Origin: Candidatus Firestonebacteria bacterium RIFOXYD2_FULL_39_29
GTDB lineage: Bacteria; Oederibacteriota; D2-FULL-39-29
Assembly (NCBI GenBank): GCA_001778375.1
Contig: MFGV01000082.1
Coordinates: 1 to 64,000, forward strand
Direction of reading: 5' to 3'
DNA length: 64,000 nucleotides
Shown: positions 1 to 64,000 of the stretch, piece after piece
Position numbering within the stretch: position 1 is the first letter of the stretch
Layout of the letters: each line of letters starts with the position of its first letter
Position numbers and translations under genes: made by a program
Notes under the pieces: model-generated
What the model was told of the DNA's origin: nothing
The model's input: the letters and a program-made list of their open reading frames with translations, nothing else
The model's database searches: none

Positions 1-97
1 TATGGCAAATCTAAACGGGCACGAAGTTGGAAACGACGGATACAGCCAAGAAGAGCCTGTAATCACTACGTCACCGTTCTACTCGACTCGTTAGATA

Positions 98-199
98 GGA
101 AGTAGTGATAAGACACTGAAAGTGGAAAGGGATTGGGTTCATACGGACAGGCAGGTAGTCGGAACATTTGTGGTTCAGGCGAACAGCACTATGAGTTGA
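98..199 (+). pseudogene. Relic of a duplicated surface-protein gene
   Basis: Translated from 98 this reads GSSDKTLKVERDWVHTDRQ and continues to a TGA at 197-199. It matches an internal stretch of the large surface protein encoded at 1424-6532 (DNA near 4090-4185), with the same residues through VGTFVVQANST. A TAG stop at 92-94 lies in the same frame, so no intact gene remains here. Bases 2-94 form a separate 30-codon open stretch that I do not recognise. I infer that a paralogue of the large gene once lay upstream or that a fragment was copied in. Confidence 0.75.
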
Positions 200-229
200 T
201 TTTGATGTAAAAATCAGTCAAAAAACAGA

Positions 230-258
230 TGGACGGATATAAATTTCTTTGTTATAAT
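230..258 (+). promoter_or_regulatory. Possible sigma70-type promoter
   Basis: TGGACG at 230-235 and TATAAT at 253-258 are separated by 17 bases. The next gene starts only at 548, so the transcript would carry a leader of roughly 280 bases. Between 259 and 547 I see no gene, only the GC-rich repeat at 380-423. Confidence 0.4.
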
Positions 259-379
259 TAAGACAATAATTTAATCTGGGGGTGTTTATTGACAAACGGG
301 GTTTTGTTTCATGAAAGAGCTGAAAAGCAGATTTACCCTGTGGATTTGGTTTTTCATTAAAGATCTTGTGCTAATCCTG

Positions 380-423
380 TCCGCCGGTTTTAGGGTGGGC
401 AGTCCGCCAGGCTTTAGGGCGGA
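380..423. repeat. GC-rich direct repeat with hairpin
   Basis: GTCCGCC-GG-TTTTAGGG (from 380) is repeated as GTCCGCCAGGCTTTAGGG (from 402). The second copy forms a hairpin, TCCGCC 403-408 with GGCGGA 418-423. It stands out from the AT-rich surroundings and lies in the non-coding stretch before the lipoprotein gene at 548. Confidence 0.45.
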
Positions 424-547
424 AAAGCCAGCAAGGAATCTGATGTAAACGAATTCAGAGGAGAAGTATGCTCCTTGCTCGGCGTGAAATATTGGAAGTT
501 TATTTCCGGTGCGGTGAGATAAAATAAATATTAAGGGAGAGTTCAGG

Positions 548-1417
548 ATGAAAAATATAATAGCAGTTTTTATGTTGCTGGTGTTTGGATGCGGATGTAG
601 TGCTGCTGAAGATACTGCTAGGGATAAAGACATTAATGCTAAGATACCTCTCAATGATTCTATCGATAAATTAGCGTCGCAAGATGAAAAAATTATAAAA
701 GAAGGACGAGAAGAATTGAAGGCATTAGGTGACAAAGCCCTGGATCCCTTGCGTAAATCTGCTACCACAAAAAATAGAAAATTACGATTACAAGTAATAA
801 GTATTTATGCCGAGATGATTTTTGATCAAAAGAAAAACCCCGAAGAAGATAAGTTTATTATGGACTCTTTGAATGACGAATATTATATGGTAAGGATAAT
901 TAGTTCGGGTTTTTTAGCGGAAAATGGTTATATGGATATTGCAAAAAAAATAATTCAAAAAAGGAAAGAGCCTTCGGAAGATGACAATAAAATATTTAAT
1001 GATATTATAGAGGGCATGAAAATTAGAATAAAAGACAATCCTCAACCTTTGATTATTAATCCTACAATGTTTGAAGAAGGCTATTTGATCGGAATGGATA
1101 AAAAAATAAATAAGCGGCTTGAAGAAATAATATTTAAAGAAAATGAAGTAGTAGCTTTGCGGGAAAAATTGATATCTGTATATTGGCACATAAACGAAAA
1201 AGAAAGTAATAATTTATTAATTAAAATATTGGAAAAAACCAAGTATCCAGAGATTAAAGAAGCCGCATTGTCTTGTTTGAGACGTGACATTAACAAAAAA
1301 AATGCTCTATTAATAAAAGAATTACGCGGGTTGTTAAGTAAAGAAAAGGACTTAGAAATTAAACAATTTTATGAGAGAATTATCGGCTACTTAGCGGATT
1401 CAGGTAAGGAGAAGTAA
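548..1417 (+). CDS. Putative lipoprotein with HEAT-like helical repeats
   Basis: 289 residues. The N-terminus MKNIIAVFMLLVFGCGCSA is a short positively charged, hydrophobic export signal ending in cysteines at a lipobox-like site, so a lipoprotein is likely. The rest is strongly helical, rich in Lys, Glu, Ile and Leu, and repeats short helix pairs (for example EGREELKALGDKALDPLR) typical of HEAT/ARM scaffolds. No catalytic motif is visible. An AGGGAGAG ribosome-binding site precedes the ATG. The stop lies 6 bases before the next gene (1424), so the two are probably co-transcribed, which suggests an accessory or partner of the large surface protein. The function is unknown. Confidence 0.7.
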   Translation: MKNIIAVFMLLVFGCGCSAAEDTARDKDINAKIPLNDSIDKLASQDEKIIKEGREELKALGDKALDPLRKSATTKNRKLRLQVISIYAEMIFDQKKNPEEDKFIMDSLNDEYYMVRIISSGFLAENGYMDIAKKIIQKRKEPSEDDNKIFNDIIEGMKIRIKDNPQPLIINPTMFEEGYLIGMDKKINKRLEEIIFKENEVVALREKLISVYWHINEKESNNLLIKILEKTKYPEIKEAALSCLRRDINKKNALLIKELRGLLSKEKDLEIKQFYERIIGYLADSGKEK

Positions 1418-1423
1418 AGCAAT

Positions 1424-4400
1424 ATGAGAAAGAAAGTAGTATCAATTTTAGCGCTTATTTTGTTTTTATCATTATCTGGCTTATTAGAATCTAAGGAAGT
1501 AGGAGATGTTGCATATTCTTCTCTTCGTCAGATGTGGGGTGGTGGACAAAATCAATATACATTTAGTTATAGAACGGGTGTGCCTGGTTATATTGGGCAT
1601 GCAATGATTTATTTTGGAACAGATGAGGATGGAAATGATTATATAATCCATGCTCCGGGAATTGGGCAGAAGGTAAAACGCGAAAAAAGAGATTTATCTG
1701 TATATGAAAAATATTTAAATATGGGATCTGTTACAAAAGAACAGAGACGAAAGATAATTTCTTTTGCAAATTCAAAAATAGGTTGCTTGTATGCAGTACC
1801 ATATGAAAAAATGCTGATAGTGTTTAAGCCATCTCTTGAGGAACAAAAAGGTTATAATACCTTAAATGGGGAAGAATGTTATACTTGTATAGGAATAGTA
1901 GAGCGTTCATATGAAGAAGCGCAAGTGGGAGGCAGCGAAGGGCCAACACCAAACGGTGAGGGTCGAGATTTAGTACGTTCAGGAGAAGATTTATTTAGTA
2001 ATTGGAATTCGAAAGAGGGTTCTTATGTTAAATTATTGACAGATTATCCTTCGCCATATAATGAGTTGAATGGATGGGTTTTATTCCCTTATACTCAGTG
2101 GCGTGAACAAACTAATCCATATCATCCAGAATTAGATTCTGAAAGAATGGTAAACACATCGTCGGGCAAACCAGTAGTCCAAATTGCGGCTCCTATTGAT
2201 AATGAGATTATAGATCAGAATCAGTCTTCTACTTATACTATAAAAGCAACGGCTACTGATGGGGCTAATGGATCGGGAATATTTAAAGTTGAATATTATC
2301 TTGACCAAGTGGATGCAGATCATTTAATTACTAAAGTTTATACTTACAAGGATTCAAACGGCATCCCGGTATTTTTATACGAAAATGATACAGTACCGAT
2401 AGAGCTTTCTGAATATAAATATGATTGGGATATTTCCAATATTTCCAGTGGGCAACATACATTGATTGCAAGAACAGTTGATAGGGCGGGGAATTGGTCA
2501 GACGACACACTGCGCCAGTTTAAAATACAAAACGCCAAAATGCCAGAAGTAGTCGATTGTTTCCCAATGGGAAATCATACAACATCGCCTACTACGGTAA
2601 GTGTAACGTTTAGTAAAGAGATGGACAGGACTTCTGTCTCTGTCAGCATAAGCGGAGTCGTTTTTGGTTTACCTGAATGGACTGGAAACACGGTGAAATA
2701 TGCTATATTGGGACAACTTGCGGATGATAAGCAATATAAAGTAACGATTTCTCCGACATCAAAAGATTTGGCAGGGAATGAAATAATCCCATACCTTGGA
2801 TTTAATTTTTCAACTTATAGGTCACTTCCAGATATTGATCGTGACGGAATACCTGATATTTATGACTGTGCACCAAATGATCCATATAATACGAACTGTG
2901 CTCCAAAGCCTTTGGATTCAGATGGTGATAAATTATATGACTGGGAAGATCCGTTTCCATTTGACCCGACAAATAGTGGAGTATCTGCGGGTGGTTATTT
3001 TAATGTAAAAGGGTTAACCGGTTTAAATCCGTGCCATATCCCGGGGACAAATCAGGCAGGATGGCCTGCTGTAAAAGCTTTAAAAGCAGAAGTGTATAGT
3101 ATAGGAATAACTACATTAGGTGCCGGAGTGACAACGACACCTGTGCAAAAGTCTAATAATGTATTTACAAGCTTCGTAACCGGATTAGGAAATTTCAAAA
3201 TAACAGCATATAATAAAAATGGAGCTGAATTGGCAAGTCTCGTTGTACATATAAGTACTAAAGGTGTGGCTTGTTTGTTTATGGTTCAGTTAAACCCTGA
3301 CGACAACGAATCCGTAATGCCTCCTGAGCAGGCAAACTTGGATAATCCGCCAAGCAATGGCAATGTACCTCTCGTAATACCTCTGACCGGTATGGCAGGT
3401 CGAATGTATCGTTTGCTTCAAGATAAGCTTGGCTACGATAGTTTAGGACTAATGCTTGAATTTCCACCGGAGCTGTTAGTTACAACAAATCACGTTATGG
3501 TATTACCTTCCGGTGGATACAATGGACTTTCTCAAAGCGTAAAAGATAATATAGCCCTGTATGTCCAGGCTGGCGGCACCCTCATAGTCTTTACCCAGCA
3601 AAATGGCTATCAATTTGCAGACTTACCCGGAGGAGCCGTAAGAGGCTATGGTTATGCGGAAGACCAGAGTTGTCATGCCAATGCGGTATATATAAATGAA
3701 GAGTCCGCAATATTTAATGATCAGACCAGAGTATATATGGATGCTTCCGTTGATGGATATTTCACAGCCTGGCCTAACAACGCAAAGATATATTTAGGCA
3801 GACAGAAAAACCAGCAGCCGGCGATGATTGAGTATCCTTACGGGAATGGAAAAGTAATCGCAACGACATTATACAGCGAATTTGGAAATTATATGTATAA
3901 CTTAAGCAATGAAGAAAAAACACTTGTCAACTCCCTTATAAAATATGCCTTGGATCCTTTAACGCCTTTGAATCAATATTTAAAATTAGCCCAGCCAATG
4001 GCTGATTTGACGTTTAATGTGACTGCGCCTTCGGATGTATTGATTGACGGAAGTGATGTGACATTTGTAATAACTATACAGAATAAAGGGAGCAGCGACC
4101 AAACACTAAAAGTTGCGAGGGATTGGGTTCATACGGACAGGCAGGATGTCGGGACATTTGTAGTTCAAGCGAACAGTACTTTAAACATACCCGTGATAAT
4201 GCATAATATCCAGGATATCCAGAATAATGATTTTTATTCATTTAATGCCATGATTTATAATACAACGGACGGTTCCAGCATAGGCAGCCCTGCAATATCC
4301 GGCAAAATGTATCCGGCATCGGTTCAGACGATTATTTCTGTAGATAAAACGGAGTATGCGCCCGGAGAGACTTCAATTATTACATTAAATTTAAAGAATC

Positions 4401-6532
4401 TTTTGGCTCTTGACTATGCAGTAAGCTCAAAAGTAGTTGTTACTGATGCTATTAACAGCAAAGTATTCGAAGAGACTAGGATGACTAATTTAACCGCAAA
4501 TAGTATTTCATCAGAAGCATTTAATTTCATTGTTCCGTCAAAACAGGGTTTCTATATCATCACCGTAGATATCGAAAGCAACGGGAGTAAAGTTGGAACA
4601 GCATCAGTATATATAGAAGTCCCAAAAGCAGAGCTCAAGCTTACAACAATCCTTCCCAATTCTTTTGCTTTAGGTTCCAACTTAGTCAATGTAAAAGTGG
4701 ACAATATCGGCAAATCTGCCGTTAATAATGGTCAGATTAAAGCAGAACTAAAGGACCCTTTTTCATCTGTTATATTTGCAGAAACAAAAACTTTTAGCGC
4801 GGGAATAGGTCAATCAACAGAGGTTGCCTATTCTGTTAATATTCCGGCATTGAAATTTGGTAATTATACTATGACAGTTTCTGCGATTACGGAAGACGGT
4901 GTAATAGACAGCACGGTAAATATCCCTTGTAGTATTTCAAGGAAATTTTCATTTGATAAATTATCATACAAGTCGGGAGAAAATGCTGCTGCGATTCTGG
5001 AATTAACAAATACCGGCATGTTTAACATGTCTTTAAGCGCAGCAGTAACAGCACCGGCAATGGGATTTAGTCGGACAGATTCTATGAGTCTTAATAAAGG
5101 GGAAACAGTCAGCAAGGTGTATAATATAAATATACCGCTTTCTGCGAATTATGGCGTGCAGGGAGTAAGAATAGATCTGATACTTGGGAATACACTTTCT
5201 TATATTTATAGTTTTTCCGTAGCACCGCCGAATATATCAGGGAGTATTGAAAGTAATGGTCCATATAGTTACGGAAGCAGGATTACAGCAAAGCTCGAAA
5301 ATATCGGCGGATCAAATACTATTTATGATTATGTTATAAAGCTTATAGATTTTAATGATGTAGTAATCAATCAAGCATCCGGAAGCGATACACTGGCATG
5401 GGGAGAGGTAAAGAGACCATATCTTGATCTTACCAATTCTCAGATGTCAGGCGGGCAGTATGTGGTAAACGGGATAATAACGGATAAGAAGACAAATAAA
5501 AAGACTGTCATACAACAGTACGTGGCAGTTACGGGGTTGACCGCGAATATATCGGTAACTATGGATAAAAAAAATTACTTAAACGGAAATACAGCAACCG
5601 TATCAACGACCGTTATACCGCAGGGAAGCATCACGAATGCAACACTCGAAACAAAAGTATATAGGCCTGCCGAGAGTATTGTGAAGCATCCGGAACTTAA
5701 CGGGATAACAGCGATTGCGGTGGAAAAAACAACGATATGGTATGGGAAAGACAACGGAGAAATTGCGAAGTATAATAAAGCAACGGGGCAGTATCAGACG
5801 ATAACTGTACCGTATGTATCCGGAATAGAGAAATGTGTATTTACCGTAGCGGTCGATTCAGATTATGTATGGGTTGGAGCTGCAAAGGCAGGATTACTCA
5901 GGTATGAAAAATCCTCCGGCACATGGAAGAAGTATACAACAAACGAAGGCTTGTCGGCTAATGCGATTCTAAGTCTGGCTAATGACGGGAATTATTTATG
6001 GATAGGGTCGTCTTACGGGTTAAACAGGATGGATAAGTTAAACGAAACATTCACAAAATGGTATTCTAAAGACGGGCTGACATTTGATCAGATAAACAGT
6101 GTTTCAGTTGACGGTAATTTCATCTGGGTGGGTACGATTCTTGGTTTAAACAGGTATAGCAAGATAAATAACACATGGGAAAAATATACTACCGGTGAAG
6201 GATTACTTGATAACTGGGCAAAGTCAATATACGCGAACAGCAGTAATGTTTGGATAGCAACGAAGAATGGGATAAATAAATATGACAAGAGTACGAGTTC
6301 CTGGAGCGCCTTAACTACAGCGAACGGCTTGATATCCAATGTCTGTTATTATGTGACAGAAACAAAAGACGAGATCTGGATAGGAACGGATAAAGGCGTA
6401 TCGGTATTAAACAAAGCGGCAAATATTTGGAAGAGCTATACAACGACGGACGGAGTAAGTAATACCAATGTAAGGTTTATCGCAGTGGAAGATAATAAGG
6501 TCTGGATTGTCAGTGCGAGCAAGTCGTACTGA
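1424..6532 (+). CDS. Giant secreted protein: papain-like N-domain, Ig-like domains, beta-propeller
   Basis: 1702 residues with a signal peptide (1-25). Residues 25-190 resemble the permuted NlpC/P60 (YiiX-like) papain fold: His59 in GHAMIY, a second His in IIHAP, and cysteines in EECYTCIGIVE near 152-155. Then come an Ig-like module, a Big_5-like module (about 372-460, TFSKEMD), calcium-binding thrombospondin-3-like repeats (about 468-510, DIDRDGIPDIYD), a class I amidotransferase-like Rossmann module (about 645-845), several CARDB-like beta domains (about 860-1420) and a C-terminal ligand-sensor-type propeller (about 1430-1702) with repeated W-IGT-GLN-Y blades. It probably acts outside the cell or at the envelope. 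Whether the papain-like part is active cannot be told from sequence alone. Confidence 0.85.
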   Translation: MRKKVVSILALILFLSLSGLLESKEVGDVAYSSLRQMWGGGQNQYTFSYRTGVPGYIGHAMIYFGTDEDGNDYIIHAPGIGQKVKREKRDLSVYEKYLNMGSVTKEQRRKIISFANSKIGCLYAVPYEKMLIVFKPSLEEQKGYNTLNGEECYTCIGIVERSYEEAQVGGSEGPTPNGEGRDLVRSGEDLFSNWNSKEGSYVKLLTDYPSPYNELNGWVLFPYTQWREQTNPYHPELDSERMVNTSSGKPVVQIAAPIDNEIIDQNQSSTYTIKATATDGANGSGIFKVEYYLDQVDADHLITKVYTYKDSNGIPVFLYENDTVPIELSEYKYDWDISNISSGQHTLIARTVDRAGNWSDDTLRQFKIQNAKMPEVVDCFPMGNHTTSPTTVSVTFSKEMDRTSVSVSISGVVFGLPEWTGNTVKYAILGQLADDKQYKVTISPTSKDLAGNEIIPYLGFNFSTYRSLPDIDRDGIPDIYDCAPNDPYNTNCAPKPLDSDGDKLYDWEDPFPFDPTNSGVSAGGYFNVKGLTGLNPCHIPGTNQAGWPAVKALKAEVYSIGITTLGAGVTTTPVQKSNNVFTSFVTGLGNFKITAYNKNGAELASLVVHISTKGVACLFMVQLNPDDNESVMPPEQANLDNPPSNGNVPLVIPLTGMAGRMYRLLQDKLGYDSLGLMLEFPPELLVTTNHVMVLPSGGYNGLSQSVKDNIALYVQAGGTLIVFTQQNGYQFADLPGGAVRGYGYAEDQSCHANAVYINEESAIFNDQTRVYMDASVDGYFTAWPNNAKIYLGRQKNQQPAMIEYPYGNGKVIATTLYSEFGNYMYNLSNEEKTLVNSLIKYALDPLTPLNQYLKLAQPMADLTFNVTAPSDVLIDGSDVTFVITIQNKGSSDQTLKVARDWVHTDRQDVGTFVVQANSTLNIPVIMHNIQDIQNNDFYSFNAMIYNTTDGSSIGSPAISGKMYPASVQTIISVDKTEYAPGETSIITLNLKNLLALDYAVSSKVVVTDAINSKVFEETRMTNLTANSISSEAFNFIVPSKQGFYIITVDIESNGSKVGTASVYIEVPKAELKLTTILPNSFALGSNLVNVKVDNIGKSAVNNGQIKAELKDPFSSVIFAETKTFSAGIGQSTEVAYSVNIPALKFGNYTMTVSAITEDGVIDSTVNIPCSISRKFSFDKLSYKSGENAAAILELTNTGMFNMSLSAAVTAPAMGFSRTDSMSLNKGETVSKVYNINIPLSANYGVQGVRIDLILGNTLSYIYSFSVAPPNISGSIESNGPYSYGSRITAKLENIGGSNTIYDYVIKLIDFNDVVINQASGSDTLAWGEVKRPYLDLTNSQMSGGQYVVNGIITDKKTNKKTVIQQYVAVTGLTANISVTMDKKNYLNGNTATVSTTVIPQGSITNATLETKVYRPAESIVKHPELNGITAIAVEKTTIWYGKDNGEIAKYNKATGQYQTITVPYVSGIEKCVFTVAVDSDYVWVGAAKAGLLRYEKSSGTWKKYTTNEGLSANAILSLANDGNYLWIGSSYGLNRMDKLNETFTKWYSKDGLTFDQINSVSVDGNFIWVGTILGLNRYSKINNTWEKYTTGEGLLDNWAKSIYANSSNVWIATKNGINKYDKSTSSWSALTTANGLISNVCYYVTETKDEIWIGTDKGVSVLNKAANIWKSYTTTDGVSNTNVRFIAVEDNKVWIVSASKSY

Positions 6533-6562
6533 GTTATCAGAATACATCATTATAGATATTTT

Positions 6563-6618
6563 TTGTAGTTGCCTCATTTTATGAGGCCAGAAACGCTTGG
6601 TAAATCAAGCAACTACAA
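6563..6618 (+). other. Perfect three-way-junction inverted repeat
   Basis: An outer stem TTGTAGTTGC (6563-6572) pairs perfectly with GCAACTACAA (6609-6618). Inside lie two hairpins: GCCTCAT/ATGAGGC (6571-6577 with 6581-6587, loop TTT) and GCTTG/CAAGC (6595-6599 with 6606-6610). The stem ends share one or two bases, so they would compete at the junction. It sits between two giant surface-protein genes, 31 bases after one stop and 42 before the next ATG. It could be a structured leader RNA, a processing site or a small mobile palindrome. I do not recognise a known riboswitch consensus. Confidence 0.7.
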
Positions 6619-6660
6619 GTTTTGACTAGAACTGTTTGCTAATAACTTTTACGGAGCTAT

Positions 6661-9207
6661 ATGAAAAAGACATTGTACTTGATAATGCTTTTAGTTTTAT
6701 TCTGTAATCCGGGACTGTCAGCTATTACGGATAATGCGAATGATTTGATTGTTCCTTTAGGGGAAAGTTATACCTTATTTGGAGCCAAGACATATATTAA
6801 TTCCGTACAAATTACAGGTACCCTTTATGTGAAAGCTTATGATGGAACTACAGATAGCGGAAAACTTGAATTAATTAGCACATCTGTTAATGTGTCAGGC
6901 ATTATAAACGCGAATGGAAAAGGATATCCAAAAAACCAGGGGGCAGGAAAAGGTGTAATTGTAGGTGGATATGCAAGTGGCGGAGGATATGGCGGCAATG
7001 GAGGAATGAGTTATGGGAGTATTCCCGGGGGCAGTGCGTATGGCAGTATAAAAGATCCGTATGATTTAGGTTCAGGAGGAGGAGCCTTTGCTGCAGGAGG
7101 TGGCAGTGAAGCAGGGTCCGGAGGCGGAGCGATAAAGATAAGGAGCACAGGAATAGTAAGGATAGATGGAATTATAAGTTCGGAAGGATCTATGCCCGGA
7201 TATGGATCAACAGGAGGAAGCGGAGGTTCAGTATATATAATTGCTTCGCAGTTGGAAGGCAGCGGTGCAATAAGCGCGAGCGGATCCGCCGCGACCGGAC
7301 AGTTTGGTGGAGGAGGCGGGGGCAGGATAGCAATATATTATATCCAGAATAATTTTACCGGAATCATAAAAGCGTACGGAGGGTTGGTCGGATATGGCGG
7401 TACGAATTATTTAGGTGGAGCAGGAACAATATTTACGAAGGGAAGCATACAGACAAACGGAGATTTAAAGGTAGACAACAATAACAATTTGGGTAATCTC
7501 ACTCCTTTTGTTGATGGTCAATATAGTTTTGATAACATAAATGTTTTAAATAAGGGAAGATTGGAGATTTCTTCCGGAGATACAATCAATGCTGGGAATT
7601 TTAATATACAAGCAAGTGGAACGGGATATTCAAGCGGCAATGTTATTTTGACGCAGGAAATGAAAGTAGATGCAAACGGGACAATGTATCAAAGCGGAGC
7701 AAATATTAATTGCAATAAATTAACCATAGGCAACCTGGGTACGTACTATTTGGATTCAAAACTTACATTATCGGAATTTAAAATATTATCCGGGGGGATT
7801 TTAACGCATTCTGCAGGTATACTTGGATTTGATTTAACAGCCGGAAGTATAACTATAGATAATGGCGGCAGTATAAACGCAGTTGGAAAAGGATATCCAA
7901 AAAATCAGGGGACCGGAAAAGGTGTAGTTGTGGGTGGATATGCAAGTGGCGGAGGATACGGCGGAAATGGAGGAATGAGTTATGGGAGTATTTCCGGAGG
8001 CAGTGTGTATGGGAGTATAAAAGAGCCGTATGATTTTGGTTCAGGAGGCGGTGCCTTTGCAGTTGGAGGTGGCAGTGAAGCAGGGTCCGGCGGAGGAGCA
8101 ATAAAAATAAGGAGTACAGGGACAGTAAGGATAGACGGGAGTATAAAATCAGAAGGATCATTGCCTGGTTATGGATCAACAGGAGGAAGCGGAGGTTCAG
8201 TATATATAATTGCTTCGCAGTTGGAAGGGAGCGGAATGATAAGTGCCAATGGCTCTGATGCAACCGGACAGTTTGGCGGCGGAGGGGGAGGCAGGATAGC
8301 AATATATTATGATCAGAATAATTTTACCGGAATCATAAAAGCGTACGGAGGGTTGGTCGGATATGGCGGTACGAATTATTTAGGTGGAGCAGGAACAATA
8401 TTTACGAAGGGAAGCATACAGACAAATGGGGATTTAAAGGTAGACAACAATAACAATTTGGGCAATCTCACTCCTTTTGTTGATGGTCAATATAGTTTTG
8501 ATAACATAAATGTTTTAAATAAGGCGCAACTGGATATTAAAACTGGCAATACTTTAAATGTAACGCAAGAATTTAAAGTAAATGCAAACGGCATAGTTAA
8601 TGACCATGGCGGAGCTTTCAGCGCAAGTACTCTGACCATTGGGAATTTGGGTACATTTATACTGGATATAAATATGTCCGTTACTGACTTGAAGATTCTA
8701 TCAGGGGGTATTTTAACGCATTCCGCGGGTATACTTGGATTTGATTTAACAGCAGAAAATATTTTTATAGAATATGGCGGTAGCATAAGCGCGACAGGTA
8801 AAGGTTTCCCTGTTAATCAAGGTCCCGGGATAGGCGGAGTTTATAACGGAACTTCAGGGGGTGGTGCGGGATATGGAGGTAATGGAGGTGCGTTATATAC
8901 TGCTGTCGGCGGACCTGCTTATGGAAGCGCGGAGCAACCGATTTCTCTAGGCTCAGGGGGTACTGGTTCAACAGGTGGAGCCGGAGGCGGAGCGATAAAG
9001 TTAAATGTAAACAGCGTTTTGCATTTGGAAGGAAATATTAATGTAAATGGAAACAATAATTCAGCCAGTGGAGGGAGTGTATATATAATAACCAAAAATA
9101 TATGCGGAAGCGGAAATATTTCGGCTGACGGTGGAAGCGGCTATGGCGGAGGGGGGGAGGCAGGGTCGCGATATATTATAACAATTGGAATCATTATGGA
9201 GTATTAG
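6661..9207 (+). CDS. Glycine-rich surface protein, 5' part of a frameshifted giant gene
   Basis: 848 residues as read, with a clear signal peptide (1-21). It contains three glycine-rich modules of about 300 residues, each with a conserved GGSVYIIA...GGGGGGRIAIYY...TGIIKAYGG pattern, like the repeats of beta-helical adhesins. In the third module the reading frame leaves the family pattern exactly after a seven-G run (9151-9157) and stops at 9207. Adding one base restores GGGRVAIYYNN and leads without a stop into the gene annotated from 9357. I therefore read 6661-14927 as one gene of about 2755 residues, interrupted here either genuinely or by a sequencing error. Confidence 0.85.
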   Translation: MKKTLYLIMLLVLFCNPGLSAITDNANDLIVPLGESYTLFGAKTYINSVQITGTLYVKAYDGTTDSGKLELISTSVNVSGIINANGKGYPKNQGAGKGVIVGGYASGGGYGGNGGMSYGSIPGGSAYGSIKDPYDLGSGGGAFAAGGGSEAGSGGGAIKIRSTGIVRIDGIISSEGSMPGYGSTGGSGGSVYIIASQLEGSGAISASGSAATGQFGGGGGGRIAIYYIQNNFTGIIKAYGGLVGYGGTNYLGGAGTIFTKGSIQTNGDLKVDNNNNLGNLTPFVDGQYSFDNINVLNKGRLEISSGDTINAGNFNIQASGTGYSSGNVILTQEMKVDANGTMYQSGANINCNKLTIGNLGTYYLDSKLTLSEFKILSGGILTHSAGILGFDLTAGSITIDNGGSINAVGKGYPKNQGTGKGVVVGGYASGGGYGGNGGMSYGSISGGSVYGSIKEPYDFGSGGGAFAVGGGSEAGSGGGAIKIRSTGTVRIDGSIKSEGSLPGYGSTGGSGGSVYIIASQLEGSGMISANGSDATGQFGGGGGGRIAIYYDQNNFTGIIKAYGGLVGYGGTNYLGGAGTIFTKGSIQTNGDLKVDNNNNLGNLTPFVDGQYSFDNINVLNKAQLDIKTGNTLNVTQEFKVNANGIVNDHGGAFSASTLTIGNLGTFILDINMSVTDLKILSGGILTHSAGILGFDLTAENIFIEYGGSISATGKGFPVNQGPGIGGVYNGTSGGGAGYGGNGGALYTAVGGPAYGSAEQPISLGSGGTGSTGGAGGGAIKLNVNSVLHLEGNINVNGNNNSASGGSVYIITKNICGSGNISADGGSGYGGGGEAGSRYIITIGIIMEY
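6916..7555 (+). repeat. Long direct repeat, copy 1
   Basis: This 640-base coding repeat recurs at 7885-8524, 969 bases downstream, with scattered substitutions and no net length change. It encodes the glycine-rich module. The 3' third is nearly identical in both copies, which points to recent duplication or gene conversion. A third, diverged copy begins near 8797. Confidence 0.85.
7885..8524 (+). repeat. Long direct repeat, copy 2
   Basis: Second copy of the glycine-rich coding module at 6916-7555, in the same frame. Recombination between the copies would remove or add one module of 323 residues without changing the frame. Confidence 0.85.
9151..9157 (+). other. G7 homopolymer at the frameshift point
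   Basis: Seven consecutive G residues where the protein family pattern needs eight. The equivalent sites in modules 1 and 2 (near 7309-7322 and 8277-8290) keep the frame. Such tracts are both classical phase-variation sites and common sequencing-error sites, and the sequence cannot tell these apart. Confidence 0.75.
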
Positions 9208-9356
9208 CTGCTAACGGCGGTATCGGCAGCAGCGGCGGAATAAGCGGGTCAAGTGGAACTGTCTATTTAAAACAAACCTCATGGGATCAGGGACTCAGTT
9301 CAGGATATGTTACCCCTTACGGCGGGAATTCTGATGAATTAAACAAGATAGGAAGC

Positions 9357-12300
9357 ATGATTTATCAGGCGAAAAAGACTGTGAGTATCTCCTCTGTCGC
9401 AGGATATGCGGATAACACCGGGATTATTACGGTTGCCGGAAAATATTATACTGTTTCAACCCTTAATAACAGCCTGGGGCAATTCATGAACGGAGAGTCT
9501 AATTCTTTTTATGTCAGCGATTCTCCGATACTGATATCATTCAGTCTTGATAAGAAGGCATACAAACCCGGGGAGCAGATAAATATAACGGGGGAAATTA
9601 AAAACAGTTCGACGGATAGTTTTACCGGGCTTACTTTTAATCTTAAGAAAAATGACGATGTCATCCTTACACAGACATTCGATCTGACGGGAAATGAAGT
9701 AAGGACATTTACAGCTTCAACAAGCGGGCAGTCAGGTTTTAATCTTTCGGCCGGGATAGGGCTAAATATTATTACAGAAAAGGTTATAGTTGAAAATCCC
9801 TCTATTGAAGTTTCAATATTGGCTCCGGATAGCACAGGGCAGGATCCGTTCGTGTTTTCAGGCGTGTTAAAGAATACAAGCAGTACGGATGTGACTCTCA
9901 ATCTGGATATAACAGGCGAAGGATTATCGGACACACTGTCAACTACGGGAATAACTATATCTTCAGGTAACTCTTATGTATTTACAAAAACATTTTCGAT
10001 AATTAAAGATACTATATTTAACGTAACGTTAACCGGGGATATAGAAAAGACAACGCAAAAACTCGTTGCATTTGGCGAGAAGATCAATTTTACCGTCCAG
10101 CCTGAGGCGTTATATTCGAGCGGACCTGTAAGCATTCTATATAAGGCTATAAACATAGGCTTGTTGGACAGTCAGTTCAACATAACTTTCAAAATAAACG
10201 GGATGACGGAAACGAAATGGGCTTATGTTCCGAAGAGCGGCGAGATAATAGATTATTATACGCCGGATTTGCCGGAAGGCGATTATGTTTTAACTTACGA
10301 AACTATTTTCGGGACCGGACAGGCAAATATTACGGTAAGGAATTATAACAAGGTTAGTATTACAAATCTTAATCTGACATCGGTAAGTATTAAGAGCGCG
10401 GAGTTTGCCTTGACAGTTAAGAATTCGGGATTAAATGTATTTAAAGGCAATCTTATGCTCTCAACTTCGTTCCAGGACAAGCAGACCAGCCTGGAATTAA
10501 ATCCAAGCGAAGAAAAAACTCTGTCTTACATCTTCGATGTTTTAGACGGTGTAAGTCCCGGAGACTATAATTTAAAAGCACAGGTTATGTCCGGCACAGA
10601 TGTCGTGAATGAAACGACGCTTGCGTTCAATCTGGCGCCGTCTTTTGCTTTAAGCGAAATACCACAGAATTTGTCATTTAACGCAGGAAGTGCAGCTGTC
10701 GTTCCATTAATGGTTAAGAATTCCGGACCTGTTGCCGGATTTACAAATGTATCTTTCAACTCCGAGGATTTCATTAACAGTTTCTACGCGGTGAAATTGC
10801 TTTCCGGAGAAGAAGCAACCGTTAATTTTGGTTTTAACATTTCTGATGATTTACTTTCGAAGGACTATATTGGTCTGGCTAAGGTAAATAATGTGGAATA
10901 CAATATTCCATTCTCTGTAAAAGGATACGGCATTAATGTAACCAATAGTCTTGACAAAGTCTCTTATGCTGAAGGTGAAACAGCGGTATTCACTGTTAAA
11001 GTGTTAAGCGTAAACGAGCTTTCTCCTGCGGGATATGTAACGGTCAAATTTGGAGATTACGAAGAAAAGACCGCAGTTATGCAATTTAGCGGAACAGAGA
11101 CCCCTGTAATATTCAATATACCGGTGCATTTTACTGCTAATAAACTTAGTTTCGGTGTTTACCTTGAATCCGGAAGAGCTTTATATTTAAATTCGCTGTA
11201 TATTTATAAGAAAGGCGAAGAAGTTGCGATAACGATGAACAAACAGGTATATAATTCCGGTGAGGCCATTACCGTATCGGCATCGTCTCTGGTAAGCGGG
11301 GTTCTGGAAATAACCGCGCCGAATTATCAGAATACTTTTAATGTAACATCTTCAACTCATCTTAATTTCCAGTTTAATCTGCCGCAGGAGATGGTGACAG
11401 GCAACTATTATATCAGCTATGCATTTCTACCCGAAGGAGCCGCTGAAAAATCATACGGGAGCGCGGTCTTTGATGTCATAGGGTATACCGTAAAATATGT
11501 GGAAGCAGCACTTGATAAGGCGTTCTATTATCCCGGTAATAATATTGCATTAAAGCTAAAAATTAATTCAAACAGAAATATTGCCGGATGTACGCTGAAT
11601 CCCAGTATATTTGACGGTTTCCCGATAGGTGCCTCCGGTTTTGATCTTGCGACGGGAGACAACAGTGTTACGATTAATGGTGTAGTTCCTTCAAATATTA
11701 CCGGTGGGACAGGAAATATTTACTACGAGCTGAAAAAGGGCACGCTTGGTTTGACGACGGGAATTCAAAGTATAGAAATAAAGCTCCCTGATGCTCTACC
11801 TCCGGTCAGCAGTGTGTTACCAAGCGGTGATTTATATAACAACGGGCAGGCAAATTTCGCCCCGGCAAGTTTTACTTACAGTATATTTTCAATAGACGAC
11901 GGTGTGCCGCCTTCGGGAGTTGATTATTCGAGCGTCAAAGTAAATGGAGCGGATTGGTTAACATATACCACTCCGATCAGTTTTATTGCCGCAGGTGAGC
12001 AGGTAATAAGATATAAATCTGTGGATAAAGCAGGTAACTGGGAAACCGAGAAAGAGTTTAGAGTAACTATTGATAATGCGGCATCGGTGTCCAACCTGAA
12101 TATCGGGATTCCTCAGTATGTTCTGGGTGATAACACATGGGTAACCACTGAAACATTGATTAATTTAGCAGCAACTGACTCCGGTTCCGGAGTGAACAAG
12201 ATTGAGTATAATATAAACGGTGGTGATTGGTTGATATATTCAGTTCCGTTCAAACTGTCTTTAAGCAGTTCAAATGTGATTAGCTATAGAAGTATAGATA

Positions 12301-14927
12301 ACGTTGGAAATATTGAAACTACAAAAACAAAAACGCTTTATGTTGATATTGCCCCGCCTGCTTCAATAATAGACGTAAGTGAACCGAAAGTAGTAGAAGT
12401 GGATAAGTTAATAGTCTTTAAAGAAACGAACTTTACTTTGACGGCAGTAGATACTGGCTCAGGAGTAAAGGAAATAAAATACAAAATAGACAGCGAAGAT
12501 TACAGGATTTACACAAACCAGTTTAATCTTGCAAATTATGCGCAAGGCGGTCATTTAATAACATATTATAGCGTTGATAATATCGGCAATGTCGAGGTAG
12601 AAAAAACTCTGGCTGTGACTTTAAGGGTTGATTCCACACCGCCGGTTAGCTCTATATCCTTAGGCATTCCGAGCTATAATGATTATGTGAACAGCAGCAC
12701 GGGCATAACAATTACATCTACAGATGATTCATCAAAACTGGCTAAAATCTATTACACGATTGATAACGGCAGTATAAATGTTATTGCTAATACATCCGAA
12801 ACGATAGTATTCTCGACGAGTATTTTATTGAATAATCCCGGATTAGCCGACGGTAAGCATTTCTTGGCGTACTACGCGGAAGATGCTTTGGGTAATATAG
12901 AAATAGCAAAATTGAAAGAAGTTTACCTTGATAATACACCATCAGTTTCTTCCATCTCGATCGGTCAGCCGCAATACAGCGGAGTGAGTCCTTTGTTGGT
13001 CTCATCGGGAACGGCGTTTACTCTGACCTCTATAGATTCCGGTTCAGGTAGTTTACGGAATGAGTATAGTATTGACAACGGCTGGAGTACCGCGAATATC
13101 TTTAATATCCCCATAAGCACGGCAGACGGGGTTCATGGGGTTAATTATAGGAGTTTGGATAATCTTTTGAATACAGAGCTCTCAAGAACCGTAAGTATTA
13201 CCCTTGATAACACGGCTCCTGCGGCTAAAATAACATCTCCGGTAAACAATGAATACGTTAATGGTATTGTTTCTGTAATCGGAATGGCAACGGATACTAA
13301 TTTTGATAACTATATCCTTGAATACGGCGCAGGAGAGACACCGGCAACCTGGTTTGCTATAAAGACCTCTTCTTTGCAAGTTCCGGAAGGGGGCGAGCTC
13401 GGGAAGTGGGACACAGCTGGACTGTCTGAAGGAATTTATACTCTGAGACTTACCGCAGTTGATAAGGTGCTGAACTCCAGAATAGAAACAGTAAAAGTCA
13501 CAATAATGACATTTAAATTCTTATTGGCAATATATGACAGGTTGTCTCATCCCGATAAAATAGCCGTAGATAAAGACGGATATATTTACGCTGCGGACAG
13601 GGAAAATGACTGTATAAAAGTCCTTGACCATAAAGGAAATTCAATAAGCATCGGAAAAGGGATTTTGAACAAGCCCGAAGGCATAGCGCTTGATAGTAAC
13701 GAAAATATTTATGCAGGAAGTAGAAATACAAGCGTAATAGAGAAGTTCAACTCTAACGGAAATCACATAGCAACATTAGGGCAGGGGTTTTTCAATAAGG
13801 TTTGCGGGTTAAAAGTTGATGAAACCGGAAAAATAATAGCGGCAGACAGAAACCAGAATGTAATAAGGATACTCAATCCCGATGGAACACTTTTTAATAC
13901 TATCGGAGCGGGTCAGCTTAATAAACCTGAAGATGTAGATATTTGGAAGGATGAATCCGGCAACATATATTATTTTGTTGCAAATAGGAATCAGGATAAT
14001 ATCAAGGTGTTTAATGGGCAAGGTGTATTAGTTAAAACCATTGATTGCTCAAAGACACTCACAAAACCGGATGGGGTTGTCGTAAATGCAAGCGGCGATG
14101 TAATTGTAGCTGACAGCAATAATAACAGGGTCGTAAAGCTTGATGTAGCGGGGAATATAAAGTTAACTATTAGTTTTGCGGACGGCCTTAACTTTAACCA
14201 TCCTAAAGGAGTATGTTTTGACACTCTGGGTAATTTATACATAGCGGATTCAATGAATAAGAGAATAGTTGTTTTTGGGACCAAATTACCTGAAGTTCCC
14301 GATTTGCCGCCGGAACAGGAATTAGTAAAGAAGAAAGAGGAAAAGCAAAAGGAAAACCAAAATAAGCCGGAATGGCAAAAGCAGATAGAGGAAAGACAGA
14401 CGCAAAGCGAAAAAGAAAAAGAAAAATGGGAAACAAAAGAAGGAAAAGAAGCAAGAAAAGCAGAGGAAACAAAGAAAGAGAATAAAAAAAGACCGAAATG
14501 GAAGGACGAGGCTGACAGGACGGATAAGGAAAACAGGGGAAGTAAAGACAGCAAAGAAAGTAAAAAAGGCAAAGAGGATAAGAAGATAAATATTGCCTAC
14601 ACATATACGGAAATAAAGGATCAGAATACCGGAGAGGTAATTTGGAACAGCATGAAAGACCATAATAATGGGCAGTTTAAAGATCACAGGCCGGGTAACG
14701 ATTCACAAGGCGCCTCAACAGGCTCAGGACAGGGAAAAGATAAAGGAAATAGCGGGAAGAATGAAAATAATGGAAATGATAAAGACGCTGATAAGGAAAA
14801 GGGAAATAATGGTCAGGGAAACGGAAAAGAGAAGGACAAGGATAAGAATAAAGGGAAAGGTAAAAAAAGCAGTCCGTTTGAAACGGAAGAAATAAAAAGC
14901 CCGATGTTTGAGATTCAAAAATTCTAG
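9357..14927 (+). CDS. Ig-like/NHL-propeller surface protein, 3' part of the frameshifted giant gene
   Basis: 1856 residues from the first ATG, but the frame is open from upstream of 9156 and has no signal peptide or ribosome-binding site of its own, so it is probably the continuation of 6661-9207. Order: CARDB/Ig-like beta domains (about 50-800); at least four OmpL47-type modules (about 815-1385) with the pattern ING-DW--Y--PF...YRSIDN-GN; a six-bladed NHL propeller (about 1394-1643; repeated IAVDKDG-IYAAD); then a tail of about 210 residues extremely rich in Lys, Glu, Asp, Asn and Gly. A secreted or surface adhesin or scaffold is likely. The tail may bind polyanions or the cell wall; that is inference. 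Confidence 0.8.
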   Translation: MIYQAKKTVSISSVAGYADNTGIITVAGKYYTVSTLNNSLGQFMNGESNSFYVSDSPILISFSLDKKAYKPGEQINITGEIKNSSTDSFTGLTFNLKKNDDVILTQTFDLTGNEVRTFTASTSGQSGFNLSAGIGLNIITEKVIVENPSIEVSILAPDSTGQDPFVFSGVLKNTSSTDVTLNLDITGEGLSDTLSTTGITISSGNSYVFTKTFSIIKDTIFNVTLTGDIEKTTQKLVAFGEKINFTVQPEALYSSGPVSILYKAINIGLLDSQFNITFKINGMTETKWAYVPKSGEIIDYYTPDLPEGDYVLTYETIFGTGQANITVRNYNKVSITNLNLTSVSIKSAEFALTVKNSGLNVFKGNLMLSTSFQDKQTSLELNPSEEKTLSYIFDVLDGVSPGDYNLKAQVMSGTDVVNETTLAFNLAPSFALSEIPQNLSFNAGSAAVVPLMVKNSGPVAGFTNVSFNSEDFINSFYAVKLLSGEEATVNFGFNISDDLLSKDYIGLAKVNNVEYNIPFSVKGYGINVTNSLDKVSYAEGETAVFTVKVLSVNELSPAGYVTVKFGDYEEKTAVMQFSGTETPVIFNIPVHFTANKLSFGVYLESGRALYLNSLYIYKKGEEVAITMNKQVYNSGEAITVSASSLVSGVLEITAPNYQNTFNVTSSTHLNFQFNLPQEMVTGNYYISYAFLPEGAAEKSYGSAVFDVIGYTVKYVEAALDKAFYYPGNNIALKLKINSNRNIAGCTLNPSIFDGFPIGASGFDLATGDNSVTINGVVPSNITGGTGNIYYELKKGTLGLTTGIQSIEIKLPDALPPVSSVLPSGDLYNNGQANFAPASFTYSIFSIDDGVPPSGVDYSSVKVNGADWLTYTTPISFIAAGEQVIRYKSVDKAGNWETEKEFRVTIDNAASVSNLNIGIPQYVLGDNTWVTTETLINLAATDSGSGVNKIEYNINGGDWLIYSVPFKLSLSSSNVISYRSIDNVGNIETTKTKTLYVDIAPPASIIDVSEPKVVEVDKLIVFKETNFTLTAVDTGSGVKEIKYKIDSEDYRIYTNQFNLANYAQGGHLITYYSVDNIGNVEVEKTLAVTLRVDSTPPVSSISLGIPSYNDYVNSSTGITITSTDDSSKLAKIYYTIDNGSINVIANTSETIVFSTSILLNNPGLADGKHFLAYYAEDALGNIEIAKLKEVYLDNTPSVSSISIGQPQYSGVSPLLVSSGTAFTLTSIDSGSGSLRNEYSIDNGWSTANIFNIPISTADGVHGVNYRSLDNLLNTELSRTVSITLDNTAPAAKITSPVNNEYVNGIVSVIGMATDTNFDNYILEYGAGETPATWFAIKTSSLQVPEGGELGKWDTAGLSEGIYTLRLTAVDKVLNSRIETVKVTIMTFKFLLAIYDRLSHPDKIAVDKDGYIYAADRENDCIKVLDHKGNSISIGKGILNKPEGIALDSNENIYAGSRNTSVIEKFNSNGNHIATLGQGFFNKVCGLKVDETGKIIAADRNQNVIRILNPDGTLFNTIGAGQLNKPEDVDIWKDESGNIYYFVANRNQDNIKVFNGQGVLVKTIDCSKTLTKPDGVVVNASGDVIVADSNNNRVVKLDVAGNIKLTISFADGLNFNHPKGVCFDTLGNLYIADSMNKRIVVFGTKLPEVPDLPPEQELVKKKEEKQKENQNKPEWQKQIEERQTQSEKEKEKWETKEGKEARKAEETKKENKKRPKWKDEADRTDKENRGSKDSKESKKGKEDKKINIAYTYTEIKDQNTGEVIWNSMKDHNNGQFKDHRPGNDSQGASTGSGQGKDKGNSGKNENNGNDKDADKEKGNNGQGNGKEKDKDKNKGKGKKSSPFETEEIKSPMFEIQKF

Positions 14928-14938
14928 AGATACAATGA

Positions 14939-14962
14939 CCCTGCACCACATTGGGTACAGGG
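14939..14962 (+). promoter_or_regulatory. Small hairpin before the secretin gene
   Basis: CCCTG (14939-14943) pairs with CAGGG (14958-14962), extended inward by ACC/GGT across a mismatch. It lies between the giant gene and the ribosome-binding site AGGAGG of the secretin. No U-tract follows, so it is not a typical terminator. It could adjust expression or stability of the downstream part of the transcript. Confidence 0.35.
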
Positions 14963-14979
14963 CATAGTTAGGAGGAAGA

Positions 14980-15984
14980 TTGTTTAAAAACCAAAGTTTT
15001 ATTATTTTTACAGCAATATTTTTACTTTTCAGTTCGTTGGTTTTTTGTCAGCAGCAACCACAGGCTGCGCAAGTAAAATCAACACAGCAAACAGTTTCTG
15101 GTGCTCATAAAATAATAAAGTTAGGCTATGCGAATTCAGTTGAGTTGGTCAAAATATTGCAGAAATTTGCAGGAAATACAAAGATAGAGGCAGATGAAAG
15201 ATTGAATGCTATACAGGTTTATGGCTCCAAAGAAGAAACTGAAGAAATGGAAAAAATAATCAAATCTGCAGATACCTCAAATGACCAGATCTTAATCGAA
15301 GCTCCTGTAGTGGAAATAAGCAAATCAGTAAGTTCAACGATAGGTATAGAATATTCAAAACAGTATATTGATATACAGACTATTATACCTCCGGAACAAC
15401 TAACAACAGCTTCTATCCCGAGCATAATACCCGCGTTGATTCATTATGGAGGAGAGAATGCAGAAGCAAAGATTTTAGCAACTCCGAAACTCCTTGTAGA
15501 TAATGGGAAAGAGGCAACAATTAAGATAATTGATAAAATTCCGATACCAATAACAACGAGTTCAATAACAAGCGGCGGCCAGGTGGTTTCTTCAACAGCA
15601 ATCCAGTTTGAAGAAGTAGGAATAAAGTTAAAAGTAAAACCAATCATTTACAGCAATAATGAAGTAACAATAAAATTAACCTGTGAAGTAAGCACAGTCG
15701 GGAAAGTAACAGCCCAGGGGTATCCGGAGATAGGAAGCAGAACCGTAGAGACGGATATAAAATTAAAAGATGAATACACGGCAATCCTTGGCGGATTAAT
15801 CAAAGAGGAAGAAAGATTAACAAGGTCAGGAATACCATTATTAATGGACATCCCATTGCTTGGATTATTGTTCAGTAAAACAGACACAGAAAAAGTAATA
15901 ACAGAAATAAGGATAGGAATCAAGCCAAAGATAATCAAAGCAGGGGATAAACTTCCTCAGCCGCCTAAAGAAGAAAAGAAATAG
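14980..15984 (+). CDS. Short secretin (type II/IV pilus secretin family)
   Basis: 334 residues starting at a TTG placed 4 bases after GGAGG. A signal peptide (1-24, ending near VFCQQQ) is followed by a secretin N-type domain (about 43-95, IIKLGYANSVELVKILQKF) and the secretin barrel domain (about 98-325) with the family markers RTVETDIKLKDEYTAILGGLI and GIPLLMDIPLLGLLF. The length is roughly half that of GspD or PilQ because only one N-domain is present. No other secretion genes are adjacent, so partners must be elsewhere. The placement after the giant exported protein gene makes a dedicated export role conceivable, but this is inference. Confidence 0.85.
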   Translation: MFKNQSFIIFTAIFLLFSSLVFCQQQPQAAQVKSTQQTVSGAHKIIKLGYANSVELVKILQKFAGNTKIEADERLNAIQVYGSKEETEEMEKIIKSADTSNDQILIEAPVVEISKSVSSTIGIEYSKQYIDIQTIIPPEQLTTASIPSIIPALIHYGGENAEAKILATPKLLVDNGKEATIKIIDKIPIPITTSSITSGGQVVSSTAIQFEEVGIKLKVKPIIYSNNEVTIKLTCEVSTVGKVTAQGYPEIGSRTVETDIKLKDEYTAILGGLIKEEERLTRSGIPLLMDIPLLGLLFSKTDTEKVITEIRIGIKPKIIKAGDKLPQPPKEEKK

Positions 15985-16095
15985 TGGATTAGGTCCATCT
16001 TGATTGCTAAATATTTCAGTTAACCATAATGCAATATGTTTATGCAAATCTTACAGGATTATATATGTTGCTTTAATATTAAGGGGAGGTGCATT

Positions 16096-16377
16096 ATGGC
16101 TATAATAAATAGCTGGAAAGAGTTGTTTGATCATTGGGAAAAAGATGCCAATAAGTATTCTGCATTGTCACGATTGCGAAATTATTATGATACAGAACGT
16201 GAGCGAGTATTCGAACCAGCGAATAATGAAATGATGGATATTATTAGAACCGAAGGACAAACTTCTCTAAAAGCTGATAGAATGACCGAAATATTTAGTA
16301 GAGTGAATCCGGAATTTTTAAGGTTAACAAGCTGGTATAACACAATGATTTGCGAAATAGAAAATCATTATAAGTAA
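16096..16377 (+). CDS. Small hypothetical protein
   Basis: 93 residues from the ATG at 16096, chosen because GGGGAGGT lies just upstream (16083-16090). An in-frame ATG at 16036 has no such site. The product is acidic/basic mixed and helical, begins MAIINSWKELFDHWEKD, and has no signal peptide or known motif. I do not recognise it. It lies between the surface block and the recombinase. Confidence 0.55.
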   Translation: MAIINSWKELFDHWEKDANKYSALSRLRNYYDTERERVFEPANNEMMDIIRTEGQTSLKADRMTEIFSRVNPEFLRLTSWYNTMICEIENHYK

Positions 16378-16422
16378 TTTGCGGGATTATCGTTAAGCAA
16401 TAAAAAGTGTATTGGGGTCTCT

Positions 16423-16449
16423 ATCGTATTTATAATTTATGAATACGAT
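16423..16449. promoter_or_regulatory. Inverted repeat overlapping the recombinase start codon
   Basis: ATCGTATT (16423-16430) and AATACGAT (16442-16449) form 8-base arms around the ATG at 16439. A related arrangement (CGTAT...ATACG) spans the start of the RadC-like gene at 55284. The arms fit an operator. The enclosed TATAAT (16431-16436) is too close to the ATG to serve as its promoter. Confidence 0.5.
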
Positions 16450-17233
16450 AGAAGCGAAAGACATTAAAAGCCAAAAAGACAGGGTGTTCTATAACAATAT
16501 CCGACAAACTATTGACCATCTACAAAACTTCATTGTAAACGAAGCCCCAGCCTGTACTTCCAAAGAAAAGATAACCGATTCCCGCTCTGCATATAAATTA
16601 TGCAAGAATGAGGAAACTATGGCAGTATATTTAAAAGACGAAATGTGGATAGCTGATATTCGTGTCAATGGTAAAAGATACCGTAAAAAGTTTCGTGAAG
16701 AAAGTGGTAGACTTCGGTTCCTTGACAATGAAGAGGTTAACCGGTTATTAAAAAACACTCCGGAACAGATAAAACCAATCATAATTGTGGCCTTGTATAC
16801 AGGTCTTAGGCGAGGGGAATTGTTCAATCTTGAGTGGAAAGACATAGACCTCAAGCGTAAAGTTCTCAATGTGATTAAGAGTAAATCCGGGAAAGTAATG
16901 GAAATACCAATGAATGAATTTGCATATAATACCTTTTTGAAGTTGAAAACAGCTGATAATTGTGGTAAAATCTTTAACACTGTAAATTTCAGGAAATTAT
17001 TTGCGCAAGCTGTAAAGGGAGCAAAACTTAACGACGTAATTATGTACACGACCAGACACACGTTCGCCTCGCAGCTCGTTATGGCAGGTGTTGACCTTGT
17101 TACGGTAAAAGAACTCTTAGGACACTCAAAGATAGAGATGACGATGAAGTACGCACATTTATCACAGAATCATAAGCGGCAAGCAGTAGAGCAGTTGGCA
17201 AGTAGGATAAATATCAGTAATGAAGAAAAATAG
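16439..17233 (+). CDS. Chimeric tyrosine recombinase with a RadC-derived N-terminus
   Basis: 264 residues. Residues 91-255 form the catalytic domain: Arg124 in TGLRRGE, a lysine near 149-152, Arg206 in TTRHTFAS (the usual histidine three residues earlier is Tyr203), His229 in LLGHS and nucleophile Tyr238 in MKYAH. Residues 61-90 resemble the AP2-like arm-binding segment of phage integrases (DIRVNGKRYRKKF). The SAM-like core-binding domain normally between the two is missing. Residues 15-57 are instead 35/43 identical to residues 16-58 of the RadC-like protein at 55284. A fusion or deletion event is the simplest reading. Such a protein may be inactive, or may bind DNA differently. It lies 240 bases upstream of half a tRNA-Pro gene. 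Confidence 0.9.
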   Translation: MNTIEAKDIKSQKDRVFYNNIRQTIDHLQNFIVNEAPACTSKEKITDSRSAYKLCKNEETMAVYLKDEMWIADIRVNGKRYRKKFREESGRLRFLDNEEVNRLLKNTPEQIKPIIIVALYTGLRRGELFNLEWKDIDLKRKVLNVIKSKSGKVMEIPMNEFAYNTFLKLKTADNCGKIFNTVNFRKLFAQAVKGAKLNDVIMYTTRHTFASQLVMAGVDLVTVKELLGHSKIEMTMKYAHLSQNHKRQAVEQLASRINISNEEK

Positions 17234-17253
17234 TGGACACTTTTCGGACACAA
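17232..17253 (+). repeat. 22-base direct repeat, copy 1
   Basis: AGTGGACACTTTT, then C, then GGACACAA, starting inside the recombinase stop codon. It recurs at 17632-17653 with one change. The unit itself holds two GGACAC words 8 bases apart, as recombinase arm-binding sites often do. Confidence 0.7.
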
Positions 17254-17299
17254 GAACTTTACAAAAACGAAAACCTCTAAATACCCTTTAAAAATATGT

Positions 17300-17428
17300 C
17301 GGGGCGTCCGCTGTGAAACAGCGAGACCTTGCCGGAAAACCGGCGGGAGGCGTCCTCCGCAAAGCGGAGAGATCTCGCCGAAGGCGGACAGGTGGCTAGC
17401 GCATCCACCTAGGTGGATGGTCGCCCGA
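17300..17428 (+). repeat. Hairpin cluster embedded in a second tRNA-Pro-like fragment
   Basis: Starts with GTCGGGGCGT, the same acceptor sequence as the tRNA half at 17475, then breaks into consecutive hairpins: CGCTG/CAGCG (17309-17323), GCCGG/CCGGC (17331-17344), CTCCGC/GCGGAG (17355-17369) and CGCC/GGCG (17376-17386). It then resumes the tRNA D-arm sequence CAGGTGGCTAGCGCA (17389-17403), runs into a perfect 16-base palindrome ATCCACCTAGGTGGAT (17403-17418) and ends with TCGCCCGA, close to a 3' acceptor strand. It is GC-rich in an AT-rich region. Confidence 0.7.
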
Positions 17429-17474
17429 TTATAATGAAATAATATAAATTGCACGGAAGTTTGTTGGAAGATGT

Positions 17475-17518
17475 CGGGGCGTGGCGCAGGTGGCTAGCGC
17501 ACTCGCTTGGGGTGCGGA
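17475..17518 (+). tRNA. 5' half of a tRNA-Pro(GGG) gene
   Basis: The sequence fits a tRNA through the anticodon arm: acceptor CGGGGCG (17475-17481), D-stem GCGC/GCGC (17484-17487 with 17497-17500) with loop AGGTGGCTA, anticodon stem CTCGC with GCGGA, and loop TTGGGGT giving anticodon GGG. No variable loop, T-arm or matching 3' acceptor follows. The break falls in the anticodon stem, a common phage or element attachment point, so this is probably one edge of an integration or excision scar. It is not a working tRNA. Confidence 0.75.
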
Positions 17519-17631
17519 ACAGGCCATATTTAAAACATCAACAAATACAAGGTAATATCTTACACATCAGCAGTTTTACCCCTTTAGCGGCTTATCCCAA
17601 TTTATCCGATTTTGCCTGTTTTTACCCCGAA

Positions 17632-17653
17632 AGTGGACACTTTTTGGACACAA
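17632..17653 (+). repeat. 22-base direct repeat, copy 2
   Basis: AGTGGACACTTTT, then T, then GGACACAA. It matches 17232-17253 at 21 of 22 positions, with the tRNA fragments between the two copies. The stretch 17519-17769 otherwise shows no gene I can support. Confidence 0.7.
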
Positions 17654-17769
17654 ATAAGGGAGTAGATTCGGCAGAAAATTTAGCATTATATACTACGAAG
17701 CAGTGCACCTTGTTCACGTATTTAGAGAACATTTAAGAGAAAATGTCTTCCGTCCCGCGCTGTTTCATC

Positions 17770-17818
17770 TTGATAAAGTGCTTTCTAACCATTATAATAC
17801 ACTTACGCAAATACGTAA
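17770..17818 (+). promoter_or_regulatory. Promoter with overlapping operator-like repeat
   Basis: TTGATA (17770-17775) and TATAAT (17793-17798) are 17 bases apart. The expected transcription start, near 17805, lies within TTACG-N6-CGTAA (17803-17818). A repressor bound there would block initiation of the gene at 17847, whose small basic product could itself be that repressor. Confidence 0.6.
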
Positions 17819-17846
17819 ATAGCAATCCCAGGAAGGTCTAATATTC

Positions 17847-18098
17847 ATGAGAAAGAGTGCAGGCCGAGTTAATAAAGGAAAGCATTACAGAGCAGAGCTA
17901 ACTTTGCCGGAAGCATTAGGCAAGTTTCTTGTCGAGTTCGGCGCGGAATCTAAACGTTCCGGTGGCTATAATCTTCCGAAAACTGAAATCATAAGAGCTC
18001 TAATAAGGGTTTTAATGAAACTCAATGTTGATGTAACAGGTGTGAAAGACGAAGACGAGCTTGTAGAAAGAATAATGCAGGCTATAAAGAAGAAGTAA
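17847..18098 (+). CDS. Small basic protein, possible DNA-binding regulator
   Basis: 83 residues, basic N-terminus (MRKSAGRVNKGKHYRAEL) followed by two predicted helices (about 20-35 and 47-65) and a charged C-terminus. It is a distant paralogue of the protein at 18768: both carry a GGxNLxxxEIIRAxxxVxxKLxV-type core and end in ELVxRI/DLIKRI. The size and layout resemble ribbon-helix-helix or short phage regulators, but no diagnostic motif is present. A good promoter with an operator-like repeat precedes it and a weak terminator follows, so it is probably monocistronic and perhaps self-regulated. Confidence 0.6.
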   Translation: MRKSAGRVNKGKHYRAELTLPEALGKFLVEFGAESKRSGGYNLPKTEIIRALIRVLMKLNVDVTGVKDEDELVERIMQAIKKK

Positions 18099-18103
18099 TA
18101 CAA

Positions 18104-18125
18104 TGCCGGTATTAAGCCGGTTTTT
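18104..18125 (+). terminator. Weak intrinsic terminator
   Basis: GCCGG (18105-18109) with CCGG (18117-18120) around a short loop, followed by a run of five T. The stem is only 4-5 pairs, so it may be leaky. It closes the gene at 17847. Confidence 0.45.
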
Positions 18126-18184
18126 CTTATGATTGCTTTTTACGTATTTACGGTAATAGTGTATTGTTATAGGGAGGTAAGGAT

Positions 18185-18775
18185 ATGAGACCCAAGCTGG
18201 TTGTATATCTTTTATTGCTAGTGTTATCAATTATATTATTATTGTCACCTGGAGTAGTTTATACGATAGAAAGCGCAATATTTGATTTTGGACGACAAAT
18301 CGGAATATCTAACTTTATTATGGGAAAGACAGTTGACATTGTATTTATCACTATACCTATAGTTTTGTTCATTCTAATTGTAAAGACTCTATTAGAGAAA
18401 TCAAAACTAGCAATAATTAAGACCAAGAATAAATGGAATTGGAATGCATTTTGGATGGGTTGCCTATGGTATTTATGGCATAGAATGTGGATAAAGGGAT
18501 TCTTAATCCTTTTTGTAACAATCATACTTGCTCTAACCTTAAATGTTATTGGTGTGATAATAGCAGCCGTTTATTGTGGCGTAAATGGGACTAAAGATTT
18601 AACAAAATTCAAAGCAGAAGGGAAAGAAGATTTTTCGGAATTCACGGTTAGACTTAGTGGCAACACAAAGACCTGCCCATCATGTGCTGAAAAAATCAAA
18701 GCAGAGGCAAAAGTATGCAGATACTGTGGTAGAGATGTCCCATCAACACATGAAGGAGATGAAAGAAATGCCTAA
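18185..18775 (+). CDS. Membrane protein with C-terminal zinc ribbon
   Basis: 196 residues, with AGGGAGG just upstream. Three or four hydrophobic segments (about 5-28, 55-78, 108-138) are followed by a cytoplasmic zinc ribbon with CPSC near 162 and CRYCG near 177. The middle WNAFWMGCLWYLWHRMW segment resembles DUF2628-type membrane proteins. The last codons overlap the next gene by 8 bases, so translation of the two is coupled. The biochemical role is unknown. Upstream lies a CGTATTTA motif (18143-18150) shared with other genes of the mobile regions. Confidence 0.65.
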   Translation: MRPKLVVYLLLLVLSIILLLSPGVVYTIESAIFDFGRQIGISNFIMGKTVDIVFITIPIVLFILIVKTLLEKSKLAIIKTKNKWNWNAFWMGCLWYLWHRMWIKGFLILFVTIILALTLNVIGVIIAAVYCGVNGTKDLTKFKAEGKEDFSEFTVRLSGNTKTCPSCAEKIKAEAKVCRYCGRDVPSTHEGDERNA

Positions 18776-19004
18776 AAAGAAACAAGCTAGAATATCGCTT
18801 ATCCTTACTAAGAGGGAAAGAGATTTTCTAAAGTCTTTTAAGAATAAGTGCAAAAATAGTGGAGGAGATAACCTCTCATATGGTGAAATCCTTAGAGCTA
18901 TGGTTAAAGTATTTAAAAAACTTAAAGTTAAACCAGACAATCTTAAGAACGAAGTTGACTTAATTAAACGCATTTGTATCAAGGCTAGGATACCGTACAA
19001 ATAA
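18768..19004 (+). CDS. Small basic protein, paralogue of the product at 17847
   Basis: 78 residues from the ATG at 18768, which has GAAGGAGAT upstream. The frame is open further upstream but without a ribosome-binding site. The product begins MPKKKQARISLILTKRERD and contains a GGDNLSYGEILRAMVKVFKKL core that aligns with the 17847 protein. Likely a small nucleic-acid-binding regulator; this is inference from charge, size and paralogy. It overlaps the end of the membrane-protein gene. Confidence 0.6.
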   Translation: MPKKKQARISLILTKRERDFLKSFKNKCKNSGGDNLSYGEILRAMVKVFKKLKVKPDNLKNEVDLIKRICIKARIPYK

Positions 19005-19066
19005 GTAATCTTAATATTACCCATGAAAATATTTACAATTAACTACAAATTTGAAGGAGGGGCCAA

Positions 19067-20038
19067 ATGAAAAGCATGATGATTGTATTTTCAATGCTGA
19101 TGGTACTGGGTTGTGGGAAGAATCCTCTCCTAACGGTTTTGTCACCTACTACGACAGGTGGTGGCGGCGGAGGAACCACCATTACTATTCCTAAGGTTGA
19201 AGCAGCCACCATATTACCTAACGGTGGAAGTTTCACCAATTCAGTTATTGTAACCATATATTGTAACACTCCTGGGGCAACCATCCAGTATACTACGGAT
19301 GGAACAGACCCGGCCAAGGCCCCGAGCAGAGCTTGTAAAGTCATTGATTATGGCGGCCCTCTTTCATTAACCAACTCAGCCACATTAAAGGTTAAGGCTT
19401 TTAAATCAGGTTATAACCCTAGTGATGTAGCTGCTGCAAGTTTCGTTATAAATAATATTCCTATAACCAAAGTCTTTTATGGTACTGTACCTCAAGCCGG
19501 TATATCTATCGTTCTCACCGAAAGTGGCTCACCAGTTGCATCTCTTACATCAGATGGTTCTGGTAATTTCAGTGCGCCTATCCCCGATAGGATAGGAGAC
19601 TATTCTGTAAACATAGGTGCAAGTTCTACTTGGACTTCCCAGGCTTTCAGTGTTTCATCCCAGGCTGGAAAGGATTTAAAGGTAGATTTCAATCAGAAGG
19701 CTCTCGTGGTTCCTGTCCAGTCTTTTACCTATACCCCATCGTACCCAGAGGGAACCCGGGATTATGCTCTTTCCTGGCCAACCACCGCAGGTTTAAATTA
19801 TGATATCTATAGGATTTCCCCCAGTCCTACTGGGGATTGGGAGTACTACGCTTCTTGTTCTGCTGTACCAAATCCTTTTACCTTGGCTTGGCATGGTCCT
19901 ACAACTTATAGTGCCTGGAAGGTAAAAGCCTATACTTCTGCCAGTTCAATGACTTCTTCAGACTCTTCCAGCGAGGTTTCTTATACTATATCGCTCTACA
20001 AAGAAGGCTGGTCTGATATTGTGGAGACTATATTCTAA
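19067..20038 (+). CDS. Lipoprotein with chitobiase/Ig-like C-terminal-type domain
   Basis: 323 residues. The N-terminus MKSMMIVFSMLMVLGCGK has a clear lipobox (VLGC), followed by a low-complexity Thr/Gly linker with six consecutive Gly. Residues about 45-130 match the CHB_HEX_C_1-type domain (GATIQYTTDGTDP, LKVKAFKSGYNPSD), and the rest is beta-rich, resembling fibronectin-like folds, without catalytic motifs. It is preceded by GGAGGGG. Probably an outer-membrane-anchored binding protein. Its base composition is less AT-rich than the surface block and resembles the mobile region around it. Confidence 0.75.
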   Translation: MKSMMIVFSMLMVLGCGKNPLLTVLSPTTTGGGGGGTTITIPKVEAATILPNGGSFTNSVIVTIYCNTPGATIQYTTDGTDPAKAPSRACKVIDYGGPLSLTNSATLKVKAFKSGYNPSDVAAASFVINNIPITKVFYGTVPQAGISIVLTESGSPVASLTSDGSGNFSAPIPDRIGDYSVNIGASSTWTSQAFSVSSQAGKDLKVDFNQKALVVPVQSFTYTPSYPEGTRDYALSWPTTAGLNYDIYRISPSPTGDWEYYASCSAVPNPFTLAWHGPTTYSAWKVKAYTSASSMTSSDSSSEVSYTISLYKEGWSDIVETIF

Positions 20039-20120
20039 TTCCTACGTATGATGCAGAGTGAAACATTTTTATATTTTTATATTGACCAAGTAACATCTTG
20101 TACTAACAGAAGGTACAGCA

Positions 20121-20348
20121 ATGACAAAGATTAATAAAGGGTCGCTCAATGGCAATTGCCACAAAGATAAAGATATTGAATCAAGAATTTCTCTCAATGT
20201 TAATGATGTTGCTGGATTAGTTGATTGTGCTTTTAAGGTATCAGACAAACGGGTAGCAACATTAAAGTTATTGAAAGAAGCCATTTTGAAAAACAATAGT
20301 GATGATGTCTTGAAATACGCAAAAATAATATGCGGGTTAAATGTATGA
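20121..20348 (+). CDS. Small hypothetical protein
   Basis: 75 residues, MTKINKGSLNGNCHKDKD..., soluble, without signal or known motif; the C-terminal half looks helical. The upstream sequence AGAAGGTACAGCA gives a modest ribosome-binding site. A half copy of the AGTAACAT motif lies at 20089-20096, before this gene. I do not recognise it. Confidence 0.45.
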   Translation: MTKINKGSLNGNCHKDKDIESRISLNVNDVAGLVDCAFKVSDKRVATLKLLKEAILKNNSDDVLKYAKIICGLNV

Positions 20349-20504
20349 AGTTGAAAGATGAAGAAAGCATTGGAATTCTTTCTTACACAATGTCTGTTGG
20401 TGGTCTTTATACGGCAACGAGACCGTAGGAATAAATAATTTCAGCTAATGTGTCTTAATTTAAACCCTACTATATACTACTGTATACATTCGTATTATCT
20501 TTGT

Positions 20505-22388
20505 ATGAATGATTTATTCTCAACCGATACTGAACCTTTAGGGAACTACCGCATCATCAGGGATGTCGACCTGCCTTTCTTTGCCTCTGTTTTAGAGAAA
20601 TCCAATATCATCTCTCTCGCCCTCACGACCACCGGTCTGGATGTTTTCTCAGACCGCATAGTCGGGATATCTTTATCTGTTTGCGCCAAAGAAGCTTTTT
20701 ATATCCCTCTATCTCATAACCAAGGTGTTAACCTCAACCCTTCAGAGGTCTTATCTTTTCTCAAGCCTATTCTAGAGCGTAGTAGGATTATATCCCACGA
20801 CCTCAAGTTTGTTTACAAGTTCCTCCTTCGTCAGGGTATATCCCTTAACATCTATTCCGATACTCTATTGCTTTCCCATCTCGATGATGTTAACCAATCT
20901 TTATCTCTCAAATCCCTTGCGTCCCGTTACCTCGGTTTGAATATGGTCTGCTTCTCCGACCTCTTCTTCCGCAGGAAGAAATCTTCTATCCCCAATATCT
21001 CCGACCTTCCCGCCAAGGATGTTTATATTTATCCCTGTGCCGATGCCGATATATGCTACCGCCTTTACCGCTATTTTCTTCTGAGGAGTATTTATCTTAA
21101 CCCTTCCCTCCTCGATAAAATCCGGGATTATTCTTACAGCATTACAGCCGGAGACCTCACACTCCCAGGCCTCCATGTTATCGAGCGTAATCTCATTCGT
21201 ACCGTAGCCCACATGGAACTCAACGGCATCTCTATCAATAGTTTGTCTTTAGAGGAGCACATCGAAGAGATGACCTCGGAGATTGAAATCTTTAAATCCA
21301 GCATCTCAGCTTTATCTCCTTCCGGCATTGACCTTAACAGCAACCAGCAGGTCTCGCATCTTTTATACTCCGATCTCAAGCTTCCATACAAGGGTCCCAT
21401 CACCAAGAGCCGGACTCCGTCTGTTTCCACGCCCTGTCTTAAGAGAATCGAAGACCTGCATCCTGTTGTCAAAGCCATTATAGAATACCGCACCCTCGTA
21501 AAACAGAAGGGGATGTTAGAGGGATATTTATCGTCTATAAATCCTTACACAAATGCAATCCATACATCATTCCTTCAATGGCATGTGCCCTCAGGACGCT
21601 TCGCAAGTTCTACTCCAAATCTCCAGAATGTCCCCGAAGACCTTCGGCGTCATTTCATAGCCCGGGCGGGCTACACCTTTGTCAACTTTGATTATTCGCA
21701 GATAGAATACCGTGTCATCGCCAGCCTCGCCCAGGAGGAGCCTCTCATTCAATCTTTTAACGAGGACAAAGACATTCATCGCGAAACTGCCGCTATTCTT
21801 TTCAATGTCCCTTATTCTCTTGTCACCGACGACCAGCGGAGGAAGGGAAAGACGATAAACTTCGCCTTAATTTTTGGTATGGAATCCTTCAGTCTCGCCG
21901 ACCGCCTCAAGATTGACCGCGCCTCCGCGAAGCAACTTTTGGAGGATTACTTCACCGCAGTTCCTAAAATCAAGTCGTTCATAGACTCCACCCACAAGCA
22001 GGTCGTCGACCTCGGCTTTGTCGAAACCTACTTTGGCCGTCGTCGCTATATCCCCGAAGCCCAAAGCAAAGACCGAAAACTCCATGGCTACGGCCTCCGG
22101 TCCGCCGTGTCACATCGAATTCAAGGTACCGCCAGCGATATTCTCAAGCTTGCAATGCTTCGTGTCTCCAAGGAGTTTAATCTAAAGGCTACTTTTAATA
22201 ACACAAGCCCTATAAAGCTTCTCCTCACTGTCCACGACTCCCTGCTGTTCGAAGTCCACGAAAGCGTTCCTTTGGAGGATTTCAAACAAAGGGTTTTAAA
22301 GTGTATGCAGATAAATATCTCCGGCTTTTGTCATCTGTCTGTCTCCTGCTCCACCGGCCAGGTTTGGAGCGATCTAAAAGACCTATAA
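20505..22388 (+). CDS. Divergent family A DNA polymerase (PolA-like, no 5' nuclease domain)
   Basis: 627 residues from the ATG at 20505; the frame is open 19 codons upstream but the first plausible protein start is MNDLFSTD. Residues about 15-200 are a 3'-5' exonuclease fold whose first motif is ALTTTGLD where DTETTGLD is expected, so the metal-binding Asp and Glu are lost and proofreading is probably absent. The polymerase domain keeps motif A (FDYSQIEYR) and motif B (RRKGKTINFALIFG, with Ala and Phe replacing the usual Gly and Tyr). Motif C is TVHDSLLFEV with Ser where Pol I has Glu. The DNA is distinctly C-rich compared with its neighbours, suggesting transfer. Likely a replicase of the mobile element. 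Confidence 0.9.
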   Translation: MNDLFSTDTEPLGNYRIIRDVDLPFFASVLEKSNIISLALTTTGLDVFSDRIVGISLSVCAKEAFYIPLSHNQGVNLNPSEVLSFLKPILERSRIISHDLKFVYKFLLRQGISLNIYSDTLLLSHLDDVNQSLSLKSLASRYLGLNMVCFSDLFFRRKKSSIPNISDLPAKDVYIYPCADADICYRLYRYFLLRSIYLNPSLLDKIRDYSYSITAGDLTLPGLHVIERNLIRTVAHMELNGISINSLSLEEHIEEMTSEIEIFKSSISALSPSGIDLNSNQQVSHLLYSDLKLPYKGPITKSRTPSVSTPCLKRIEDLHPVVKAIIEYRTLVKQKGMLEGYLSSINPYTNAIHTSFLQWHVPSGRFASSTPNLQNVPEDLRRHFIARAGYTFVNFDYSQIEYRVIASLAQEEPLIQSFNEDKDIHRETAAILFNVPYSLVTDDQRRKGKTINFALIFGMESFSLADRLKIDRASAKQLLEDYFTAVPKIKSFIDSTHKQVVDLGFVETYFGRRRYIPEAQSKDRKLHGYGLRSAVSHRIQGTASDILKLAMLRVSKEFNLKATFNNTSPIKLLLTVHDSLLFEVHESVPLEDFKQRVLKCMQINISGFCHLSVSCSTGQVWSDLKDL

Positions 22389-22404
22389 GTAACATGTATG
22401 TAAC
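22385..22404 (+). repeat. Post-stop motif, copy 1
   Basis: ATAAGTAACAT runs through the polymerase stop codon (TAA 22386-22388) and continues as GTATGTAAC, giving the near-palindrome GTAACATGTATGTAAC (22389-22404). Close copies follow genes at 57325-57343 and 61044-61061. Confidence 0.75.
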
Positions 22405-22567
22405 CTGCCTGTCTTTGTGTGCCTCGTGCATCATGTGCAGCTAATTTAAGAACCTAAACATAGCCATGATTTTTAGCTTTATAATAAGTATTCGATGCTA
22501 TATAATATCCAAAGAGTTAATCATGATTGGAGCTAAACCACATAAATAAATTAAAAATGGAGCCGTT

Positions 22568-23908
22568 ATGGAATGGAAAGAGACGGAAGTACTGGAGTTT
22601 AAAAAGTCCACTTCTGAGCTAAAAGAGGCGGTCATTTCTATCGTCGCTATTTTAAATAAACATAAAAACGGCAAGGTGTATTTCGGCATTAAGAATAATG
22701 GCGATGTAATCGGTCAAGCAATTGGCTCAGCTACCCAAAGAGACATTTCACAAGCAATTTCAAACCATATTGAACCTAAAATATATCCTTTGATTAAAGC
22801 TGTAAATATTAAAGGCAAATCCTGTATCAAAGTTGAATTTCAAGGCGAGGACGTTCCTTATCATGCATACGGACGTGTTTATATCCGAGTTGCCGATGAA
22901 GATAAGCAGTTAAGTCCTTATGAGATAAGAAGAGCTGTTTTAAAAAAGCATATTGATAACTCCAAATGGGAATCTGGATATTCTGAGTATGGTATCAGGC
23001 GAGTCAATGTAAAAGTTGTAAAAGATTTGATTAGGAAAGCAAACATAGCCAAAAGAATAGATTTCAAGTTTAATGATGTTGAAGCAGTCCTTGCCAAGTT
23101 GGATTTGATACGCAACGGAAGGTTATTGAAAGCAGCGGAGCCGCTGTTTTGCAATAAAAATTCTTTTGAAGTGCAAGCCGCAGTTTTTGCCGGTGTTGAT
23201 AAGATAACATTTCTGGATATAAACAAAATCACCGGTAATTTGTTTGATATTCTGGAGAAATCTGAGGCCTATGTACGAGAGCATATTAATTGGGGCGTAA
23301 AATTCGGCAAGCTTGAACGCGAGGAAATCCCTGAAATACCTGTCAAGGCTATAAGAGAAGCCTTAGTCAATTCATTATGTCACAGGGATTATTCTGTCCC
23401 TAAGGGTAATGAAATTGCAATATTTAAAAACAGGGTTGAAATATATAATCCCGGAGGATTTCCAGACGAGTTGTCACCGAAAGATTATATTCTTGGTAAA
23501 GAAAGGTCTATCTTAAGGAATCCACTGATTGCAGAAGTATTCTATAAGGCAAAAGAAATTGAAAAGTGGGGTTCAGGTATTAAGCGCATCTATGATGAAT
23601 GCAAGGTAAATAACGTTAAGGTCGAGTTTCAGATTCTTAAAACAGGATTTTTGGTAGTATTTTACAGGAATGCGTCGAGCAAATATTTGAAAGAAACCGC
23701 CCAGAACTTGCCCAGAAACCGCCCAGAAACCGCCCAGAAGATAATTGATGAAATTCTAAAGAATCCATACATAACAAGGGGGAAATTGGCAGCAGAAATT
23801 GGTATTTCCGAAGATCGTGTAAAACATCAGGTATCTGCTCTAAGGAAGCAAGGGGTTCTAAAAAGAATTGGCGGAGATAAAGGCGGGCATTGGGAAGTTA
23901 TTAAATAG
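22568..23908 (+). CDS. AlbA_2/Schlafen-type regulator with RecG-like ATPase-fold C-terminus
   Basis: 446 residues. Residues about 1-120 form the Schlafen AlbA_2 domain (ETEVLEFKKS, GKVYFGIKNNGDVIG, YIRVADEDKQLS). About 250-370 is the HATPase_c_4-type region found in so-called RecG-like regulators (REALVNSLCHRDYS, NPGGFPDELSP, KWGSGIKRIYDEC), and about 385-446 is a winged helix (RGKLAAEIGISEDRVKHQV). A transcriptional regulator or nucleic-acid sensor is the usual annotation. Before the winged helix is a tandem CCCAGAAACCG-type repeat (about 23695-23740). Such genes are common in defence and mobile regions. Confidence 0.85.
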   Translation: MEWKETEVLEFKKSTSELKEAVISIVAILNKHKNGKVYFGIKNNGDVIGQAIGSATQRDISQAISNHIEPKIYPLIKAVNIKGKSCIKVEFQGEDVPYHAYGRVYIRVADEDKQLSPYEIRRAVLKKHIDNSKWESGYSEYGIRRVNVKVVKDLIRKANIAKRIDFKFNDVEAVLAKLDLIRNGRLLKAAEPLFCNKNSFEVQAAVFAGVDKITFLDINKITGNLFDILEKSEAYVREHINWGVKFGKLEREEIPEIPVKAIREALVNSLCHRDYSVPKGNEIAIFKNRVEIYNPGGFPDELSPKDYILGKERSILRNPLIAEVFYKAKEIEKWGSGIKRIYDECKVNNVKVEFQILKTGFLVVFYRNASSKYLKETAQNLPRNRPETAQKIIDEILKNPYITRGKLAAEIGISEDRVKHQVSALRKQGVLKRIGGDKGGHWEVIK

Positions 23909-23927
23909 TTTTTAAAGGAGTAATTCA

Positions 23928-24101
23928 ATGCCTGAATATAGGATTAACTTAGTTCTTACAGAGATAGAGAAACTAACGCTAAGTTCGCTTTCAAATACAA
24001 GATTCTTACTTTCGACAGAAATAAGTCTTTTAAAAAAGCTCGATAAATTTGTTGTTTTAGTCAGTGAAGTGAGCGAAAGAACTGTGAACGATAAAGGTTG
24101 A
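23928..24101 (+). CDS. Small hypothetical protein
   Basis: 57 residues, MPEYRINLVLTEIEKLTLSS..., starting 7 bases after AAAGGAG and 19 bases after the upstream regulator gene. The product is soluble and helical. The good ribosome-binding site and tight spacing support a real gene in the same transcript. No known family is visible. Confidence 0.5.
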   Translation: MPEYRINLVLTEIEKLTLSSLSNTRFLLSTEISLLKKLDKFVVLVSEVSERTVNDKG

Positions 24102-24176
24102 AGTAAATATTGGGTTGGACAACCCTAAAGATAGTGCAGAAACAACCTGGAGGAATATGAGCTTTATAAAAACTAT

Positions 24177-25727
24177 ATGGAGCTGACAACTTTCAATCAG
24201 ATAGTCTTGTCTGTTATTTTTATTTTCCTTAATGGATTCTTTGTTCTTGCCGAATTTGGTATTGTTAAAGTCCGGCATACTCAGCTTAACAGTCTGATTA
24301 TCCGTGGAAATAGAAAAGCTAAAATTACGCAAGACATTATTAATAAATTAGATTACTATCTTAATGCCTGCCAACTTGGAATAACTATAGCCAGTATCGG
24401 ACTGGGCTGGATCGGAGAACCGGTCATAGCCGGAATAATCGGGTCTTTACTTCCGGGCTTTTTAACCGAGCATGCTTTACATATAATATCATTTACAGTT
24501 GCATTTGCAATAATAGCGTTTTTGCATATTGTTATAGGGGAACTTGTCCCGAAATCCATTGCAATAAGAAAGCCATTATCTTCTGCTCTTTTTTCTGCGT
24601 TACCTCTCTATATGTTTTCTAAAATATTTTATTTGCCGCTCATTATATTAAACAAGAGCTCAAATATGATATTAAGAATAATAGGAGTTCCGCCGGAAAT
24701 GACATATCACATAGCATATTCTGAAGAAGAATTCAGAGCAATACTTTCGGAATCTCAACAACAAGGTAATTTTTCACTAAACAGACTTTTTCTTACAGAA
24801 AATGCTCTTAATTTTGGGAAATTAACAGTTTCAAGTATAATGGTTCCTTTTGAAAAACTGATAGTACTTTATATTGATAAACCCTGGAAAGAAAATTTAA
24901 TAATAATAAAACAATATAAAAGAAGCAGATATCCTTTATGTCAGGGAAACAAGGGCAATATTCTTGGTTATATCCATTTAAAGGATATAGTAATCTCAAA
25001 TTTAGATACTGAAACACCGGGAATCTTAAAGCAAATATTAAGACCAATAATATTTGTCATGTCTAATGTTCTAATAGAAGACTTGTTGAGAGAGTTTCAA
25101 AAAAGCAAGGCTCAAATAGCCCTGATTAATTCTGATAAAGGTCAAACAATAGGTTTTCTTTCATTTGAAGATATTGTTGAAGAACTTATAGGAGAAGTGC
25201 AAGATGAATTCACAACAGAAGTATTTGTGCATTTATCTGATCTAATCAGGAAGGAAGGTGTTATCGCTGACATGGGTGATATTGATAAAAAAGAAGCTAT
25301 CAGCATATTGATAGACAAGGCCGCGGTTTTATATCCCGAACTTAATAAAAAAGAATTAGTTGATGAAGTATGGAGAAGAGAAGCAATGCTATCTACGGCA
25401 ATCGGAAGTGAATTAGCTATACCTCATGCCAGAGTAGATGTATCTAAGACTATAATAATCTTTGGAAGATCAAAAGAGGGCATAGATTTTAACTCCTTTG
25501 ATAAAATTCCGGTAAAACTAATATTTCTTGTCATAACTCCGGTTTCTACACCAATAATGCAACTTCGAATTTTGGCAAAAATTGCGAAAATTGCAGAAAG
25601 CTACATATTTAGACAAAAATTAATGGAAGCAAAAAACGAAGATGATATATATAAGGTAATAGGATTGACTGATTTTTCATATCCTGTCGAGACGAGAGCT
25701 GCAAAAGAAGCTTCAATGGACGAGTAG
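24177..25727 (+). CDS. CNNM/CorC-type transporter fused to a PTS EIIA domain
   Basis: 516 residues. About 1-180 is a DUF21/CNNM transmembrane domain (NGFFVLAEFGIVKVR, HIVIGELVPKSIAIRKP). About 210-345 is a CBS pair (VSSIMVPFEKLIVL, GFLSFEDIVEELIGEV). Instead of the usual CorC-HlyC domain, residues about 348-500 form a PTS_EIIA_2 (fructose/nitrogen type) domain with the phosphorylatable His417 in ELAIPHARVD. Known CNNM proteins move magnesium or cobalt. Coupling to a phosphorelay domain suggests transport tuned by PTS state. Its end overlaps the convergent gene at 25713 by 15 bases. Confidence 0.85.
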   Translation: MELTTFNQIVLSVIFIFLNGFFVLAEFGIVKVRHTQLNSLIIRGNRKAKITQDIINKLDYYLNACQLGITIASIGLGWIGEPVIAGIIGSLLPGFLTEHALHIISFTVAFAIIAFLHIVIGELVPKSIAIRKPLSSALFSALPLYMFSKIFYLPLIILNKSSNMILRIIGVPPEMTYHIAYSEEEFRAILSESQQQGNFSLNRLFLTENALNFGKLTVSSIMVPFEKLIVLYIDKPWKENLIIIKQYKRSRYPLCQGNKGNILGYIHLKDIVISNLDTETPGILKQILRPIIFVMSNVLIEDLLREFQKSKAQIALINSDKGQTIGFLSFEDIVEELIGEVQDEFTTEVFVHLSDLIRKEGVIADMGDIDKKEAISILIDKAAVLYPELNKKELVDEVWRREAMLSTAIGSELAIPHARVDVSKTIIIFGRSKEGIDFNSFDKIPVKLIFLVITPVSTPIMQLRILAKIAKIAESYIFRQKLMEAKNEDDIYKVIGLTDFSYPVETRAAKEASMDE

Positions 25728-26747
25728 TATTATAATAAAATAAAAACCTAATACAGCAAGTCCTACCGGAATTCCGAATTTTGCCCAGTCTTTGCTTTTA
25801 ATTCCAAGTTTATTTGCGGCAATTATGTTGGGGATGTTCCCGGGTATTAACATTCCGCCGGAAATAAGAAGCGCAACAAGTGCGGATTTTATTTGATACA
25901 AACTCATGCTCGGAGCTATTTCAGCTGCGGTTAAAGTGGCATTGTCAAGCACGGCAGAGAAGATATTTATCCAGTAAAGTATTTCCGGAGATATTGCGGC
26001 AATATAATTGTCGATAAGGGGTTTGAATCCGGTGCCTAGGAAAATAAGAGCCATTACAAAAAGATAAATCTTTCCGGTTCTCATAACGATGTTCTTAAAA
26101 TGTTCCTTAGACTTCTCTTTTAATCCTGCACCTTTTGATAGATGTTTACCTGAAAAGTACGCTGCAATTGCTCCAAAAATAAATAAAGAGGAAATTATAT
26201 ACAGCCATAAATGAGTTGCTAAAAACCAAAAACCTGCAAAATACGGAGCACCTTTTAATTTTGCTGTCGCAATTGTGGAAAGAGGTTCACCTATGGGGGT
26301 GAGGGCAGCTCCAAGCCCAATAGAAAAGCAGGATAGAATTACAAGTTTGGTTTCATGTTTCTTGTCAAGTTTTAGGTGAGAAATCACTTCTACGAGTACC
26401 AGGGCAGCTATTATTGCAGTAATCATGCTGGATGCTAAGCCAAGTGAAAATACGAGCAAAAAAGAAAATAATCTTAATCCCATTAAATTGACCATGCGAT
26501 TTACATTGTCTTCGATAAAACCTTTAAGTTCCCGGAATAATAATCCGGCAATAAGTACTGCCGCGGTAATTTTTATAGGCTCAACCAGAGCTTCTTCAAT
26601 AATGTGGAATGACCACTGTGATGTTACTGAAACGGCCAAAACGCCCATTGAAAATAAAAATAGTTCTAGATTTTCCTCTACTTTTTTAATGGCAAAAGGA
26701 AGAATCAGCACGATAAACAATATTATAAATAAAGCTACAATAATCAT
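25713..26747 (-). CDS. DUF1646 family predicted cation carrier (copy 1)
   Basis: 344 residues, almost entirely hydrophobic with about ten membrane segments. Diagnostic stretches are CFSIGLGAALTPIGEPLST and GGMLIPGNIPNIIAANKLGIK, typical of DUF1646 proteins, which are predicted sodium- or cation-dependent carriers of the ion-transporter superfamily. GGAG precedes the ATG on the minus strand. A second member is at 46819 and the two share the same layout, so they are paralogues. The transported substrate is unknown. Confidence 0.85.
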   Translation of the reverse strand: MIIVALFIILFIVLILPFAIKKVEENLELFLFSMGVLAVSVTSQWSFHIIEEALVEPIKITAAVLIAGLLFRELKGFIEDNVNRMVNLMGLRLFSFLLVFSLGLASSMITAIIAALVLVEVISHLKLDKKHETKLVILSCFSIGLGAALTPIGEPLSTIATAKLKGAPYFAGFWFLATHLWLYIISSLFIFGAIAAYFSGKHLSKGAGLKEKSKEHFKNIVMRTGKIYLFVMALIFLGTGFKPLIDNYIAAISPEILYWINIFSAVLDNATLTAAEIAPSMSLYQIKSALVALLISGGMLIPGNIPNIIAANKLGIKSKDWAKFGIPVGLAVLGFYFIIILLVH

Positions 26748-26951
26748 TTCTTAATAACCACTCCTTTTTGTTATATCGGACAATGGTTATCATATCAAAA
26801 CGAATGAGTATATTCCATCATTAACGGCCTCTTATATTATACTCTGTGAACAAATACCTGTATTTCTTTTTATGGGAACATTCTAATGATTAAGGTTGTC
26901 TATGTATACAGAAGGAAAGCGGAGATATTTATTTGCAATTATGGAGGAGAA

Positions 26952-27134
26952 ATGACCAGTAAAAACGCAAGTAATGCGCCATCAGCAAAGAACAGTATCG
27001 GCAAAGAAAAACTATTGAAGGAAATAGAGAAAAAGTCATACGAGCTTTTTCTCAAGAGAAACGGCAGGCATGGTGATGATCTTCAGGATTGGCTGGATGC
27101 GGAAAAGATAGTCAAGAAGCAATTCGGAATATAG
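26952..27134 (+). CDS. DUF2934 mini-protein (copy 1)
   Basis: 60 residues from the ATG at 26952, preceded by GGAGGAGAA; an in-frame ATG at 26886 lacks such a site. The core YELFLKRNGRHGDDLQDWLDAE is a DUF2934 domain. Close relatives lie at 27627 and 53942. The family is small and soluble and has no assigned function; related proteins are often induced by stress in other bacteria. Confidence 0.8.
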   Translation: MTSKNASNAPSAKNSIGKEKLLKEIEKKSYELFLKRNGRHGDDLQDWLDAEKIVKKQFGI

Positions 27135-27194
27135 TAAAAATCGTGTTATTTTTGAGGCTACGGCCCTATTTTTCAACACTGTCGGCCTTTTATC

Positions 27195-27223
27195 TTGCTT
27201 TAAAAGCAGGGGTATTGTATAAT
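27195..27223 (+). promoter_or_regulatory. Sigma70-type promoter
   Basis: TTGCTT (27195-27200), a 17-base spacer, and TATAAT (27218-27223), followed 35 bases later by the start at 27258. Confidence 0.6.
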
Positions 27224-27257
27224 TCCATAAGAATTTGAGTTCGGGAAAAAGATCAAA

Positions 27258-27634
27258 ATGAAAATAATAATTCTAGTTGCCATAGTGCTAATCAGTATAT
27301 GTACCTATGCTTTTGGTATTTCTATTAATAATGATTATGCAAATAATGCTATAGAATACTCTGAATTATGTGATCAAGACGAAGTTGTATATTTTAGAAA
27401 TATGTGTATTTTAGCAGATGAAAATAAAGGCAGCCGTATTTACTTTAAAAGCCAAACAATTAAAGAAAACCTTGTCAAGAACTTCTTCCATCCTCCCAGA
27501 TAATACCTCAAAATATTCACACAAGTAATCCTGTACAAGCCAATCAGAATGTTAGATATAATAATTATTTAAAAGAGAACAATAGCTCTCAAAAAGCGCT
27601 AAGGGCTGCATTGCTCCGGAGGAATTATGACTAA
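27258..27634 (+). pseudogene. Exported small protein, apparently frameshifted
   Basis: The frame from 27258 gives 81 residues: signal peptide MKIIILVAIVLISICTYAFG, then a polar domain ending at 27503. Near 27485-27500 another frame opens and encodes about 45 further residues (PQNIHTSNPVQANQ..., ending ALLRRNYD) to a stop at 27632-27634. That stop overlaps the ATG of the next gene by 8 bases, the typical layout of coupled genes. I infer one original protein of about 125 residues broken by a single indel, real or technical. Function unknown. Confidence 0.5.
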
Positions 27635-27809
27635 TAAGACAGAGGTGCCGTCATCAGAAAAGAGAAATATCAGCAAAGAAAGACTGCTGAAGGAAATAGA
27701 AAACAAGGCATATGAACTGTTTTTTAAGAGAAACGGAAAGCATGGAAGCGATCTTGCAGATTGGTTGGAAGCGGAAAAGATAGTTAAAAAGCAATATGGA
27801 ATAAAGTAG
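27627..27809 (+). CDS. DUF2934 mini-protein (copy 2)
   Basis: 60 residues with the same core as the copy at 26952 (YELFFKRNGKHGSDLADWLEAE), preceded by CGGAGG. It shares the start layout of the family: a variable polar leader, then SKERLLKEIE. It overlaps the end of the preceding broken frame, suggesting that the two were translationally coupled. Confidence 0.8.
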   Translation: MTNKTEVPSSEKRNISKERLLKEIENKAYELFFKRNGKHGSDLADWLEAEKIVKKQYGIK

Positions 27810-27922
27810 AGATATTTTAATGGTCAGAAGCGGCCGGGAGGGGGTCATAAAAGAAATATAGTTGCTTGGACTCTCCCGGAACCGCTTATTGAAAATACAA
27901 AGTATTGGCGGAGAAATGCAAG

Positions 27923-28135
27923 ATGGATAATACAAAAAAGGATATTCTGGGGCGAAAAAAAGATAAGTATTGCCATGAGAAACTTGTTTTAAAACTTGAA
28001 TTGAGGCCGCGTGATTCACTTTCCAGAAGAACCGGGCGAGGCGGGCGCGATTGTTCAGCCTGGTTTGAGACGGAAAAAATGAAAAACAAATACTCCAATA
28101 TAGACTGGAGAAGTCATATAAACCAAGAGATATGA
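27923..28135 (+). CDS. Diverged DUF2934-like protein (copy 3)
   Basis: 70 residues from ATG 27923, with GGCGGAG upstream. The segment RRTGRGGRDCSAWFETEKM lines up with KRNGKHGSDLADWLEAEKI of the neighbouring copies, but the leader and helix positions have changed, and a cysteine is introduced. It is either a divergent working copy or a decaying duplicate. Confidence 0.5.
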   Translation: MDNTKKDILGRKKDKYCHEKLVLKLELRPRDSLSRRTGRGGRDCSAWFETEKMKNKYSNIDWRSHINQEI

Positions 28136-28173
28136 ATGAAAACAATTAAAAAGGCTGTTTGGAGGTGCCAATT

Positions 28174-29061
28174 ATGAGTCATAAAGCGTTACGTGTGACG
28201 AGATTTCATGATTTAGAGTTTCTAAAAAGAGGAAAAGTAAGGGATATATATGATCTTGGTGATAAGCTTTTAGTTGTTTCTACCGATAGAATATCTTGTT
28301 TTGATGTGGTTTTGCCGACCTGTATTCCTTACAAAGGTGAAGTTTTAAATCAGCTGTCTATATTTTGGTTTAAGTTCACTAAAGACATTGTTGATAATCA
28401 TTTGGTCACAGGTGATTCATCTGGATTTCCAATTGAATTGAATAAGTATAAAGATGAATTATTGGGACGATCAATGATAGTTAAAAAGGCAAAACCTATC
28501 CCTATTGAATGCGTTGTCAGAGGTTATCTGGCCGGTTCGGGATGGAAAGAGTATAAGAAAACACAGTCTGTATGCGGGATAAAACTTCCTGCCGGATTGA
28601 AAGAATCCTGTAAATTAGCAGAACCTATTTTTACGCCTTCCACAAAAGAAGAAACAGGACACGATATTAATGTCTCAGAGGAATATGTCAGCAGGGAAAT
28701 TGGAACAGAAACTATTAAAATGCTGAAAGAAATAAGTTTTAAGCTTTATAAAAAAGTAGGTGAATACGCAGAGTCAAGAGGCATTATTATAGCGGATACA
28801 AAATTCGAATTTGGGATATTAAATGACAAGATAATTCTTATTGACGAAGTATTTACTCCTGATTCTTCAAGATTTTGGTTGAAAGAGAAATATAAAGAAG
28901 GTTTTAGCCAGCAAAGTGTTGATAAACAATTTGTCAGGGATTATCTTGAGAAAACAGGGTGGAATAAAATGCCCCCTGCGCCGGAATTACCTAAGGATAT
29001 TGTAGTGAAGACAAGTCTAAAGTATATTGACGCTTTTACAATGCTTACTGCTGAGATTTAA
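28174..29061 (+). CDS. purC: Phosphoribosylaminoimidazole-succinocarboxamide synthase
   Basis: 295 residues from the ATG at 28174, just after GGAGGTG (28161-28167). SAICAR synthetase joins CAIR and aspartate with ATP in purine synthesis in the cytoplasm. Visible family motifs are KRGKVRDIYDLGDKLLVV (glycine-rich ATP site), STDRISCFDVVLP, ECVVRGYLAGSGWKEY, TPSTKEETGHDIN and DTKFEFG. The length is that of the long, yeast-like form (about 300 residues). No other pur gene is adjacent, so it appears isolated. Confidence 0.95.
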   Translation: MSHKALRVTRFHDLEFLKRGKVRDIYDLGDKLLVVSTDRISCFDVVLPTCIPYKGEVLNQLSIFWFKFTKDIVDNHLVTGDSSGFPIELNKYKDELLGRSMIVKKAKPIPIECVVRGYLAGSGWKEYKKTQSVCGIKLPAGLKESCKLAEPIFTPSTKEETGHDINVSEEYVSREIGTETIKMLKEISFKLYKKVGEYAESRGIIIADTKFEFGILNDKIILIDEVFTPDSSRFWLKEKYKEGFSQQSVDKQFVRDYLEKTGWNKMPPAPELPKDIVVKTSLKYIDAFTMLTAEI

Positions 29062-29135
29062 GATCATTTTGTAATTGTGGGGAGACAAAAAGGATATCTA
29101 AATAACAGATTATGTTAACAAAGGAGGACAATAAA

Positions 29136-29993
29136 ATGGATGAAAGAGAATTATACGAGGCAGTGAAGTCCGGAATGAAGAAAAGCTCTGTCAGGCTGGC
29201 AGTGATTGCGGGTGCAATTTTGGTTGGTCTTCTGCTTCTTAGACCATGGGTGCAGATTGGGGCAGGTGAGAGAGGTATAGTCCTTAATTTTGGGGCTGTT
29301 CAGAAGGTAGTGCTTGGAGAAGGGCTGCATTTCAGGATCCCTATAGTACAGCAGGTTGTCCTGATGGATGTTAAAGTTCAAAAATCTTTAACAGTTTCTG
29401 CTGCTTCCTCCTCCAATCTCCAGGAAGTAAGTTCAGAGGTTGCGCTTAACTATCATATAAGTCCGGATAAGGCAAATGTTGTCTATCAGTCCCTTGGGAT
29501 AGAATTTAAAGAACGAATAATTGATCCTGCGGTGCAAGAAGTGGTGAAAGGTGTATCCGCTAAATATTCAGCAGAAGAGCTTATCACAAAGAGACCCTTG
29601 GTAAGCGAGGAAATGAGAAAAAATCTTGCTGAGAGACTTCTTACATACAATATTATAGTTGATGCATTTTCTATAGTCGGGTTCAGCTTCTCAAAAATAT
29701 ATTTGGAAGCTATTGAATCGAAGCAGACAGCGGAGCAGCTTGCACTAAAAGCTACAAGAGATTTAGACAGGATAAAGATTGAGGCGGAGCAGACGATTGC
29801 AGCAGCAAAAGCACAGGCTGAATCCCTAAGGCTCCAAAGAGCGAATATCTCAACTGATCTTATAGAGTTGAGGAAAATAGAGGCAAATCTTAAAGCAATC
29901 GACAAATGGAACGGAGTACTGCCGCAGGTCACAGGCAGCGGGGCAATACCATTTATTGGGGTCGGCGATGTACAGGGAAGAGCAGGTAAATAG
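29136..29993 (+). CDS. SPFH/prohibitin-family membrane protein (HflC-like)
   Basis: 285 residues from ATG 29136, after AAGGAGG. One N-terminal membrane anchor (about 19-37) is followed by the SPFH domain (about 38-210; GERGIVLNFGAVQ, GLHFRIPIVQQV) and a helical Ala/Glu-rich coiled segment (about 200-250). SPFH proteins form membrane rings that regulate proteases such as FtsH or organise the membrane. The neighbouring htpX (another membrane quality-control protease) fits a membrane-stress role. Eukaryotic-style prohibitin resemblance is closer than to HflK. Confidence 0.85.
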   Translation: MDERELYEAVKSGMKKSSVRLAVIAGAILVGLLLLRPWVQIGAGERGIVLNFGAVQKVVLGEGLHFRIPIVQQVVLMDVKVQKSLTVSAASSSNLQEVSSEVALNYHISPDKANVVYQSLGIEFKERIIDPAVQEVVKGVSAKYSAEELITKRPLVSEEMRKNLAERLLTYNIIVDAFSIVGFSFSKIYLEAIESKQTAEQLALKATRDLDRIKIEAEQTIAAAKAQAESLRLQRANISTDLIELRKIEANLKAIDKWNGVLPQVTGSGAIPFIGVGDVQGRAGK

Positions 29994-30017
29994 TCATAAA
30001 AAAGAAGGAGCGGTCGA

Positions 30018-30290
30018 TTGAGTAGGTTTGTTATTCTCCTTGCAATTTTAGGTATTGCTGGCGGTATGATAGCCGGAAGAAAAGGGCGCAATCCCATAAT
30101 GTGGTTCATACTATGCGCCCTTTTCCCTTTGCTTATTATTGTTATTGCATTGTTTCCGGCCAGGGCATCTAAAGGGTATACCAAAAAGTGTCTTTACTGC
30201 GCAGAAATCATTAAAAAAGATGCAGAATTTTGTAAACACTGCGGCAAGGAGCAGCCTATTGAGATGGTGAAGGTGTCTTCTGATAGATAA
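30018..30290 (+). CDS. Small membrane protein with zinc ribbon
   Basis: 90 residues starting at a TTG 8 bases after AAGGAG. Two hydrophobic segments (about 3-18 and 28-47) around a short basic GRKGRNP loop are followed by a zinc ribbon, CLYCAE (about 57-62) and CKHCGKE (about 72-78). It follows the SPFH gene closely and precedes htpX, so it is probably part of the same membrane-stress cluster. Function unknown. Confidence 0.65.
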   Translation: MSRFVILLAILGIAGGMIAGRKGRNPIMWFILCALFPLLIIVIALFPARASKGYTKKCLYCAEIIKKDAEFCKHCGKEQPIEMVKVSSDR

Positions 30291-30341
30291 AACACGGTTT
30301 GAGTTAAATATTGGGAAAAAATATGTTTAGGAGGGACTAAA

Positions 30342-31205
30342 ATGAATTATGTCAAAACATTGATTTTGTTGGTACTAATGGGAGTTCTGATTGTTTTTGT
30401 GGGAGGATTAATAGGCGGTAAAACAGGAGTTATTATTGCTTTTGCTTTTGCTTTAATATTTAATGTCGGCAGCTATTGGTTTTCCGACAAAATAGTTTTG
30501 GCTATGTATGGAGCTAAACCTGCTTTGGCTTCGGATGCTCCTGCTGCACATCAGATTCTAAAAAATTTAACAGCGAGGATGGATCTTCCGATGCCAAAGC
30601 TGTATATAATAAACATGGAAGCGCCTAACGCCTTTGCTACAGGAAGAGATCCTGCGCACGCTGTCGTTGCGTTAAGTCCGTCGCTTTTACAGCTTCTTGA
30701 CAAACATGAAATAGAAGCGGTTATAGCACATGAATTAATGCATATAAAAAACCGTGACATTCTGGTAATGACAATTGCCGCAACGCTTGCGACCGCCATA
30801 GTTTCTATAGCCAGAATAGCCCAATTTGCCTCGCTGTTTGGCGGGGGTAGAGACAGGGAGAATAATAGCGGAAATGTTATAAGTGTTATTGCTCTGGCGA
30901 TTATAGCTCCTCTCGCCGCAATGCTTATACAACTTGCAATTAGCAGAACCAGGGAATATCTGTCTGACGCAGATTCAGCAAGGATTACAAACAGACCAAA
31001 TAGTTTAATCTCGGCGCTGCAAAAGATCTCCGGTTATGCAAAAAAGAATCCTACTGAAACCGGGACTCCGGCTACTTCACAGCTATTTATTGTAAATCCC
31101 ATGAAGGAGAGCTTTATAGCAAATCTATTCAGCACCCATCCGACACTTGGACGAAGGATCAAAAATCTGGAAAAAGTATCAAGAGAGCTGGGACAATCGA
31201 ATTAA
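30342..31205 (+). CDS. htpX: HtpX-type membrane zinc metalloprotease
   Basis: 287 residues. Two N-terminal membrane segments (about 5-22 and 26-48), the zinc site HELMH (His130, Glu131, His134), two further hydrophobic segments (about 145-205) and the conserved SRTREYLSDADSARIT motif carrying the third zinc ligand Glu. HtpX degrades misfolded membrane proteins alongside FtsH. GGAGGG precedes the ATG. The length matches the family (about 290). Confidence 0.95.
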   Translation: MNYVKTLILLVLMGVLIVFVGGLIGGKTGVIIAFAFALIFNVGSYWFSDKIVLAMYGAKPALASDAPAAHQILKNLTARMDLPMPKLYIINMEAPNAFATGRDPAHAVVALSPSLLQLLDKHEIEAVIAHELMHIKNRDILVMTIAATLATAIVSIARIAQFASLFGGGRDRENNSGNVISVIALAIIAPLAAMLIQLAISRTREYLSDADSARITNRPNSLISALQKISGYAKKNPTETGTPATSQLFIVNPMKESFIANLFSTHPTLGRRIKNLEKVSRELGQSN

Positions 31206-31251
31206 GTTTTACCGTATGTTTGAGTACTGAAAAAAATATTAGGGGAGTGTT

Positions 31252-32169
31252 ATGTCTCTATCATGGTGGGTAGGTTTTAATATCTTCATTATTGGAATGC
31301 TTGTTCTGGATCTTGTTGTGTTTAACCGCAAAGAACACGTAATAAAAATGAAAGAAGCCCTGTCTTGGACTGCTGTTTGGATAACATTAGCACTAGTTTT
31401 CAATTTGTGGGTGTATTATGCGTATGGACAGGAAAAGGCCCTTGAATTCTTTACCGGTTATCTGATAGAGAAGAGCTTAAGTATAGATAATATATTCGTT
31501 TTTTTAATGATATTTTCCTACTTTCGGGTGCCTAAAATTTACCAGCATAAAGTACTCTTTTGGGGTGTGCTTGGCGCAATAATTATGCGTACAATATTTA
31601 TAGTCGCGGGGGTTTCATTAATTCAGATGTTTCATTGGACAATATATGTCTTCGGTTTTTTCCTGGTTTTGGTTGGGATAAAAATGCTCTTGCAGAAAGA
31701 TAAAGAAATAGATCCGGAAAACAACCCTGTCATAAAATTATTCCGTAAGATAATGCCGGTAACAGATACTTATGAAAAAGATAAATTTTTTATAAAAAAG
31801 GAAGGCAAATATTACGCCACTACGCTATTTATTGTTTTGGTGGTAATTGAAACCACAGATGTTATTTTTGCCGTGGATTCCATCCCTGCGGTACTTGCTA
31901 TTACGCAGGATGTATTCATAGTGTATACATCTAATATCTTTGCCATATTGGGTTTGCGGGCCTTGTATTTTGTGCTTGCCGAAGTAATGCATTTATTTCA
32001 CTACCTTGTATACGGATTGTCCTGTATTCTTGTTTTTGTTGGGATAAAGATGCTAATATCTGACTTTTACAAAATAGATACTTTGCCCGCATTATTAGTT
32101 ATAGCAATAGTGATTCTGGTGTCAATAACGGCGTCCATTATTTTCAAGAAGAAAGAAGAAAAACGTTGA
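31252..32169 (+). CDS. TerC family membrane protein
   Basis: 305 residues, with about eight membrane segments and the TerC family signatures EKSLSIDNIFVFLMIFSYF and VIETTDVIFAVDSIPAVLA, whose acidic residues probably bind metal. TerC/Alx relatives are implicated in manganese export and tellurite resistance. GGGGAGTG precedes the ATG. I saw no yybP-ykoY-type leader in the 46 bases upstream. It is followed after 18 bases by the DedA-like gene, so the two are probably co-transcribed. Confidence 0.9.
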   Translation: MSLSWWVGFNIFIIGMLVLDLVVFNRKEHVIKMKEALSWTAVWITLALVFNLWVYYAYGQEKALEFFTGYLIEKSLSIDNIFVFLMIFSYFRVPKIYQHKVLFWGVLGAIIMRTIFIVAGVSLIQMFHWTIYVFGFFLVLVGIKMLLQKDKEIDPENNPVIKLFRKIMPVTDTYEKDKFFIKKEGKYYATTLFIVLVVIETTDVIFAVDSIPAVLAITQDVFIVYTSNIFAILGLRALYFVLAEVMHLFHYLVYGLSCILVFVGIKMLISDFYKIDTLPALLVIAIVILVSITASIIFKKKEEKR

Positions 32170-32187
32170 TACTGCTAGAGGAATAAT

Positions 32188-32778
32188 GTGAAGGTATTAC
32201 GAAAACTATATGACTGGACCATACATCAATCTAAGAGCAAAAAAGCGCCCTTTGCTCTTTTTTCTATTGCGTTTGCCGAGAGTTCATTTTTCCCTGTTCC
32301 GCCTGATGTATTGCTTATTCCTATGGTTATCGCAGAAAGGAAAAAGTGGTTTTCATATGCTTCAATATGCACTCTCGGTTCAGTTCTTGGGGGAATACTT
32401 GGGTATTTTATCGGCTGGGGTTTATATGAGTCTGTAGGAAAAGCGATTGTGGATTTTTATAATTTGGAAGCAGCTGTGAAAATAGTCGGTATAAAGTTTT
32501 CTGAAAATGCTTTCCTGACTGTTTTCACCGCGGCTTTTACGCCTATTCCCTATAAAGCCATAACCATTGCCGGAGGAATGTTTCTTATTTCTCTGGAGGT
32601 TTTAATCATAGCCTCTATAATTGGGAGGGCTGCGAGGTTTTTTCTTGTAGCCGGTGCTTTAAGAATATATGGTAAAAAAATACAGGAGCTTATTGAAAAA
32701 TACTTCAATATACTCTCAATGGTGTTTATGATTCTATTGATAGGCGGTTTTGTAGTGCTTAAATATTTTATGAAGTAG
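32188..32778 (+). CDS. DedA/VTT-domain membrane protein (YqaA-like)
   Basis: 196 residues starting at GTG after AGAGGAAT. The VTT-domain pattern is present: ESSFFPVPPDVLLIPMV, LGSVLGGILGYFIGW and FTAAFTPIPYKAITIAGG, where the Pro and Arg residues are characteristic of undecaprenyl-phosphate or phospholipid flippases. The length fits YqaA. It lies 18 bases after the TerC gene. Confidence 0.85.
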   Translation: MKVLRKLYDWTIHQSKSKKAPFALFSIAFAESSFFPVPPDVLLIPMVIAERKKWFSYASICTLGSVLGGILGYFIGWGLYESVGKAIVDFYNLEAAVKIVGIKFSENAFLTVFTAAFTPIPYKAITIAGGMFLISLEVLIIASIIGRAARFFLVAGALRIYGKKIQELIEKYFNILSMVFMILLIGGFVVLKYFMK

Positions 32779-32878
32779 ATCTGAATTTGTCGGAGCGTTT
32801 AATGCCTGCGAAAGAGGTCTCAAAATAATTCCAATGAAAAAAGACTAAGATAACAAAAAAGCAAAAAGGAAAATCGCA

Positions 32879-34657
32879 ATGCCGATTATGAAAAAATATC
32901 CATTATTTCCTAACAAGGCAAGAAGAAATCGCAATCTGCAGTTAGTTATTATAACTATTGCCGTTGCAATCGGGCTTTTCTTCGGAGTTAGGGCGTTTTT
33001 CTACAAAAGTTTTCAAATCATGAGTCATTTAAAGACGGCTAAAAGCAGTATATTAAAAGGCAATTATGATGCAGGTTTAGACGAGCTAAACAAGGCATTG
33101 GCAATTAATCCCGAGTATGCGCTAACTTACGATGGGTTTGGCTATTTATTTGTCCATAAAGGCGAAATTGTAAAAGCAAAAGAATTTTATACCAAGGCTC
33201 AAGAAAATAAAGTAAAAAATAGTAGAATATTTGATCATAGAAAAACAGGTTTTGATTATATTTCCAAGGGGAAATATTCACTGGCTTTTGTAGAATTTGA
33301 ACACTTAAATAATATTGCGAATAAGGATTTAAAAGGCACTTTTGGCATAGGCCTGGCGTATCATGGCATGGGTAAAATAAAAGAAGCTGTTGATTCCTAT
33401 GAGAATGCTTTGAATATCAGTCCTAAAAACTCGCAAATAATCAGTTATCTTGAAAAAGCAAAAAAGGAAAGAGATGCTAAAAGTGTTGCATATATTCTAG
33501 ATAAAAATGGCAACCCTCTTTTTAAGAAAGATATTAAAGACGGTAAATCCTTATATCCTGCGGAAAGTGCAACAGATAAGATTATAGGAATTAATACTGA
33601 GGAATATGGAAAATTTGGTGTTGAATATACCTTCAGGGAATATATCCCGGGTAACGAAATCACACTTACGCTGGATTTAGATATTCAGAAAGCTGCAACT
33701 TCAGTATTGTATGATCAAATGGGTTCTATTGTCGTTTTAAAGCCTCAAACCGGCGAGATTTTAGCAGCTGTCAGTCATCCCAAATTCAACCCTGCCGGAA
33801 TAGATAAGAAATTCGGCGCCTATAAGTATAATACAAACAAAGTGTTTCTCAATCGCGCTTTTGATAAACTTTATGAGCCGGGTTCCATATGTAAAATAAT
33901 AACAATGGCCGCCGCACTTGAAGCAAATGCAGATATGAAGGATATTTTTCCTGTGCAGTGCAAAGGTTCTGTCGGTATTGACAAACAAACCTTCTGGTGC
34001 TGGGAAAAACACGGGAAGGTTAAAGATCTGAATCAGGCGGTTGCTCTGTCGTGCAATGTTGCTTTTGCAGCGATAGGAAATCATCTTGGTAATGATAGAT
34101 TGGTTGAATTTGCCACCCGGTTTGGTTTTAACTCTACAATCGATATGCAGTTCCCTGTGTTAATCAGTACTGTAGGACTTGAAGCAGAAAGTAAGATTGA
34201 GGTTGCGGAAAAAGCGAATGGGCTGGGAAAAGATTACAAAATCACACCACTTCAAGCGGCTATGATCGTAGCAACTATTGCTAATAACGGGGTTTGCATG
34301 AAACCTTATCTGGTAAAGGAAATTAAAAACATTAAGGGTGATCTGATTTATGAAAACAAACCGATTCTCTTTAAAAATACTATTAAAAAAGAGACTGCTG
34401 ATGCTGTGAAGAAGCTTTTAACAGGTGCAGTGACAAATGGACTCGGAAAGAAAGCCAAAGTAGACGGTATTACTGTTGCCGGTATAACCGGAACAGCTGG
34501 ATCTTCTAAAAAAGGCCTTGACGGGTGGTTTATCTTCCTTGCTCCCGCGGAAAACCCGGAAATTGCAGTCGCTATAATTTGCGAAAGCGGCGGGAAGGGA
34601 ATGGATATAGCTGCTCCAAAAGCAAAACAGCTGATACAGCAGATTCTTAAAAAGTGA
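32879..34657 (+). CDS. TPR-containing penicillin-binding-type transpeptidase
   Basis: 592 residues. A membrane anchor (about 22-40) and three to four TPR repeats (about 55-190; LNKALAINPEYALTYDGFGYL) precede a transpeptidase domain of the class B type. The active-site motifs are SICK (Ser336, Lys339) and SCN (391-393). The third motif is ITGTA (536-540) where KTGT(A/S) is normal, so the conserved lysine is isoleucine. Class B enzymes normally cross-link peptidoglycan, and this replacement may reduce or abolish activity or alter the substrate. Fusing TPRs to a transpeptidase suggests a scaffolded complex. No shape or division genes are adjacent. Confidence 0.85.
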   Translation: MPIMKKYPLFPNKARRNRNLQLVIITIAVAIGLFFGVRAFFYKSFQIMSHLKTAKSSILKGNYDAGLDELNKALAINPEYALTYDGFGYLFVHKGEIVKAKEFYTKAQENKVKNSRIFDHRKTGFDYISKGKYSLAFVEFEHLNNIANKDLKGTFGIGLAYHGMGKIKEAVDSYENALNISPKNSQIISYLEKAKKERDAKSVAYILDKNGNPLFKKDIKDGKSLYPAESATDKIIGINTEEYGKFGVEYTFREYIPGNEITLTLDLDIQKAATSVLYDQMGSIVVLKPQTGEILAAVSHPKFNPAGIDKKFGAYKYNTNKVFLNRAFDKLYEPGSICKIITMAAALEANADMKDIFPVQCKGSVGIDKQTFWCWEKHGKVKDLNQAVALSCNVAFAAIGNHLGNDRLVEFATRFGFNSTIDMQFPVLISTVGLEAESKIEVAEKANGLGKDYKITPLQAAMIVATIANNGVCMKPYLVKEIKNIKGDLIYENKPILFKNTIKKETADAVKKLLTGAVTNGLGKKAKVDGITVAGITGTAGSSKKGLDGWFIFLAPAENPEIAVAIICESGGKGMDIAAPKAKQLIQQILKK

Positions 34658-34734
34658 AAGATGGGAACATATTTATGATATAATTTGTCTTACAAGATAG
34701 ACATTTAAACGTACTACATGGAGATGCAATAAAA

Positions 34735-34998
34735 ATGAAGCATTTATCTGTATTTGCTGTAATAGCGGTGTTTTTGACTATTTCAGCATTTTGTAATTAC
34801 GACTGTGACGGGTGTACTGATGATTTACCCGAGCATTGTGATATTTGCTGCAATTGCCATAATTATATTTTCAAAGCGAGCATAATCGAAAAGCCTTGTT
34901 TTACTGAGATTAAGACTGTTTTTAATCATACCCCTTCTTATTCTGAACTCTTTGTTCTTGATATAGAAAGACCCCCCACTCCAGAAGCCCAGCTTTAA
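34735..34998 (+). CDS. Small exported cysteine-rich protein before a metal pump
   Basis: 87 residues with a signal peptide (1-19), followed by a cysteine/histidine cluster CDGCTDDLPEHCDICCNCH. The position, 109 bases upstream of an RND metal-efflux operon, and the size are like the small periplasmic proteins encoded at the head of czc/cus-type operons. Metal binding in the periplasm is likely but unproven. Confidence 0.6.
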   Translation: MKHLSVFAVIAVFLTISAFCNYDCDGCTDDLPEHCDICCNCHNYIFKASIIEKPCFTEIKTVFNHTPSYSELFVLDIERPPTPEAQL

Positions 34999-35106
34999 TT
35001 ACCAATCAACGATGGTTGCCTGAAAAATAATATTCTATATTATCACTCTTATTCATTATGCAACTATCTCTTAAAAAGTATTTCATTTGTTGTTTGGAGG
35101 TTTTAA

Positions 35107-36318
35107 ATGATTATTAAATCAACGCTAATTATTTTGTTTTCTTGTGCTGTTTTTATGGTGCCCCTATATGCTCAAGAAGCGCTTACTTTAAAAGAAATTC
35201 TAACAACGGCTAAAGAAAATAATCCGAGAATGGTAAAAGCACGGAAAGGCATTGATGCTGCTAAAGCGCGGCTGATTACCGCCAAGACCTGCCCTAATCC
35301 GGAAATTGATTTTTCTACCGGTAATTTTCAAGATGTTCTGAATAATCTGGAATTTGGAATCGGACAGGAGTTTGATCTCTTCGGCAAGATTGGCGTGCGT
35401 GAAACAATTGCCGAGGCAGATATTTCTTTAGCCAATGAAGAGCTTGCTATTGTCTGGTCTGAGATTGCTTTCGAAATAAAAAGCGCACACTACGACCTGC
35501 TTTTAATGGAAAAGAAAAAGGTTTTGGCTCAGGAAAATTTAGATATTTTTCGCAGGTTTGTTGACAGCGCTCAGCTTAGATATAATTCTGGAAGTATTCT
35601 GCTTAACGAGCTAACAAGGGCCAAGATTGAGCTTTCTCAGGCGGAAAATGAATACTTTCTTTCCGACAAGGAACTTAGAGCTTCAAAAATCCGGTTTAAT
35701 CTTATGGTGAATAAACCTGTGAACTTCGAGTTTACGTTGAGCGATTCGCTTGTATTTGAACAGGGAATATTTGAATGCAAGCAGCTTACGCAAAAAGCAC
35801 TCGTGAATAATCCGGAAGTGAAAATAAAACTGGAGTTTATCAAGAGGAATCTAAAGGAGATTGAACTGGCTCAAAGGGAAGTGTTTTTAAATCCAAAATT
35901 TGGGTTTACCGGTAAGCATGAGGCGGGCGTTTTATCTATAGGGGCCGGAATCACCATTGGTTTGCCGCTTTGGAATCAAAACATAGGCGCCATCAAAGAG
36001 GCTGAGTTAACATCAAAACAAAGTAATCTGGATATTGAGTATTCCAAAAAGCAGATTGAGGCGGCCATTTATGAGGCTTGTCTGGAAGCTGAATATACAG
36101 CGAAGCAGGTCGGCAGCTATAGGAAGAATATTGAGCAGTCCGTCGATGTTCAAAGACAAGCTGACCTGCAATATAAAGAAGGTAAAATTGATTTCTTAAC
36201 ATTTCTGGACAGCTTAAGAACTGTTAAGAGTGTTAAATTTGGATATTATGAAGCGGTGGTTAATTATGGCAAAATTGCCGCGTTAATTAAGAAATTGACC
36301 GAACCCGGTCTAGAATAA
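35107..36318 (+). CDS. Outer-membrane efflux protein (TolC/CusC family)
   Basis: 403 residues with a signal peptide (1-22, ending LYAQ). Two OEP-type repeats of long helices (about 30-210 and 220-395) with AENEYFLSDKELRASKIRFN and ending near LTEPGLE. It forms the outer-membrane channel of the tripartite pump with the adaptor 11 bases downstream. GGAGG precedes the ATG. Confidence 0.9.
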   Translation: MIIKSTLIILFSCAVFMVPLYAQEALTLKEILTTAKENNPRMVKARKGIDAAKARLITAKTCPNPEIDFSTGNFQDVLNNLEFGIGQEFDLFGKIGVRETIAEADISLANEELAIVWSEIAFEIKSAHYDLLLMEKKKVLAQENLDIFRRFVDSAQLRYNSGSILLNELTRAKIELSQAENEYFLSDKELRASKIRFNLMVNKPVNFEFTLSDSLVFEQGIFECKQLTQKALVNNPEVKIKLEFIKRNLKEIELAQREVFLNPKFGFTGKHEAGVLSIGAGITIGLPLWNQNIGAIKEAELTSKQSNLDIEYSKKQIEAAIYEACLEAEYTAKQVGSYRKNIEQSVDVQRQADLQYKEGKIDFLTFLDSLRTVKSVKFGYYEAVVNYGKIAALIKKLTEPGLE

Positions 36319-36328
36319 GGAGATAACT

Positions 36329-37447
36329 GTGAAAATAATATTAGGTGTGTTCTTTTTGACAATACTGATACTCTTGAATATCGGATGCAGTAATAGTAAA
36401 AGCCCCGATTCTCATGCGGCTCATGAGGAAATGTGCTCAGAGCATGGTGTTCCTGAGAATATATGCATACAGTGTAAACCTGCCCTGGCGGAAGTTTTTA
36501 AAGCTAAAGGTGACTGGTGCAAGGAGCATAACCTTCCTGAGTCACAGTGTACAGGTTGTAATCCGAAAGCAGCAGGGAAATCTGAGGTAAAAGACAGTCA
36601 CGGACATAGTACAGGCGAAGCAAATACTATTGCCGTTAGCGAGGAATCAAAAGAAAAAATGGGTATCAGCCTTGGAACCGTTGCTTATCAAAACATAGAT
36701 GAAGTCTTTTCCGTAACCGGTGAGATAGCAAAAGATACGGATAAAGCATTCCATGTTATCTCCAAAAAACAAGGTAAGGTTGTTGAGGTTAAGGTTCAAT
36801 ATGGCAGCAGGGTTCAAAAAGACAGTGTTTTAGCTGCAGTAAGCAACGACAAAACAGGCGTTTTAGAAGAAATCCGGTCTGATTATGCCGGTATAATTAC
36901 AGGTGTAAATGCAGCTTCCGGGCAACAGATAGATGAAATTTCATCTTTGTTTACAGTCTCTGACTTAAGCAATATCTTTGCCAACTTTGATATTTATGAG
37001 AAAGATGCCGGAAAAGTACAGGTAGGTCAGAAAGTAAAAGTAACCGCATCGGCATATACTGATAAGGTTTTTACCGGAAAGATATTGTTTGTTTCTCCTA
37101 GAATTGATGATACATCCAGAACTATCAAGGTACGCGCAGAGATAAATAATAATGAATATCTTCTTAAACAAAACATGTTTATAAGCGGAAAGATTATTAT
37201 GGCCGGAGGGCGTTTTCTTGCTGTCCCCGTAAAATCTGTTTATCAAGCCAAAGACAAGAGAATGGTTTTTGTCTCTAAGAACAAAGCTGAGTTTGAGACA
37301 AGAGAGGTAGAGCTTGGTTTTGAGGATGATGTGTTTGTTCAGGTAAAGAGAGGTCTTCGCGAAGGTGAAAAAGTTGCTGTTGACGGTAGTTTTCTTTTAA
37401 AATCCGAGCTTCTTAAATCAGCGATGGGAGACGGATGCGCTGAATAA
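36329..37447 (+). CDS. Periplasmic adaptor of heavy-metal RND pump (CusB/CzcB-like)
   Basis: 372 residues. Signal peptide with a lipobox-like IGCS near 19-22. Residues about 25-95 form a metal-binding prefix of two repeated CSEHGVPENICIQC / CKEHNLPESQCTGC modules plus a His-rich stretch (DSHGHS). Then comes the HlyD-type barrel-sandwich and beta-barrel core (KQGKVVEVKVQYGSRVQKD, IFANFDIYEKDAGKVQVGQ). The Cys/His prefix is the kind seen in copper, zinc or cobalt efflux adaptors. It lies between the outer-membrane and inner-membrane partners. Confidence 0.9.
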   Translation: MKIILGVFFLTILILLNIGCSNSKSPDSHAAHEEMCSEHGVPENICIQCKPALAEVFKAKGDWCKEHNLPESQCTGCNPKAAGKSEVKDSHGHSTGEANTIAVSEESKEKMGISLGTVAYQNIDEVFSVTGEIAKDTDKAFHVISKKQGKVVEVKVQYGSRVQKDSVLAAVSNDKTGVLEEIRSDYAGIITGVNAASGQQIDEISSLFTVSDLSNIFANFDIYEKDAGKVQVGQKVKVTASAYTDKVFTGKILFVSPRIDDTSRTIKVRAEINNNEYLLKQNMFISGKIIMAGGRFLAVPVKSVYQAKDKRMVFVSKNKAEFETREVELGFEDDVFVQVKRGLREGEKVAVDGSFLLKSELLKSAMGDGCAE

Positions 37448-37470
37448 CCTAACCACAGGAGAAATTATAT

Positions 37471-40400
37471 ATGGATAAAATATTGTCTTTTATACTGCGT
37501 CAAAGGTTTATGGTTATTTGTTTTACCCTGGTACTCATTATCGGGGGTATCGTAGCCTGGCGGAGTCTGCCTGTTGATGCATTTCCCGATGTAACAAATA
37601 CACAGGTAATGATTCTAACTCAAGCTCCAGGACTTGCGCCTGTAGAAGTCGAACGCCTCATTTCAACCCCGCTTGAAAAAGAGATGAATGGGCTTCCTGA
37701 TACGACAATGGTTCGCTCTCTCTCGAAGGAAGGTCTTTCTCAGGTAGTCGTTGTTTTTGAGGATAATACCAATGTCTATTTTGCCAGACAAATTGTCTTT
37801 GAACGGATACAGGCGGCTAAAGGCAGTCTGCCTGAAGGCTTTGAACCGGAGTTGGGCCCAATTAGTACCGGACTGGGAGAAATATTTCAATATACACTTG
37901 AAAGTAAGAGCGCGAATCTGACAGAGCTTCGGTCAGTTCAAGATTGGATTATCAGCCCTCAACTACGTTCGATATCGGGAGTCACAGAGCTAAACTCATT
38001 CGGCGGATTTGTGAAACAGTATCAGGTAATCGTTGACCCTGACAAGCTTGTTAAATACAAACTAACGCTACAGGTTATTACGGAAGCGTTGAGAAAAAAT
38101 AATTCTACAGCCCCGGCAAATTATATTGTTAAAGGTGAAGAACAGATAGTAGTACGCGGAGACGGGCTCATACGCGGAGCGGACGATATCGGTAATATAG
38201 TCGTAGCTACAAATGACGGAGTCCCTGTATTTGTTAAAGATGTTGCAGCGATACAGATAGGGCACGAAATAAGATGGGGCGCAGCAACGCGAGATGGGAA
38301 GGGTGAGACAGTTTGCGGCATGGTGATTATGCTAAAAGACGCTAATTCCAAGATCGTTGTTGATAAAGTAAAAACAGAAATAAAAAAAATAGAAGAAAGA
38401 CTGCCAAACGGTATAAAAATAAAACCGTTTTATGACAGAACAGATCTGATTAATGCATGTATTAATACTGTTGTAAAGGCTTTGCTTGAAGGCGGAGTGT
38501 TAGTCATTATAGTACTATTTCTCTTTTTGGGTGATGTTCGCGCGGCAAGTGTTGTGTGCCTGGCACTTCCGCTTTCTGCGCTTATTACTTTTATTATGAT
38601 GAGATGGTTTGGCCTTTCAGCAAATTTAATGTCCTTGGGCGGTCTTGTTGTTGCAATGGGAATGATCGTTGATTCAAGCATAGTTATTGTAGAAAATATC
38701 TTCCGGCATCTATCCGAAAAGAAAGGATTGTCGGCCGGAGAAAAAGTTGGCGTATGCCTTAGGGCAACGACAGAAGTTGCCCGGCCTGTTTTCTTTGCGA
38801 TATTAATCACTATCATCACCAAAGTTCCTCTTTTTGCCTTACAGGCGGTGGAAGGTAAGATGTTTAGACCTATGGCGTTTACTTTGATATTTGCCATGGC
38901 AGGCTCACTTCTAATTTCGCTTACTATTATACCTGTTATAAGCTCTTACCTGATAAAGGGGAAGTCTAAAGACGAAGAAAATGCCGTTATCAGATGGATA
39001 AAGAGACTGTACCTTCCTCTTCTTCATACGGCCATGAAGTTTAAGAAAATAACAATGGTCATTTCTCTTGTCGTTTTCCTTATTTCTGTATATTTGGTGA
39101 AATTTGTAGGTACCGAATTTTTGCCGTACCTTGATGAAGGTGCAATAGTTATTAATGTAGTAAAATTTCCTACAGTGTCGCTTGATGAATCAAAGCGTAT
39201 AGGGGAACGGGTGGAAAAACTGCTACTCGGGTTTACTGAAGTTGATAATGTTGTCACGAAGACCGGCCGCGCAGAGATTGCTGAGGATCCAATGGGGCCG
39301 GAGCAGAATGATGTGTTTATAACGCTTAAGCCAAAGAAATATTGGAAGGCAAAGTCAAAGCTGGATCTTGTCGGTCAGATGGATAAAGAACTTTCAAAAA
39401 TAAAAGGAATTAAGTTAAACTTCTCTCAGCCGATAGCGCTCAGAGTAAACGAGCTTATCTCCGGAATAAAGTCGGATGTTGCAGTAAAAGTATTTGGCTA
39501 CGATCTTGAACTTCTGGCGCAGAAAGCAATTGAAATTGAACATGTGCTCGCAGGGATTCCGGGTGCAAAAGATATAAAAGTGGAGCAAGTGGGAGGATTC
39601 TTACAGCTAAATATTGAGATTGATAGATTGGCAATCTCTCGCTATGGAATAAATGTTAGCGATGTGAACGAGATTATTGAAACAGCTATAGGCGGCAAGA
39701 CCGTAAGTACAATTTATGAAGAAGATCGCAGGGTTAACCTTGCGGTACGTTTTCCTGAGACCTATCGCAATAGTGAGAAGGCAATACAAAATATCCTTAT
39801 TACATCTCCGCAAGGTCAGAGAATTCCACTGGGACAGTTGGCTAAGATAAAATTGGTAGAAGCGCCAAACCAGATAAGCCGTGAAAATGGGATGCGTAGA
39901 GTAGTCCTTGAAGCGAATGTTCGTGGAAGAGATATTGGAAGCTTTGTTGCGGAAGCGCAAAACAAGATAAAAAGCATTGAAACTTCGCTTCCTTCAGGTT
40001 ACTTCATTGACTGGGGCGGGCAGTTCGAGAATCAGCAGCGTGCGATGAAAACTTTGACGATTGTTGTTCCGATTGTCATATTTATAATATTCATTATGCT
40101 ATTCTCAGCTTTTGGCTCGTTTAAACCTGCCACGTTGGTTATCCTGAACTTGCCATTCTCCTGGGTAGGCGGCATTTTGACGGTGTATTTCTTTAACATC
40201 ACCTTGAGTGTTTCAGCCATAGTGGGGTTTATTACGCTTTTTGGTATAGCCGTAGCAAATGGTACAGTGCTTGTGGCTTATTTTATACAACTGCGCCGCG
40301 AGGGGATGGCTCTCAAAGAGTCGGTAATAAAGGGCTGTGAAGTTCGGCTTCGACCTTTACTCATGACGAGTCTAACTGCAATATTAGGACTCATTCCTGT

Positions 40401-40545
40401 CCTATTAGCCAGCGGTCCCGGGGCGGAGATTCAGAAACCGCTTGCTGCCGTAGTAATGGGCGGACTTGTTACATCGTTCTTTCTTACCATGGTAGTGCTT
40501 CCTGTACTATATAGTTGGTTTGAAAAAGAAAAAAAGAGCATTTAA
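37471..40545 (+). CDS. Heavy-metal RND efflux pump (CzcA/CusA family)
   Basis: 1024 residues with twelve membrane segments. Family features are GGIVAWRSLPVDAFPDVTNTQV at the N-terminus, LGGLVVAMGMIVDSSIVIVEN in TM4 with the conserved aspartate, and the large periplasmic docking domains. It exports metal ions from cytoplasm or periplasm using the proton gradient. The third gene of the operon follows the adaptor after 23 bases. I cannot tell the metal from sequence; the two-component pair at 48762 is CusRS-like, but it is 8 kb away. Confidence 0.9.
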   Translation: MDKILSFILRQRFMVICFTLVLIIGGIVAWRSLPVDAFPDVTNTQVMILTQAPGLAPVEVERLISTPLEKEMNGLPDTTMVRSLSKEGLSQVVVVFEDNTNVYFARQIVFERIQAAKGSLPEGFEPELGPISTGLGEIFQYTLESKSANLTELRSVQDWIISPQLRSISGVTELNSFGGFVKQYQVIVDPDKLVKYKLTLQVITEALRKNNSTAPANYIVKGEEQIVVRGDGLIRGADDIGNIVVATNDGVPVFVKDVAAIQIGHEIRWGAATRDGKGETVCGMVIMLKDANSKIVVDKVKTEIKKIEERLPNGIKIKPFYDRTDLINACINTVVKALLEGGVLVIIVLFLFLGDVRAASVVCLALPLSALITFIMMRWFGLSANLMSLGGLVVAMGMIVDSSIVIVENIFRHLSEKKGLSAGEKVGVCLRATTEVARPVFFAILITIITKVPLFALQAVEGKMFRPMAFTLIFAMAGSLLISLTIIPVISSYLIKGKSKDEENAVIRWIKRLYLPLLHTAMKFKKITMVISLVVFLISVYLVKFVGTEFLPYLDEGAIVINVVKFPTVSLDESKRIGERVEKLLLGFTEVDNVVTKTGRAEIAEDPMGPEQNDVFITLKPKKYWKAKSKLDLVGQMDKELSKIKGIKLNFSQPIALRVNELISGIKSDVAVKVFGYDLELLAQKAIEIEHVLAGIPGAKDIKVEQVGGFLQLNIEIDRLAISRYGINVSDVNEIIETAIGGKTVSTIYEEDRRVNLAVRFPETYRNSEKAIQNILITSPQGQRIPLGQLAKIKLVEAPNQISRENGMRRVVLEANVRGRDIGSFVAEAQNKIKSIETSLPSGYFIDWGGQFENQQRAMKTLTIVVPIVIFIIFIMLFSAFGSFKPATLVILNLPFSWVGGILTVYFFNITLSVSAIVGFITLFGIAVANGTVLVAYFIQLRREGMALKESVIKGCEVRLRPLLMTSLTAILGLIPVLLASGPGAEIQKPLAAVVMGGLVTSFFLTMVVLPVLYSWFEKEKKSI

Positions 40546-40700
40546 GGCGGATTTTATTAGAGGACGTAAATGCATTTAAATACGTTAAAATGCAACGGCA
40601 AGTTTTACAATTGTTCTTCTGTTCTTCCGGCTGGATCCTCTTTGGGACTATTTTAAAACTATGTTTGTCTGCGACAGTTATTTCAGCTGCTGTTTAGAGA

Positions 40701-40729
40701 TTGACATCAACAATAATCCTTGTTAAAAT
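40701..40729 (+). promoter_or_regulatory. Strong sigma70-type promoter of the B12/AsnB/opine operon
   Basis: TTGACA (40701-40706) and TAAAAT (40724-40729) with a 17-base spacer. The predicted start is near 40736. The 155 bases between the pump gene stop and this promoter show no gene that I can support. Confidence 0.8.
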
Positions 40730-40735
40730 GTAAAT

Positions 40736-40834
40736 AATATAATGGGTTCGGGAAAAACACTTCCCGGAGGAAATGAGTGGTCGGGCCGCCATTCAAGCGT
40801 AAGCTTGAATGGTTTTTTGTTTTTAGGAGGATTG
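40736..40834 (+). promoter_or_regulatory. Structured leader with attenuator (candidate riboswitch)
   Basis: The leader begins with a hairpin CGGGAA/TTCCCG (about 40749-40766), followed by a GC-rich strand (GTGGTCGGGCCGCC) that reaches the 5' arm of a terminator hairpin. The arrangement of sensor-like stem plus terminator suits transcription attenuation. I do not recognise a known riboswitch class. The ligand could be cobalamin or a product of the operon, but this is a guess. Confidence 0.55.
40789..40818 (+). terminator. Intrinsic terminator in the leader
   Basis: CCATTCAAGC (40789-40798), loop GTAA, GCTTGAATGG (40803-40812), then six T. A perfect 10-pair stem directly before a U-tract and 17 bases upstream of the first gene: a textbook attenuator. 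Confidence 0.9.
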
Positions 40835-42499
40835 TTGAAAAGTAATGTAATTTATAAGAAAAAAGTCATACTGGGTGCGACTATAGGTAGTTGTGTCCAT
40901 GTCGCGGGTATATTTAATTTTCTAAGTTTAGCGAGAACCGAGGGATATAAATCCATATTCTTAGGCACTTCTATTCCTATAAGGAGTTTAATTGAGTCAA
41001 TTAAAAAAACAAAACCAGATATAGTTGCTGTGAGTTATCGATTGACTCCGGAATCCGTACTAAAAGTATTTAATGAGTTGAAAAAGGGTGTTAACGAAAT
41101 AAAAACGGAATTAATATTTGGCGGGACAAAGCCGGTTGCTGAAATAGCCAAAAAAACAGGTATCTTTAAAAAAGTATTTACAGGTGAAGAGTCAATTGAT
41201 GAGGTGAGAAATTACTTAAAAGGAATAAAGGACGGAAAAAAAGATAAAAATTTTGCCGACACTCTTGTAAATAGAATAAACGCGTCATATCCATATCCTT
41301 TAATAAGGCATCATTTTGGAAGACCTACAATGAGAGAAACAATAAAGGGTGTAAAACTGATAGCTGAATCAAAAGTGCTGGATGTATTATCTCTCGGTCC
41401 TGATCAAAACGCACAAGAGCATTTCTTTCAACCTGAAAAAATTGATAAAAAACAAAATGGTGCCGGCGGCGTGCCTCTGCGAAAACCTGCTGATTTAAAA
41501 ATAATTTATAAGGCAAGCAGGCGGGGTAACTATCCCTTGGTTCGATGCTATGCGGGTACAAATGACCTTGTAAAATGGGCGAAAATGTCGGTAGCTACGA
41601 TACGTAATGCCTGGGGTGCTATTCCCTTGTGCTGGTATGGTGTTCTTGACGGCAGGTCCTCACGCAATATGATGAAAACGATAGAAGGAAATCAAGAAAC
41701 CATAAGATGGTATGCAAAAAGGAATATCCCGGTAGAAGTAAATGAATCTCATCAGTGGAGTTTGAGGGATGCTCACGACAGCCTTGCGGTTGCTTTAGCT
41801 TATCTTGCTGCTTATAATGCAAAGGCGCTCGGGGTAAAGCACTATGTTTCTCAGTATATGTTTAATACTCCTGCTGGGACGTCGCCGAGAATGGATCTGG
41901 CGAAGATGCTTGCAAAAAAAGAAATGATAGAAAGCTTGTCAGGGAAGAACTTTAAAGTTTATACAGAAGTTAGAGCCGGATTGACCAGTTTTTCTTCTGA
42001 TATGGATATTGCAAAAGGGCAGCTTCCTGCATCAGGTGTTTTAAGTCTGGCGTTACAGCCGCATATATTTCATGTTGTCGGGTTCAGCGAAGGACATCAT
42101 GCTATTAAGGCCGAGGAATTGATAGAAAGCTGTAAAATAATTCACGGAATGCTCAGAAATACACTGACAGATTTTCCTGAACTTACCCTCGATCCTCTTG
42201 TCCAAAAAAGGAAGAAAGAACTTATTAACGAGTCCAGGTTGATATTAAAAGCTCTGAAGCTTTTGAGGGGAAACAAAAAGAAAGATGCTTATGTTGACTC
42301 ATTTGTTCTTGCCTCAGCTGTGAGAATCGGATTGTTCGATGCTCCTCAATTGAAAGATAATTCTTACGCAAAGGGGAGTATAAACACTCGAATATTGAAC
42401 GGATGTTGTGTTGTATATGATGACAAAGCAAACAAGGTTGTAACTGAGAAAGAAAGAATCAGGAAAATATTTAGAGGAGAAGGTAAATGTGTGGAATAG
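40835..42499 (+). CDS. B12-binding-domain protein with mutase-like barrel
   Basis: 554 residues from the TTG at 40835, chosen because AGGAGG (40825-40830) precedes it and the frame upstream passes through the terminator. Residues about 10-130 look like a cobalamin-binding Rossmann domain (VILGATIGSCVHVAGIFN; HxxG at 22-25, where the usual Asp is Cys20). About 150-470 resembles the barrel of glutamate-mutase/methyltransferase-type enzymes (AWGAIPLCWYGVLDGRS, VPLRKPADLK). The C-terminus is helical. The reaction is unknown. The first gene of an operon with an AsnB-like and an opine-dehydrogenase-like protein; it overlaps the next gene by 13 bases. Confidence 0.65.
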   Translation: MKSNVIYKKKVILGATIGSCVHVAGIFNFLSLARTEGYKSIFLGTSIPIRSLIESIKKTKPDIVAVSYRLTPESVLKVFNELKKGVNEIKTELIFGGTKPVAEIAKKTGIFKKVFTGEESIDEVRNYLKGIKDGKKDKNFADTLVNRINASYPYPLIRHHFGRPTMRETIKGVKLIAESKVLDVLSLGPDQNAQEHFFQPEKIDKKQNGAGGVPLRKPADLKIIYKASRRGNYPLVRCYAGTNDLVKWAKMSVATIRNAWGAIPLCWYGVLDGRSSRNMMKTIEGNQETIRWYAKRNIPVEVNESHQWSLRDAHDSLAVALAYLAAYNAKALGVKHYVSQYMFNTPAGTSPRMDLAKMLAKKEMIESLSGKNFKVYTEVRAGLTSFSSDMDIAKGQLPASGVLSLALQPHIFHVVGFSEGHHAIKAEELIESCKIIHGMLRNTLTDFPELTLDPLVQKRKKELINESRLILKALKLLRGNKKKDAYVDSFVLASAVRIGLFDAPQLKDNSYAKGSINTRILNGCCVVYDDKANKVVTEKERIRKIFRGEGKCVE

Positions 42500-43950
42500 T
42501 AGTAGTTGAAGGGAAGTGTTTACCGGGCGAAATGGAAAAGATGCTCCTTTCTATTAAATATAGAGGTCCTGATGATACCGGAACTTATATTAAGGATAAT
42601 ATAGCGTTGGGGCAGGTTAGACTTTCAATAATAGATGTTAAAGGCGGACACCAGCCGATTTTTAATGAAGATCTAACGAAGTGTATAGTATTTAACGGAG
42701 AGATATATAATCATAAAGAGTTGAGAGCAAAACTGAAAAATAAACATGTCTTTAGCACAAAGACAGATACTGAAGTTATTCTGCATCTATACGAAGAGGA
42801 AGGTCCGGATTGCATTAAAAAGTTGGACGGGATGTTTGCATTTGCCATATATGATAATGGTAAGCTGTTTATTGGAAGGGATAGGATAGGCATTAAGCCT
42901 TTATATTTCGGAGTAAAAAAAGAAACGATATATTTTGCTTCGGAGATAAAAGCATTGCTGGATTGCGAAAGGGTATCCGTATTTTTGCCGGGTTACTATT
43001 ATATTTCGAAAGAGGGTTTTACAAAATACTATGAACTCCCTGATAAAGTTTCTATAAGTGCTGATATTAAAGTTATAACGGCGATGGTGGAGCGATTGCT
43101 GGAGAAAGCTGTTCAAAAGCGCTTAATGTCAGATGTTCCAATAGGTGTTTTTTTAAGTGGAGGTGTTGACAGTAGTATTATCGCAGCTCTTATGAAAAAA
43201 AGCATCGAGGATCTCAATTCGTTTACCGTGGGAATGAAAGGCTCAGACGATTTATACTACTCAAAATTAGTTGCAGATAATCTTAAAACAAAGCATAATG
43301 AGTTTATCTATACATGGGAAGATATGCTTAAAGTACTTCCTGAAGTAATATATCATCTGGAATCGTTTGATGCCCCTCTGGTTCGGAGCGCGATACCGTC
43401 TTATTTTCTTGCTAAACTGGCAGGTGAACAGGTGAAAGTTGTATTGGCAGGTGAGGGTGCTGATGAATTGTTCAGCGGGTATAAATATCTGGGAAAAATA
43501 GCCGAGAAGAAGGATTTAGATCTGGAATTGCGAAAAATAACCGGAAATTTACACCAGACAAATCTTCAAAGAGTTGACAGAATGACAATGGCACATTCTG
43601 TTGAAGGAAGAGTTCCGTTTCTGGATTCTGAATTTCTGTCTTATGTTATAAGTATTCCTGTGGAACTTAAGCAGCGGCATGACAAACAAGAAAAGTGGAT
43701 ACTGCGAGAAGCCTTCAATGAATATCTGCCTATAATTATAACAAACCGCCCAAAACAGAAGTTTTCGGACGGGGCGGGATCAATGGAACTATTAAAAGAA
43801 TATGCCGAGAAGAAGATAACGGATTCCGATTTTAAAAAGGAAAATAATAGTAGAGTGAGAACGAAAGAAGAACTTTTGTATTATCGGATATTCAAAGAGA
43901 GATTCCCGGATAAGGTGATGCAATGCTTTGGTAAAACAGAGGTGTTCTAA
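42487..43950 (+). CDS. Asparagine-synthetase-like amidotransferase
   Basis: 487 residues. Cys2 starts a class II glutamine amidotransferase domain (MCGIVVVEG, YRGPDDTGTY, about 1-190) followed by an ATP-pyrophosphatase synthetase domain with the PP-loop SGGVDSS (224-230). Family members amidate aspartate or a related carboxylate with ammonia from glutamine. It is shorter than AsnB (about 550) and lacks part of the C-terminus. Sandwiched between the B12 protein and the opine-dehydrogenase-like gene, it may modify an unusual substrate rather than making asparagine for protein synthesis. Confidence 0.85.
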   Translation: MCGIVVVEGKCLPGEMEKMLLSIKYRGPDDTGTYIKDNIALGQVRLSIIDVKGGHQPIFNEDLTKCIVFNGEIYNHKELRAKLKNKHVFSTKTDTEVILHLYEEEGPDCIKKLDGMFAFAIYDNGKLFIGRDRIGIKPLYFGVKKETIYFASEIKALLDCERVSVFLPGYYYISKEGFTKYYELPDKVSISADIKVITAMVERLLEKAVQKRLMSDVPIGVFLSGGVDSSIIAALMKKSIEDLNSFTVGMKGSDDLYYSKLVADNLKTKHNEFIYTWEDMLKVLPEVIYHLESFDAPLVRSAIPSYFLAKLAGEQVKVVLAGEGADELFSGYKYLGKIAEKKDLDLELRKITGNLHQTNLQRVDRMTMAHSVEGRVPFLDSEFLSYVISIPVELKQRHDKQEKWILREAFNEYLPIIITNRPKQKFSDGAGSMELLKEYAEKKITDSDFKKENNSRVRTKEELLYYRIFKERFPDKVMQCFGKTEVF

Positions 43951-45101
43951 TGAATGAAGCGTCAGAGATAAAGCTTAAACAATTAATAAAACAAACGGCC
44001 GAAAAAGGCAAAGCCATTACCTTTTGTATTTTGGGAGCAGGGCATGGAGGGATGGCAATGGCAGGTCACCTTTCTATAATGGGATTTCCGGTCAGATTGT
44101 ACAATAGAACCGATGAAAAACTTAATGCGGTTAGATGGCATGGTGGAATAAGGGTTGAAGGGGAAATTGAAGGATTTGGAAAGATAGATAAGGCAACGGC
44201 TAATATCGAAGAAGCAATAACAGGCGCTGATGTACTCATGGTTGTTACACCTTCTACAGCTCATAAAGATATAGCTGAACTTTGTGCGCCTTATTTAAAA
44301 GAGGGTCAGATTATTGTGCTTAATCCCGGGCGTACCGGTGGAGCTTTGGAGTTCAAAAAAACACTCAAAGATAAGAAGGCAGAAGAGATGGTAATTGTCT
44401 CAGAAACACAGACATTTATTTATGCCTCAAGAGCCGTATCCGGTTCGGAGGCAAATATTTTCAGGATAAAGAATGCCGTAGCCCTTGCAACACTTCCTGC
44501 GCATTGGATTTCTGAAACCCTGAATGTTATCAGGCAAGCCTTTCCTCAATTCGTTGCCGGAGATAATGTTTTAAAGACAAGTCTGGATAACATCGGCGCC
44601 GTATTTCATCCGGCATTAACAATTATGAATGCAGGCAGGATAGAGAATACCCGCGGACGTTTTGAGTATTACCTGGATGGAGTAACACCCTCGGTGGCAA
44701 AAATCCTTGAAGCGATAGATAAAGAAAGGGTTGCAGTTGCCGAAAAACTGGGAATCAGGCTCTTAAGCGCAAGAGAATGGCTTTATCTTACTTATGATTC
44801 CCCCGGAAAGAATCTTTACGAAGCAATACAGGAGAGCAGCGGGTATAAAGGAATAAATGCGCCTTCCAATATCAATCACAGGTATATTTTTGAAGATGTG
44901 CCGATGAGTCTGGTGCCTCTTTATTCCATAGGTCAGATGCTGGGCATTAATATGCCGACTATCAAATCAATTATAGATTTTGCATGTATAATGCATGATA
45001 AAGATTATTTTAAGATTGGCAGAACTGTAGAAAGTCTCGGTCTTTCAGGGATGTCAGTCAAGGACATAAGACAATTAGTAGTAGGTATTGAAAAGGTATA
45101 G
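43950..45101 (+). CDS. Opine/octopine dehydrogenase family protein
   Basis: 383 residues. The nucleotide-binding motif LGAGHGGMAMAG (28-39) is followed by a Rossmann domain (about 22-190) and a helical C-terminal domain (about 200-375). The family reduces a Schiff base of an amino acid and a keto acid with NAD(P)H, or acts as nopaline/octopine dehydrogenase. Its ATG overlaps the last base of the preceding stop, so translation is coupled. Substrates cannot be read from the sequence. Confidence 0.85.
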   Translation: MNEASEIKLKQLIKQTAEKGKAITFCILGAGHGGMAMAGHLSIMGFPVRLYNRTDEKLNAVRWHGGIRVEGEIEGFGKIDKATANIEEAITGADVLMVVTPSTAHKDIAELCAPYLKEGQIIVLNPGRTGGALEFKKTLKDKKAEEMVIVSETQTFIYASRAVSGSEANIFRIKNAVALATLPAHWISETLNVIRQAFPQFVAGDNVLKTSLDNIGAVFHPALTIMNAGRIENTRGRFEYYLDGVTPSVAKILEAIDKERVAVAEKLGIRLLSAREWLYLTYDSPGKNLYEAIQESSGYKGINAPSNINHRYIFEDVPMSLVPLYSIGQMLGINMPTIKSIIDFACIMHDKDYFKIGRTVESLGLSGMSVKDIRQLVVGIEKV

Positions 45102-45109
45102 GAGGAATG

Positions 45110-45811
45110 ATGAACATTCAGCTTTCGGAAGTAAATCTGCTGTTAAATAAATTTCTCGAATATTCTCCGCGGATACTTATCAGCCTGGTTGTAATACTGG
45201 TCGGTTGGCTTATTGCGGTCTTGATTCGTTTCTTGGTTGCAAAGACACTGGAGTTGATAAAGGTAAATATATTAGCGGACAAAATAGGAATTACTGAAAT
45301 ATTAAAGAAAGGCAAGATTGATTATACAGCCTCAAGGCTTGCCGGCATAATATTTTTCTGGCTTACAATTATGATAACGTTATTTGCGGTCGCCGATATT
45401 GCCGGCATATCTGTTCTTGAACCCATTTTCAAAAGAATGTCTGAGAACATTCCTAATATCGTCTCATCGATAATAATTCTTATTGTAGGCGGTCTAACGG
45501 CTTCTTTCCTTGGAAATTTCGTTCAAACAGTTGCAAATAATGCTGCTTTCCCACATCCGGGGTTGTTTTCAAAGGGTACAAAGTATGCAACGATGATTTT
45601 GGTGCTTATCCTTGCCTTTGAAAATCTTAAGATTGGATCCGGAATAATTAGTTATACTTTTTTAATTATCCTTGCTGCGACAACTTTCGGGATTGCGCTT
45701 GCTTTCGGCCTTGGCTGTAAAGAAATAGCCAGAGACCTTGCTGAGCAATTTATTAAAAATCTTGAAGAAAGAAACAGAAAAGGACCAAAAGGTCCTGATC
45801 TGGAAGGGTAA
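45110..45811 (+). CDS. Conserved TM-helix protein (MscS-like)
   Basis: 233 residues from the second ATG at 45110, which leaves a better distance from GGAGG (45101-45105) than the one at 45107. Four to five membrane segments (about 18-42, 75-98, 113-140, 160-180, 185-210). The segment VGGLTASFLGNFVQTVANN and the GLGCKEIARDLAEQFI ending match the conserved TM-helix family related to small-conductance mechanosensitive channels. It lies 8 bases after the operon and may belong to it. Confidence 0.75.
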   Translation: MNIQLSEVNLLLNKFLEYSPRILISLVVILVGWLIAVLIRFLVAKTLELIKVNILADKIGITEILKKGKIDYTASRLAGIIFFWLTIMITLFAVADIAGISVLEPIFKRMSENIPNIVSSIIILIVGGLTASFLGNFVQTVANNAAFPHPGLFSKGTKYATMILVLILAFENLKIGSGIISYTFLIILAATTFGIALAFGLGCKEIARDLAEQFIKNLEERNRKGPKGPDLEG

Positions 45812-45827
45812 TCAAAAGGAGCGAAAC

Positions 45828-45911
45828 ATGTCCGAATATTTAGTTTTAGTGATAGTATTTGGTTTAGCTATTGCCATGTTTATTGCCATTAAAAGAAGCG
45901 AGAAGAAATAA
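45828..45911 (+). CDS. Single-pass mini-membrane protein
   Basis: 27 residues, MSEYLVLVIVFGLAIAMFIAI followed by KRSEKK. AAAGGAGCG precedes the ATG, 16 bases after the previous stop. One hydrophobic helix with a positively charged cytoplasmic end, like KdpF-type or other small regulatory peptides. Function unknown. Confidence 0.55.
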   Translation: MSEYLVLVIVFGLAIAMFIAIKRSEKK

Positions 45912-45935
45912 AAATATTTATAAAGGAGTAATTAA

Positions 45936-46784
45936 ATGAGGATAGGCGAATATTTAGGCAGGAAATCAAAAGTCTTCATTATAGTGCTGGGCGTTTTGTT
46001 GATGATAATGCTCGGTATTACTGATACGCTAACAGGATATGAAATATCTTTTTCAATATTTTATTTAGCGCCTATTCTACTTGTTGCGTGGTTTTCCGGA
46101 AGAACATCTGCTGTATTTATATCAGTCGCCAGTGCAGTAACATGGCTTATTGCAGATACAATTACTGAGCACAGATATTCTAATTTCGTAATACCTCTCT
46201 GGAATACGATAATGAGATTGGGGTTTTTCTTGATAATTAGTTATTTAGTGACTGCTACTAAAAAAAGCTTAGCGTTTGAAAAGGATTTGGCAAGAATAGA
46301 TACACTTACAAAAATAGAGAATGGACGGGGTTTTCTTGAAAAGGCTAATTTGGAAATAGACAGGGCCTTAAGGTTTAATCACCCGCTTACTATTGCCTAT
46401 CTGGATATTGATAATTTTAAAAAAGTAAATGATGCTTTTGGGCATAGCGCAGGAGATGATTTATTGTCAACAGTTGCTGATACGATCAAGGAAAATGTTA
46501 GAACGGCCGATATAGTTGCAAGATTAGGCGGGGATGAGTTTGCCATTATATTGATAGAAGCCGGGGAAAAAGAAGCAAAAACAGCAATTGACAAAGTATA
46601 TAAAGGTCTTACGAAGATTGTTAAGAAAAATAAATATCCAGTTTCATTCAGTGTAGGGGTTATCACATATAATAAGATGCAACACGAGATAGACGATATG
46701 ATAAATAATGCTGACGAGTTAATGTATTCTGTAAAAAAGCACGGTAAGAACATGGTTAAATATAAAGTTGTCGGAAAAAGATAA
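45936..46784 (+). CDS. Diguanylate cyclase with membrane sensor
   Basis: 282 residues. Four or five membrane segments (about 12-32, 42-62, 65-85, 95-115) and a GGDEF domain (about 125-280) with the active-site motif GGDEF (198-202) and an inhibitory I-site RTAD five residues before it. It should make cyclic-di-GMP from GTP with product feedback inhibition. AAAGGAG precedes the ATG. It follows the small membrane peptide by 24 bases. Confidence 0.9.
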   Translation: MRIGEYLGRKSKVFIIVLGVLLMIMLGITDTLTGYEISFSIFYLAPILLVAWFSGRTSAVFISVASAVTWLIADTITEHRYSNFVIPLWNTIMRLGFFLIISYLVTATKKSLAFEKDLARIDTLTKIENGRGFLEKANLEIDRALRFNHPLTIAYLDIDNFKKVNDAFGHSAGDDLLSTVADTIKENVRTADIVARLGGDEFAIILIEAGEKEAKTAIDKVYKGLTKIVKKNKYPVSFSVGVITYNKMQHEIDDMINNADELMYSVKKHGKNMVKYKVVGKR

Positions 46785-46818
46785 TAATTATGAGAATACA
46801 GTGTTATAAAAGGATTGG

Positions 46819-47850
46819 ATGATGCTAATTTTCATATTAGTCTTAGTTTTGATGCTTCCGCTACTGTTTAAAAAGATTGAGGAGGCGTTGGAGATATTCC
46901 TATTAATCATGGGTGTTGTTACCATAACTGTCACATCGCAATGGAGTGCGCATCTAATAAAAGAAATATTACTGGAGCCGGTAAAGATAACGATTGCCGT
47001 ATTCTTGGCAGGGCTAATTTTCAGAGTTGTTCAAAAACCATTGGAAAAAAACATCAGCATTGTTGCCGATAAATTAGGTGTTAAAATGTTTATTTTTTTA
47101 CTTGTTGTTGGCTTGGGCTTGCTTTCAAGTGTTTTTACAGCAATTATCGCAGCGTTAATATTGGTAGAAATTATCAACTTACTGAATTTATCACGTAATG
47201 CCAAAGTGAAGATTGCGGTTTTGACATGCTTTTCTATAGGATTTGGTGCTGTTTTAACTCCATTGGGAGAGCCACTTTCAACAATCATTATTTCAAAGTT
47301 AAAGGGACATCCACATTTTGCGGATTTCTGGTTTTTGCTAAATAATTTATGGTATTTTATCCTACCGGCAATAATCTTTATCGGTTTCATTGCATCTAAA
47401 GTAGTTGGTATTGACAATGGACCGAAGGATATACAAAAACAAGAAAAGCACGAAAATTTGGCAAATATTCTGTATCGATCATTAAAAGTATATATTTTTG
47501 TTGCTGGGCTTGTATGCTTGGGTGTCGGACTTAAGCCTTTGATAGATCAATACCTATCAAATACTTCAATTTATGTTCTTTATTGGATTAATGTTTCCTC
47601 TGCTTTTCTGGACAATGCAACACTTGGAGCTGCAGAAATAGGACCATCATTAAGCTTACCACAGATTAAGACAGCTGTCTTAGCTCTTATAATATCCGGA
47701 GGCATGCTTATCCCGGGGAACATCCCAAATATAATCACAGCAAATAAGCTTGGTATTGGCAGTAAAGAGTGGTTGAAAATAGGGGTTCCATTTGGGCTTG
47801 TTCTGCTCATAGTTTATTTTATTATAATTGTTGTTATAAATCATATCTGA
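46819..47850 (+). CDS. DUF1646 family predicted cation carrier (copy 2)
   Basis: 343 residues, hydrophobic throughout, with the family stretches GFGAVLTPLGEPLSTI and GGMLIPGNIPNIITANKLG. A paralogue of the copy at 25713 on the other strand. It is followed after 17 bases by a small exported membrane protein gene, so the two may work together. Substrate unknown. Confidence 0.85.
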   Translation: MMLIFILVLVLMLPLLFKKIEEALEIFLLIMGVVTITVTSQWSAHLIKEILLEPVKITIAVFLAGLIFRVVQKPLEKNISIVADKLGVKMFIFLLVVGLGLLSSVFTAIIAALILVEIINLLNLSRNAKVKIAVLTCFSIGFGAVLTPLGEPLSTIIISKLKGHPHFADFWFLLNNLWYFILPAIIFIGFIASKVVGIDNGPKDIQKQEKHENLANILYRSLKVYIFVAGLVCLGVGLKPLIDQYLSNTSIYVLYWINVSSAFLDNATLGAAEIGPSLSLPQIKTAVLALIISGGMLIPGNIPNIITANKLGIGSKEWLKIGVPFGLVLLIVYFIIIVVINHI

Positions 47851-47867
47851 TTAAGGAGGAAACTAAT

Positions 47868-48077
47868 ATGAGATTGATATTGTCGTTGTTTGCCGTACTT
47901 TGTGCCTGCGCTGCGATGGCTCATGCCGCAGACCTGACAGGGTTATTGCTTGGACAGGTTGATTCAGCAGCTCAACCTCTTGGGAAAGGTGAAAAAATTA
48001 TAGGTGTTGCTTCTATAGTCGGTCTTATAATTGCCCTTGTATATTACATTTTTTTTAAAAAGGATGATAAAAAATAG
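47868..48077 (+). CDS. Small exported membrane protein
   Basis: 69 residues from ATG 47868, after AAGGAGG. Signal peptide (1-20, MAHAA), short linker, one membrane segment (about 41-62) and a basic tail FFKKDDKK. It follows the DUF1646 carrier directly and could be an accessory subunit. No family recognised. Confidence 0.65.
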   Translation: MRLILSLFAVLCACAAMAHAADLTGLLLGQVDSAAQPLGKGEKIIGVASIVGLIIALVYYIFFKKDDKK

Positions 48078-48118
48078 CGTTTTGACAATACTAAAATTGC
48101 AGAATTGGGAGAAAAAGT

Positions 48119-48742
48119 ATGGATAATATAATTGAGAGTAAAATTGATACAGACATATTAAATGACGTAAAAAAGTTTTTATTGATGTATTTTAAAATTG
48201 CAGGGGTAGCCTTAGTGATTTTATTGTTTGTAATATTTGTCAAATCTTTTATTATGTCTGTAATGCTGGAGGGAATTCTTTTATATGCTATTTGGATAAC
48301 AGCTCTCTGGTTAATATATAAATATTTTCGTAAGAATAAAAGCATGGCAGTATTACTGGTTTTAACTATTTTAACATTTCCGCTCGGATTTGTTTTTCTT
48401 GCTTGTTATGAAAAAGTAAAAGAACCGGAGAATAAAAAAGAAACTATAGCGTTTAACGAAGTTAGAGATTTCTTGTTATTATATTTCATGCTAACAGGAA
48501 CATTCATAGTTCTTGGACATTTCATGGCTGTTAATAATGTCCTGGCCTGGTATATCCCTAATTTATTTGTTTCAATCATCTTATATGTTATATGGGTGAC
48601 AATGCTTTGGTTTATATATAAAGATTTTCGTAAAAATAAAAAGATGTTGAATTACCTTTCATTGATTGTTCTAACACTTCCGTATGGGCTTATAATGATA
48701 TCCTGTCGTACAAAACTTAAAGAAGTTATCGGGAGTAATTAG
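48119..48742 (+). CDS. Membrane protein with internal duplication
   Basis: 207 residues made of two halves of about 100 residues that resemble each other: each ends with a pair of membrane segments and an IWxTxLWxIYKxFRKNK motif (ITALWLIYKYFRKNK and VTMLWFIYKDFRKNK). This indicates tandem duplication of a small two-helix protein. No known function. It lies 20 bases upstream of the two-component genes and may be co-transcribed. Confidence 0.65.
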   Translation: MDNIIESKIDTDILNDVKKFLLMYFKIAGVALVILLFVIFVKSFIMSVMLEGILLYAIWITALWLIYKYFRKNKSMAVLLVLTILTFPLGFVFLACYEKVKEPENKKETIAFNEVRDFLLLYFMLTGTFIVLGHFMAVNNVLAWYIPNLFVSIILYVIWVTMLWFIYKDFRKNKKMLNYLSLIVLTLPYGLIMISCRTKLKEVIGSN

Positions 48743-48761
48743 AAAAAACAGGGGGCTGGTA

Positions 48762-49445
48762 ATGCGTATACTTGTTATAGAGGATGAAAAGAAGATAGCT
48801 AATATCATAAAAAAAGTATTAAAAAAAAGTAAATATGCGGTTGATGTTGCCACCACCGCGTCAGAAGCTATATATCTAAGTGACGTTAATACCTATGATT
48901 TATTAATAATGGACATAATGTTGCCGGACAAAGATGGCTTTACGTTGTGCAGGGAAATTCGCCAAAAAAAGATGGATGTTCCTATTCTTATGCTTACAGC
49001 AAGAAATAATGCTAAAGACAAAATAACCGGATTAGATTCCGGGGCCGATGATTACCTGACTAAACCTTTTTCAATCGGTGAGTTGCTGGCGCGAATTCGT
49101 GCTTTGTTAAGAAGAAAAAGCAGGCAAAAAACGAATGTATTAAGTATAGGAACTTTAGAACTCGATCAGCTTTCTCATAAAGTAAAATGCTCAGGTGAGG
49201 AAGTAGTACTTTCAAACAAGGAATATATGATATTAGAATTCTTAATGCTCAATGTTAATCAGGTTATTACAAGAAGCATGATTTCTGAGCATGTCTGGAG
49301 TGAAGAGTTTGACAGTTTTTCTAATGTAATTGATGTTCATGTAAACTATTTGCGTAATAAGATTGATAAAGGTCGGAAAGTGAAACTGATACATACTATC
49401 AGGGGTGTCGGGTATGTACTGAAGGGCAAGATAAATGAAATTTAA
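48762..49445 (+). CDS. OmpR/PhoB-family response regulator (CusR-like)
   Basis: 227 residues. Receiver domain (1-118) with Asp51 in DLLIMDIMLPDKDG and Lys in LTKPF, and a winged-helix DNA-binding domain (about 130-225; SNKEYMILEFLMLN, VDVHVNYLRNKID). Its end overlaps the kinase gene at 49435 by 11 bases, a typical pair. The metal context suggests control of efflux genes, but no target operator was found. Confidence 0.9.
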   Translation: MRILVIEDEKKIANIIKKVLKKSKYAVDVATTASEAIYLSDVNTYDLLIMDIMLPDKDGFTLCREIRQKKMDVPILMLTARNNAKDKITGLDSGADDYLTKPFSIGELLARIRALLRRKSRQKTNVLSIGTLELDQLSHKVKCSGEEVVLSNKEYMILEFLMLNVNQVITRSMISEHVWSEEFDSFSNVIDVHVNYLRNKIDKGRKVKLIHTIRGVGYVLKGKINEI

Positions 49446-50913
49446 TACTTTTAAGTTTAAAATAAGCGTTTTGTATACTGTAATCTTGGGAATTATTCTT
49501 ATCGTATATAGCGTTATTCTTTACTTCAGCTTGCAATTTACTCTCTACGAAGAATTGGACCGGGAATTATTGACAAAATCCAATGAAATGAAAAATGTTA
49601 TGAGTTCATATTTAGATGTGCTGGGATTCAGTCAGCAAACCTTGGATTATACTGTAAACAGGCTTTTGTCCCAAAAGGGTTCTTATCCGGGGCAGGAAAA
49701 ACTAATTGATCTTGAAAATCAGTGGATTCAAAAAGTAGATAAATATGATATCAGAGAAGATTATATTATATTGTTAAACTCAAATAGCGAGTTGGTAGCC
49801 AAGTCGCCTAATTTTCCAAAAGAGCTATTGCCTGCTTTTATTAAAAAAAGCAAGAAATTAGCTGTGATTGATCCGGTGTTTGGCGATATTAATTTTGATA
49901 GTAAGAGTTATCGGCTGCTAACCCTGTCTTTTACCTATCAGAATAATCAGTATATAATACAGATACTTACATCCTTAAAGCCTATTATACATTTATTAAA
50001 AACACGCTTATTTCATATTGTTATCAGCATCCCTCTAATATTAATATTTTCTTTCTTTCTTGGAGGGGTCTTTGTGATGCGAACATTGCGTCCTGTTTAT
50101 GAGATAGCTGACACCGCTAGTAAAATAACCCATGAAGATTTGAATGCGCGGGTTAAAATAGAAAATTATGATGAAGAAATGAAATATCTTGCCAATACTT
50201 TTAATCAGATGATTTCCCGTCTGGAAAATTCGTTTAAACATATAGCGGAGTTCAGTTCGCAAGTTTCACATGAATTAAAGACCCCGTTAGCTATTATCAA
50301 AGGGGAAAGCGAGTATGCGCTTAAAAGCAAAAATAATCCGAGAGAATATAGAAAAGCATTGAGAATAAATTTTCTGGAATCAAATAGAATGCTTAAAACA
50401 ATAGAAGACCTTTTGTTGTTGACGCGCTTGAATTACAGGCAGCAAAATATTAGTTTCGAGAAAACAGATATAAAAGAGTTTATGCAGGAAATCTACGAAC
50501 AAAGCAGAATATTAGCGCTTAAGAAGAAAATATTTGTTAAGATGAACCTGCCAAAAACAAGTTACTTTGTTGAAGCTGACAAGCTGCACCTTAGGAGATT
50601 ATTTTTCAATATAATAAACAATGCCATTAAATTTACCCCGAAAAAAGGGGATATAAGCATTGAATTGGTACAGGAAAAAAAGAATCTTCTTATTTCAATT
50701 GCCGATACAGGTGTGGGCATCATGCAAGAAGACATACCCAGAATTTTCGAAAGATTCTTTCATGTAAACAGAACCGGTCAGAATATCGAGCCCGGAAATG
50801 GTCTGGGGCTGCATATTGCCAAGTCTATTGCCGTTATGCATAATGGAGATATAAGGGTAAAAAGTACTTTTGGTGAAGGTACTGTTTTTACCGTCGTTTT
50901 GCCTATTAAATAG
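49435..50913 (+). CDS. Sensor histidine kinase (CusS-like)
   Basis: 492 residues with two membrane segments (about 10-32 and 190-212) around a periplasmic sensor of about 155 residues, then HAMP (about 215-265), HisKA with SHELKTPLAIIKGE, and an ATPase domain with NAIKFTPKKG, ADTGVGI and GNGLGLHIAKSIA. It should phosphorylate the regulator encoded just upstream. The stimulus is unknown; copper or silver is suggested by family similarity only. Confidence 0.9.
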   Translation: MKFNTFKFKISVLYTVILGIILIVYSVILYFSLQFTLYEELDRELLTKSNEMKNVMSSYLDVLGFSQQTLDYTVNRLLSQKGSYPGQEKLIDLENQWIQKVDKYDIREDYIILLNSNSELVAKSPNFPKELLPAFIKKSKKLAVIDPVFGDINFDSKSYRLLTLSFTYQNNQYIIQILTSLKPIIHLLKTRLFHIVISIPLILIFSFFLGGVFVMRTLRPVYEIADTASKITHEDLNARVKIENYDEEMKYLANTFNQMISRLENSFKHIAEFSSQVSHELKTPLAIIKGESEYALKSKNNPREYRKALRINFLESNRMLKTIEDLLLLTRLNYRQQNISFEKTDIKEFMQEIYEQSRILALKKKIFVKMNLPKTSYFVEADKLHLRRLFFNIINNAIKFTPKKGDISIELVQEKKNLLISIADTGVGIMQEDIPRIFERFFHVNRTGQNIEPGNGLGLHIAKSIAVMHNGDIRVKSTFGEGTVFTVVLPIK

Positions 50914-50937
50914 GTTTTTCGACTTTAAAGCCTTATA

Positions 50938-50981
50938 AAACGAAGATTAAATATATTTAATCAAATAGTTAATCTTCGTTT
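50938..50981. promoter_or_regulatory. 13-base inverted repeat
   Basis: AAACGAAGATTAA (50938-50950) and TTAATCTTCGTTT (50969-50981) are perfect arms around an AT-rich 18-base spacer. It lies between the kinase gene and the receiver gene at 51008 and directly upstream of a TATAAT. It could be a regulator-binding operator or a bidirectional terminator without a U-tract. Confidence 0.65.
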
Positions 50982-50995
50982 AATCAGGGCTGCTT

Positions 50996-51001
50996 TATAA
51001 T
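50996..51001 (+). promoter_or_regulatory. -10 element for a leaderless transcript
   Basis: TATAAT ends 6 bases before the ATG at 51008. With the usual spacing, transcription would start at the ATG itself. No ribosome-binding site precedes the gene, which supports a leaderless mRNA. Confidence 0.5.
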
Positions 51002-51007
51002 GATAGC

Positions 51008-51406
51008 ATGAAAAGTATTCTTATAGTGGATGATGAAATAGGGATAAGAAATCTTTATTGTAAAATACTAGTTGAAAATGGTTTCAATGTTGAGGTTTCT
51101 GACGATATCTACGAGGCTTGCAAAAAGCTTAAAAATAGCAATGTGGATTTGATCCTCTGGAATATAGAAATACCTAGAGAGGTAAGAAGCAACCTGTTAG
51201 ATTGTTTGCCTGAATTTGAGAGGCGGTTTAGATTGATTGTTATCAGTGTTTATTCAATTGAAGAGCAAAGACTGGCTGTTCCGAATGCTGATGATTATTT
51301 TGACAAAGCAAATGGTACAGGAACTTTGATTTCTAAAATTAAATCAGTACTTAGAAAAAAACGCTTGTCCAATTCCGGTATGCTTATGAAAAAAAGGTTG
51401 ACCTGA
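51008..51406 (+). CDS. Degenerate stand-alone receiver domain
   Basis: 132 residues with the receiver fold (MKSILIVDDE start, acidic pair Asp8-Asp9), but the phospho-acceptor position is Asn52 (LILWNIEIP). The Lys position near 98 is kept. It is therefore probably not phosphorylated and may signal by protein contact or act as a pseudo-receiver. No output domain follows. It is transcribed after a long inverted repeat. Confidence 0.75.
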   Translation: MKSILIVDDEIGIRNLYCKILVENGFNVEVSDDIYEACKKLKNSNVDLILWNIEIPREVRSNLLDCLPEFERRFRLIVISVYSIEEQRLAVPNADDYFDKANGTGTLISKIKSVLRKKRLSNSGMLMKKRLT

Positions 51407-51494
51407 TGCTAGAATACATGCTTATCGTTCAAGACATTATTTGTTTTGTAATTAACAAAAGAGTTGAGAGAAAAATAGAGAAATAGGAGGATAG

Positions 51495-52130
51495 ATGAAG
51501 TATTATCTGAAGATATTTATAGGTCTAGTTTTATTGTGTATTTTTCTTTTCTATGGCTGTGTTGCAAAAAGTGAATTAGTAAATGCCGATGTAGTTCAAC
51601 CAATTAGTGATAATGTTGTTAAGGAAAAAAAGACTCTTGAACCCGCAGTTGATAGCTCTGTAAGCGTGTTAGTAAAACCAAAAGCCGAACAGGCAGTGGA
51701 AGTTAACAATGACGCTGTTAAGGCTCCAATTATTAATACTACTTCTAAAGAAAAGTCTAAAGCAAAACCCGGACCGAGTAGTACTGTAGTAGCAGGTAAA
51801 ACATATCCACTGACAAAGCTGCTTGAGAAAGATGTCATTGGATATGAGTATTACAACTGTCCAAAATGTAATCTTGAATATACCAACACTGGAAAATGTA
51901 AAAAATGCAAGGTTGATCTTGTGAAAAAGATTAAAAGTTATTCATATGTATGTGTAACTTGTGGCTATTCTCAGAAAAAGGAAGGTAAATGTAAAATATG
52001 TAAGACTGATTTGAAAAAGTACGCGGTAAAATATCATTGCGTGCCGTGTCAAGTCACCGGTAATGAACCCGGAAAATGCACAAAGTGTGGTCAAGATTAT
52101 ACAAAAATCAAGGTTCCATCAAAGAAATAG
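51495..52130 (+). CDS. Lipoprotein with three heavy-metal-binding-type modules (A)
   Basis: 211 residues. Lipoprotein-like signal (LFYGCVAK), a Ser/Lys/Pro-rich linker to about 115, then three Cys-rich modules: YNCPKCNLEYTNTGKCKKC, VCVTCGYSQKKEGKCKIC and HCVPCQVTGNEPGKCTKCG. This CxxC-x10-CxxC spacing resembles the heavy-metal-binding (HMBD) domain seen in copper-efflux proteins. It probably sits in the periplasm or outer membrane. A second protein of this kind lies at 53386. Confidence 0.75.
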   Translation: MKYYLKIFIGLVLLCIFLFYGCVAKSELVNADVVQPISDNVVKEKKTLEPAVDSSVSVLVKPKAEQAVEVNNDAVKAPIINTTSKEKSKAKPGPSSTVVAGKTYPLTKLLEKDVIGYEYYNCPKCNLEYTNTGKCKKCKVDLVKKIKSYSYVCVTCGYSQKKEGKCKICKTDLKKYAVKYHCVPCQVTGNEPGKCTKCGQDYTKIKVPSKK

Positions 52131-52142
52131 GAGGATACTAAT

Positions 52143-52823
52143 ATGAAGAGTTATCTAAAGTACATTATTGTTGGAATTTTGCTGCTGGGAGGATGTGCGG
52201 AAAAAAAACAGGTAATAGTCCAAGATGATACAAAAAAAGTATCAGAGCTTACAGCGGAAGTGGAAGATTTAAGGGGGCTGGTGCAAAAGACTGTAGGCGC
52301 TATGTTAGAACAGGCGAAGTCATATGTTGCAGAAGCAAAAAAAGCTGGTGCAGAAAAATATGCTCCGGAATTACTTTCCTCTGCAGAAGATAACTTAGCA
52401 AAAGCTCTAGAGTGTTATGAGTCAAAGGAGTACGATAAAACCTTTAGTTATTCCTTGAGAGCAATAGATGATGCAAAAGCGGCTATATCCGGGTGTATAG
52501 CAGGAAAATCGAGTGAAGATAAAATAAATTCAGCAAAGAAGGATACGAAGATAGATAATAAAGCAGTAATTCCCTGGAAGAAACCTAATACAATCGAAAA
52601 GACTCCAATGAAATCAGCTCCTAAAAAGAAAACAGTAAACGGTAAAGAAGACGGAAGCTTGCTGAAAATGAACGATATTCTAGTAGAAAAAGCTTTTGCT
52701 TCTACAAACAGTAACTCCGGCAAGAGTAGGCCTAAGGAGATTGGACGCCCTATCATAATTATTTCTGTACTTGTAATAGCGGCTATATTTTTCTTGCTTA
52801 AAGCGTTTAAGAAAAACAAGTAA
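52143..52823 (+). CDS. Lipoprotein with coiled-coil and C-terminal TM anchor
   Basis: 226 residues. A lipobox LLGGCAE (about 15-21), a helical domain (about 30-115) with DUF4398-like Ala/Glu/Lys pattern (YAPELLSSAEDNLAKALE), a polar linker and a C-terminal membrane segment (about 200-219) with a KAFKKNK end. Having both a lipid and a membrane anchor is unusual. Adjacent to metal-binding lipoproteins. No function assigned. Confidence 0.65.
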   Translation: MKSYLKYIIVGILLLGGCAEKKQVIVQDDTKKVSELTAEVEDLRGLVQKTVGAMLEQAKSYVAEAKKAGAEKYAPELLSSAEDNLAKALECYESKEYDKTFSYSLRAIDDAKAAISGCIAGKSSEDKINSAKKDTKIDNKAVIPWKKPNTIEKTPMKSAPKKKTVNGKEDGSLLKMNDILVEKAFASTNSNSGKSRPKEIGRPIIIISVLVIAAIFFLLKAFKKNK

Positions 52824-52841
52824 AGCGTAATGTAGGTTATT

Positions 52842-53225
52842 ATGTCTGTAAAAATGGAAAAACATTTGAAAAAAATATTGGTAATAGATGATGAGGCAGG
52901 GATAAGAATATTATTATTTGAGCAACTATCATCAGCCGGGTATGAAGTTGTAACGGCCTCCGACGGTGACGAAGGTATAGAAAAGATTAATAATCAATAC
53001 TTTGATATGGTTATAAGTGATTTAATGATGCCAAAAGTTTCTGGCATTGAAGTAATGAAAACTTTGAAGAAATCTAATACTAAAACGAAGATGATGATAA
53101 TGAGCGGGGCTGGAATAGAATATGTTAAAGAAAAAATGAAAGAAGGCATATTTGATGTAATTGCGAAGCCTTTTGATCTTGATAAAATGTTAACAATGAT
53201 AGATACAGCTTTACTAAAGGAATAA
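52842..53225 (+). CDS. Stand-alone receiver domain (CheY-like)
   Basis: 127 residues with intact active site: Asp16-Asp17 in LVIDDEAG, Asp60 in DMVISDLMMPK, and a conserved Lys in IAKPFD near 107. Unlike the protein at 51008 it should accept phosphate. It has no output domain. An in-frame Met at 52854 (residue 5) is a possible start. Confidence 0.8.
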   Translation: MSVKMEKHLKKILVIDDEAGIRILLFEQLSSAGYEVVTASDGDEGIEKINNQYFDMVISDLMMPKVSGIEVMKTLKKSNTKTKMMIMSGAGIEYVKEKMKEGIFDVIAKPFDLDKMLTMIDTALLKE

Positions 53226-53290
53226 GGCGTAATGTTATCAGCAATACGAACACATCTTTATGGAAGTGCAGAGCTATATGGAGCATTAAA

Positions 53291-53356
53291 ATGGAAAAAT
53301 ACATTGAAATCTGCATAGATGCATTGATTTTAGTGTTGTTATTGCTTTTTAAATAG
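53291..53356 (+). CDS. Possible mini-membrane peptide
   Basis: 21 residues, MEKYIEICIDALILVLLLLFK, with GGAG 8 bases upstream. One hydrophobic helix. It lies between the receiver and metal-binding genes. Length alone makes it uncertain; a similar single-pass peptide is at 45828. Confidence 0.3.
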   Translation: MEKYIEICIDALILVLLLLFK

Positions 53357-53385
53357 TTTAACTTTTTGCAAAATCAGGAGGAGTT

Positions 53386-53919
53386 ATGAAGAAGAACATA
53401 AAGTGTCTTGCATTTTTATTAATTACTGCGGGATTGTTTTCGCAAACCTTAAATCCTAAAGATGTAAAAAACACGCCAATTAAAAAATTTGAAGTCAAAA
53501 GCTCTTCTTCAACGGCATCTACAATAGTAACATCTGCTCCTGTGACAACTTCAAAAGCGGACAGTTCTTCTTTTCCTCCTTTACCAGCGGGACAAAAAAG
53601 AATTGATATAAATGTTATTCAAGAAGAGTACTATGAATGCCCAAAATGTAAAAGGCAATATGGAAAGGCCGGCAAATGCCTGCTTCATAGCATAGTACTT
53701 GTGAAAAAGACAAGAAGCTTTACTTTTAAATGCAAGCTTTGTGGTTATATAAGTGAAAAAGAAGGAAAATGTCCAAGTTGCAAAGACAACCCTGTTTTGA
53801 AAAAATTTCAGGTAACCTACCAGGATATTGGCTGCAGTGAAGTATCTTCTGAGCCGGGAAAATGTCCAAAGTGCAAACAGGATCTGAAGAGAATAATAAA
53901 TGTTGAAATCAAGAAGTAA
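53386..53919 (+). CDS. Exported protein with three heavy-metal-binding-type modules (B)
   Basis: 177 residues. Signal peptide (1-19), Ser/Thr/Pro linker, then three Cys-rich modules: YECPKCKRQYGKAGKC, FKCKLCGYISEKEGKCPSC and GCSEVSSEPGKCPKCKQD. It is clearly a paralogue of the protein at 51495 in the same order of modules. In module 1 the second cysteine pair has become C-L-L-H. Both probably bind metal ions in the envelope near the sensor-kinase genes. Confidence 0.75.
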   Translation: MKKNIKCLAFLLITAGLFSQTLNPKDVKNTPIKKFEVKSSSSTASTIVTSAPVTTSKADSSSFPPLPAGQKRIDINVIQEEYYECPKCKRQYGKAGKCLLHSIVLVKKTRSFTFKCKLCGYISEKEGKCPSCKDNPVLKKFQVTYQDIGCSEVSSEPGKCPKCKQDLKRIINVEIKK

Positions 53920-53941
53920 ACAAAATTAGCAAGGAGGATAT

Positions 53942-54124
53942 ATGACCATTGACAAAGTAAAAGCTTCGGCAGAGGTAAAAAGAAGCGTCAGCAAAGAGAA
54001 ACTGCTGAAGGAAATAGAGAAAAAGTCCTACGAGCTTTTTCTGAAAAGAAATGGCAAGCATGGCAATGATCTGCAGGACTGGCTGGAAGCGGAGAAAATA
54101 GTCAAGAAACAGTTAAAGATTTAA
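53942..54124 (+). CDS. DUF2934 mini-protein (copy 4)
   Basis: 60 residues, core YELFLKRNGKHGNDLQDWLEAE, nearly identical to the copies at 26952 and 27627 over the last 45 residues, with a variable leader. AAGGAGG precedes the ATG, 22 bases after the upstream gene. Confidence 0.8.
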   Translation: MTIDKVKASAEVKRSVSKEKLLKEIEKKSYELFLKRNGKHGNDLQDWLEAEKIVKKQLKI

Positions 54125-54143
54125 GAAGCAATAACGAGGTTAA

Positions 54144-54638
54144 ATGAAGAATCAAGATGGGGTTCCTCGGAGAGAATATTGTAATGTTCCAAAACGTTGT
54201 GCTAATCTAACAGCAACTGGAAATAGTGCTGTTTCTTATGTGGACAAAGGTACTTTACCTCCTAGTCAAACTACCGGATATTATTGCAAAATATATCCCA
54301 CAGAATTATTAGATGATAGAAACTCAACAATGATTCGTAAATGTAACAGCTGTATACTCTCACTGAAAACGGGGGAGGAGATGGTCGAGTCAAGTCATAT
54401 AGAAATTGAAACAAGCAAATTAAATTGCGGTATCTCCCAAATTGACGAAAATACTGCTAAAGTATGTTTCAATAATAACACCATTGCTATATTCCAAATT
54501 AATAGTGAGAACTTTAAGAATTTAATCTTAAACATACCTTTAGCGGAGCGTACTGGAATAAATAATTTGTGTAAAGAATTGCTAGCTAATCCGGATAATT
54601 CTATTGTAGCCAGAGAAATAATCAATATTTTAAAATAA
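54144..54638 (+). CDS. Hypothetical cysteine-containing protein
   Basis: 164 residues without signal peptide. The N-terminal half has several cysteines (CNVPKRC, YYCKIYP, CNSC) that could bind a metal or FeS; the C-terminal half is mixed. AGGTTAA precedes the ATG, 20 bases after the DUF2934 gene. No family recognised. Confidence 0.5.
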   Translation: MKNQDGVPRREYCNVPKRCANLTATGNSAVSYVDKGTLPPSQTTGYYCKIYPTELLDDRNSTMIRKCNSCILSLKTGEEMVESSHIEIETSKLNCGISQIDENTAKVCFNNNTIAIFQINSENFKNLILNIPLAERTGINNLCKELLANPDNSIVAREIINILK

Positions 54639-54687
54639 GAGCAGTGCGCTCTTTAACATAGAACACAATTATTAATGGGGGATCTTT

Positions 54688-55215
54688 ATGGGGAAGAATA
54701 CGAACAGCTGTAAGGATACAGATGACTGCAAGATAGAATATTCTCTGCTTCATGTCTGGTTGGACAATCTTCCTTATATTCTCATGGTACTTTTAGGGGC
54801 TCTGATTATCGGCCTTACTTTTGAGTATCTTCTTGCGATATTATTTGTGCTGTACGGCGTGGCAGGAACGCTGTGGTTCATCATATTTATCTGCCCTTAT
54901 TGCCATTACTATGGTTCAAAGGCCTGTCCCTGCGGGTACGGGGTGTTGAGCAAAACAATAGTTCTGAAAAAAGACGAAACCCAGTTTCATTCTATTTTCA
55001 AAAAGAATATCATCGCCATTGTGCCTTTATGGCTGCTCCCGGTGGCTGCGGGTATCTATAATATAATAAATTCATTTTCTGCTCTGATGCTGATATTGGT
55101 CGTTATTTTTATTGTTGATTCGTATGTTATCCTGCCTTGGATCTCAAGAAAATACGGCTGTGTGGATTGCCCGAATAAAGATGAATGCCCTTGGATGGGA
55201 ACCAAGAAAAAATAG
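54688..55215 (+). CDS. Membrane protein with cysteine motifs
   Basis: 175 residues. Membrane segments (about 28-50, 53-72, 112-130, 138-157) alternate with cysteine clusters CPYCHYYGSKACPCG (about 71-85) and CVDCPNKDECPWM near the C-terminus, and an N-terminal CKDTDDCK. The cysteine patterns suggest metal or FeS ligands at the membrane. Start preceded by GGGGG. Family not recognised. Confidence 0.55.
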   Translation: MGKNTNSCKDTDDCKIEYSLLHVWLDNLPYILMVLLGALIIGLTFEYLLAILFVLYGVAGTLWFIIFICPYCHYYGSKACPCGYGVLSKTIVLKKDETQFHSIFKKNIIAIVPLWLLPVAAGIYNIINSFSALMLILVVIFIVDSYVILPWISRKYGCVDCPNKDECPWMGTKKK

Positions 55216-55269
55216 TCCGTATCCTCCCTATAATCTTATGAGAAACGCATAGCCGAATTTAAATCTTAA

Positions 55270-55300
55270 CGTATTTATTCTTTATGAGAGATACGATAAC
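55270..55300. promoter_or_regulatory. Operator-like repeat around the RadC start
   Basis: CGTATTTA (55270-55277) before and ATACGATA after the ATG at 55284 reproduce the arrangement at the recombinase start (16423-16449). Both copies sit over the same coding start of the shared leader. Confidence 0.45.
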
Positions 55301-55820
55301 CGCAGAAAACATTAACGGCGTAAGGAATCGGATATTCTATAATAATATACGCCAAACTATTGACCATCTTCAAAACTTCCTTATAAACGAATCTCCAGCC
55401 TGTATTTCCAAGGAAAAGATAACCGACTCCCATACTGCGTATGGGTTGTGCAAGAATATGGAGCTGTTGGAAAAAGAAGAATTTCGCATCCTCATCATGG
55501 ATACCCTTAATCAGCTTACGCGTATTGAAACCATATCAATAGGTACTGTCAATTCAAGCCTGGTAACTCCAAGAGAAGTATATAGAGCGGCATTGCTGTA
55601 TGACGCGGTAACTATTATTGGTGTCCATAACCACCCCAGCGGTTCTATTGAGCCTTCAGACCAAGACATCAAAATCACCAGGGACTTATGCAAAGCAGGA
55701 AAGCTTATAAATATTAAATTTCTTGACCACCTTATTATCGGCAATCAGCGTTATTCCAGTATGGCCGACTTAGGGCTCTTACCTAAAGAAGTTAAAGCTA
55801 CTTCAGGGGTTATTAACTAA
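55284..55820 (+). CDS. RadC-like JAMM-domain protein
   Basis: 178 residues. Residues about 58-165 form the RadC/JAB domain with the metal-site motif HNHPSGSIEPSDQD (His115, His117, Asp128) and a conserved SIGTVNSSLVTPREVYRAAL region. RadC proteins are common on mobile elements and act in DNA metabolism, although no repair role is proven. Residues 16-58 are almost the same as the N-terminus of the recombinase at 16439. The stop overlaps the ligase start by one base. Confidence 0.9.
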   Translation: MRDTITAENINGVRNRIFYNNIRQTIDHLQNFLINESPACISKEKITDSHTAYGLCKNMELLEKEEFRILIMDTLNQLTRIETISIGTVNSSLVTPREVYRAALLYDAVTIIGVHNHPSGSIEPSDQDIKITRDLCKAGKLINIKFLDHLIIGNQRYSSMADLGLLPKEVKATSGVIN

Positions 55821-57001
55821 TGCGGACATATAACGAGCTATTTAAGCGCTGTGACGAACTCGGGATTCCTATTAACCCTTCAAATGGATACACCAAGGAA
55901 GGATTACAGAACCTCATACGAGACCATCTTTGGCAGAGAGACCATCCAGATGAAAAGATGCTTCTCCAGGTAGAACCCGAGCTTGCTCAAAGTATCGAGG
56001 AACTTAACGACAAAAAAGCTGAGGATATCTGGAATTCCAAAGACTATTGCGCTCAGCTTAAACTCGACGGTAATAGAATATTATTGCACATAGGTAAGAC
56101 TTCTAACAGAGCTACCAGCAGGAGGAAGTCTGACGTTACCTTTCTCTTTTCTGAGAAAACCGACAATATGCCTTCTCAGAGAGATTTCTTGCTCCCAGAC
56201 TATGAGGGCACAGTCTTAGATGGTGAAGCCATAATGCCAGTGCCAGATTTAGATACCGGGTCAGTAATTACTTCGTCGGAATTGCAGTCTACTTCCGCAG
56301 TCTTAAACTGCTCGCCTGATCTAAGCAAAAAGCTTCAGGAAGGCAGACCTATAATCTACCATATTTTTGATGTGATCTACTGGAAGGGAAAGAATGTTAT
56401 GCCTTTATCGTATGATATCCGTTTAAATCTCGTTGACAATATATTTTTGGAGATAAACAGCCGCGGCGGGAGCAATTACTTTTCCAGGGTAGAGACCGTA
56501 CTTGATAACAAGAAACAGTTTTATCAAGATATGATTGCGCAGGGTAAAGAAGGTGTTATGCTTAAATCTCTAAATAGCATCTATGAGCCTGGCAAAAGAA
56601 CCTGGAACTGGTTAAAAGTAAAGGAGTGGAGCGAATACGACGGCATCATCACCGGTTGGCTTCCTTCAACAGAAGGTAAGGGATATGAAAACCTTATTGG
56701 CTCTCTTGAAGTAAGCGCTTATGATGAGAACAGAATCCTTCGTCCCATAGCCTGTGTCAGTCCCAGATCATTAGAGGAACGCAAATCATTAACACAAATC
56801 AATAATTCAGGTCAGGTTGGATTAAAGGCGGATATCCTTGGCAAGGTTGTTACAGTTCGGGGAAGGGAATGGTCAGGCAAGAGCATACGCCTTAAACATG
56901 CCGTACTTTTAACTTGGCGCGAGGACAAGAGTCCAGAAGACTGTGCAATTAACTTTAATACTATCAAGTCTAAGTTAGAGTTAGGGGAGCGTGTAAGATG
57001 A
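55820..57001 (+). CDS. ATP-dependent DNA ligase
   Basis: 393 residues. Nucleotidyltransferase motifs are visible: KLDG with adenylated Lys81, DGEA, FDVIYW, EGVMLKS (motif IV) and WLKVK (motif V). A C-terminal OB-fold follows (about 280-380). An N-terminal extension of about 70 residues precedes. Such ligases are typical of phages and conjugative elements and would seal nicks for element replication. It overlaps the next gene by 4 bases (ATGA). Confidence 0.9.
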   Translation: MRTYNELFKRCDELGIPINPSNGYTKEGLQNLIRDHLWQRDHPDEKMLLQVEPELAQSIEELNDKKAEDIWNSKDYCAQLKLDGNRILLHIGKTSNRATSRRKSDVTFLFSEKTDNMPSQRDFLLPDYEGTVLDGEAIMPVPDLDTGSVITSSELQSTSAVLNCSPDLSKKLQEGRPIIYHIFDVIYWKGKNVMPLSYDIRLNLVDNIFLEINSRGGSNYFSRVETVLDNKKQFYQDMIAQGKEGVMLKSLNSIYEPGKRTWNWLKVKEWSEYDGIITGWLPSTEGKGYENLIGSLEVSAYDENRILRPIACVSPRSLEERKSLTQINNSGQVGLKADILGKVVTVRGREWSGKSIRLKHAVLLTWREDKSPEDCAINFNTIKSKLELGERVR

Positions 57002-57315
57002 AAAACACAGATTGGGAAATTGTTTCAACATATACCATGGAGCAAGCTGTATCTGACGGCATTCTTGTTAAAGTAGGTTGGTGTATATCCGGTAAAGCCA
57101 AAACCCCAGTGGTATTTACTTCTAACCTGTTTTATTCCGGCGGTTATCAGGATGCTGACCTGAGGTTAAAACTCATCACTCGTGGTTTAGAATCTTTGCA
57201 GAAGCCCGACAAAGAAGACGATGACTATAGGAAGTTGCGCGTCCTCGAAAAGAATGAAATCTGGCTGATCGAAGACCCCACTGGCCTTACCTTTATGCGC
57301 CCTGAGGACTACTAA
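56998..57315 (+). CDS. Small hypothetical protein of the element
   Basis: 105 residues, MKNTDWEIVSTYTMEQAVSDG..., soluble, without motifs I recognise. It overlaps the ligase stop by 4 bases (ATGA), so it belongs to the RadC-ligase operon. The beginning resembles small DUF6573-type plasmid proteins found next to PRTRC-type cassettes (W.IVSTYT..QA), but I am not certain. Confidence 0.55.
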   Translation: MKNTDWEIVSTYTMEQAVSDGILVKVGWCISGKAKTPVVFTSNLFYSGGYQDADLRLKLITRGLESLQKPDKEDDDYRKLRVLEKNEIWLIEDPTGLTFMRPEDY

Positions 57316-57324
57316 CCAGAAGAA

Positions 57325-57343
57325 TAAGTAACATATATGTTAC
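57325..57343. repeat. Post-stop motif, copy 2
   Basis: ATAAGTAACAT (57325-57335) runs into the perfect 16-base palindrome GTAACATATATGTTAC (57328-57343), ten bases after the end of the RadC-ligase operon. Confidence 0.75.
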
Positions 57344-57396
57344 CCGATAGTTTTTGTACAGCGGTTTCAAGAGTGGGCATAGTTGATAACCTTCTG

Positions 57397-57738
57397 CTAT
57401 ATTTTCCTCTTAGGGATCATATAATAGTGTTTATCGAATTTATCTCTGACATCATTTCTCAAATCTTCAAAGGTTTTATGTCCATGCTTTTTTAATAAAG
57501 CATAGAAACCAGGACCTTTATAGCTTTCTGCGATTGCACTCCAAAAAAAGACAAACATTCCGCGAAAATTAAGTTTTAAGAGCCTGGAAATAGTAATCCT
57601 GACACCTTTCTTAATACTTGGATTGGTTTTTTCATCATTTATGATTTCATTCCAGCTGAGTGACTTTGCTAGGAAATCAAAGAATTCTTTTTCTTTACCT
57701 TTTAAATCCTTATAAGCTTCAGACTTAAAGATATCCAT
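57397..57738 (-). CDS. Hypothetical protein on the opposite strand
   Basis: 113 residues, with AGGAGG 5 bases before its ATG on the minus strand. Basic, helical, no known motif (MDIFKSEAYKDLKGKEKEF...). It separates the ligase operon from the ubiquitin-like cassette and is transcribed against both, so it may be an insertion. Confidence 0.6.
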   Translation of the reverse strand: MDIFKSEAYKDLKGKEKEFFDFLAKSLSWNEIINDEKTNPSIKKGVRITISRLLKLNFRGMFVFFWSAIAESYKGPGFYALLKKHGHKTFEDLRNDVRDKFDKHYYMIPKRKI

Positions 57739-57788
57739 GATGCCTCCTAGTACAGAATTTATACCTATACTATCGCAGAAAGGTAAGA

Positions 57789-57817
57789 AAAGTTCAATGG
57801 TCTTCCGTATTTATAAT
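57789..57817 (+). promoter_or_regulatory. Candidate promoter of the ubiquitin-like cassette
   Basis: TATAAT (57812-57817) inside CCGTATTTATAATAG, with a weak -35 region (AAGTTC near 57789). The CGTATTTA word (57806-57813) recurs at 16425, 17717, 18143 and 55270. The cassette start at 57850 has AAGGAGG (57834-57840) before it. Confidence 0.5.
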
Positions 57818-57849
57818 AGAGAACCAGATACAAAAGGAGGATACACCCA

Positions 57850-58047
57850 ATGGAGAACAGGCCAATAGCGGTAAAGAACAGAATTGCCAAGTACCTTGAT
57901 TATGAGGTCGAGGTGGGGAATGACGAGACCCCCGAACAAGTCAAAACAAACCTGTCAGAGATTTTCCCTGAAATATCGCATGCTAAATATACCCAGCATC
58001 CTGACGGGACTATCGAATTTGAGGTAACCGCCGGCACAAAAGGGTAA
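57850..58047 (+). CDS. Ubiquitin-like small protein (PRTRC protein C / Prok_Ub family)
   Basis: 65 residues, MENRPIAVKNRIAKYLDYEV..., predicted beta-grasp, ending in a single C-terminal glycine (EVTAGTKG). Length, position and pattern match the small protein (PRTRC_C, Pfam Prok_Ub) found beside E1-, E2- and JAB-like genes in PRTRC cassettes. By analogy it would be activated by the ThiF protein and joined to targets. No diglycine needs processing, since the glycine is already terminal. Function unproven. The four downstream genes follow with tight spacing. Confidence 0.75.
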   Translation: MENRPIAVKNRIAKYLDYEVEVGNDETPEQVKTNLSEIFPEISHAKYTQHPDGTIEFEVTAGTKG

Positions 58048-58051
58048 GCCT

Positions 58052-58288
58052 ATGGATAATATCTTCAAGGACACAGATATTGACTTCCAGCGGAAGATCA
58101 ACAGGGCAAAGCAGTTCTTGACCGTCTTTAACAAAAAGGATCTGGTTATTGATTCTTTAACAACAAAGAAGATAGGCAGATATACCGCTCTATTCGGTGA
58201 ATTACTGTCCTACAATACCCAAATGGAGACCATTGAAGATTCTTTGCTCTCTTCCAAGAGCGAGTGTATAAGCGAGGGATATATCTGA
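58052..58288 (+). CDS. Unknown small protein in the ubiquitin-like cassette
   Basis: 78 residues, MDNIFKDTDIDFQRKINRAK..., helical and polar. It lies 4 bases after the ubiquitin-like gene and its end overlaps the upstream frame of the next gene, so it is translated in the same operon. No motif is recognised. It may be a cassette-specific adaptor or substrate. Confidence 0.6.
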   Translation: MDNIFKDTDIDFQRKINRAKQFLTVFNKKDLVIDSLTTKKIGRYTALFGELLSYNTQMETIEDSLLSSKSECISEGYI

Positions 58289-58290
58289 TT

Positions 58291-58881
58291 ATGGCTAATA
58301 ACCCGTCTGCTTCGGACATAGTTACTACTTTAAACCGTCTGGCATATGTTTCCTTTATGAAGGATGCCAAGGTGTTAGGCTATGTTTCCCATAATCAGAA
58401 TGTTCCTCTCAATGTATCCCCTCAGAGCATTAGCTGTAATCTACGAAAGCTTTTAAAGTCCCTAATCAAAGAAGATGTAAGCATTTCAAAGTTCAGGTCC
58501 GCATTCCGCTGGCATGTAGAGGTTGTACAGAAGCAGGAATACGGTGACTCCGATTTCAGAGAGTATATTTCCAGCAATGGTCTTCTTAAAAAGCATTTCC
58601 ATACTCAAAGCAATAACTTTGACGGATTATTCCGATGTTCCTTGGAGCTATTCTCCTTTATGCATCATAACAGCCAGCGTTATCTTGAATACAATCAAAG
58701 CTTTGTCACAGATCTTAAGTCTTACATTGATAAAATAACTACATTAAAAGACCTCCTGCCTTCTTTATATGATCAATTTCTCGACAAGGAAGCAAAATTC
58801 AAAAAGCAGCTACAGGAAAGATATATGGCTATTGCAAACAAGAAGAAAGAAAAGAAGGAAAACAAGCGTGCTCTGTTATGA
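58291..58881 (+). CDS. Unknown helical protein in the ubiquitin-like cassette
   Basis: 196 residues from the ATG at 58291 (an upstream frame start at 58264 overlaps the previous gene and lacks a site). Mostly helical with a highly basic Lys-rich C-terminus (NKKKEKKENKRALL). Overlaps the E2-like gene start by 4 bases (ATGA). It occupies the place of PRTRC protein E in other cassettes, but I see no conserved motif to confirm that. Confidence 0.6.
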   Translation: MANNPSASDIVTTLNRLAYVSFMKDAKVLGYVSHNQNVPLNVSPQSISCNLRKLLKSLIKEDVSISKFRSAFRWHVEVVQKQEYGDSDFREYISSNGLLKKHFHTQSNNFDGLFRCSLELFSFMHHNSQRYLEYNQSFVTDLKSYIDKITTLKDLLPSLYDQFLDKEAKFKKQLQERYMAIANKKKEKKENKRALL

Positions 58882-59549
58882 CTACGATCCATTTGGAGTC
58901 ATACGGTGTTCGTGTGGAGCTTCAGGATGAGAACAATAAGAAGCAGTACCGCTATCTATCCCCTAATAAGTTTAAGGAAATAGTCTTACGAGATACGAAA
59001 TTTGACAGCGGGTTACTGCCTCCCGGTACTTTATCCTATCAGCGAACAGGAGGTGGAGAGAAGATTACATTACTCCGCCCCGACCAGGTGTTTAAGGTTA
59101 AATACAATAACAATAAAGCTGATGGCGCACCAGTTGTGTTTGACTTCCAGGTACCGTTACCGCCGTTAGTGTGGATTTACGAGGTAAACTCCAATCGGTT
59201 GTTATATTCCACCAAAGTCTTTGCTATCGGAAAGGAAACAATAACAGATAATATCATGCTTTATAATGCGCCTTTTTCCAATGTCCACCCAAACGGCGAG
59301 GTCTGTTGGGGAACGGCCGGCAACTTGATTGATAAGCCGTTTAAATCCCTCCAGGGAATGTCTAATCTACCAAGGATATTCTTTCTATCCCCGTTTAACG
59401 AAGATTTATTCAATAACGACAGTAATGGACCCGGAACCCGCATGCTTAACTGGTTTAAATCTTATGACGGGAAGCAGGAATTCCCATATAGCGAATTAAA
59501 GCCGTATGGAATCTTAAGCGAGGTGTTGCATGGTAAAGTCAATCGTTAG
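58878..59549 (+). CDS. E2-like protein (PRTRC protein B / Prok-E2_D-like)
   Basis: 223 residues. The segment APFSNVHPNGEVCWGT (131-146) matches the E2-type active-site pattern HPN-x-G-x-C, with candidate catalytic Cys143. Preceding residues (about 85-130) are beta-rich as in Prok-E2 folds, and the length fits PRTRC_B. It would accept the ubiquitin-like protein from the E1. It overlaps the JAB gene by 20 bases, so the partners are made together. Confidence 0.75.
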   Translation: MTTIHLESYGVRVELQDENNKKQYRYLSPNKFKEIVLRDTKFDSGLLPPGTLSYQRTGGGEKITLLRPDQVFKVKYNNNKADGAPVVFDFQVPLPPLVWIYEVNSNRLLYSTKVFAIGKETITDNIMLYNAPFSNVHPNGEVCWGTAGNLIDKPFKSLQGMSNLPRIFFLSPFNEDLFNNDSNGPGTRMLNWFKSYDGKQEFPYSELKPYGILSEVLHGKVNR

Positions 59550-60276
59550 TCAGTTAGTGAACCACAGTATAGGCCTTCCCAAGAAACTTATTAAGCCTGT
59601 AAACTATATCTTATGCGGTACGGGAGCAAAGGAGATAAGAGAAACGGAATTAGGAACCATTATCGTAACCCCGAAAGAAATAGTCGGCCTAGAGAAAGTA
59701 CAAGAAGGCTTTAAGATAAAACTGCCTAAGATCCCTGTTGTTCTTCTTTTGACCTGTTTAAGCTTCTTTAAGAAGGTTTATATGAAACATCAGTCAGAAG
59801 CGCTCCTTCAGATATTCTGGGATCGCAACCGTAAGTCTTACTATATCCACTGTCCTCCCCAGCAGGTAGGCCCTGCCTCAGTCAAGTTCGAACATAATAC
59901 GGCAATGGAGAAAGAGAACATCCTGGCTCTTGAAATCCATAGTCACGGGAATATGCAGGCTTTCTTCTCAGCCGTGGATGACGGTGATGAGAAGGCTACC
60001 CGTCTTTATGCGGTAGCAGGACAGATAACAGAACCTTTACCTCAACTTAAAATCCGCGCTTGCTGTGGTACCTCGTCTATCCCTGTATCTTTAGAGGATA
60101 TCTTTGACCTGGTATCAGAAGTTCCCGATAAATGGTTTAAAGAGATAAACCCTGTGGAAGACGACGAACATCAAACAGAACTGGATATGCTGCTATACGG
60201 CTGTAGCATGGAGCGTGATTTACCGGGCGTTGGACAGGACCTGCATAAGCCTGGTTTAAATATTGAGGATCTATAA
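59530..60276 (+). CDS. JAMM (JAB/Mov34) peptidase-like protein (PRTRC protein A)
   Basis: 248 residues. The JAMM metal-binding motif is present as HSH...S..D: His137, His139, Ser147 and Asp150 (HSHGNMQAFFSAVDD). The N-terminal 60 residues are a separate beta-rich part. Such enzymes remove ubiquitin-like tags or trim their precursors. It stands between the E2-like and E1-like genes, as in PRTRC cassettes. Confidence 0.8.
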   Translation: MVKSIVSQLVNHSIGLPKKLIKPVNYILCGTGAKEIRETELGTIIVTPKEIVGLEKVQEGFKIKLPKIPVVLLLTCLSFFKKVYMKHQSEALLQIFWDRNRKSYYIHCPPQQVGPASVKFEHNTAMEKENILALEIHSHGNMQAFFSAVDDGDEKATRLYAVAGQITEPLPQLKIRACCGTSSIPVSLEDIFDLVSEVPDKWFKEINPVEDDEHQTELDMLLYGCSMERDLPGVGQDLHKPGLNIEDL

Positions 60277-60279
60277 TCT

Positions 60280-61047
60280 ATGAAAATAACTCTGCCAAAG
60301 ACATACTTTGAGAATAACCTTTACACCCATGTAAGAATCCTTCAGATAGGAGCCGGAGGGACCGGGAGCGCTCTGGTTCCCCTGCTTGCCCGTTTAATTG
60401 CTTCAGAAAGAGAGATGACTTTTGAATATCTGATTGTTGACGGTGACCGCGTTAGTATATCTAACATTGTTAGGCAGAACTTTATTAAGTCGGACATAGG
60501 TAAGCCGAAGGCAGAAGTCTTAACCCAAAGATACGGCTCTGCATTTGGCGTAAACCTATCCTGTATATCTAAATATTACAATGAAGAAACAGCAGAGAAA
60601 GTAAAGCTGAACGTGTTTGATATTGTGGTTGGCTGTGTGGATAATAATAAAGCCAGAGCTTTTATATCTTCAGAGTTATCAAAGATAGATAATAATTACA
60701 ATCGTCCTCTGTACATAGATTCAGGAAACGAACTTATCGGTGGTCAGACCTTTATTCAAGGAATGTTGAAAGACTCATACTGCGGGCCAAAGCTTATCGA
60801 GCAACATCCTGAGATTGCTAACCAGGACACCAATTCAGAAAGAAGCTGTACTGCAAACCTTGCAAACGGTACTCAGCGTCTAACCACTAATCAAACGGCA
60901 GCTGTATTTCTCTTCAATGTCATAGACCAGTACATCCACAAGGTAAACATCCCTTATTATGAAATCAACTGGACGACGTCAAATACCGTGAGTAAGATAT
61001 TTTTAGATGACTGGGTTAAATCCAAGGGGAACCTTGCTCAGGCATAA
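60280..61047 (+). CDS. E1-like ThiF-family activating enzyme (PRTRC ThiF)
   Basis: 255 residues. Rossmann nucleotide-binding loop GAGGTGS (24-30), Asp54 (VDGD), the Arg-containing NIVRQNF (62-68), Lys75 and the GCVDNN motif (118-123) are those of E1 enzymes that adenylate a terminal glycine. Cys190 in ERSCTANLA is a candidate for the thioester. It lacks the ubiquitin-fold and extra domains of eukaryotic E1. It ends the cassette and is followed directly by the post-stop motif. Confidence 0.85.
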   Translation: MKITLPKTYFENNLYTHVRILQIGAGGTGSALVPLLARLIASEREMTFEYLIVDGDRVSISNIVRQNFIKSDIGKPKAEVLTQRYGSAFGVNLSCISKYYNEETAEKVKLNVFDIVVGCVDNNKARAFISSELSKIDNNYNRPLYIDSGNELIGGQTFIQGMLKDSYCGPKLIEQHPEIANQDTNSERSCTANLANGTQRLTTNQTAAVFLFNVIDQYIHKVNIPYYEINWTTSNTVSKIFLDDWVKSKGNLAQA

Positions 61048-61061
61048 GTAACATATGTAAC
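61044..61061 (+). repeat. Post-stop motif, copy 3
   Basis: ATAAGTAACAT (61044-61054) contains the ThiF stop codon TAA (61045-61047) and continues as ATGTAAC to give GTAACATATGTAAC. Same arrangement as after the polymerase gene at 22385. Confidence 0.75.
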
Positions 61062-61159
61062 GTACGATAATCTGTAAGCCAATAGAAACTTCCTTTAGTC
61101 CCATACGAAGGGGTCACGTATATGCTCTTAAGGTTCACACTAACAGGAGGTTTGTTTAC

Positions 61160-61318
61160 ATGTCTACAATAAGAAATGCAATTACAATAAAATTTGTTGG
61201 GAAGATAATTTCTACCCTTGCCTCTGTGACGTTTCAACCTACACTGTTAGATATTTTTTACGTTTTTCTCTATAGAGAGAGTCAGAGAGGCCTTCTAGAC
61301 TCAATACCGACGTTGTAG
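61160..61318 (+). CDS. Small hypothetical protein
   Basis: 52 residues, MSTIRNAITIKFVGK..., with AGGAGG (61145-61150) 9 bases before the ATG. No recognised motif. The interval 61062-61159 otherwise holds no gene. Confidence 0.4.
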   Translation: MSTIRNAITIKFVGKIISTLASVTFQPTLLDIFYVFLYRESQRGLLDSIPTL

Positions 61319-61356
61319 AGGTTAATCATGAAGCTCAAGCTTCTTGGAGGAGCTGT

Positions 61357-61575
61357 ATGGACAGAAAGCTGCAATTTATTCAAAGCAATAGTAATATCAA
61401 TATCAGGGAGTTTACCGGACCCGTCTGTGAGCTTCGCAATGGAGTGTGGAGACTAACCCCGGCTTTTAGAACTTTTATAGAACAGCTTATTGTTGCCTCT
61501 AAGGGAAGGTCTGCTAAAGTCCGCATTGAGTTCTTAATGGATAAGGATATCATAGTCAGTCTTTCCGACCTATAA
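61357..61575 (+). CDS. Small hypothetical protein
   Basis: 72 residues, MDRKLQFIQSNSNINIREF..., soluble, ending IIVSLSDL. TTGGAGGAG precedes the ATG. Probably part of the element; not recognised. Confidence 0.5.
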   Translation: MDRKLQFIQSNSNINIREFTGPVCELRNGVWRLTPAFRTFIEQLIVASKGRSAKVRIEFLMDKDIIVSLSDL

Positions 61576-61628
61576 ATCTACCTGCCTTTAATATCTTCTT
61601 ACCGTATTTTATCTTAGAGGATAAACCC

Positions 61629-61862
61629 ATGCCGGAGAAAGTAATAATACATAACAGTAGTTACAACCTTGTCGAGAGTAAGGGCCGTCTCTATATCATT
61701 CCCCAGCCGGCTAAGCCTAACCCATATAAACTGAGCAATATATTTGCTTCAACTGTTACCGTCGTGCTATGTGCCTGCCTACTGTTATTTCCAGCGGTCA
61801 GCATCTTCCTTCTTTTATCCCTGATCTTTACAAATATGTTTAAGAAAGGACTCAATAAATGA
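61629..61862 (+). CDS. Small membrane protein of the element
   Basis: 77 residues. A polar N-terminus, then a hydrophobic region (about 42-70) that could form one or two membrane segments, and a basic end. Its stop overlaps the AAA+ start by 4 bases (ATGA), so the two are coupled. Function unknown; perhaps a membrane anchor for the ATPase. Confidence 0.6.
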   Translation: MPEKVIIHNSSYNLVESKGRLYIIPQPAKPNPYKLSNIFASTVTVVLCACLLLFPAVSIFLLLSLIFTNMFKKGLNK

Positions 61863-63136
61863 AGCGAAGTGTAACTGTAGAGATAAACAAGCCTGTATTA
61901 TATAAATATGCCGAGGACTATCTGTCCTCTATAATGGCGAAATTCCTAGGTGAAAAACGCACAGATATCATCGTCTTGTTTAGAGATTTCTATCCCGCAG
62001 CGTTTAGGGTCGTATCCTTTGCAATCTACAAGCTTATAAACGACAACTACACTATAATAAAAACAAACAATGGATATGCAGAAGAATTGCCTTTCCCGAT
62101 CATTTACGATCAGTCTGGTAGCAATAAAACAAGCCCATATTGCGCAAACTACTTCCTAAAAGACAAGAATGGCAATAAAATGGCTGTGCGGATGAAGCTA
62201 TCTAAGGATGACTTTGTGAAATCATATTTTCATGTCTATCTCCCCGCAAGCAAGCTGGATTTGGGGAAGAAGTTCTTTGCCGACTTAGAGAACACAATTA
62301 TGTCTTTAACTGATTTAAGGTTGAACGCTGGGGGAGAATTTATAGAGTCGATTCAGCAACTTACAGATGAAGAACTTATATTACCCGAAGAAATAAAGCG
62401 CTCTATAAAATCTAATGTCATAGGTATTATAGAAAGATATAGATTACACGGCAATAACAATAAGCTGAATGAATTTAATATTATTAAGAGAGGCATTCTA
62501 TTGTTTGGCGCTCCTGGAACAGGCAAAAGCCTTACTATCCGTTGGCTTATGTCAACGCTCAGATGTAACTTTATTGTAGCCACAGGAAAACATCTCAAAC
62601 GAAGCGAAGACGTCTCTGAAGTATTTTCCCTTGCTCGAAGCATCCGACCTTGTGTTGTTGTTCTGGAGGATTTAGATCTCTATGGACTTTCCAGAGATGG
62701 AGGATATTTTAATGGAGGAGTTCTAAATGAACTTTTAAATCAATTGGATGGTGCAGCTAATTTAAATGGTGTTATTACCATCGCTACGGCGAACAAAACA
62801 GAGGTGCTCGATAAAGCGCTAACCAAACGTCCCGGTCGATTTGATGTTATTTTGCATTATAAGAACCCTTTGCCAAAAGAAAGGTTAAGCCTATTACAAT
62901 TGAACTTATCTAAGACCGATACGGACAAAACTCTTAACATAAATCATATCGCCGATATAACAGAAGATTTTAGCCCTGCCCAGATTGTGGAGATAGTTAA
63001 AAGAGGCTATCTGTCAGCTATCGAAAGAGGAGATAACATTATTCGTCAAACGGACCTTGTATCTGCAGTTGACCAGCTAAAAGAACCAGCAACCAAAGAG
63101 ATTGGATTTAAAACTCCAAAAGGAAAAGCTGAATGA
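61859..63136 (+). CDS. AAA+ ATPase (Bcs1/FtsH-like core)
   Basis: 425 residues. N-terminal part (about 1-190) is unassigned; the AAA+ core (about 205-370) has Walker A GAPGTGKS (217-224), Walker B VVVLEDLD, a sensor-1 region ITIATANK, and arginine fingers in RPGRFD. No protease domain follows, so it probably remodels proteins or DNA-protein complexes. It overlaps the nuclease start by 4 bases (ATGA). Confidence 0.85.
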   Translation: MKRSVTVEINKPVLYKYAEDYLSSIMAKFLGEKRTDIIVLFRDFYPAAFRVVSFAIYKLINDNYTIIKTNNGYAEELPFPIIYDQSGSNKTSPYCANYFLKDKNGNKMAVRMKLSKDDFVKSYFHVYLPASKLDLGKKFFADLENTIMSLTDLRLNAGGEFIESIQQLTDEELILPEEIKRSIKSNVIGIIERYRLHGNNNKLNEFNIIKRGILLFGAPGTGKSLTIRWLMSTLRCNFIVATGKHLKRSEDVSEVFSLARSIRPCVVVLEDLDLYGLSRDGGYFNGGVLNELLNQLDGAANLNGVITIATANKTEVLDKALTKRPGRFDVILHYKNPLPKERLSLLQLNLSKTDTDKTLNINHIADITEDFSPAQIVEIVKRGYLSAIERGDNIIRQTDLVSAVDQLKEPATKEIGFKTPKGKAE

Positions 63137-64000
63137 CCGACTTCAATATAACCGAGTACCTGTCAAAGTACAAACCGCATAACAGCATGCAGATTGTTCC
63201 AAGAGCAGTTCCTTACTTCTCGTTCTATTCTTTACGGTTGTTGGAATGCCCATATCGCTACAAAATGATGGTGATTCTGAGAGACCCCTTAAGTAAGATG
63301 CAGGATTTTAGAAACGCATTATCCGGAAGTGTTGTACATGGTCTTGCAGAAATGTTTCTAAAGGGTAGATATAAAGACCTTTCATGGCTAAAAGAAAATA
63401 CCTTGCCTCTTTTTAACAAGATCATCTCAGAAGTTCCCGTACTCATTTGGCGTGGTGACCCCGAGGAAGATAAAGCAACAGTTCTAACTCACATTAATCA
63501 AATGGTAGATTACCTTATTCAATACTTCAAAGATATTAAACTGCTTGAATCAGCTAAAATATTCCCAGAGCATACCTTCAAGACATTAATAGCCGGTGAA
63601 CTAAAAGTCAATCCTCTTGCTATATCCGGCCGTGTTGACCTGATTACCGTATCCAAAGATGGGTTTGTGGATATTTATGATTTTAAGTGTGTGAACATAA
63701 TAAGCGAGGAAGGGCTTTCCAAACTGCAATTCCTTTTCTATTTTGTCGGCATATTGGGTATGGATATTGGGAGAATCAGAAGCCTGAGATTTATCTTGCC
63801 TGCCTTAAAAATGGACCTACAGATTAAATTCTCGAGCAAGGATTTAGAAAACTTTATTAAACAAATAAAGTTAGCTTATAAAGAGGTAGCTCAATGTCAT
63901 AAGACCGGCTTCTTTGCCAAACCAGGGAGGCAATGTGGCTTCTGTATGTATAAGACCGGTGAATGCGACAAGTACAAACTACTAAACCTAAAACCTTCGT
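63133..64000 (+). CDS. PD-(D/E)XK nuclease, Cas4/RecB-like (partial at window end)
   Basis: 289 residues are visible before the window ends without a stop. PDDEXK motifs: GSVVHGLAE with a conserved His, SGRVDLIT with a conserved Asp, DIYDFKC with the D-x-K pair, and LSKLQFLFYF with a conserved Gln. A cysteine cluster near the end (QCGFCMYKTGEC) resembles the iron-sulfur cluster of Cas4/AddB-type exonucleases. Likely a 5'-3' exonuclease for recombination or end processing in the element. Confidence 0.85.
   Translation, partial: MTDFNITEYLSKYKPHNSMQIVPRAVPYFSFYSLRLLECPYRYKMMVILRDPLSKMQDFRNALSGSVVHGLAEMFLKGRYKDLSWLKENTLPLFNKIISEVPVLIWRGDPEEDKATVLTHINQMVDYLIQYFKDIKLLESAKIFPEHTFKTLIAGELKVNPLAISGRVDLITVSKDGFVDIYDFKCVNIISEEGLSKLQFLFYFVGILGMDIGRIRSLRFILPALKMDLQIKFSSKDLENFIKQIKLAYKEVAQCHKTGFFAKPGRQCGFCMYKTGECDKYKLLNLKPS

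Follow-up and report, generated by a model that had tools for sequence, protein, structure and literature searches.

Nucleotides 57850–61047 of the window, the 64,000-nt stretch of DNA analyzed here, raise the question of what a set of ubiquitin-like conjugation genes does on a mobile integrative element of Candidatus Firestonebacteria, an uncultured bacterium. The genes form a six-gene operon on one strand, in the order Ubl (ubiquitin-like protein), ORF2, ORF3, E2, JAB, and E1, with neighboring ORFs overlapping or nearly touching according to the coordinates of the ORF list (Table 1). The initial annotation had described a four-gene cassette of Ubl, E2, JAB, and E1; these four genes lie on one strand and are spaced as it described, but two more ORFs (ORF2 and ORF3) are located between the Ubl and the E2. 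All six genes are open, with dN/dS values of 0.02–0.12 against a sister element.

Table 1. Features of the cassette, its neighbors, and the second element copy (window coordinates).
Feature	Position	Strand	Basis or remark
Scar of second element copy: RadC N-terminus joined to internally deleted integrase	16439..17233	+	sequence comparison
49-bp repeat of tRNA-Pro 5′ half, also found at contig 72754-72802	17468..17516	+	sequence repeat
RadC-like JAB-fold protein	55284..55820	+	leftmost gene common to sister element
ATP-dependent DNA ligase	55820..57001	+	annotation
105-aa ORF	56998..57315	+	kept in sister element
Ubl, PRTRC_C-like, 65 aa, ends ..AGTKG	57850..58047	+	relatives' profile, phage Ubl likeness
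ORF2, 78 aa	58052..58288	+	4 bp after Ubl; 90% identical in sister, dN/dS 0.05
ORF3, 196 aa	58291..58881	+	position of PRTRC_F / 6d helical protein; dN/dS 0.12
E2-like conjugating enzyme (Prok-E2_D, PRTRC_B)	58878..59549	+	Pfam/NCBIfam matches, alignment
JAB/JAMM metallopeptidase (PRTRC_A)	59530..60276	+	Pfam/NCBIfam matches, intact motif
E1-like adenylyltransferase (PRTRC_ThiF), GAGGTG and SC motif	60280..61047	+	Pfam/NCBIfam matches
72-aa ORF	61357..61575	+	kept in sister element
77-aa ORF with hydrophobic stretch	61629..61862	+	kept in sister element
AAA+ ATPase (IetA/FtsH/PAN-like AAA domain)	61859..63136	+	family matches
PD-(D/E)XK exonuclease-like protein	63133..64000 (to 64014 on contig)	+	family matches

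The E1, previously described as an E1-like ThiF protein with GAGGTG, does match Pfam ThiF (7e-16) and, over residues 15–223, PRTRC_ThiF TIGR03736 (1.6e-33; 116 bits against a cut-off of 144.75), and we consider it homologous to PRTRC_ThiF, yet under the equivalog cut-off. Residues G24, G26, G27, G29, and C190 are invariant across 16 sequences, with the codon of Cys190, in the SC motif, at nt. 60847–60849. The JAB matches PRTRC_A TIGR03735 (8e-16) and Pfam Prok-JAB (1e-4), both below cut-off; the JAMM motif for which it was first called a peptidase (HSH-x7-S-x2-D) is intact at residues 137–150 and present in 15/15 aligned sequences.

The E2 matches Pfam Prok-E2_D PF14460 above the cut-off (8.2e-15) and PRTRC_B TIGR03737 below it (2.7e-10). 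Its initial description as an E2-like protein with HPNGEVCWG stands as regards the family and Cys143 (codon at nt. 59304–59306), but the 'HPN' was misaligned, being a variable position across E2s. In an alignment of 19 sequences, P132 is kept in 19, N135 in 18, and C143 in 19; F133-S134-N135 occupies the HPN place, with N135, eight residues ahead of Cys143, at the position of the HPN asparagine and the HPN histidine absent. A downstream histidine was reported as absolutely conserved in the E2s of operon type 6d and thought to compensate for the HPN histidine (Iyer 2006; PMC1779556). Most E2 relatives carry a histidine at +24 to +32 from the cysteine and several (e.g., L006 and L011) do not; in the window E2, there is none within 60 residues after Cys143. 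An E2 without the HPN histidine and without the one deemed compensating counts against a working conjugation system. An AlphaFold model of the E2 alone (2-row alignment, pLDDT 33) was not usable.

Among the Pfam profiles initially proposed as a check, those for E2 and E1 are thus matched, and the one for JAB below cut-off, but the Ubl has no match of its own in Pfam or NCBIfam, including Prok_Ub (PF14454) and TIGR03738. A profile built from Ubl relatives, with Firestonebacteria sequences left out, does find the window Ubl among 2520 ORFs (2.5e-5), and most rows of this relatives' family match Prok_Ub/PRTRC_C. Phage Ubl units align to it at 41% identity (2e-9), and between the sister elements the window Ubl is the most conserved protein (97% identity, dN/dS 0.024). 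Common to the window Ubl and its relatives is a ..G-x-K-G C-terminus, and as encoded, Gly65 of the window protein is already exposed, with processing not needed. Among the relatives on plasmids and phages are tandem poly-Ubls, the units of which are joined at this same end, reading ..KAGVKG in the poly-Ubl of phage KLEB27-3; ..GxKG is the internal junction both in these and in two cyanobacterial Ubl-tail fusions, a position that fits what would be expected of a cleavage site. The AlphaFold model of the Ubl alone (3-row alignment) was of low confidence (pLDDT 66.6), a Foldseek search with it returned nothing below E = 1, and PDB searches with the Ubl and E2 profiles gave no credible match and no solved structure for either. 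Given the family matches of the E2, E1, and JAB, the low dN/dS, and the profile match of the Ubl, we regard the cassette genes as more than chance ORFs.

ORF2 and ORF3 had no family matches in Pfam or NCBIfam, where PRTRC_E and PRTRC_F were not recognized. ORF2 stands where cyanobacterial PRTRC loci have a tail after the Ubl; hhalign found no similarity between ORF2 and these tails, and a split-off Ubl tail is therefore an idea drawn from position only. Nor did hhalign find similarity between ORF3, for which an alternative GTG start at nt. 58264 would give 205 aa, and the cyanobacterial proteins at the PRTRC_F position. Within the cassette, promoter and terminator patterns were not commoner than in shuffled sequence, and an Rfam search of 54–64 kb gave zero matches.

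By gene order and catalytic residues, we assign the cassette to PRTRC, equivalent to operon type 6d, a gene set on record since 2006 (Iyer, Burroughs, Aravind; PMC1779556). PRTRC of Cupriavidus metallidurans pMOL28 (TIGR03734-03738 and related models) has the same one-strand order, C(Ubl)-x-B(E2)-A(JAB)-ThiF(E1), its C-F-B-A-ThiF matching Ubl-x-E2-JAB-E1 in the window, and likewise has ParB on the same element and a Ubl ending in G-x-K-G. The window cassette differs in that all of its scores fall below the NCBIfam cut-offs, PRTRC E and F are unrecognizable, and ORF2 is extra; in addition, its ParB (contig 70524-71339) lies ~9.5 kb downstream and, while matching TIGR03734 (6e-12), is better matched by generic ParB and Noc, and its host is an integrative element, not a large plasmid. 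Type 6d (PMC1779556) shares with the window a standalone Ubl with a C-terminal Gly, a further protein, separate E2, JAB, and E1 genes, and an E2 without the HPN histidine, whereas the downstream E2 histidine is missing from the window and the protein in the helical position has no detectable likeness to its counterparts. Because all NCBIfam scores are sub-cut-off, the Ubl is matched by its relatives' profile only, and the 6d histidine is absent, we view the cassette as a divergent PRTRC member and not a textbook one. A PRTRC-type cassette in a mobile element, as initially proposed, is supported by the pMOL28 gene order, the ParB and integrase genes downstream, and the tRNA at the integrase end.

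Bacterial Ubl systems with an assigned role mostly act in defense. In one of them, Cap2/Cap3 of type II CBASS, the E1 and E2 are not separate and no Ubl of its own is encoded. The window has the E1/E2/JAB logic in common with Cap2/Cap3 (PMC10097602) but separate E1 and E2 and a Ubl of its own; no CD-NTase turned up in the annotation of the ORFs surrounding the cassette. Bil (BilABCD) likewise consists of four genes for Ubl, E2, JAB, and E1, and the poly-Ubl relatives of the window Ubl recall its two-domain BilA; however, where Bil has two Ubl domains in BilA, a CEHH motif in BilB, and a pseudodimeric E1 with a Cys domain in BilD (PMC11354881), the window has a single 65-aa Ubl, no histidine after the E2 cysteine, and a short ThiF as E1. 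From the defense function of these systems (PMC10097602, PMC11354881), the cassette could serve in conflict with phages or plasmids, tagging with its Ubl either invader proteins, in the manner of Bil, or a partner immune enzyme, in the manner of Cap2/Cap3.

The surroundings of the cassette bear on this. The sister element, located at tRNA-Met (the integrase end of the window element adjoins tRNA-Pro), has a different integrase. Its defense cargo of SIR2-HerA and type III restriction genes also fits a conflict role, as do the IetA resemblance of the neighboring AAA+ protein and a weak match of the E1 to PADLOC E1-E2 models. No PADLOC model matches the E2 or JAB, however, and the cassette has been retained in both sisters while integrase, insertion site, and defense cargo differ. 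The linkage to a DNA ligase, RadC, and an AAA+ ATPase noted in the initial annotation holds, but its 'Cas4-like' nuclease is PD-(D/E)XK exonuclease-like, with a weak cas4 match (0.01). Between the sisters, the cassette shows less synonymous divergence than the genes downstream of it and may therefore travel as its own module, outside the replication core. The reduction of a second element copy in the window to a scar, together with the loss of the usual histidine from the E2, could suggest a decaying remnant without function, which six open genes with such low dN/dS make barely credible. The 49-bp tRNA-Pro repeat is possibly an old attachment site; an element spanning 17.5–72.8 kb from this repeat was considered and dropped, as the stretch at 24–55 kb, with its purC, AcrB, and PBP genes and a different GC skew, has a chromosomal look.

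The window E1 matches 405 plasmid records at 1e-5, a count that may include other E1 kinds, and cassettes of relatives recur among replication and recombination genes: of the 23 plasmids having both genes, 16 have dnaN no more than 10 kb from the E1 and on its strand (~1 expected); dnaX, along with a further Pol III subunit gene, can directly follow the E1, and SSB/RecA genes also occur near such cassettes. At least ten of the dnaN-linked plasmids share a ~3.6 kb spacing; given this shared ancestry, the independent cases number only about five. Relatives are also found on a large Bacillus phage as well as a second viral contig (235 kb), odd sites for host defense. A viral contig collection scanned with single proteins gave no E2, poly-Ubl, or close window relative and an E1-like protein on three contigs only. 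With replication genes rather than defense effectors in the conserved neighborhoods, we consider a conflict system possible but doubtful. In nearly all loci examined, an E2 with the conserved cysteine lies beside the E1, usually with a JAB as well, which argues against a ThiS/MoaD-like sulfur carrier whose activation by ThiF serves thiolation and not protein tagging; the homology of the E1 to ThiF/MoeB would suit such a carrier, but beside the window cassette we saw neither a rhodanese nor a cysteine desulfurase nor any cofactor gene, and such a carrier is very improbable.

Our preferred reading, to which we give roughly even odds (about 0.5), is that the operon is a working Ubl conjugation and deconjugation system of the PRTRC/6d kind, carried by an integrative element and acting on that element's replication, recombination, or partition proteins. 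The conjugation chemistry is well supported by gene content, order as in annotated PRTRC, the E2, JAB, and E1 family matches, catalytic residues kept in 15–19 distant relatives, Ubl relatives with the ..G-x-K-G end, purifying selection that is strongest on the Ubl, and a mobile context with retention in two differing sisters; conjugate formation and its targets we infer. The E1 would adenylate Gly65 of the ready-made Ubl and hold the Ubl on Cys190, from which it would be handed on to Cys143 of the E2. With no E3 involved, the E2 would then link it to lysine residues on proteins responsible for copying, recombining, or partitioning the element, such as the candidate clamp or clamp-loader proteins, a Sak4/Rad52-type annealing protein, and ParB. 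The JAB would remove the Ubl, acting on conjugates and not on a precursor, since the window Ubl is encoded ending exactly in ..AGTKG. An operon of mobile elements that both writes and erases a mark could also suit an addiction module, a speculation of Iyer 2006 (PMC1779556) in which modification by E1 and E2 harms or alters a host protein, JAB reverses it, and a cell that loses the element suffers; with no sign of a toxin and the tag itself the most conserved part, this seems improbable.

The suggested role in replication, stability, or host conflict is plausible, and for targets in replication, the recurrence of relatives beside replication and recombination genes on plasmids and phages offers circumstantial support. 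In the window element, a clamp-loader-like gene is present but no clamp gene was seen; this, the shared ancestry of the linked plasmids, and a cassette that is perhaps its own module count against replication targets. Tagging of a replication clamp is familiar from the ubiquitylation and SUMOylation of eukaryotic PCNA, which is the closest precedent for clamp tagging here, as analogy and not homology. We put forward, as a tentative and rather unlikely extension, that PRTRC-type systems might modify a protein of the replicon that carries them, be it its sliding clamp, its clamp loader, or its annealing recombinase, as a bacterial mobile-element counterpart of PCNA ubiquitylation, fed in some phages and plasmids by a polyubiquitin-like tandem poly-Ubl precursor.

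The cassette kind is already known, and what is new here, in our reading of the sequences, is a divergent PRTRC/6d variant. The titles and abstract openings of the papers listed for PRTRC state no function for what is, on the plasmid matches above, a widespread bacterial Ubl system. The comparison names candidate targets (DnaN, DnaX/HolB, Rad52/Sak4, and ParB) and brings out tractable hosts, such as Cupriavidus metallidurans CH34 (pMOL28) and Bacillus velezensis AD-3 (pAD3), and it shows that plasmids and a phage encode poly-Ubl precursors.

Profile searches bore out the PRTRC-type conjugating enzyme (E2), deconjugating peptidase (JAB) and activating enzyme (E1) proposed in the initial annotation: E2 matched Prok-E2_D (8e-15) and also PRTRC_B, JAB matched PRTRC_A (8e-16), and E1 matched ThiF and PRTRC_ThiF (the latter at 1.6e-33). 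Because every NCBIfam score lay below the equivalog cut-off, the cassette is a divergent member of a kind known since 2006; as far as we searched, both the host phylum and the element are new for this PRTRC/6d kind. Between a 105-aa ORF and the ubiquitin-like protein (Ubl) gene, we also noted a 113-aa ORF in the opposite direction (57397-57738, minus strand); the sister element has a much shorter gap here.

Table. Cassette genes and downstream features, in order (positions above 64000 are those of the contig, which is 96,295 bp long and begins with the window).
Feature	Position	Remark
Ubl	57850-58047	65 aa
ORF2	58052-58288	4 bp after Ubl
ORF3	58291-58881	2 bp after ORF2
E2	58878-59549	ATGA overlap with ORF3
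JAB	59530-60276	20-bp overlap with E2
E1	60280-61047	3 bp after JAB
AAA+ ATPase		
PD-(D/E)XK protein		
175-aa ORF		
Sak4-like AAA protein		
DnaB-like helicase		
Toprim primase-like protein		
ATPase		
Clamp-loader-like protein		
ParB		
Tyrosine integrase	end 72694	
tRNA-Pro(GGG)	at 72761	after integrase

The catalytic residues are well conserved, with G24, G26, G27, G29 and C190 of E1 invariant across 16 sequences and the HSH-x7-S-x2-D motif of JAB present in 15/15. In E2, Cys143 and P132 occur in 19/19 sequences; the HPN had been placed at residues 137-139, which proved variable, whereas N135, eight residues ahead of Cys143, is kept in 18/19. In eukaryotic E2s, the HPN asparagine is spaced eight residues before the cysteine. 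The 6d E2s are without the HPN histidine and retain a downstream one (Iyer 2006), which lies at +24 to +32 from the cysteine in most relatives and is absent from the E2s of the window, the sister element, B. velezensis pAD3 and one further relative (locus L011). Together, these residues and their conservation make Ubl activation, transfer and removal very probable as the chemistry of the cassette.

The ubiquitin-like nature of the 65-aa protein is supported through its relatives and not by a Prok_Ub match of its own, as the protein alone matched no family in the library, Prok_Ub and PRTRC_C included. Its AlphaFold model (pLDDT 66.6) gave no significant Foldseek match. A profile built solely from cyanobacterial and proteobacterial/Nitrospirota relatives found it at 2.5e-5 among 2520 ORFs, alongside the Ubls of other loci, and in the family alignment 8/13 rows matched Prok_Ub and 7/13 PRTRC_C. 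It shares 41% identity (2e-9) with the Ubl units of Bacillus phage vB_BauM_KLEB27-3 (OM634661), in which four near-identical 57-aa units lie in tandem, head to tail (L008:4035-4742), each ending ..KAGVKG before the next MARTVKY.., with a short tail (MPRIVVK). This gene adjoins those for E2, JAB and E1, and resembles a polyubiquitin precursor in layout. Poly-Ubl genes also lie upstream of E2-JAB-E1 in B. velezensis pAD3 (four units, L006:4133-4870) and a Cytobacillus plasmid (two units, L055:6657-6998), all ending AGTKG. In two cyanobacterial plasmids, an ~80-aa tail continues from the Ubl beyond ..GTKG, and in Pseudanabaena Ubl and tail are two separate genes. These poly-Ubl and Ubl-tail arrangements support ..GxKG as the probable processing end; G-x-K-G is the conserved end of the family and the window protein terminates exactly there, which suggests that it may be made already mature. 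Separately, two JAB peptidases (L020:7973-8914 and L017:7896-8906) have a seemingly Ubl-like N-terminal region ending ..KKGA, with a profile match in L020 only.

Of the named relatives, Candidatus Firestonebacteria RIFOXYA2_FULL_40_8 is the nearest, and it is apparently the genome carrying the sister element (contig of 43,652 bp). The two elements have in common the stretch from RadC (at 55284, the leftmost shared gene) to DnaB, and ParB (63%); the sister has a different integrase (38%) adjoining tRNA-Met. Between them, the Ubl is 97% identical (dN/dS 0.024), followed by ORF2 (0.05), E1 (0.058), JAB (0.082), E2 (0.089) and ORF3 (0.12). The cassette may have been exchanged as a unit, since pS is lower from RadC through E1 (0.50-0.63) than downstream (0.73-0.84). 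A second relative (G002) has tRNA-Pro(GGG)-surE with unrelated upstream DNA and no E2. Within the window, a second-copy scar (16439-17233) fuses the RadC N-terminus to an integrase, with the same right-end sequence as the main copy. After it, up to 17516, come a tRNA-Pro-like sequence that has decayed and a repeat of the tRNA-Pro 5′ half, 49 bp long. A phage-like family A DNA polymerase with a 3′-5′ exonuclease domain (20448-22388) lies 33 kb from RadC and shows 74% DNA identity to a polymerase gene ~4 kb upstream of RadC on the sister contig (L027:609-2519). The sister's cargo includes SIR2, HerA and type III restriction-modification genes (L045:577-10124).

Replication and recombination proteins are our tentative choice of target, with defence as a somewhat less likely alternative. 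The cassette genes follow the same order in Cupriavidus pMOL28, Manganitrophus, cyanobacteria, Chloroflexota, Rubrobacter, Bacillota plasmids and a Bacillus phage. Judged by sequence match, so do those of a second large viral contig (IMG/VR, 234,900 bp; L028:2819-8864; Ubl, E2-like, JAB, E1), where the E2-like gene was assigned by eye only and JAB is interrupted, possibly by an intron. The set is incomplete at some loci, such as in Alteromonas, where no gene is annotated as JAB. Halobacillus, Rossellomorea and Planococcus show the order Rad52-dnaN-x-y-E2-JAB-E1, in Lysinibacillus E1 is immediately followed by dnaX and another Pol III subunit gene, and in phage MT835919 E1 overlaps an ORF judged clamp-like by inspection of its sequence rather than by a profile match. 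Across 72,556 plasmids, dnaN gave 316 matches and the window E1 subtype 78. Comparing the best 60 of each by eye, 23 plasmids carried both among the matches listed plus two annotated loci, and in 16/23 the genes lay ≤10 kb apart on the same strand, where 1.04 such cases would be expected (p = 2e-17, computed without regard to the shared ancestry of the plasmids). At least 10 plasmids have an identical ~3.6 kb dnaN-E1 spacing, and we therefore counted about five independent lineages. For the combined reading, a working conjugation/deconjugation system that would act on the element's replication/recombination proteins, we estimate a probability of roughly 0.5. The comparison of relatives turns the question of the target into a testable one.
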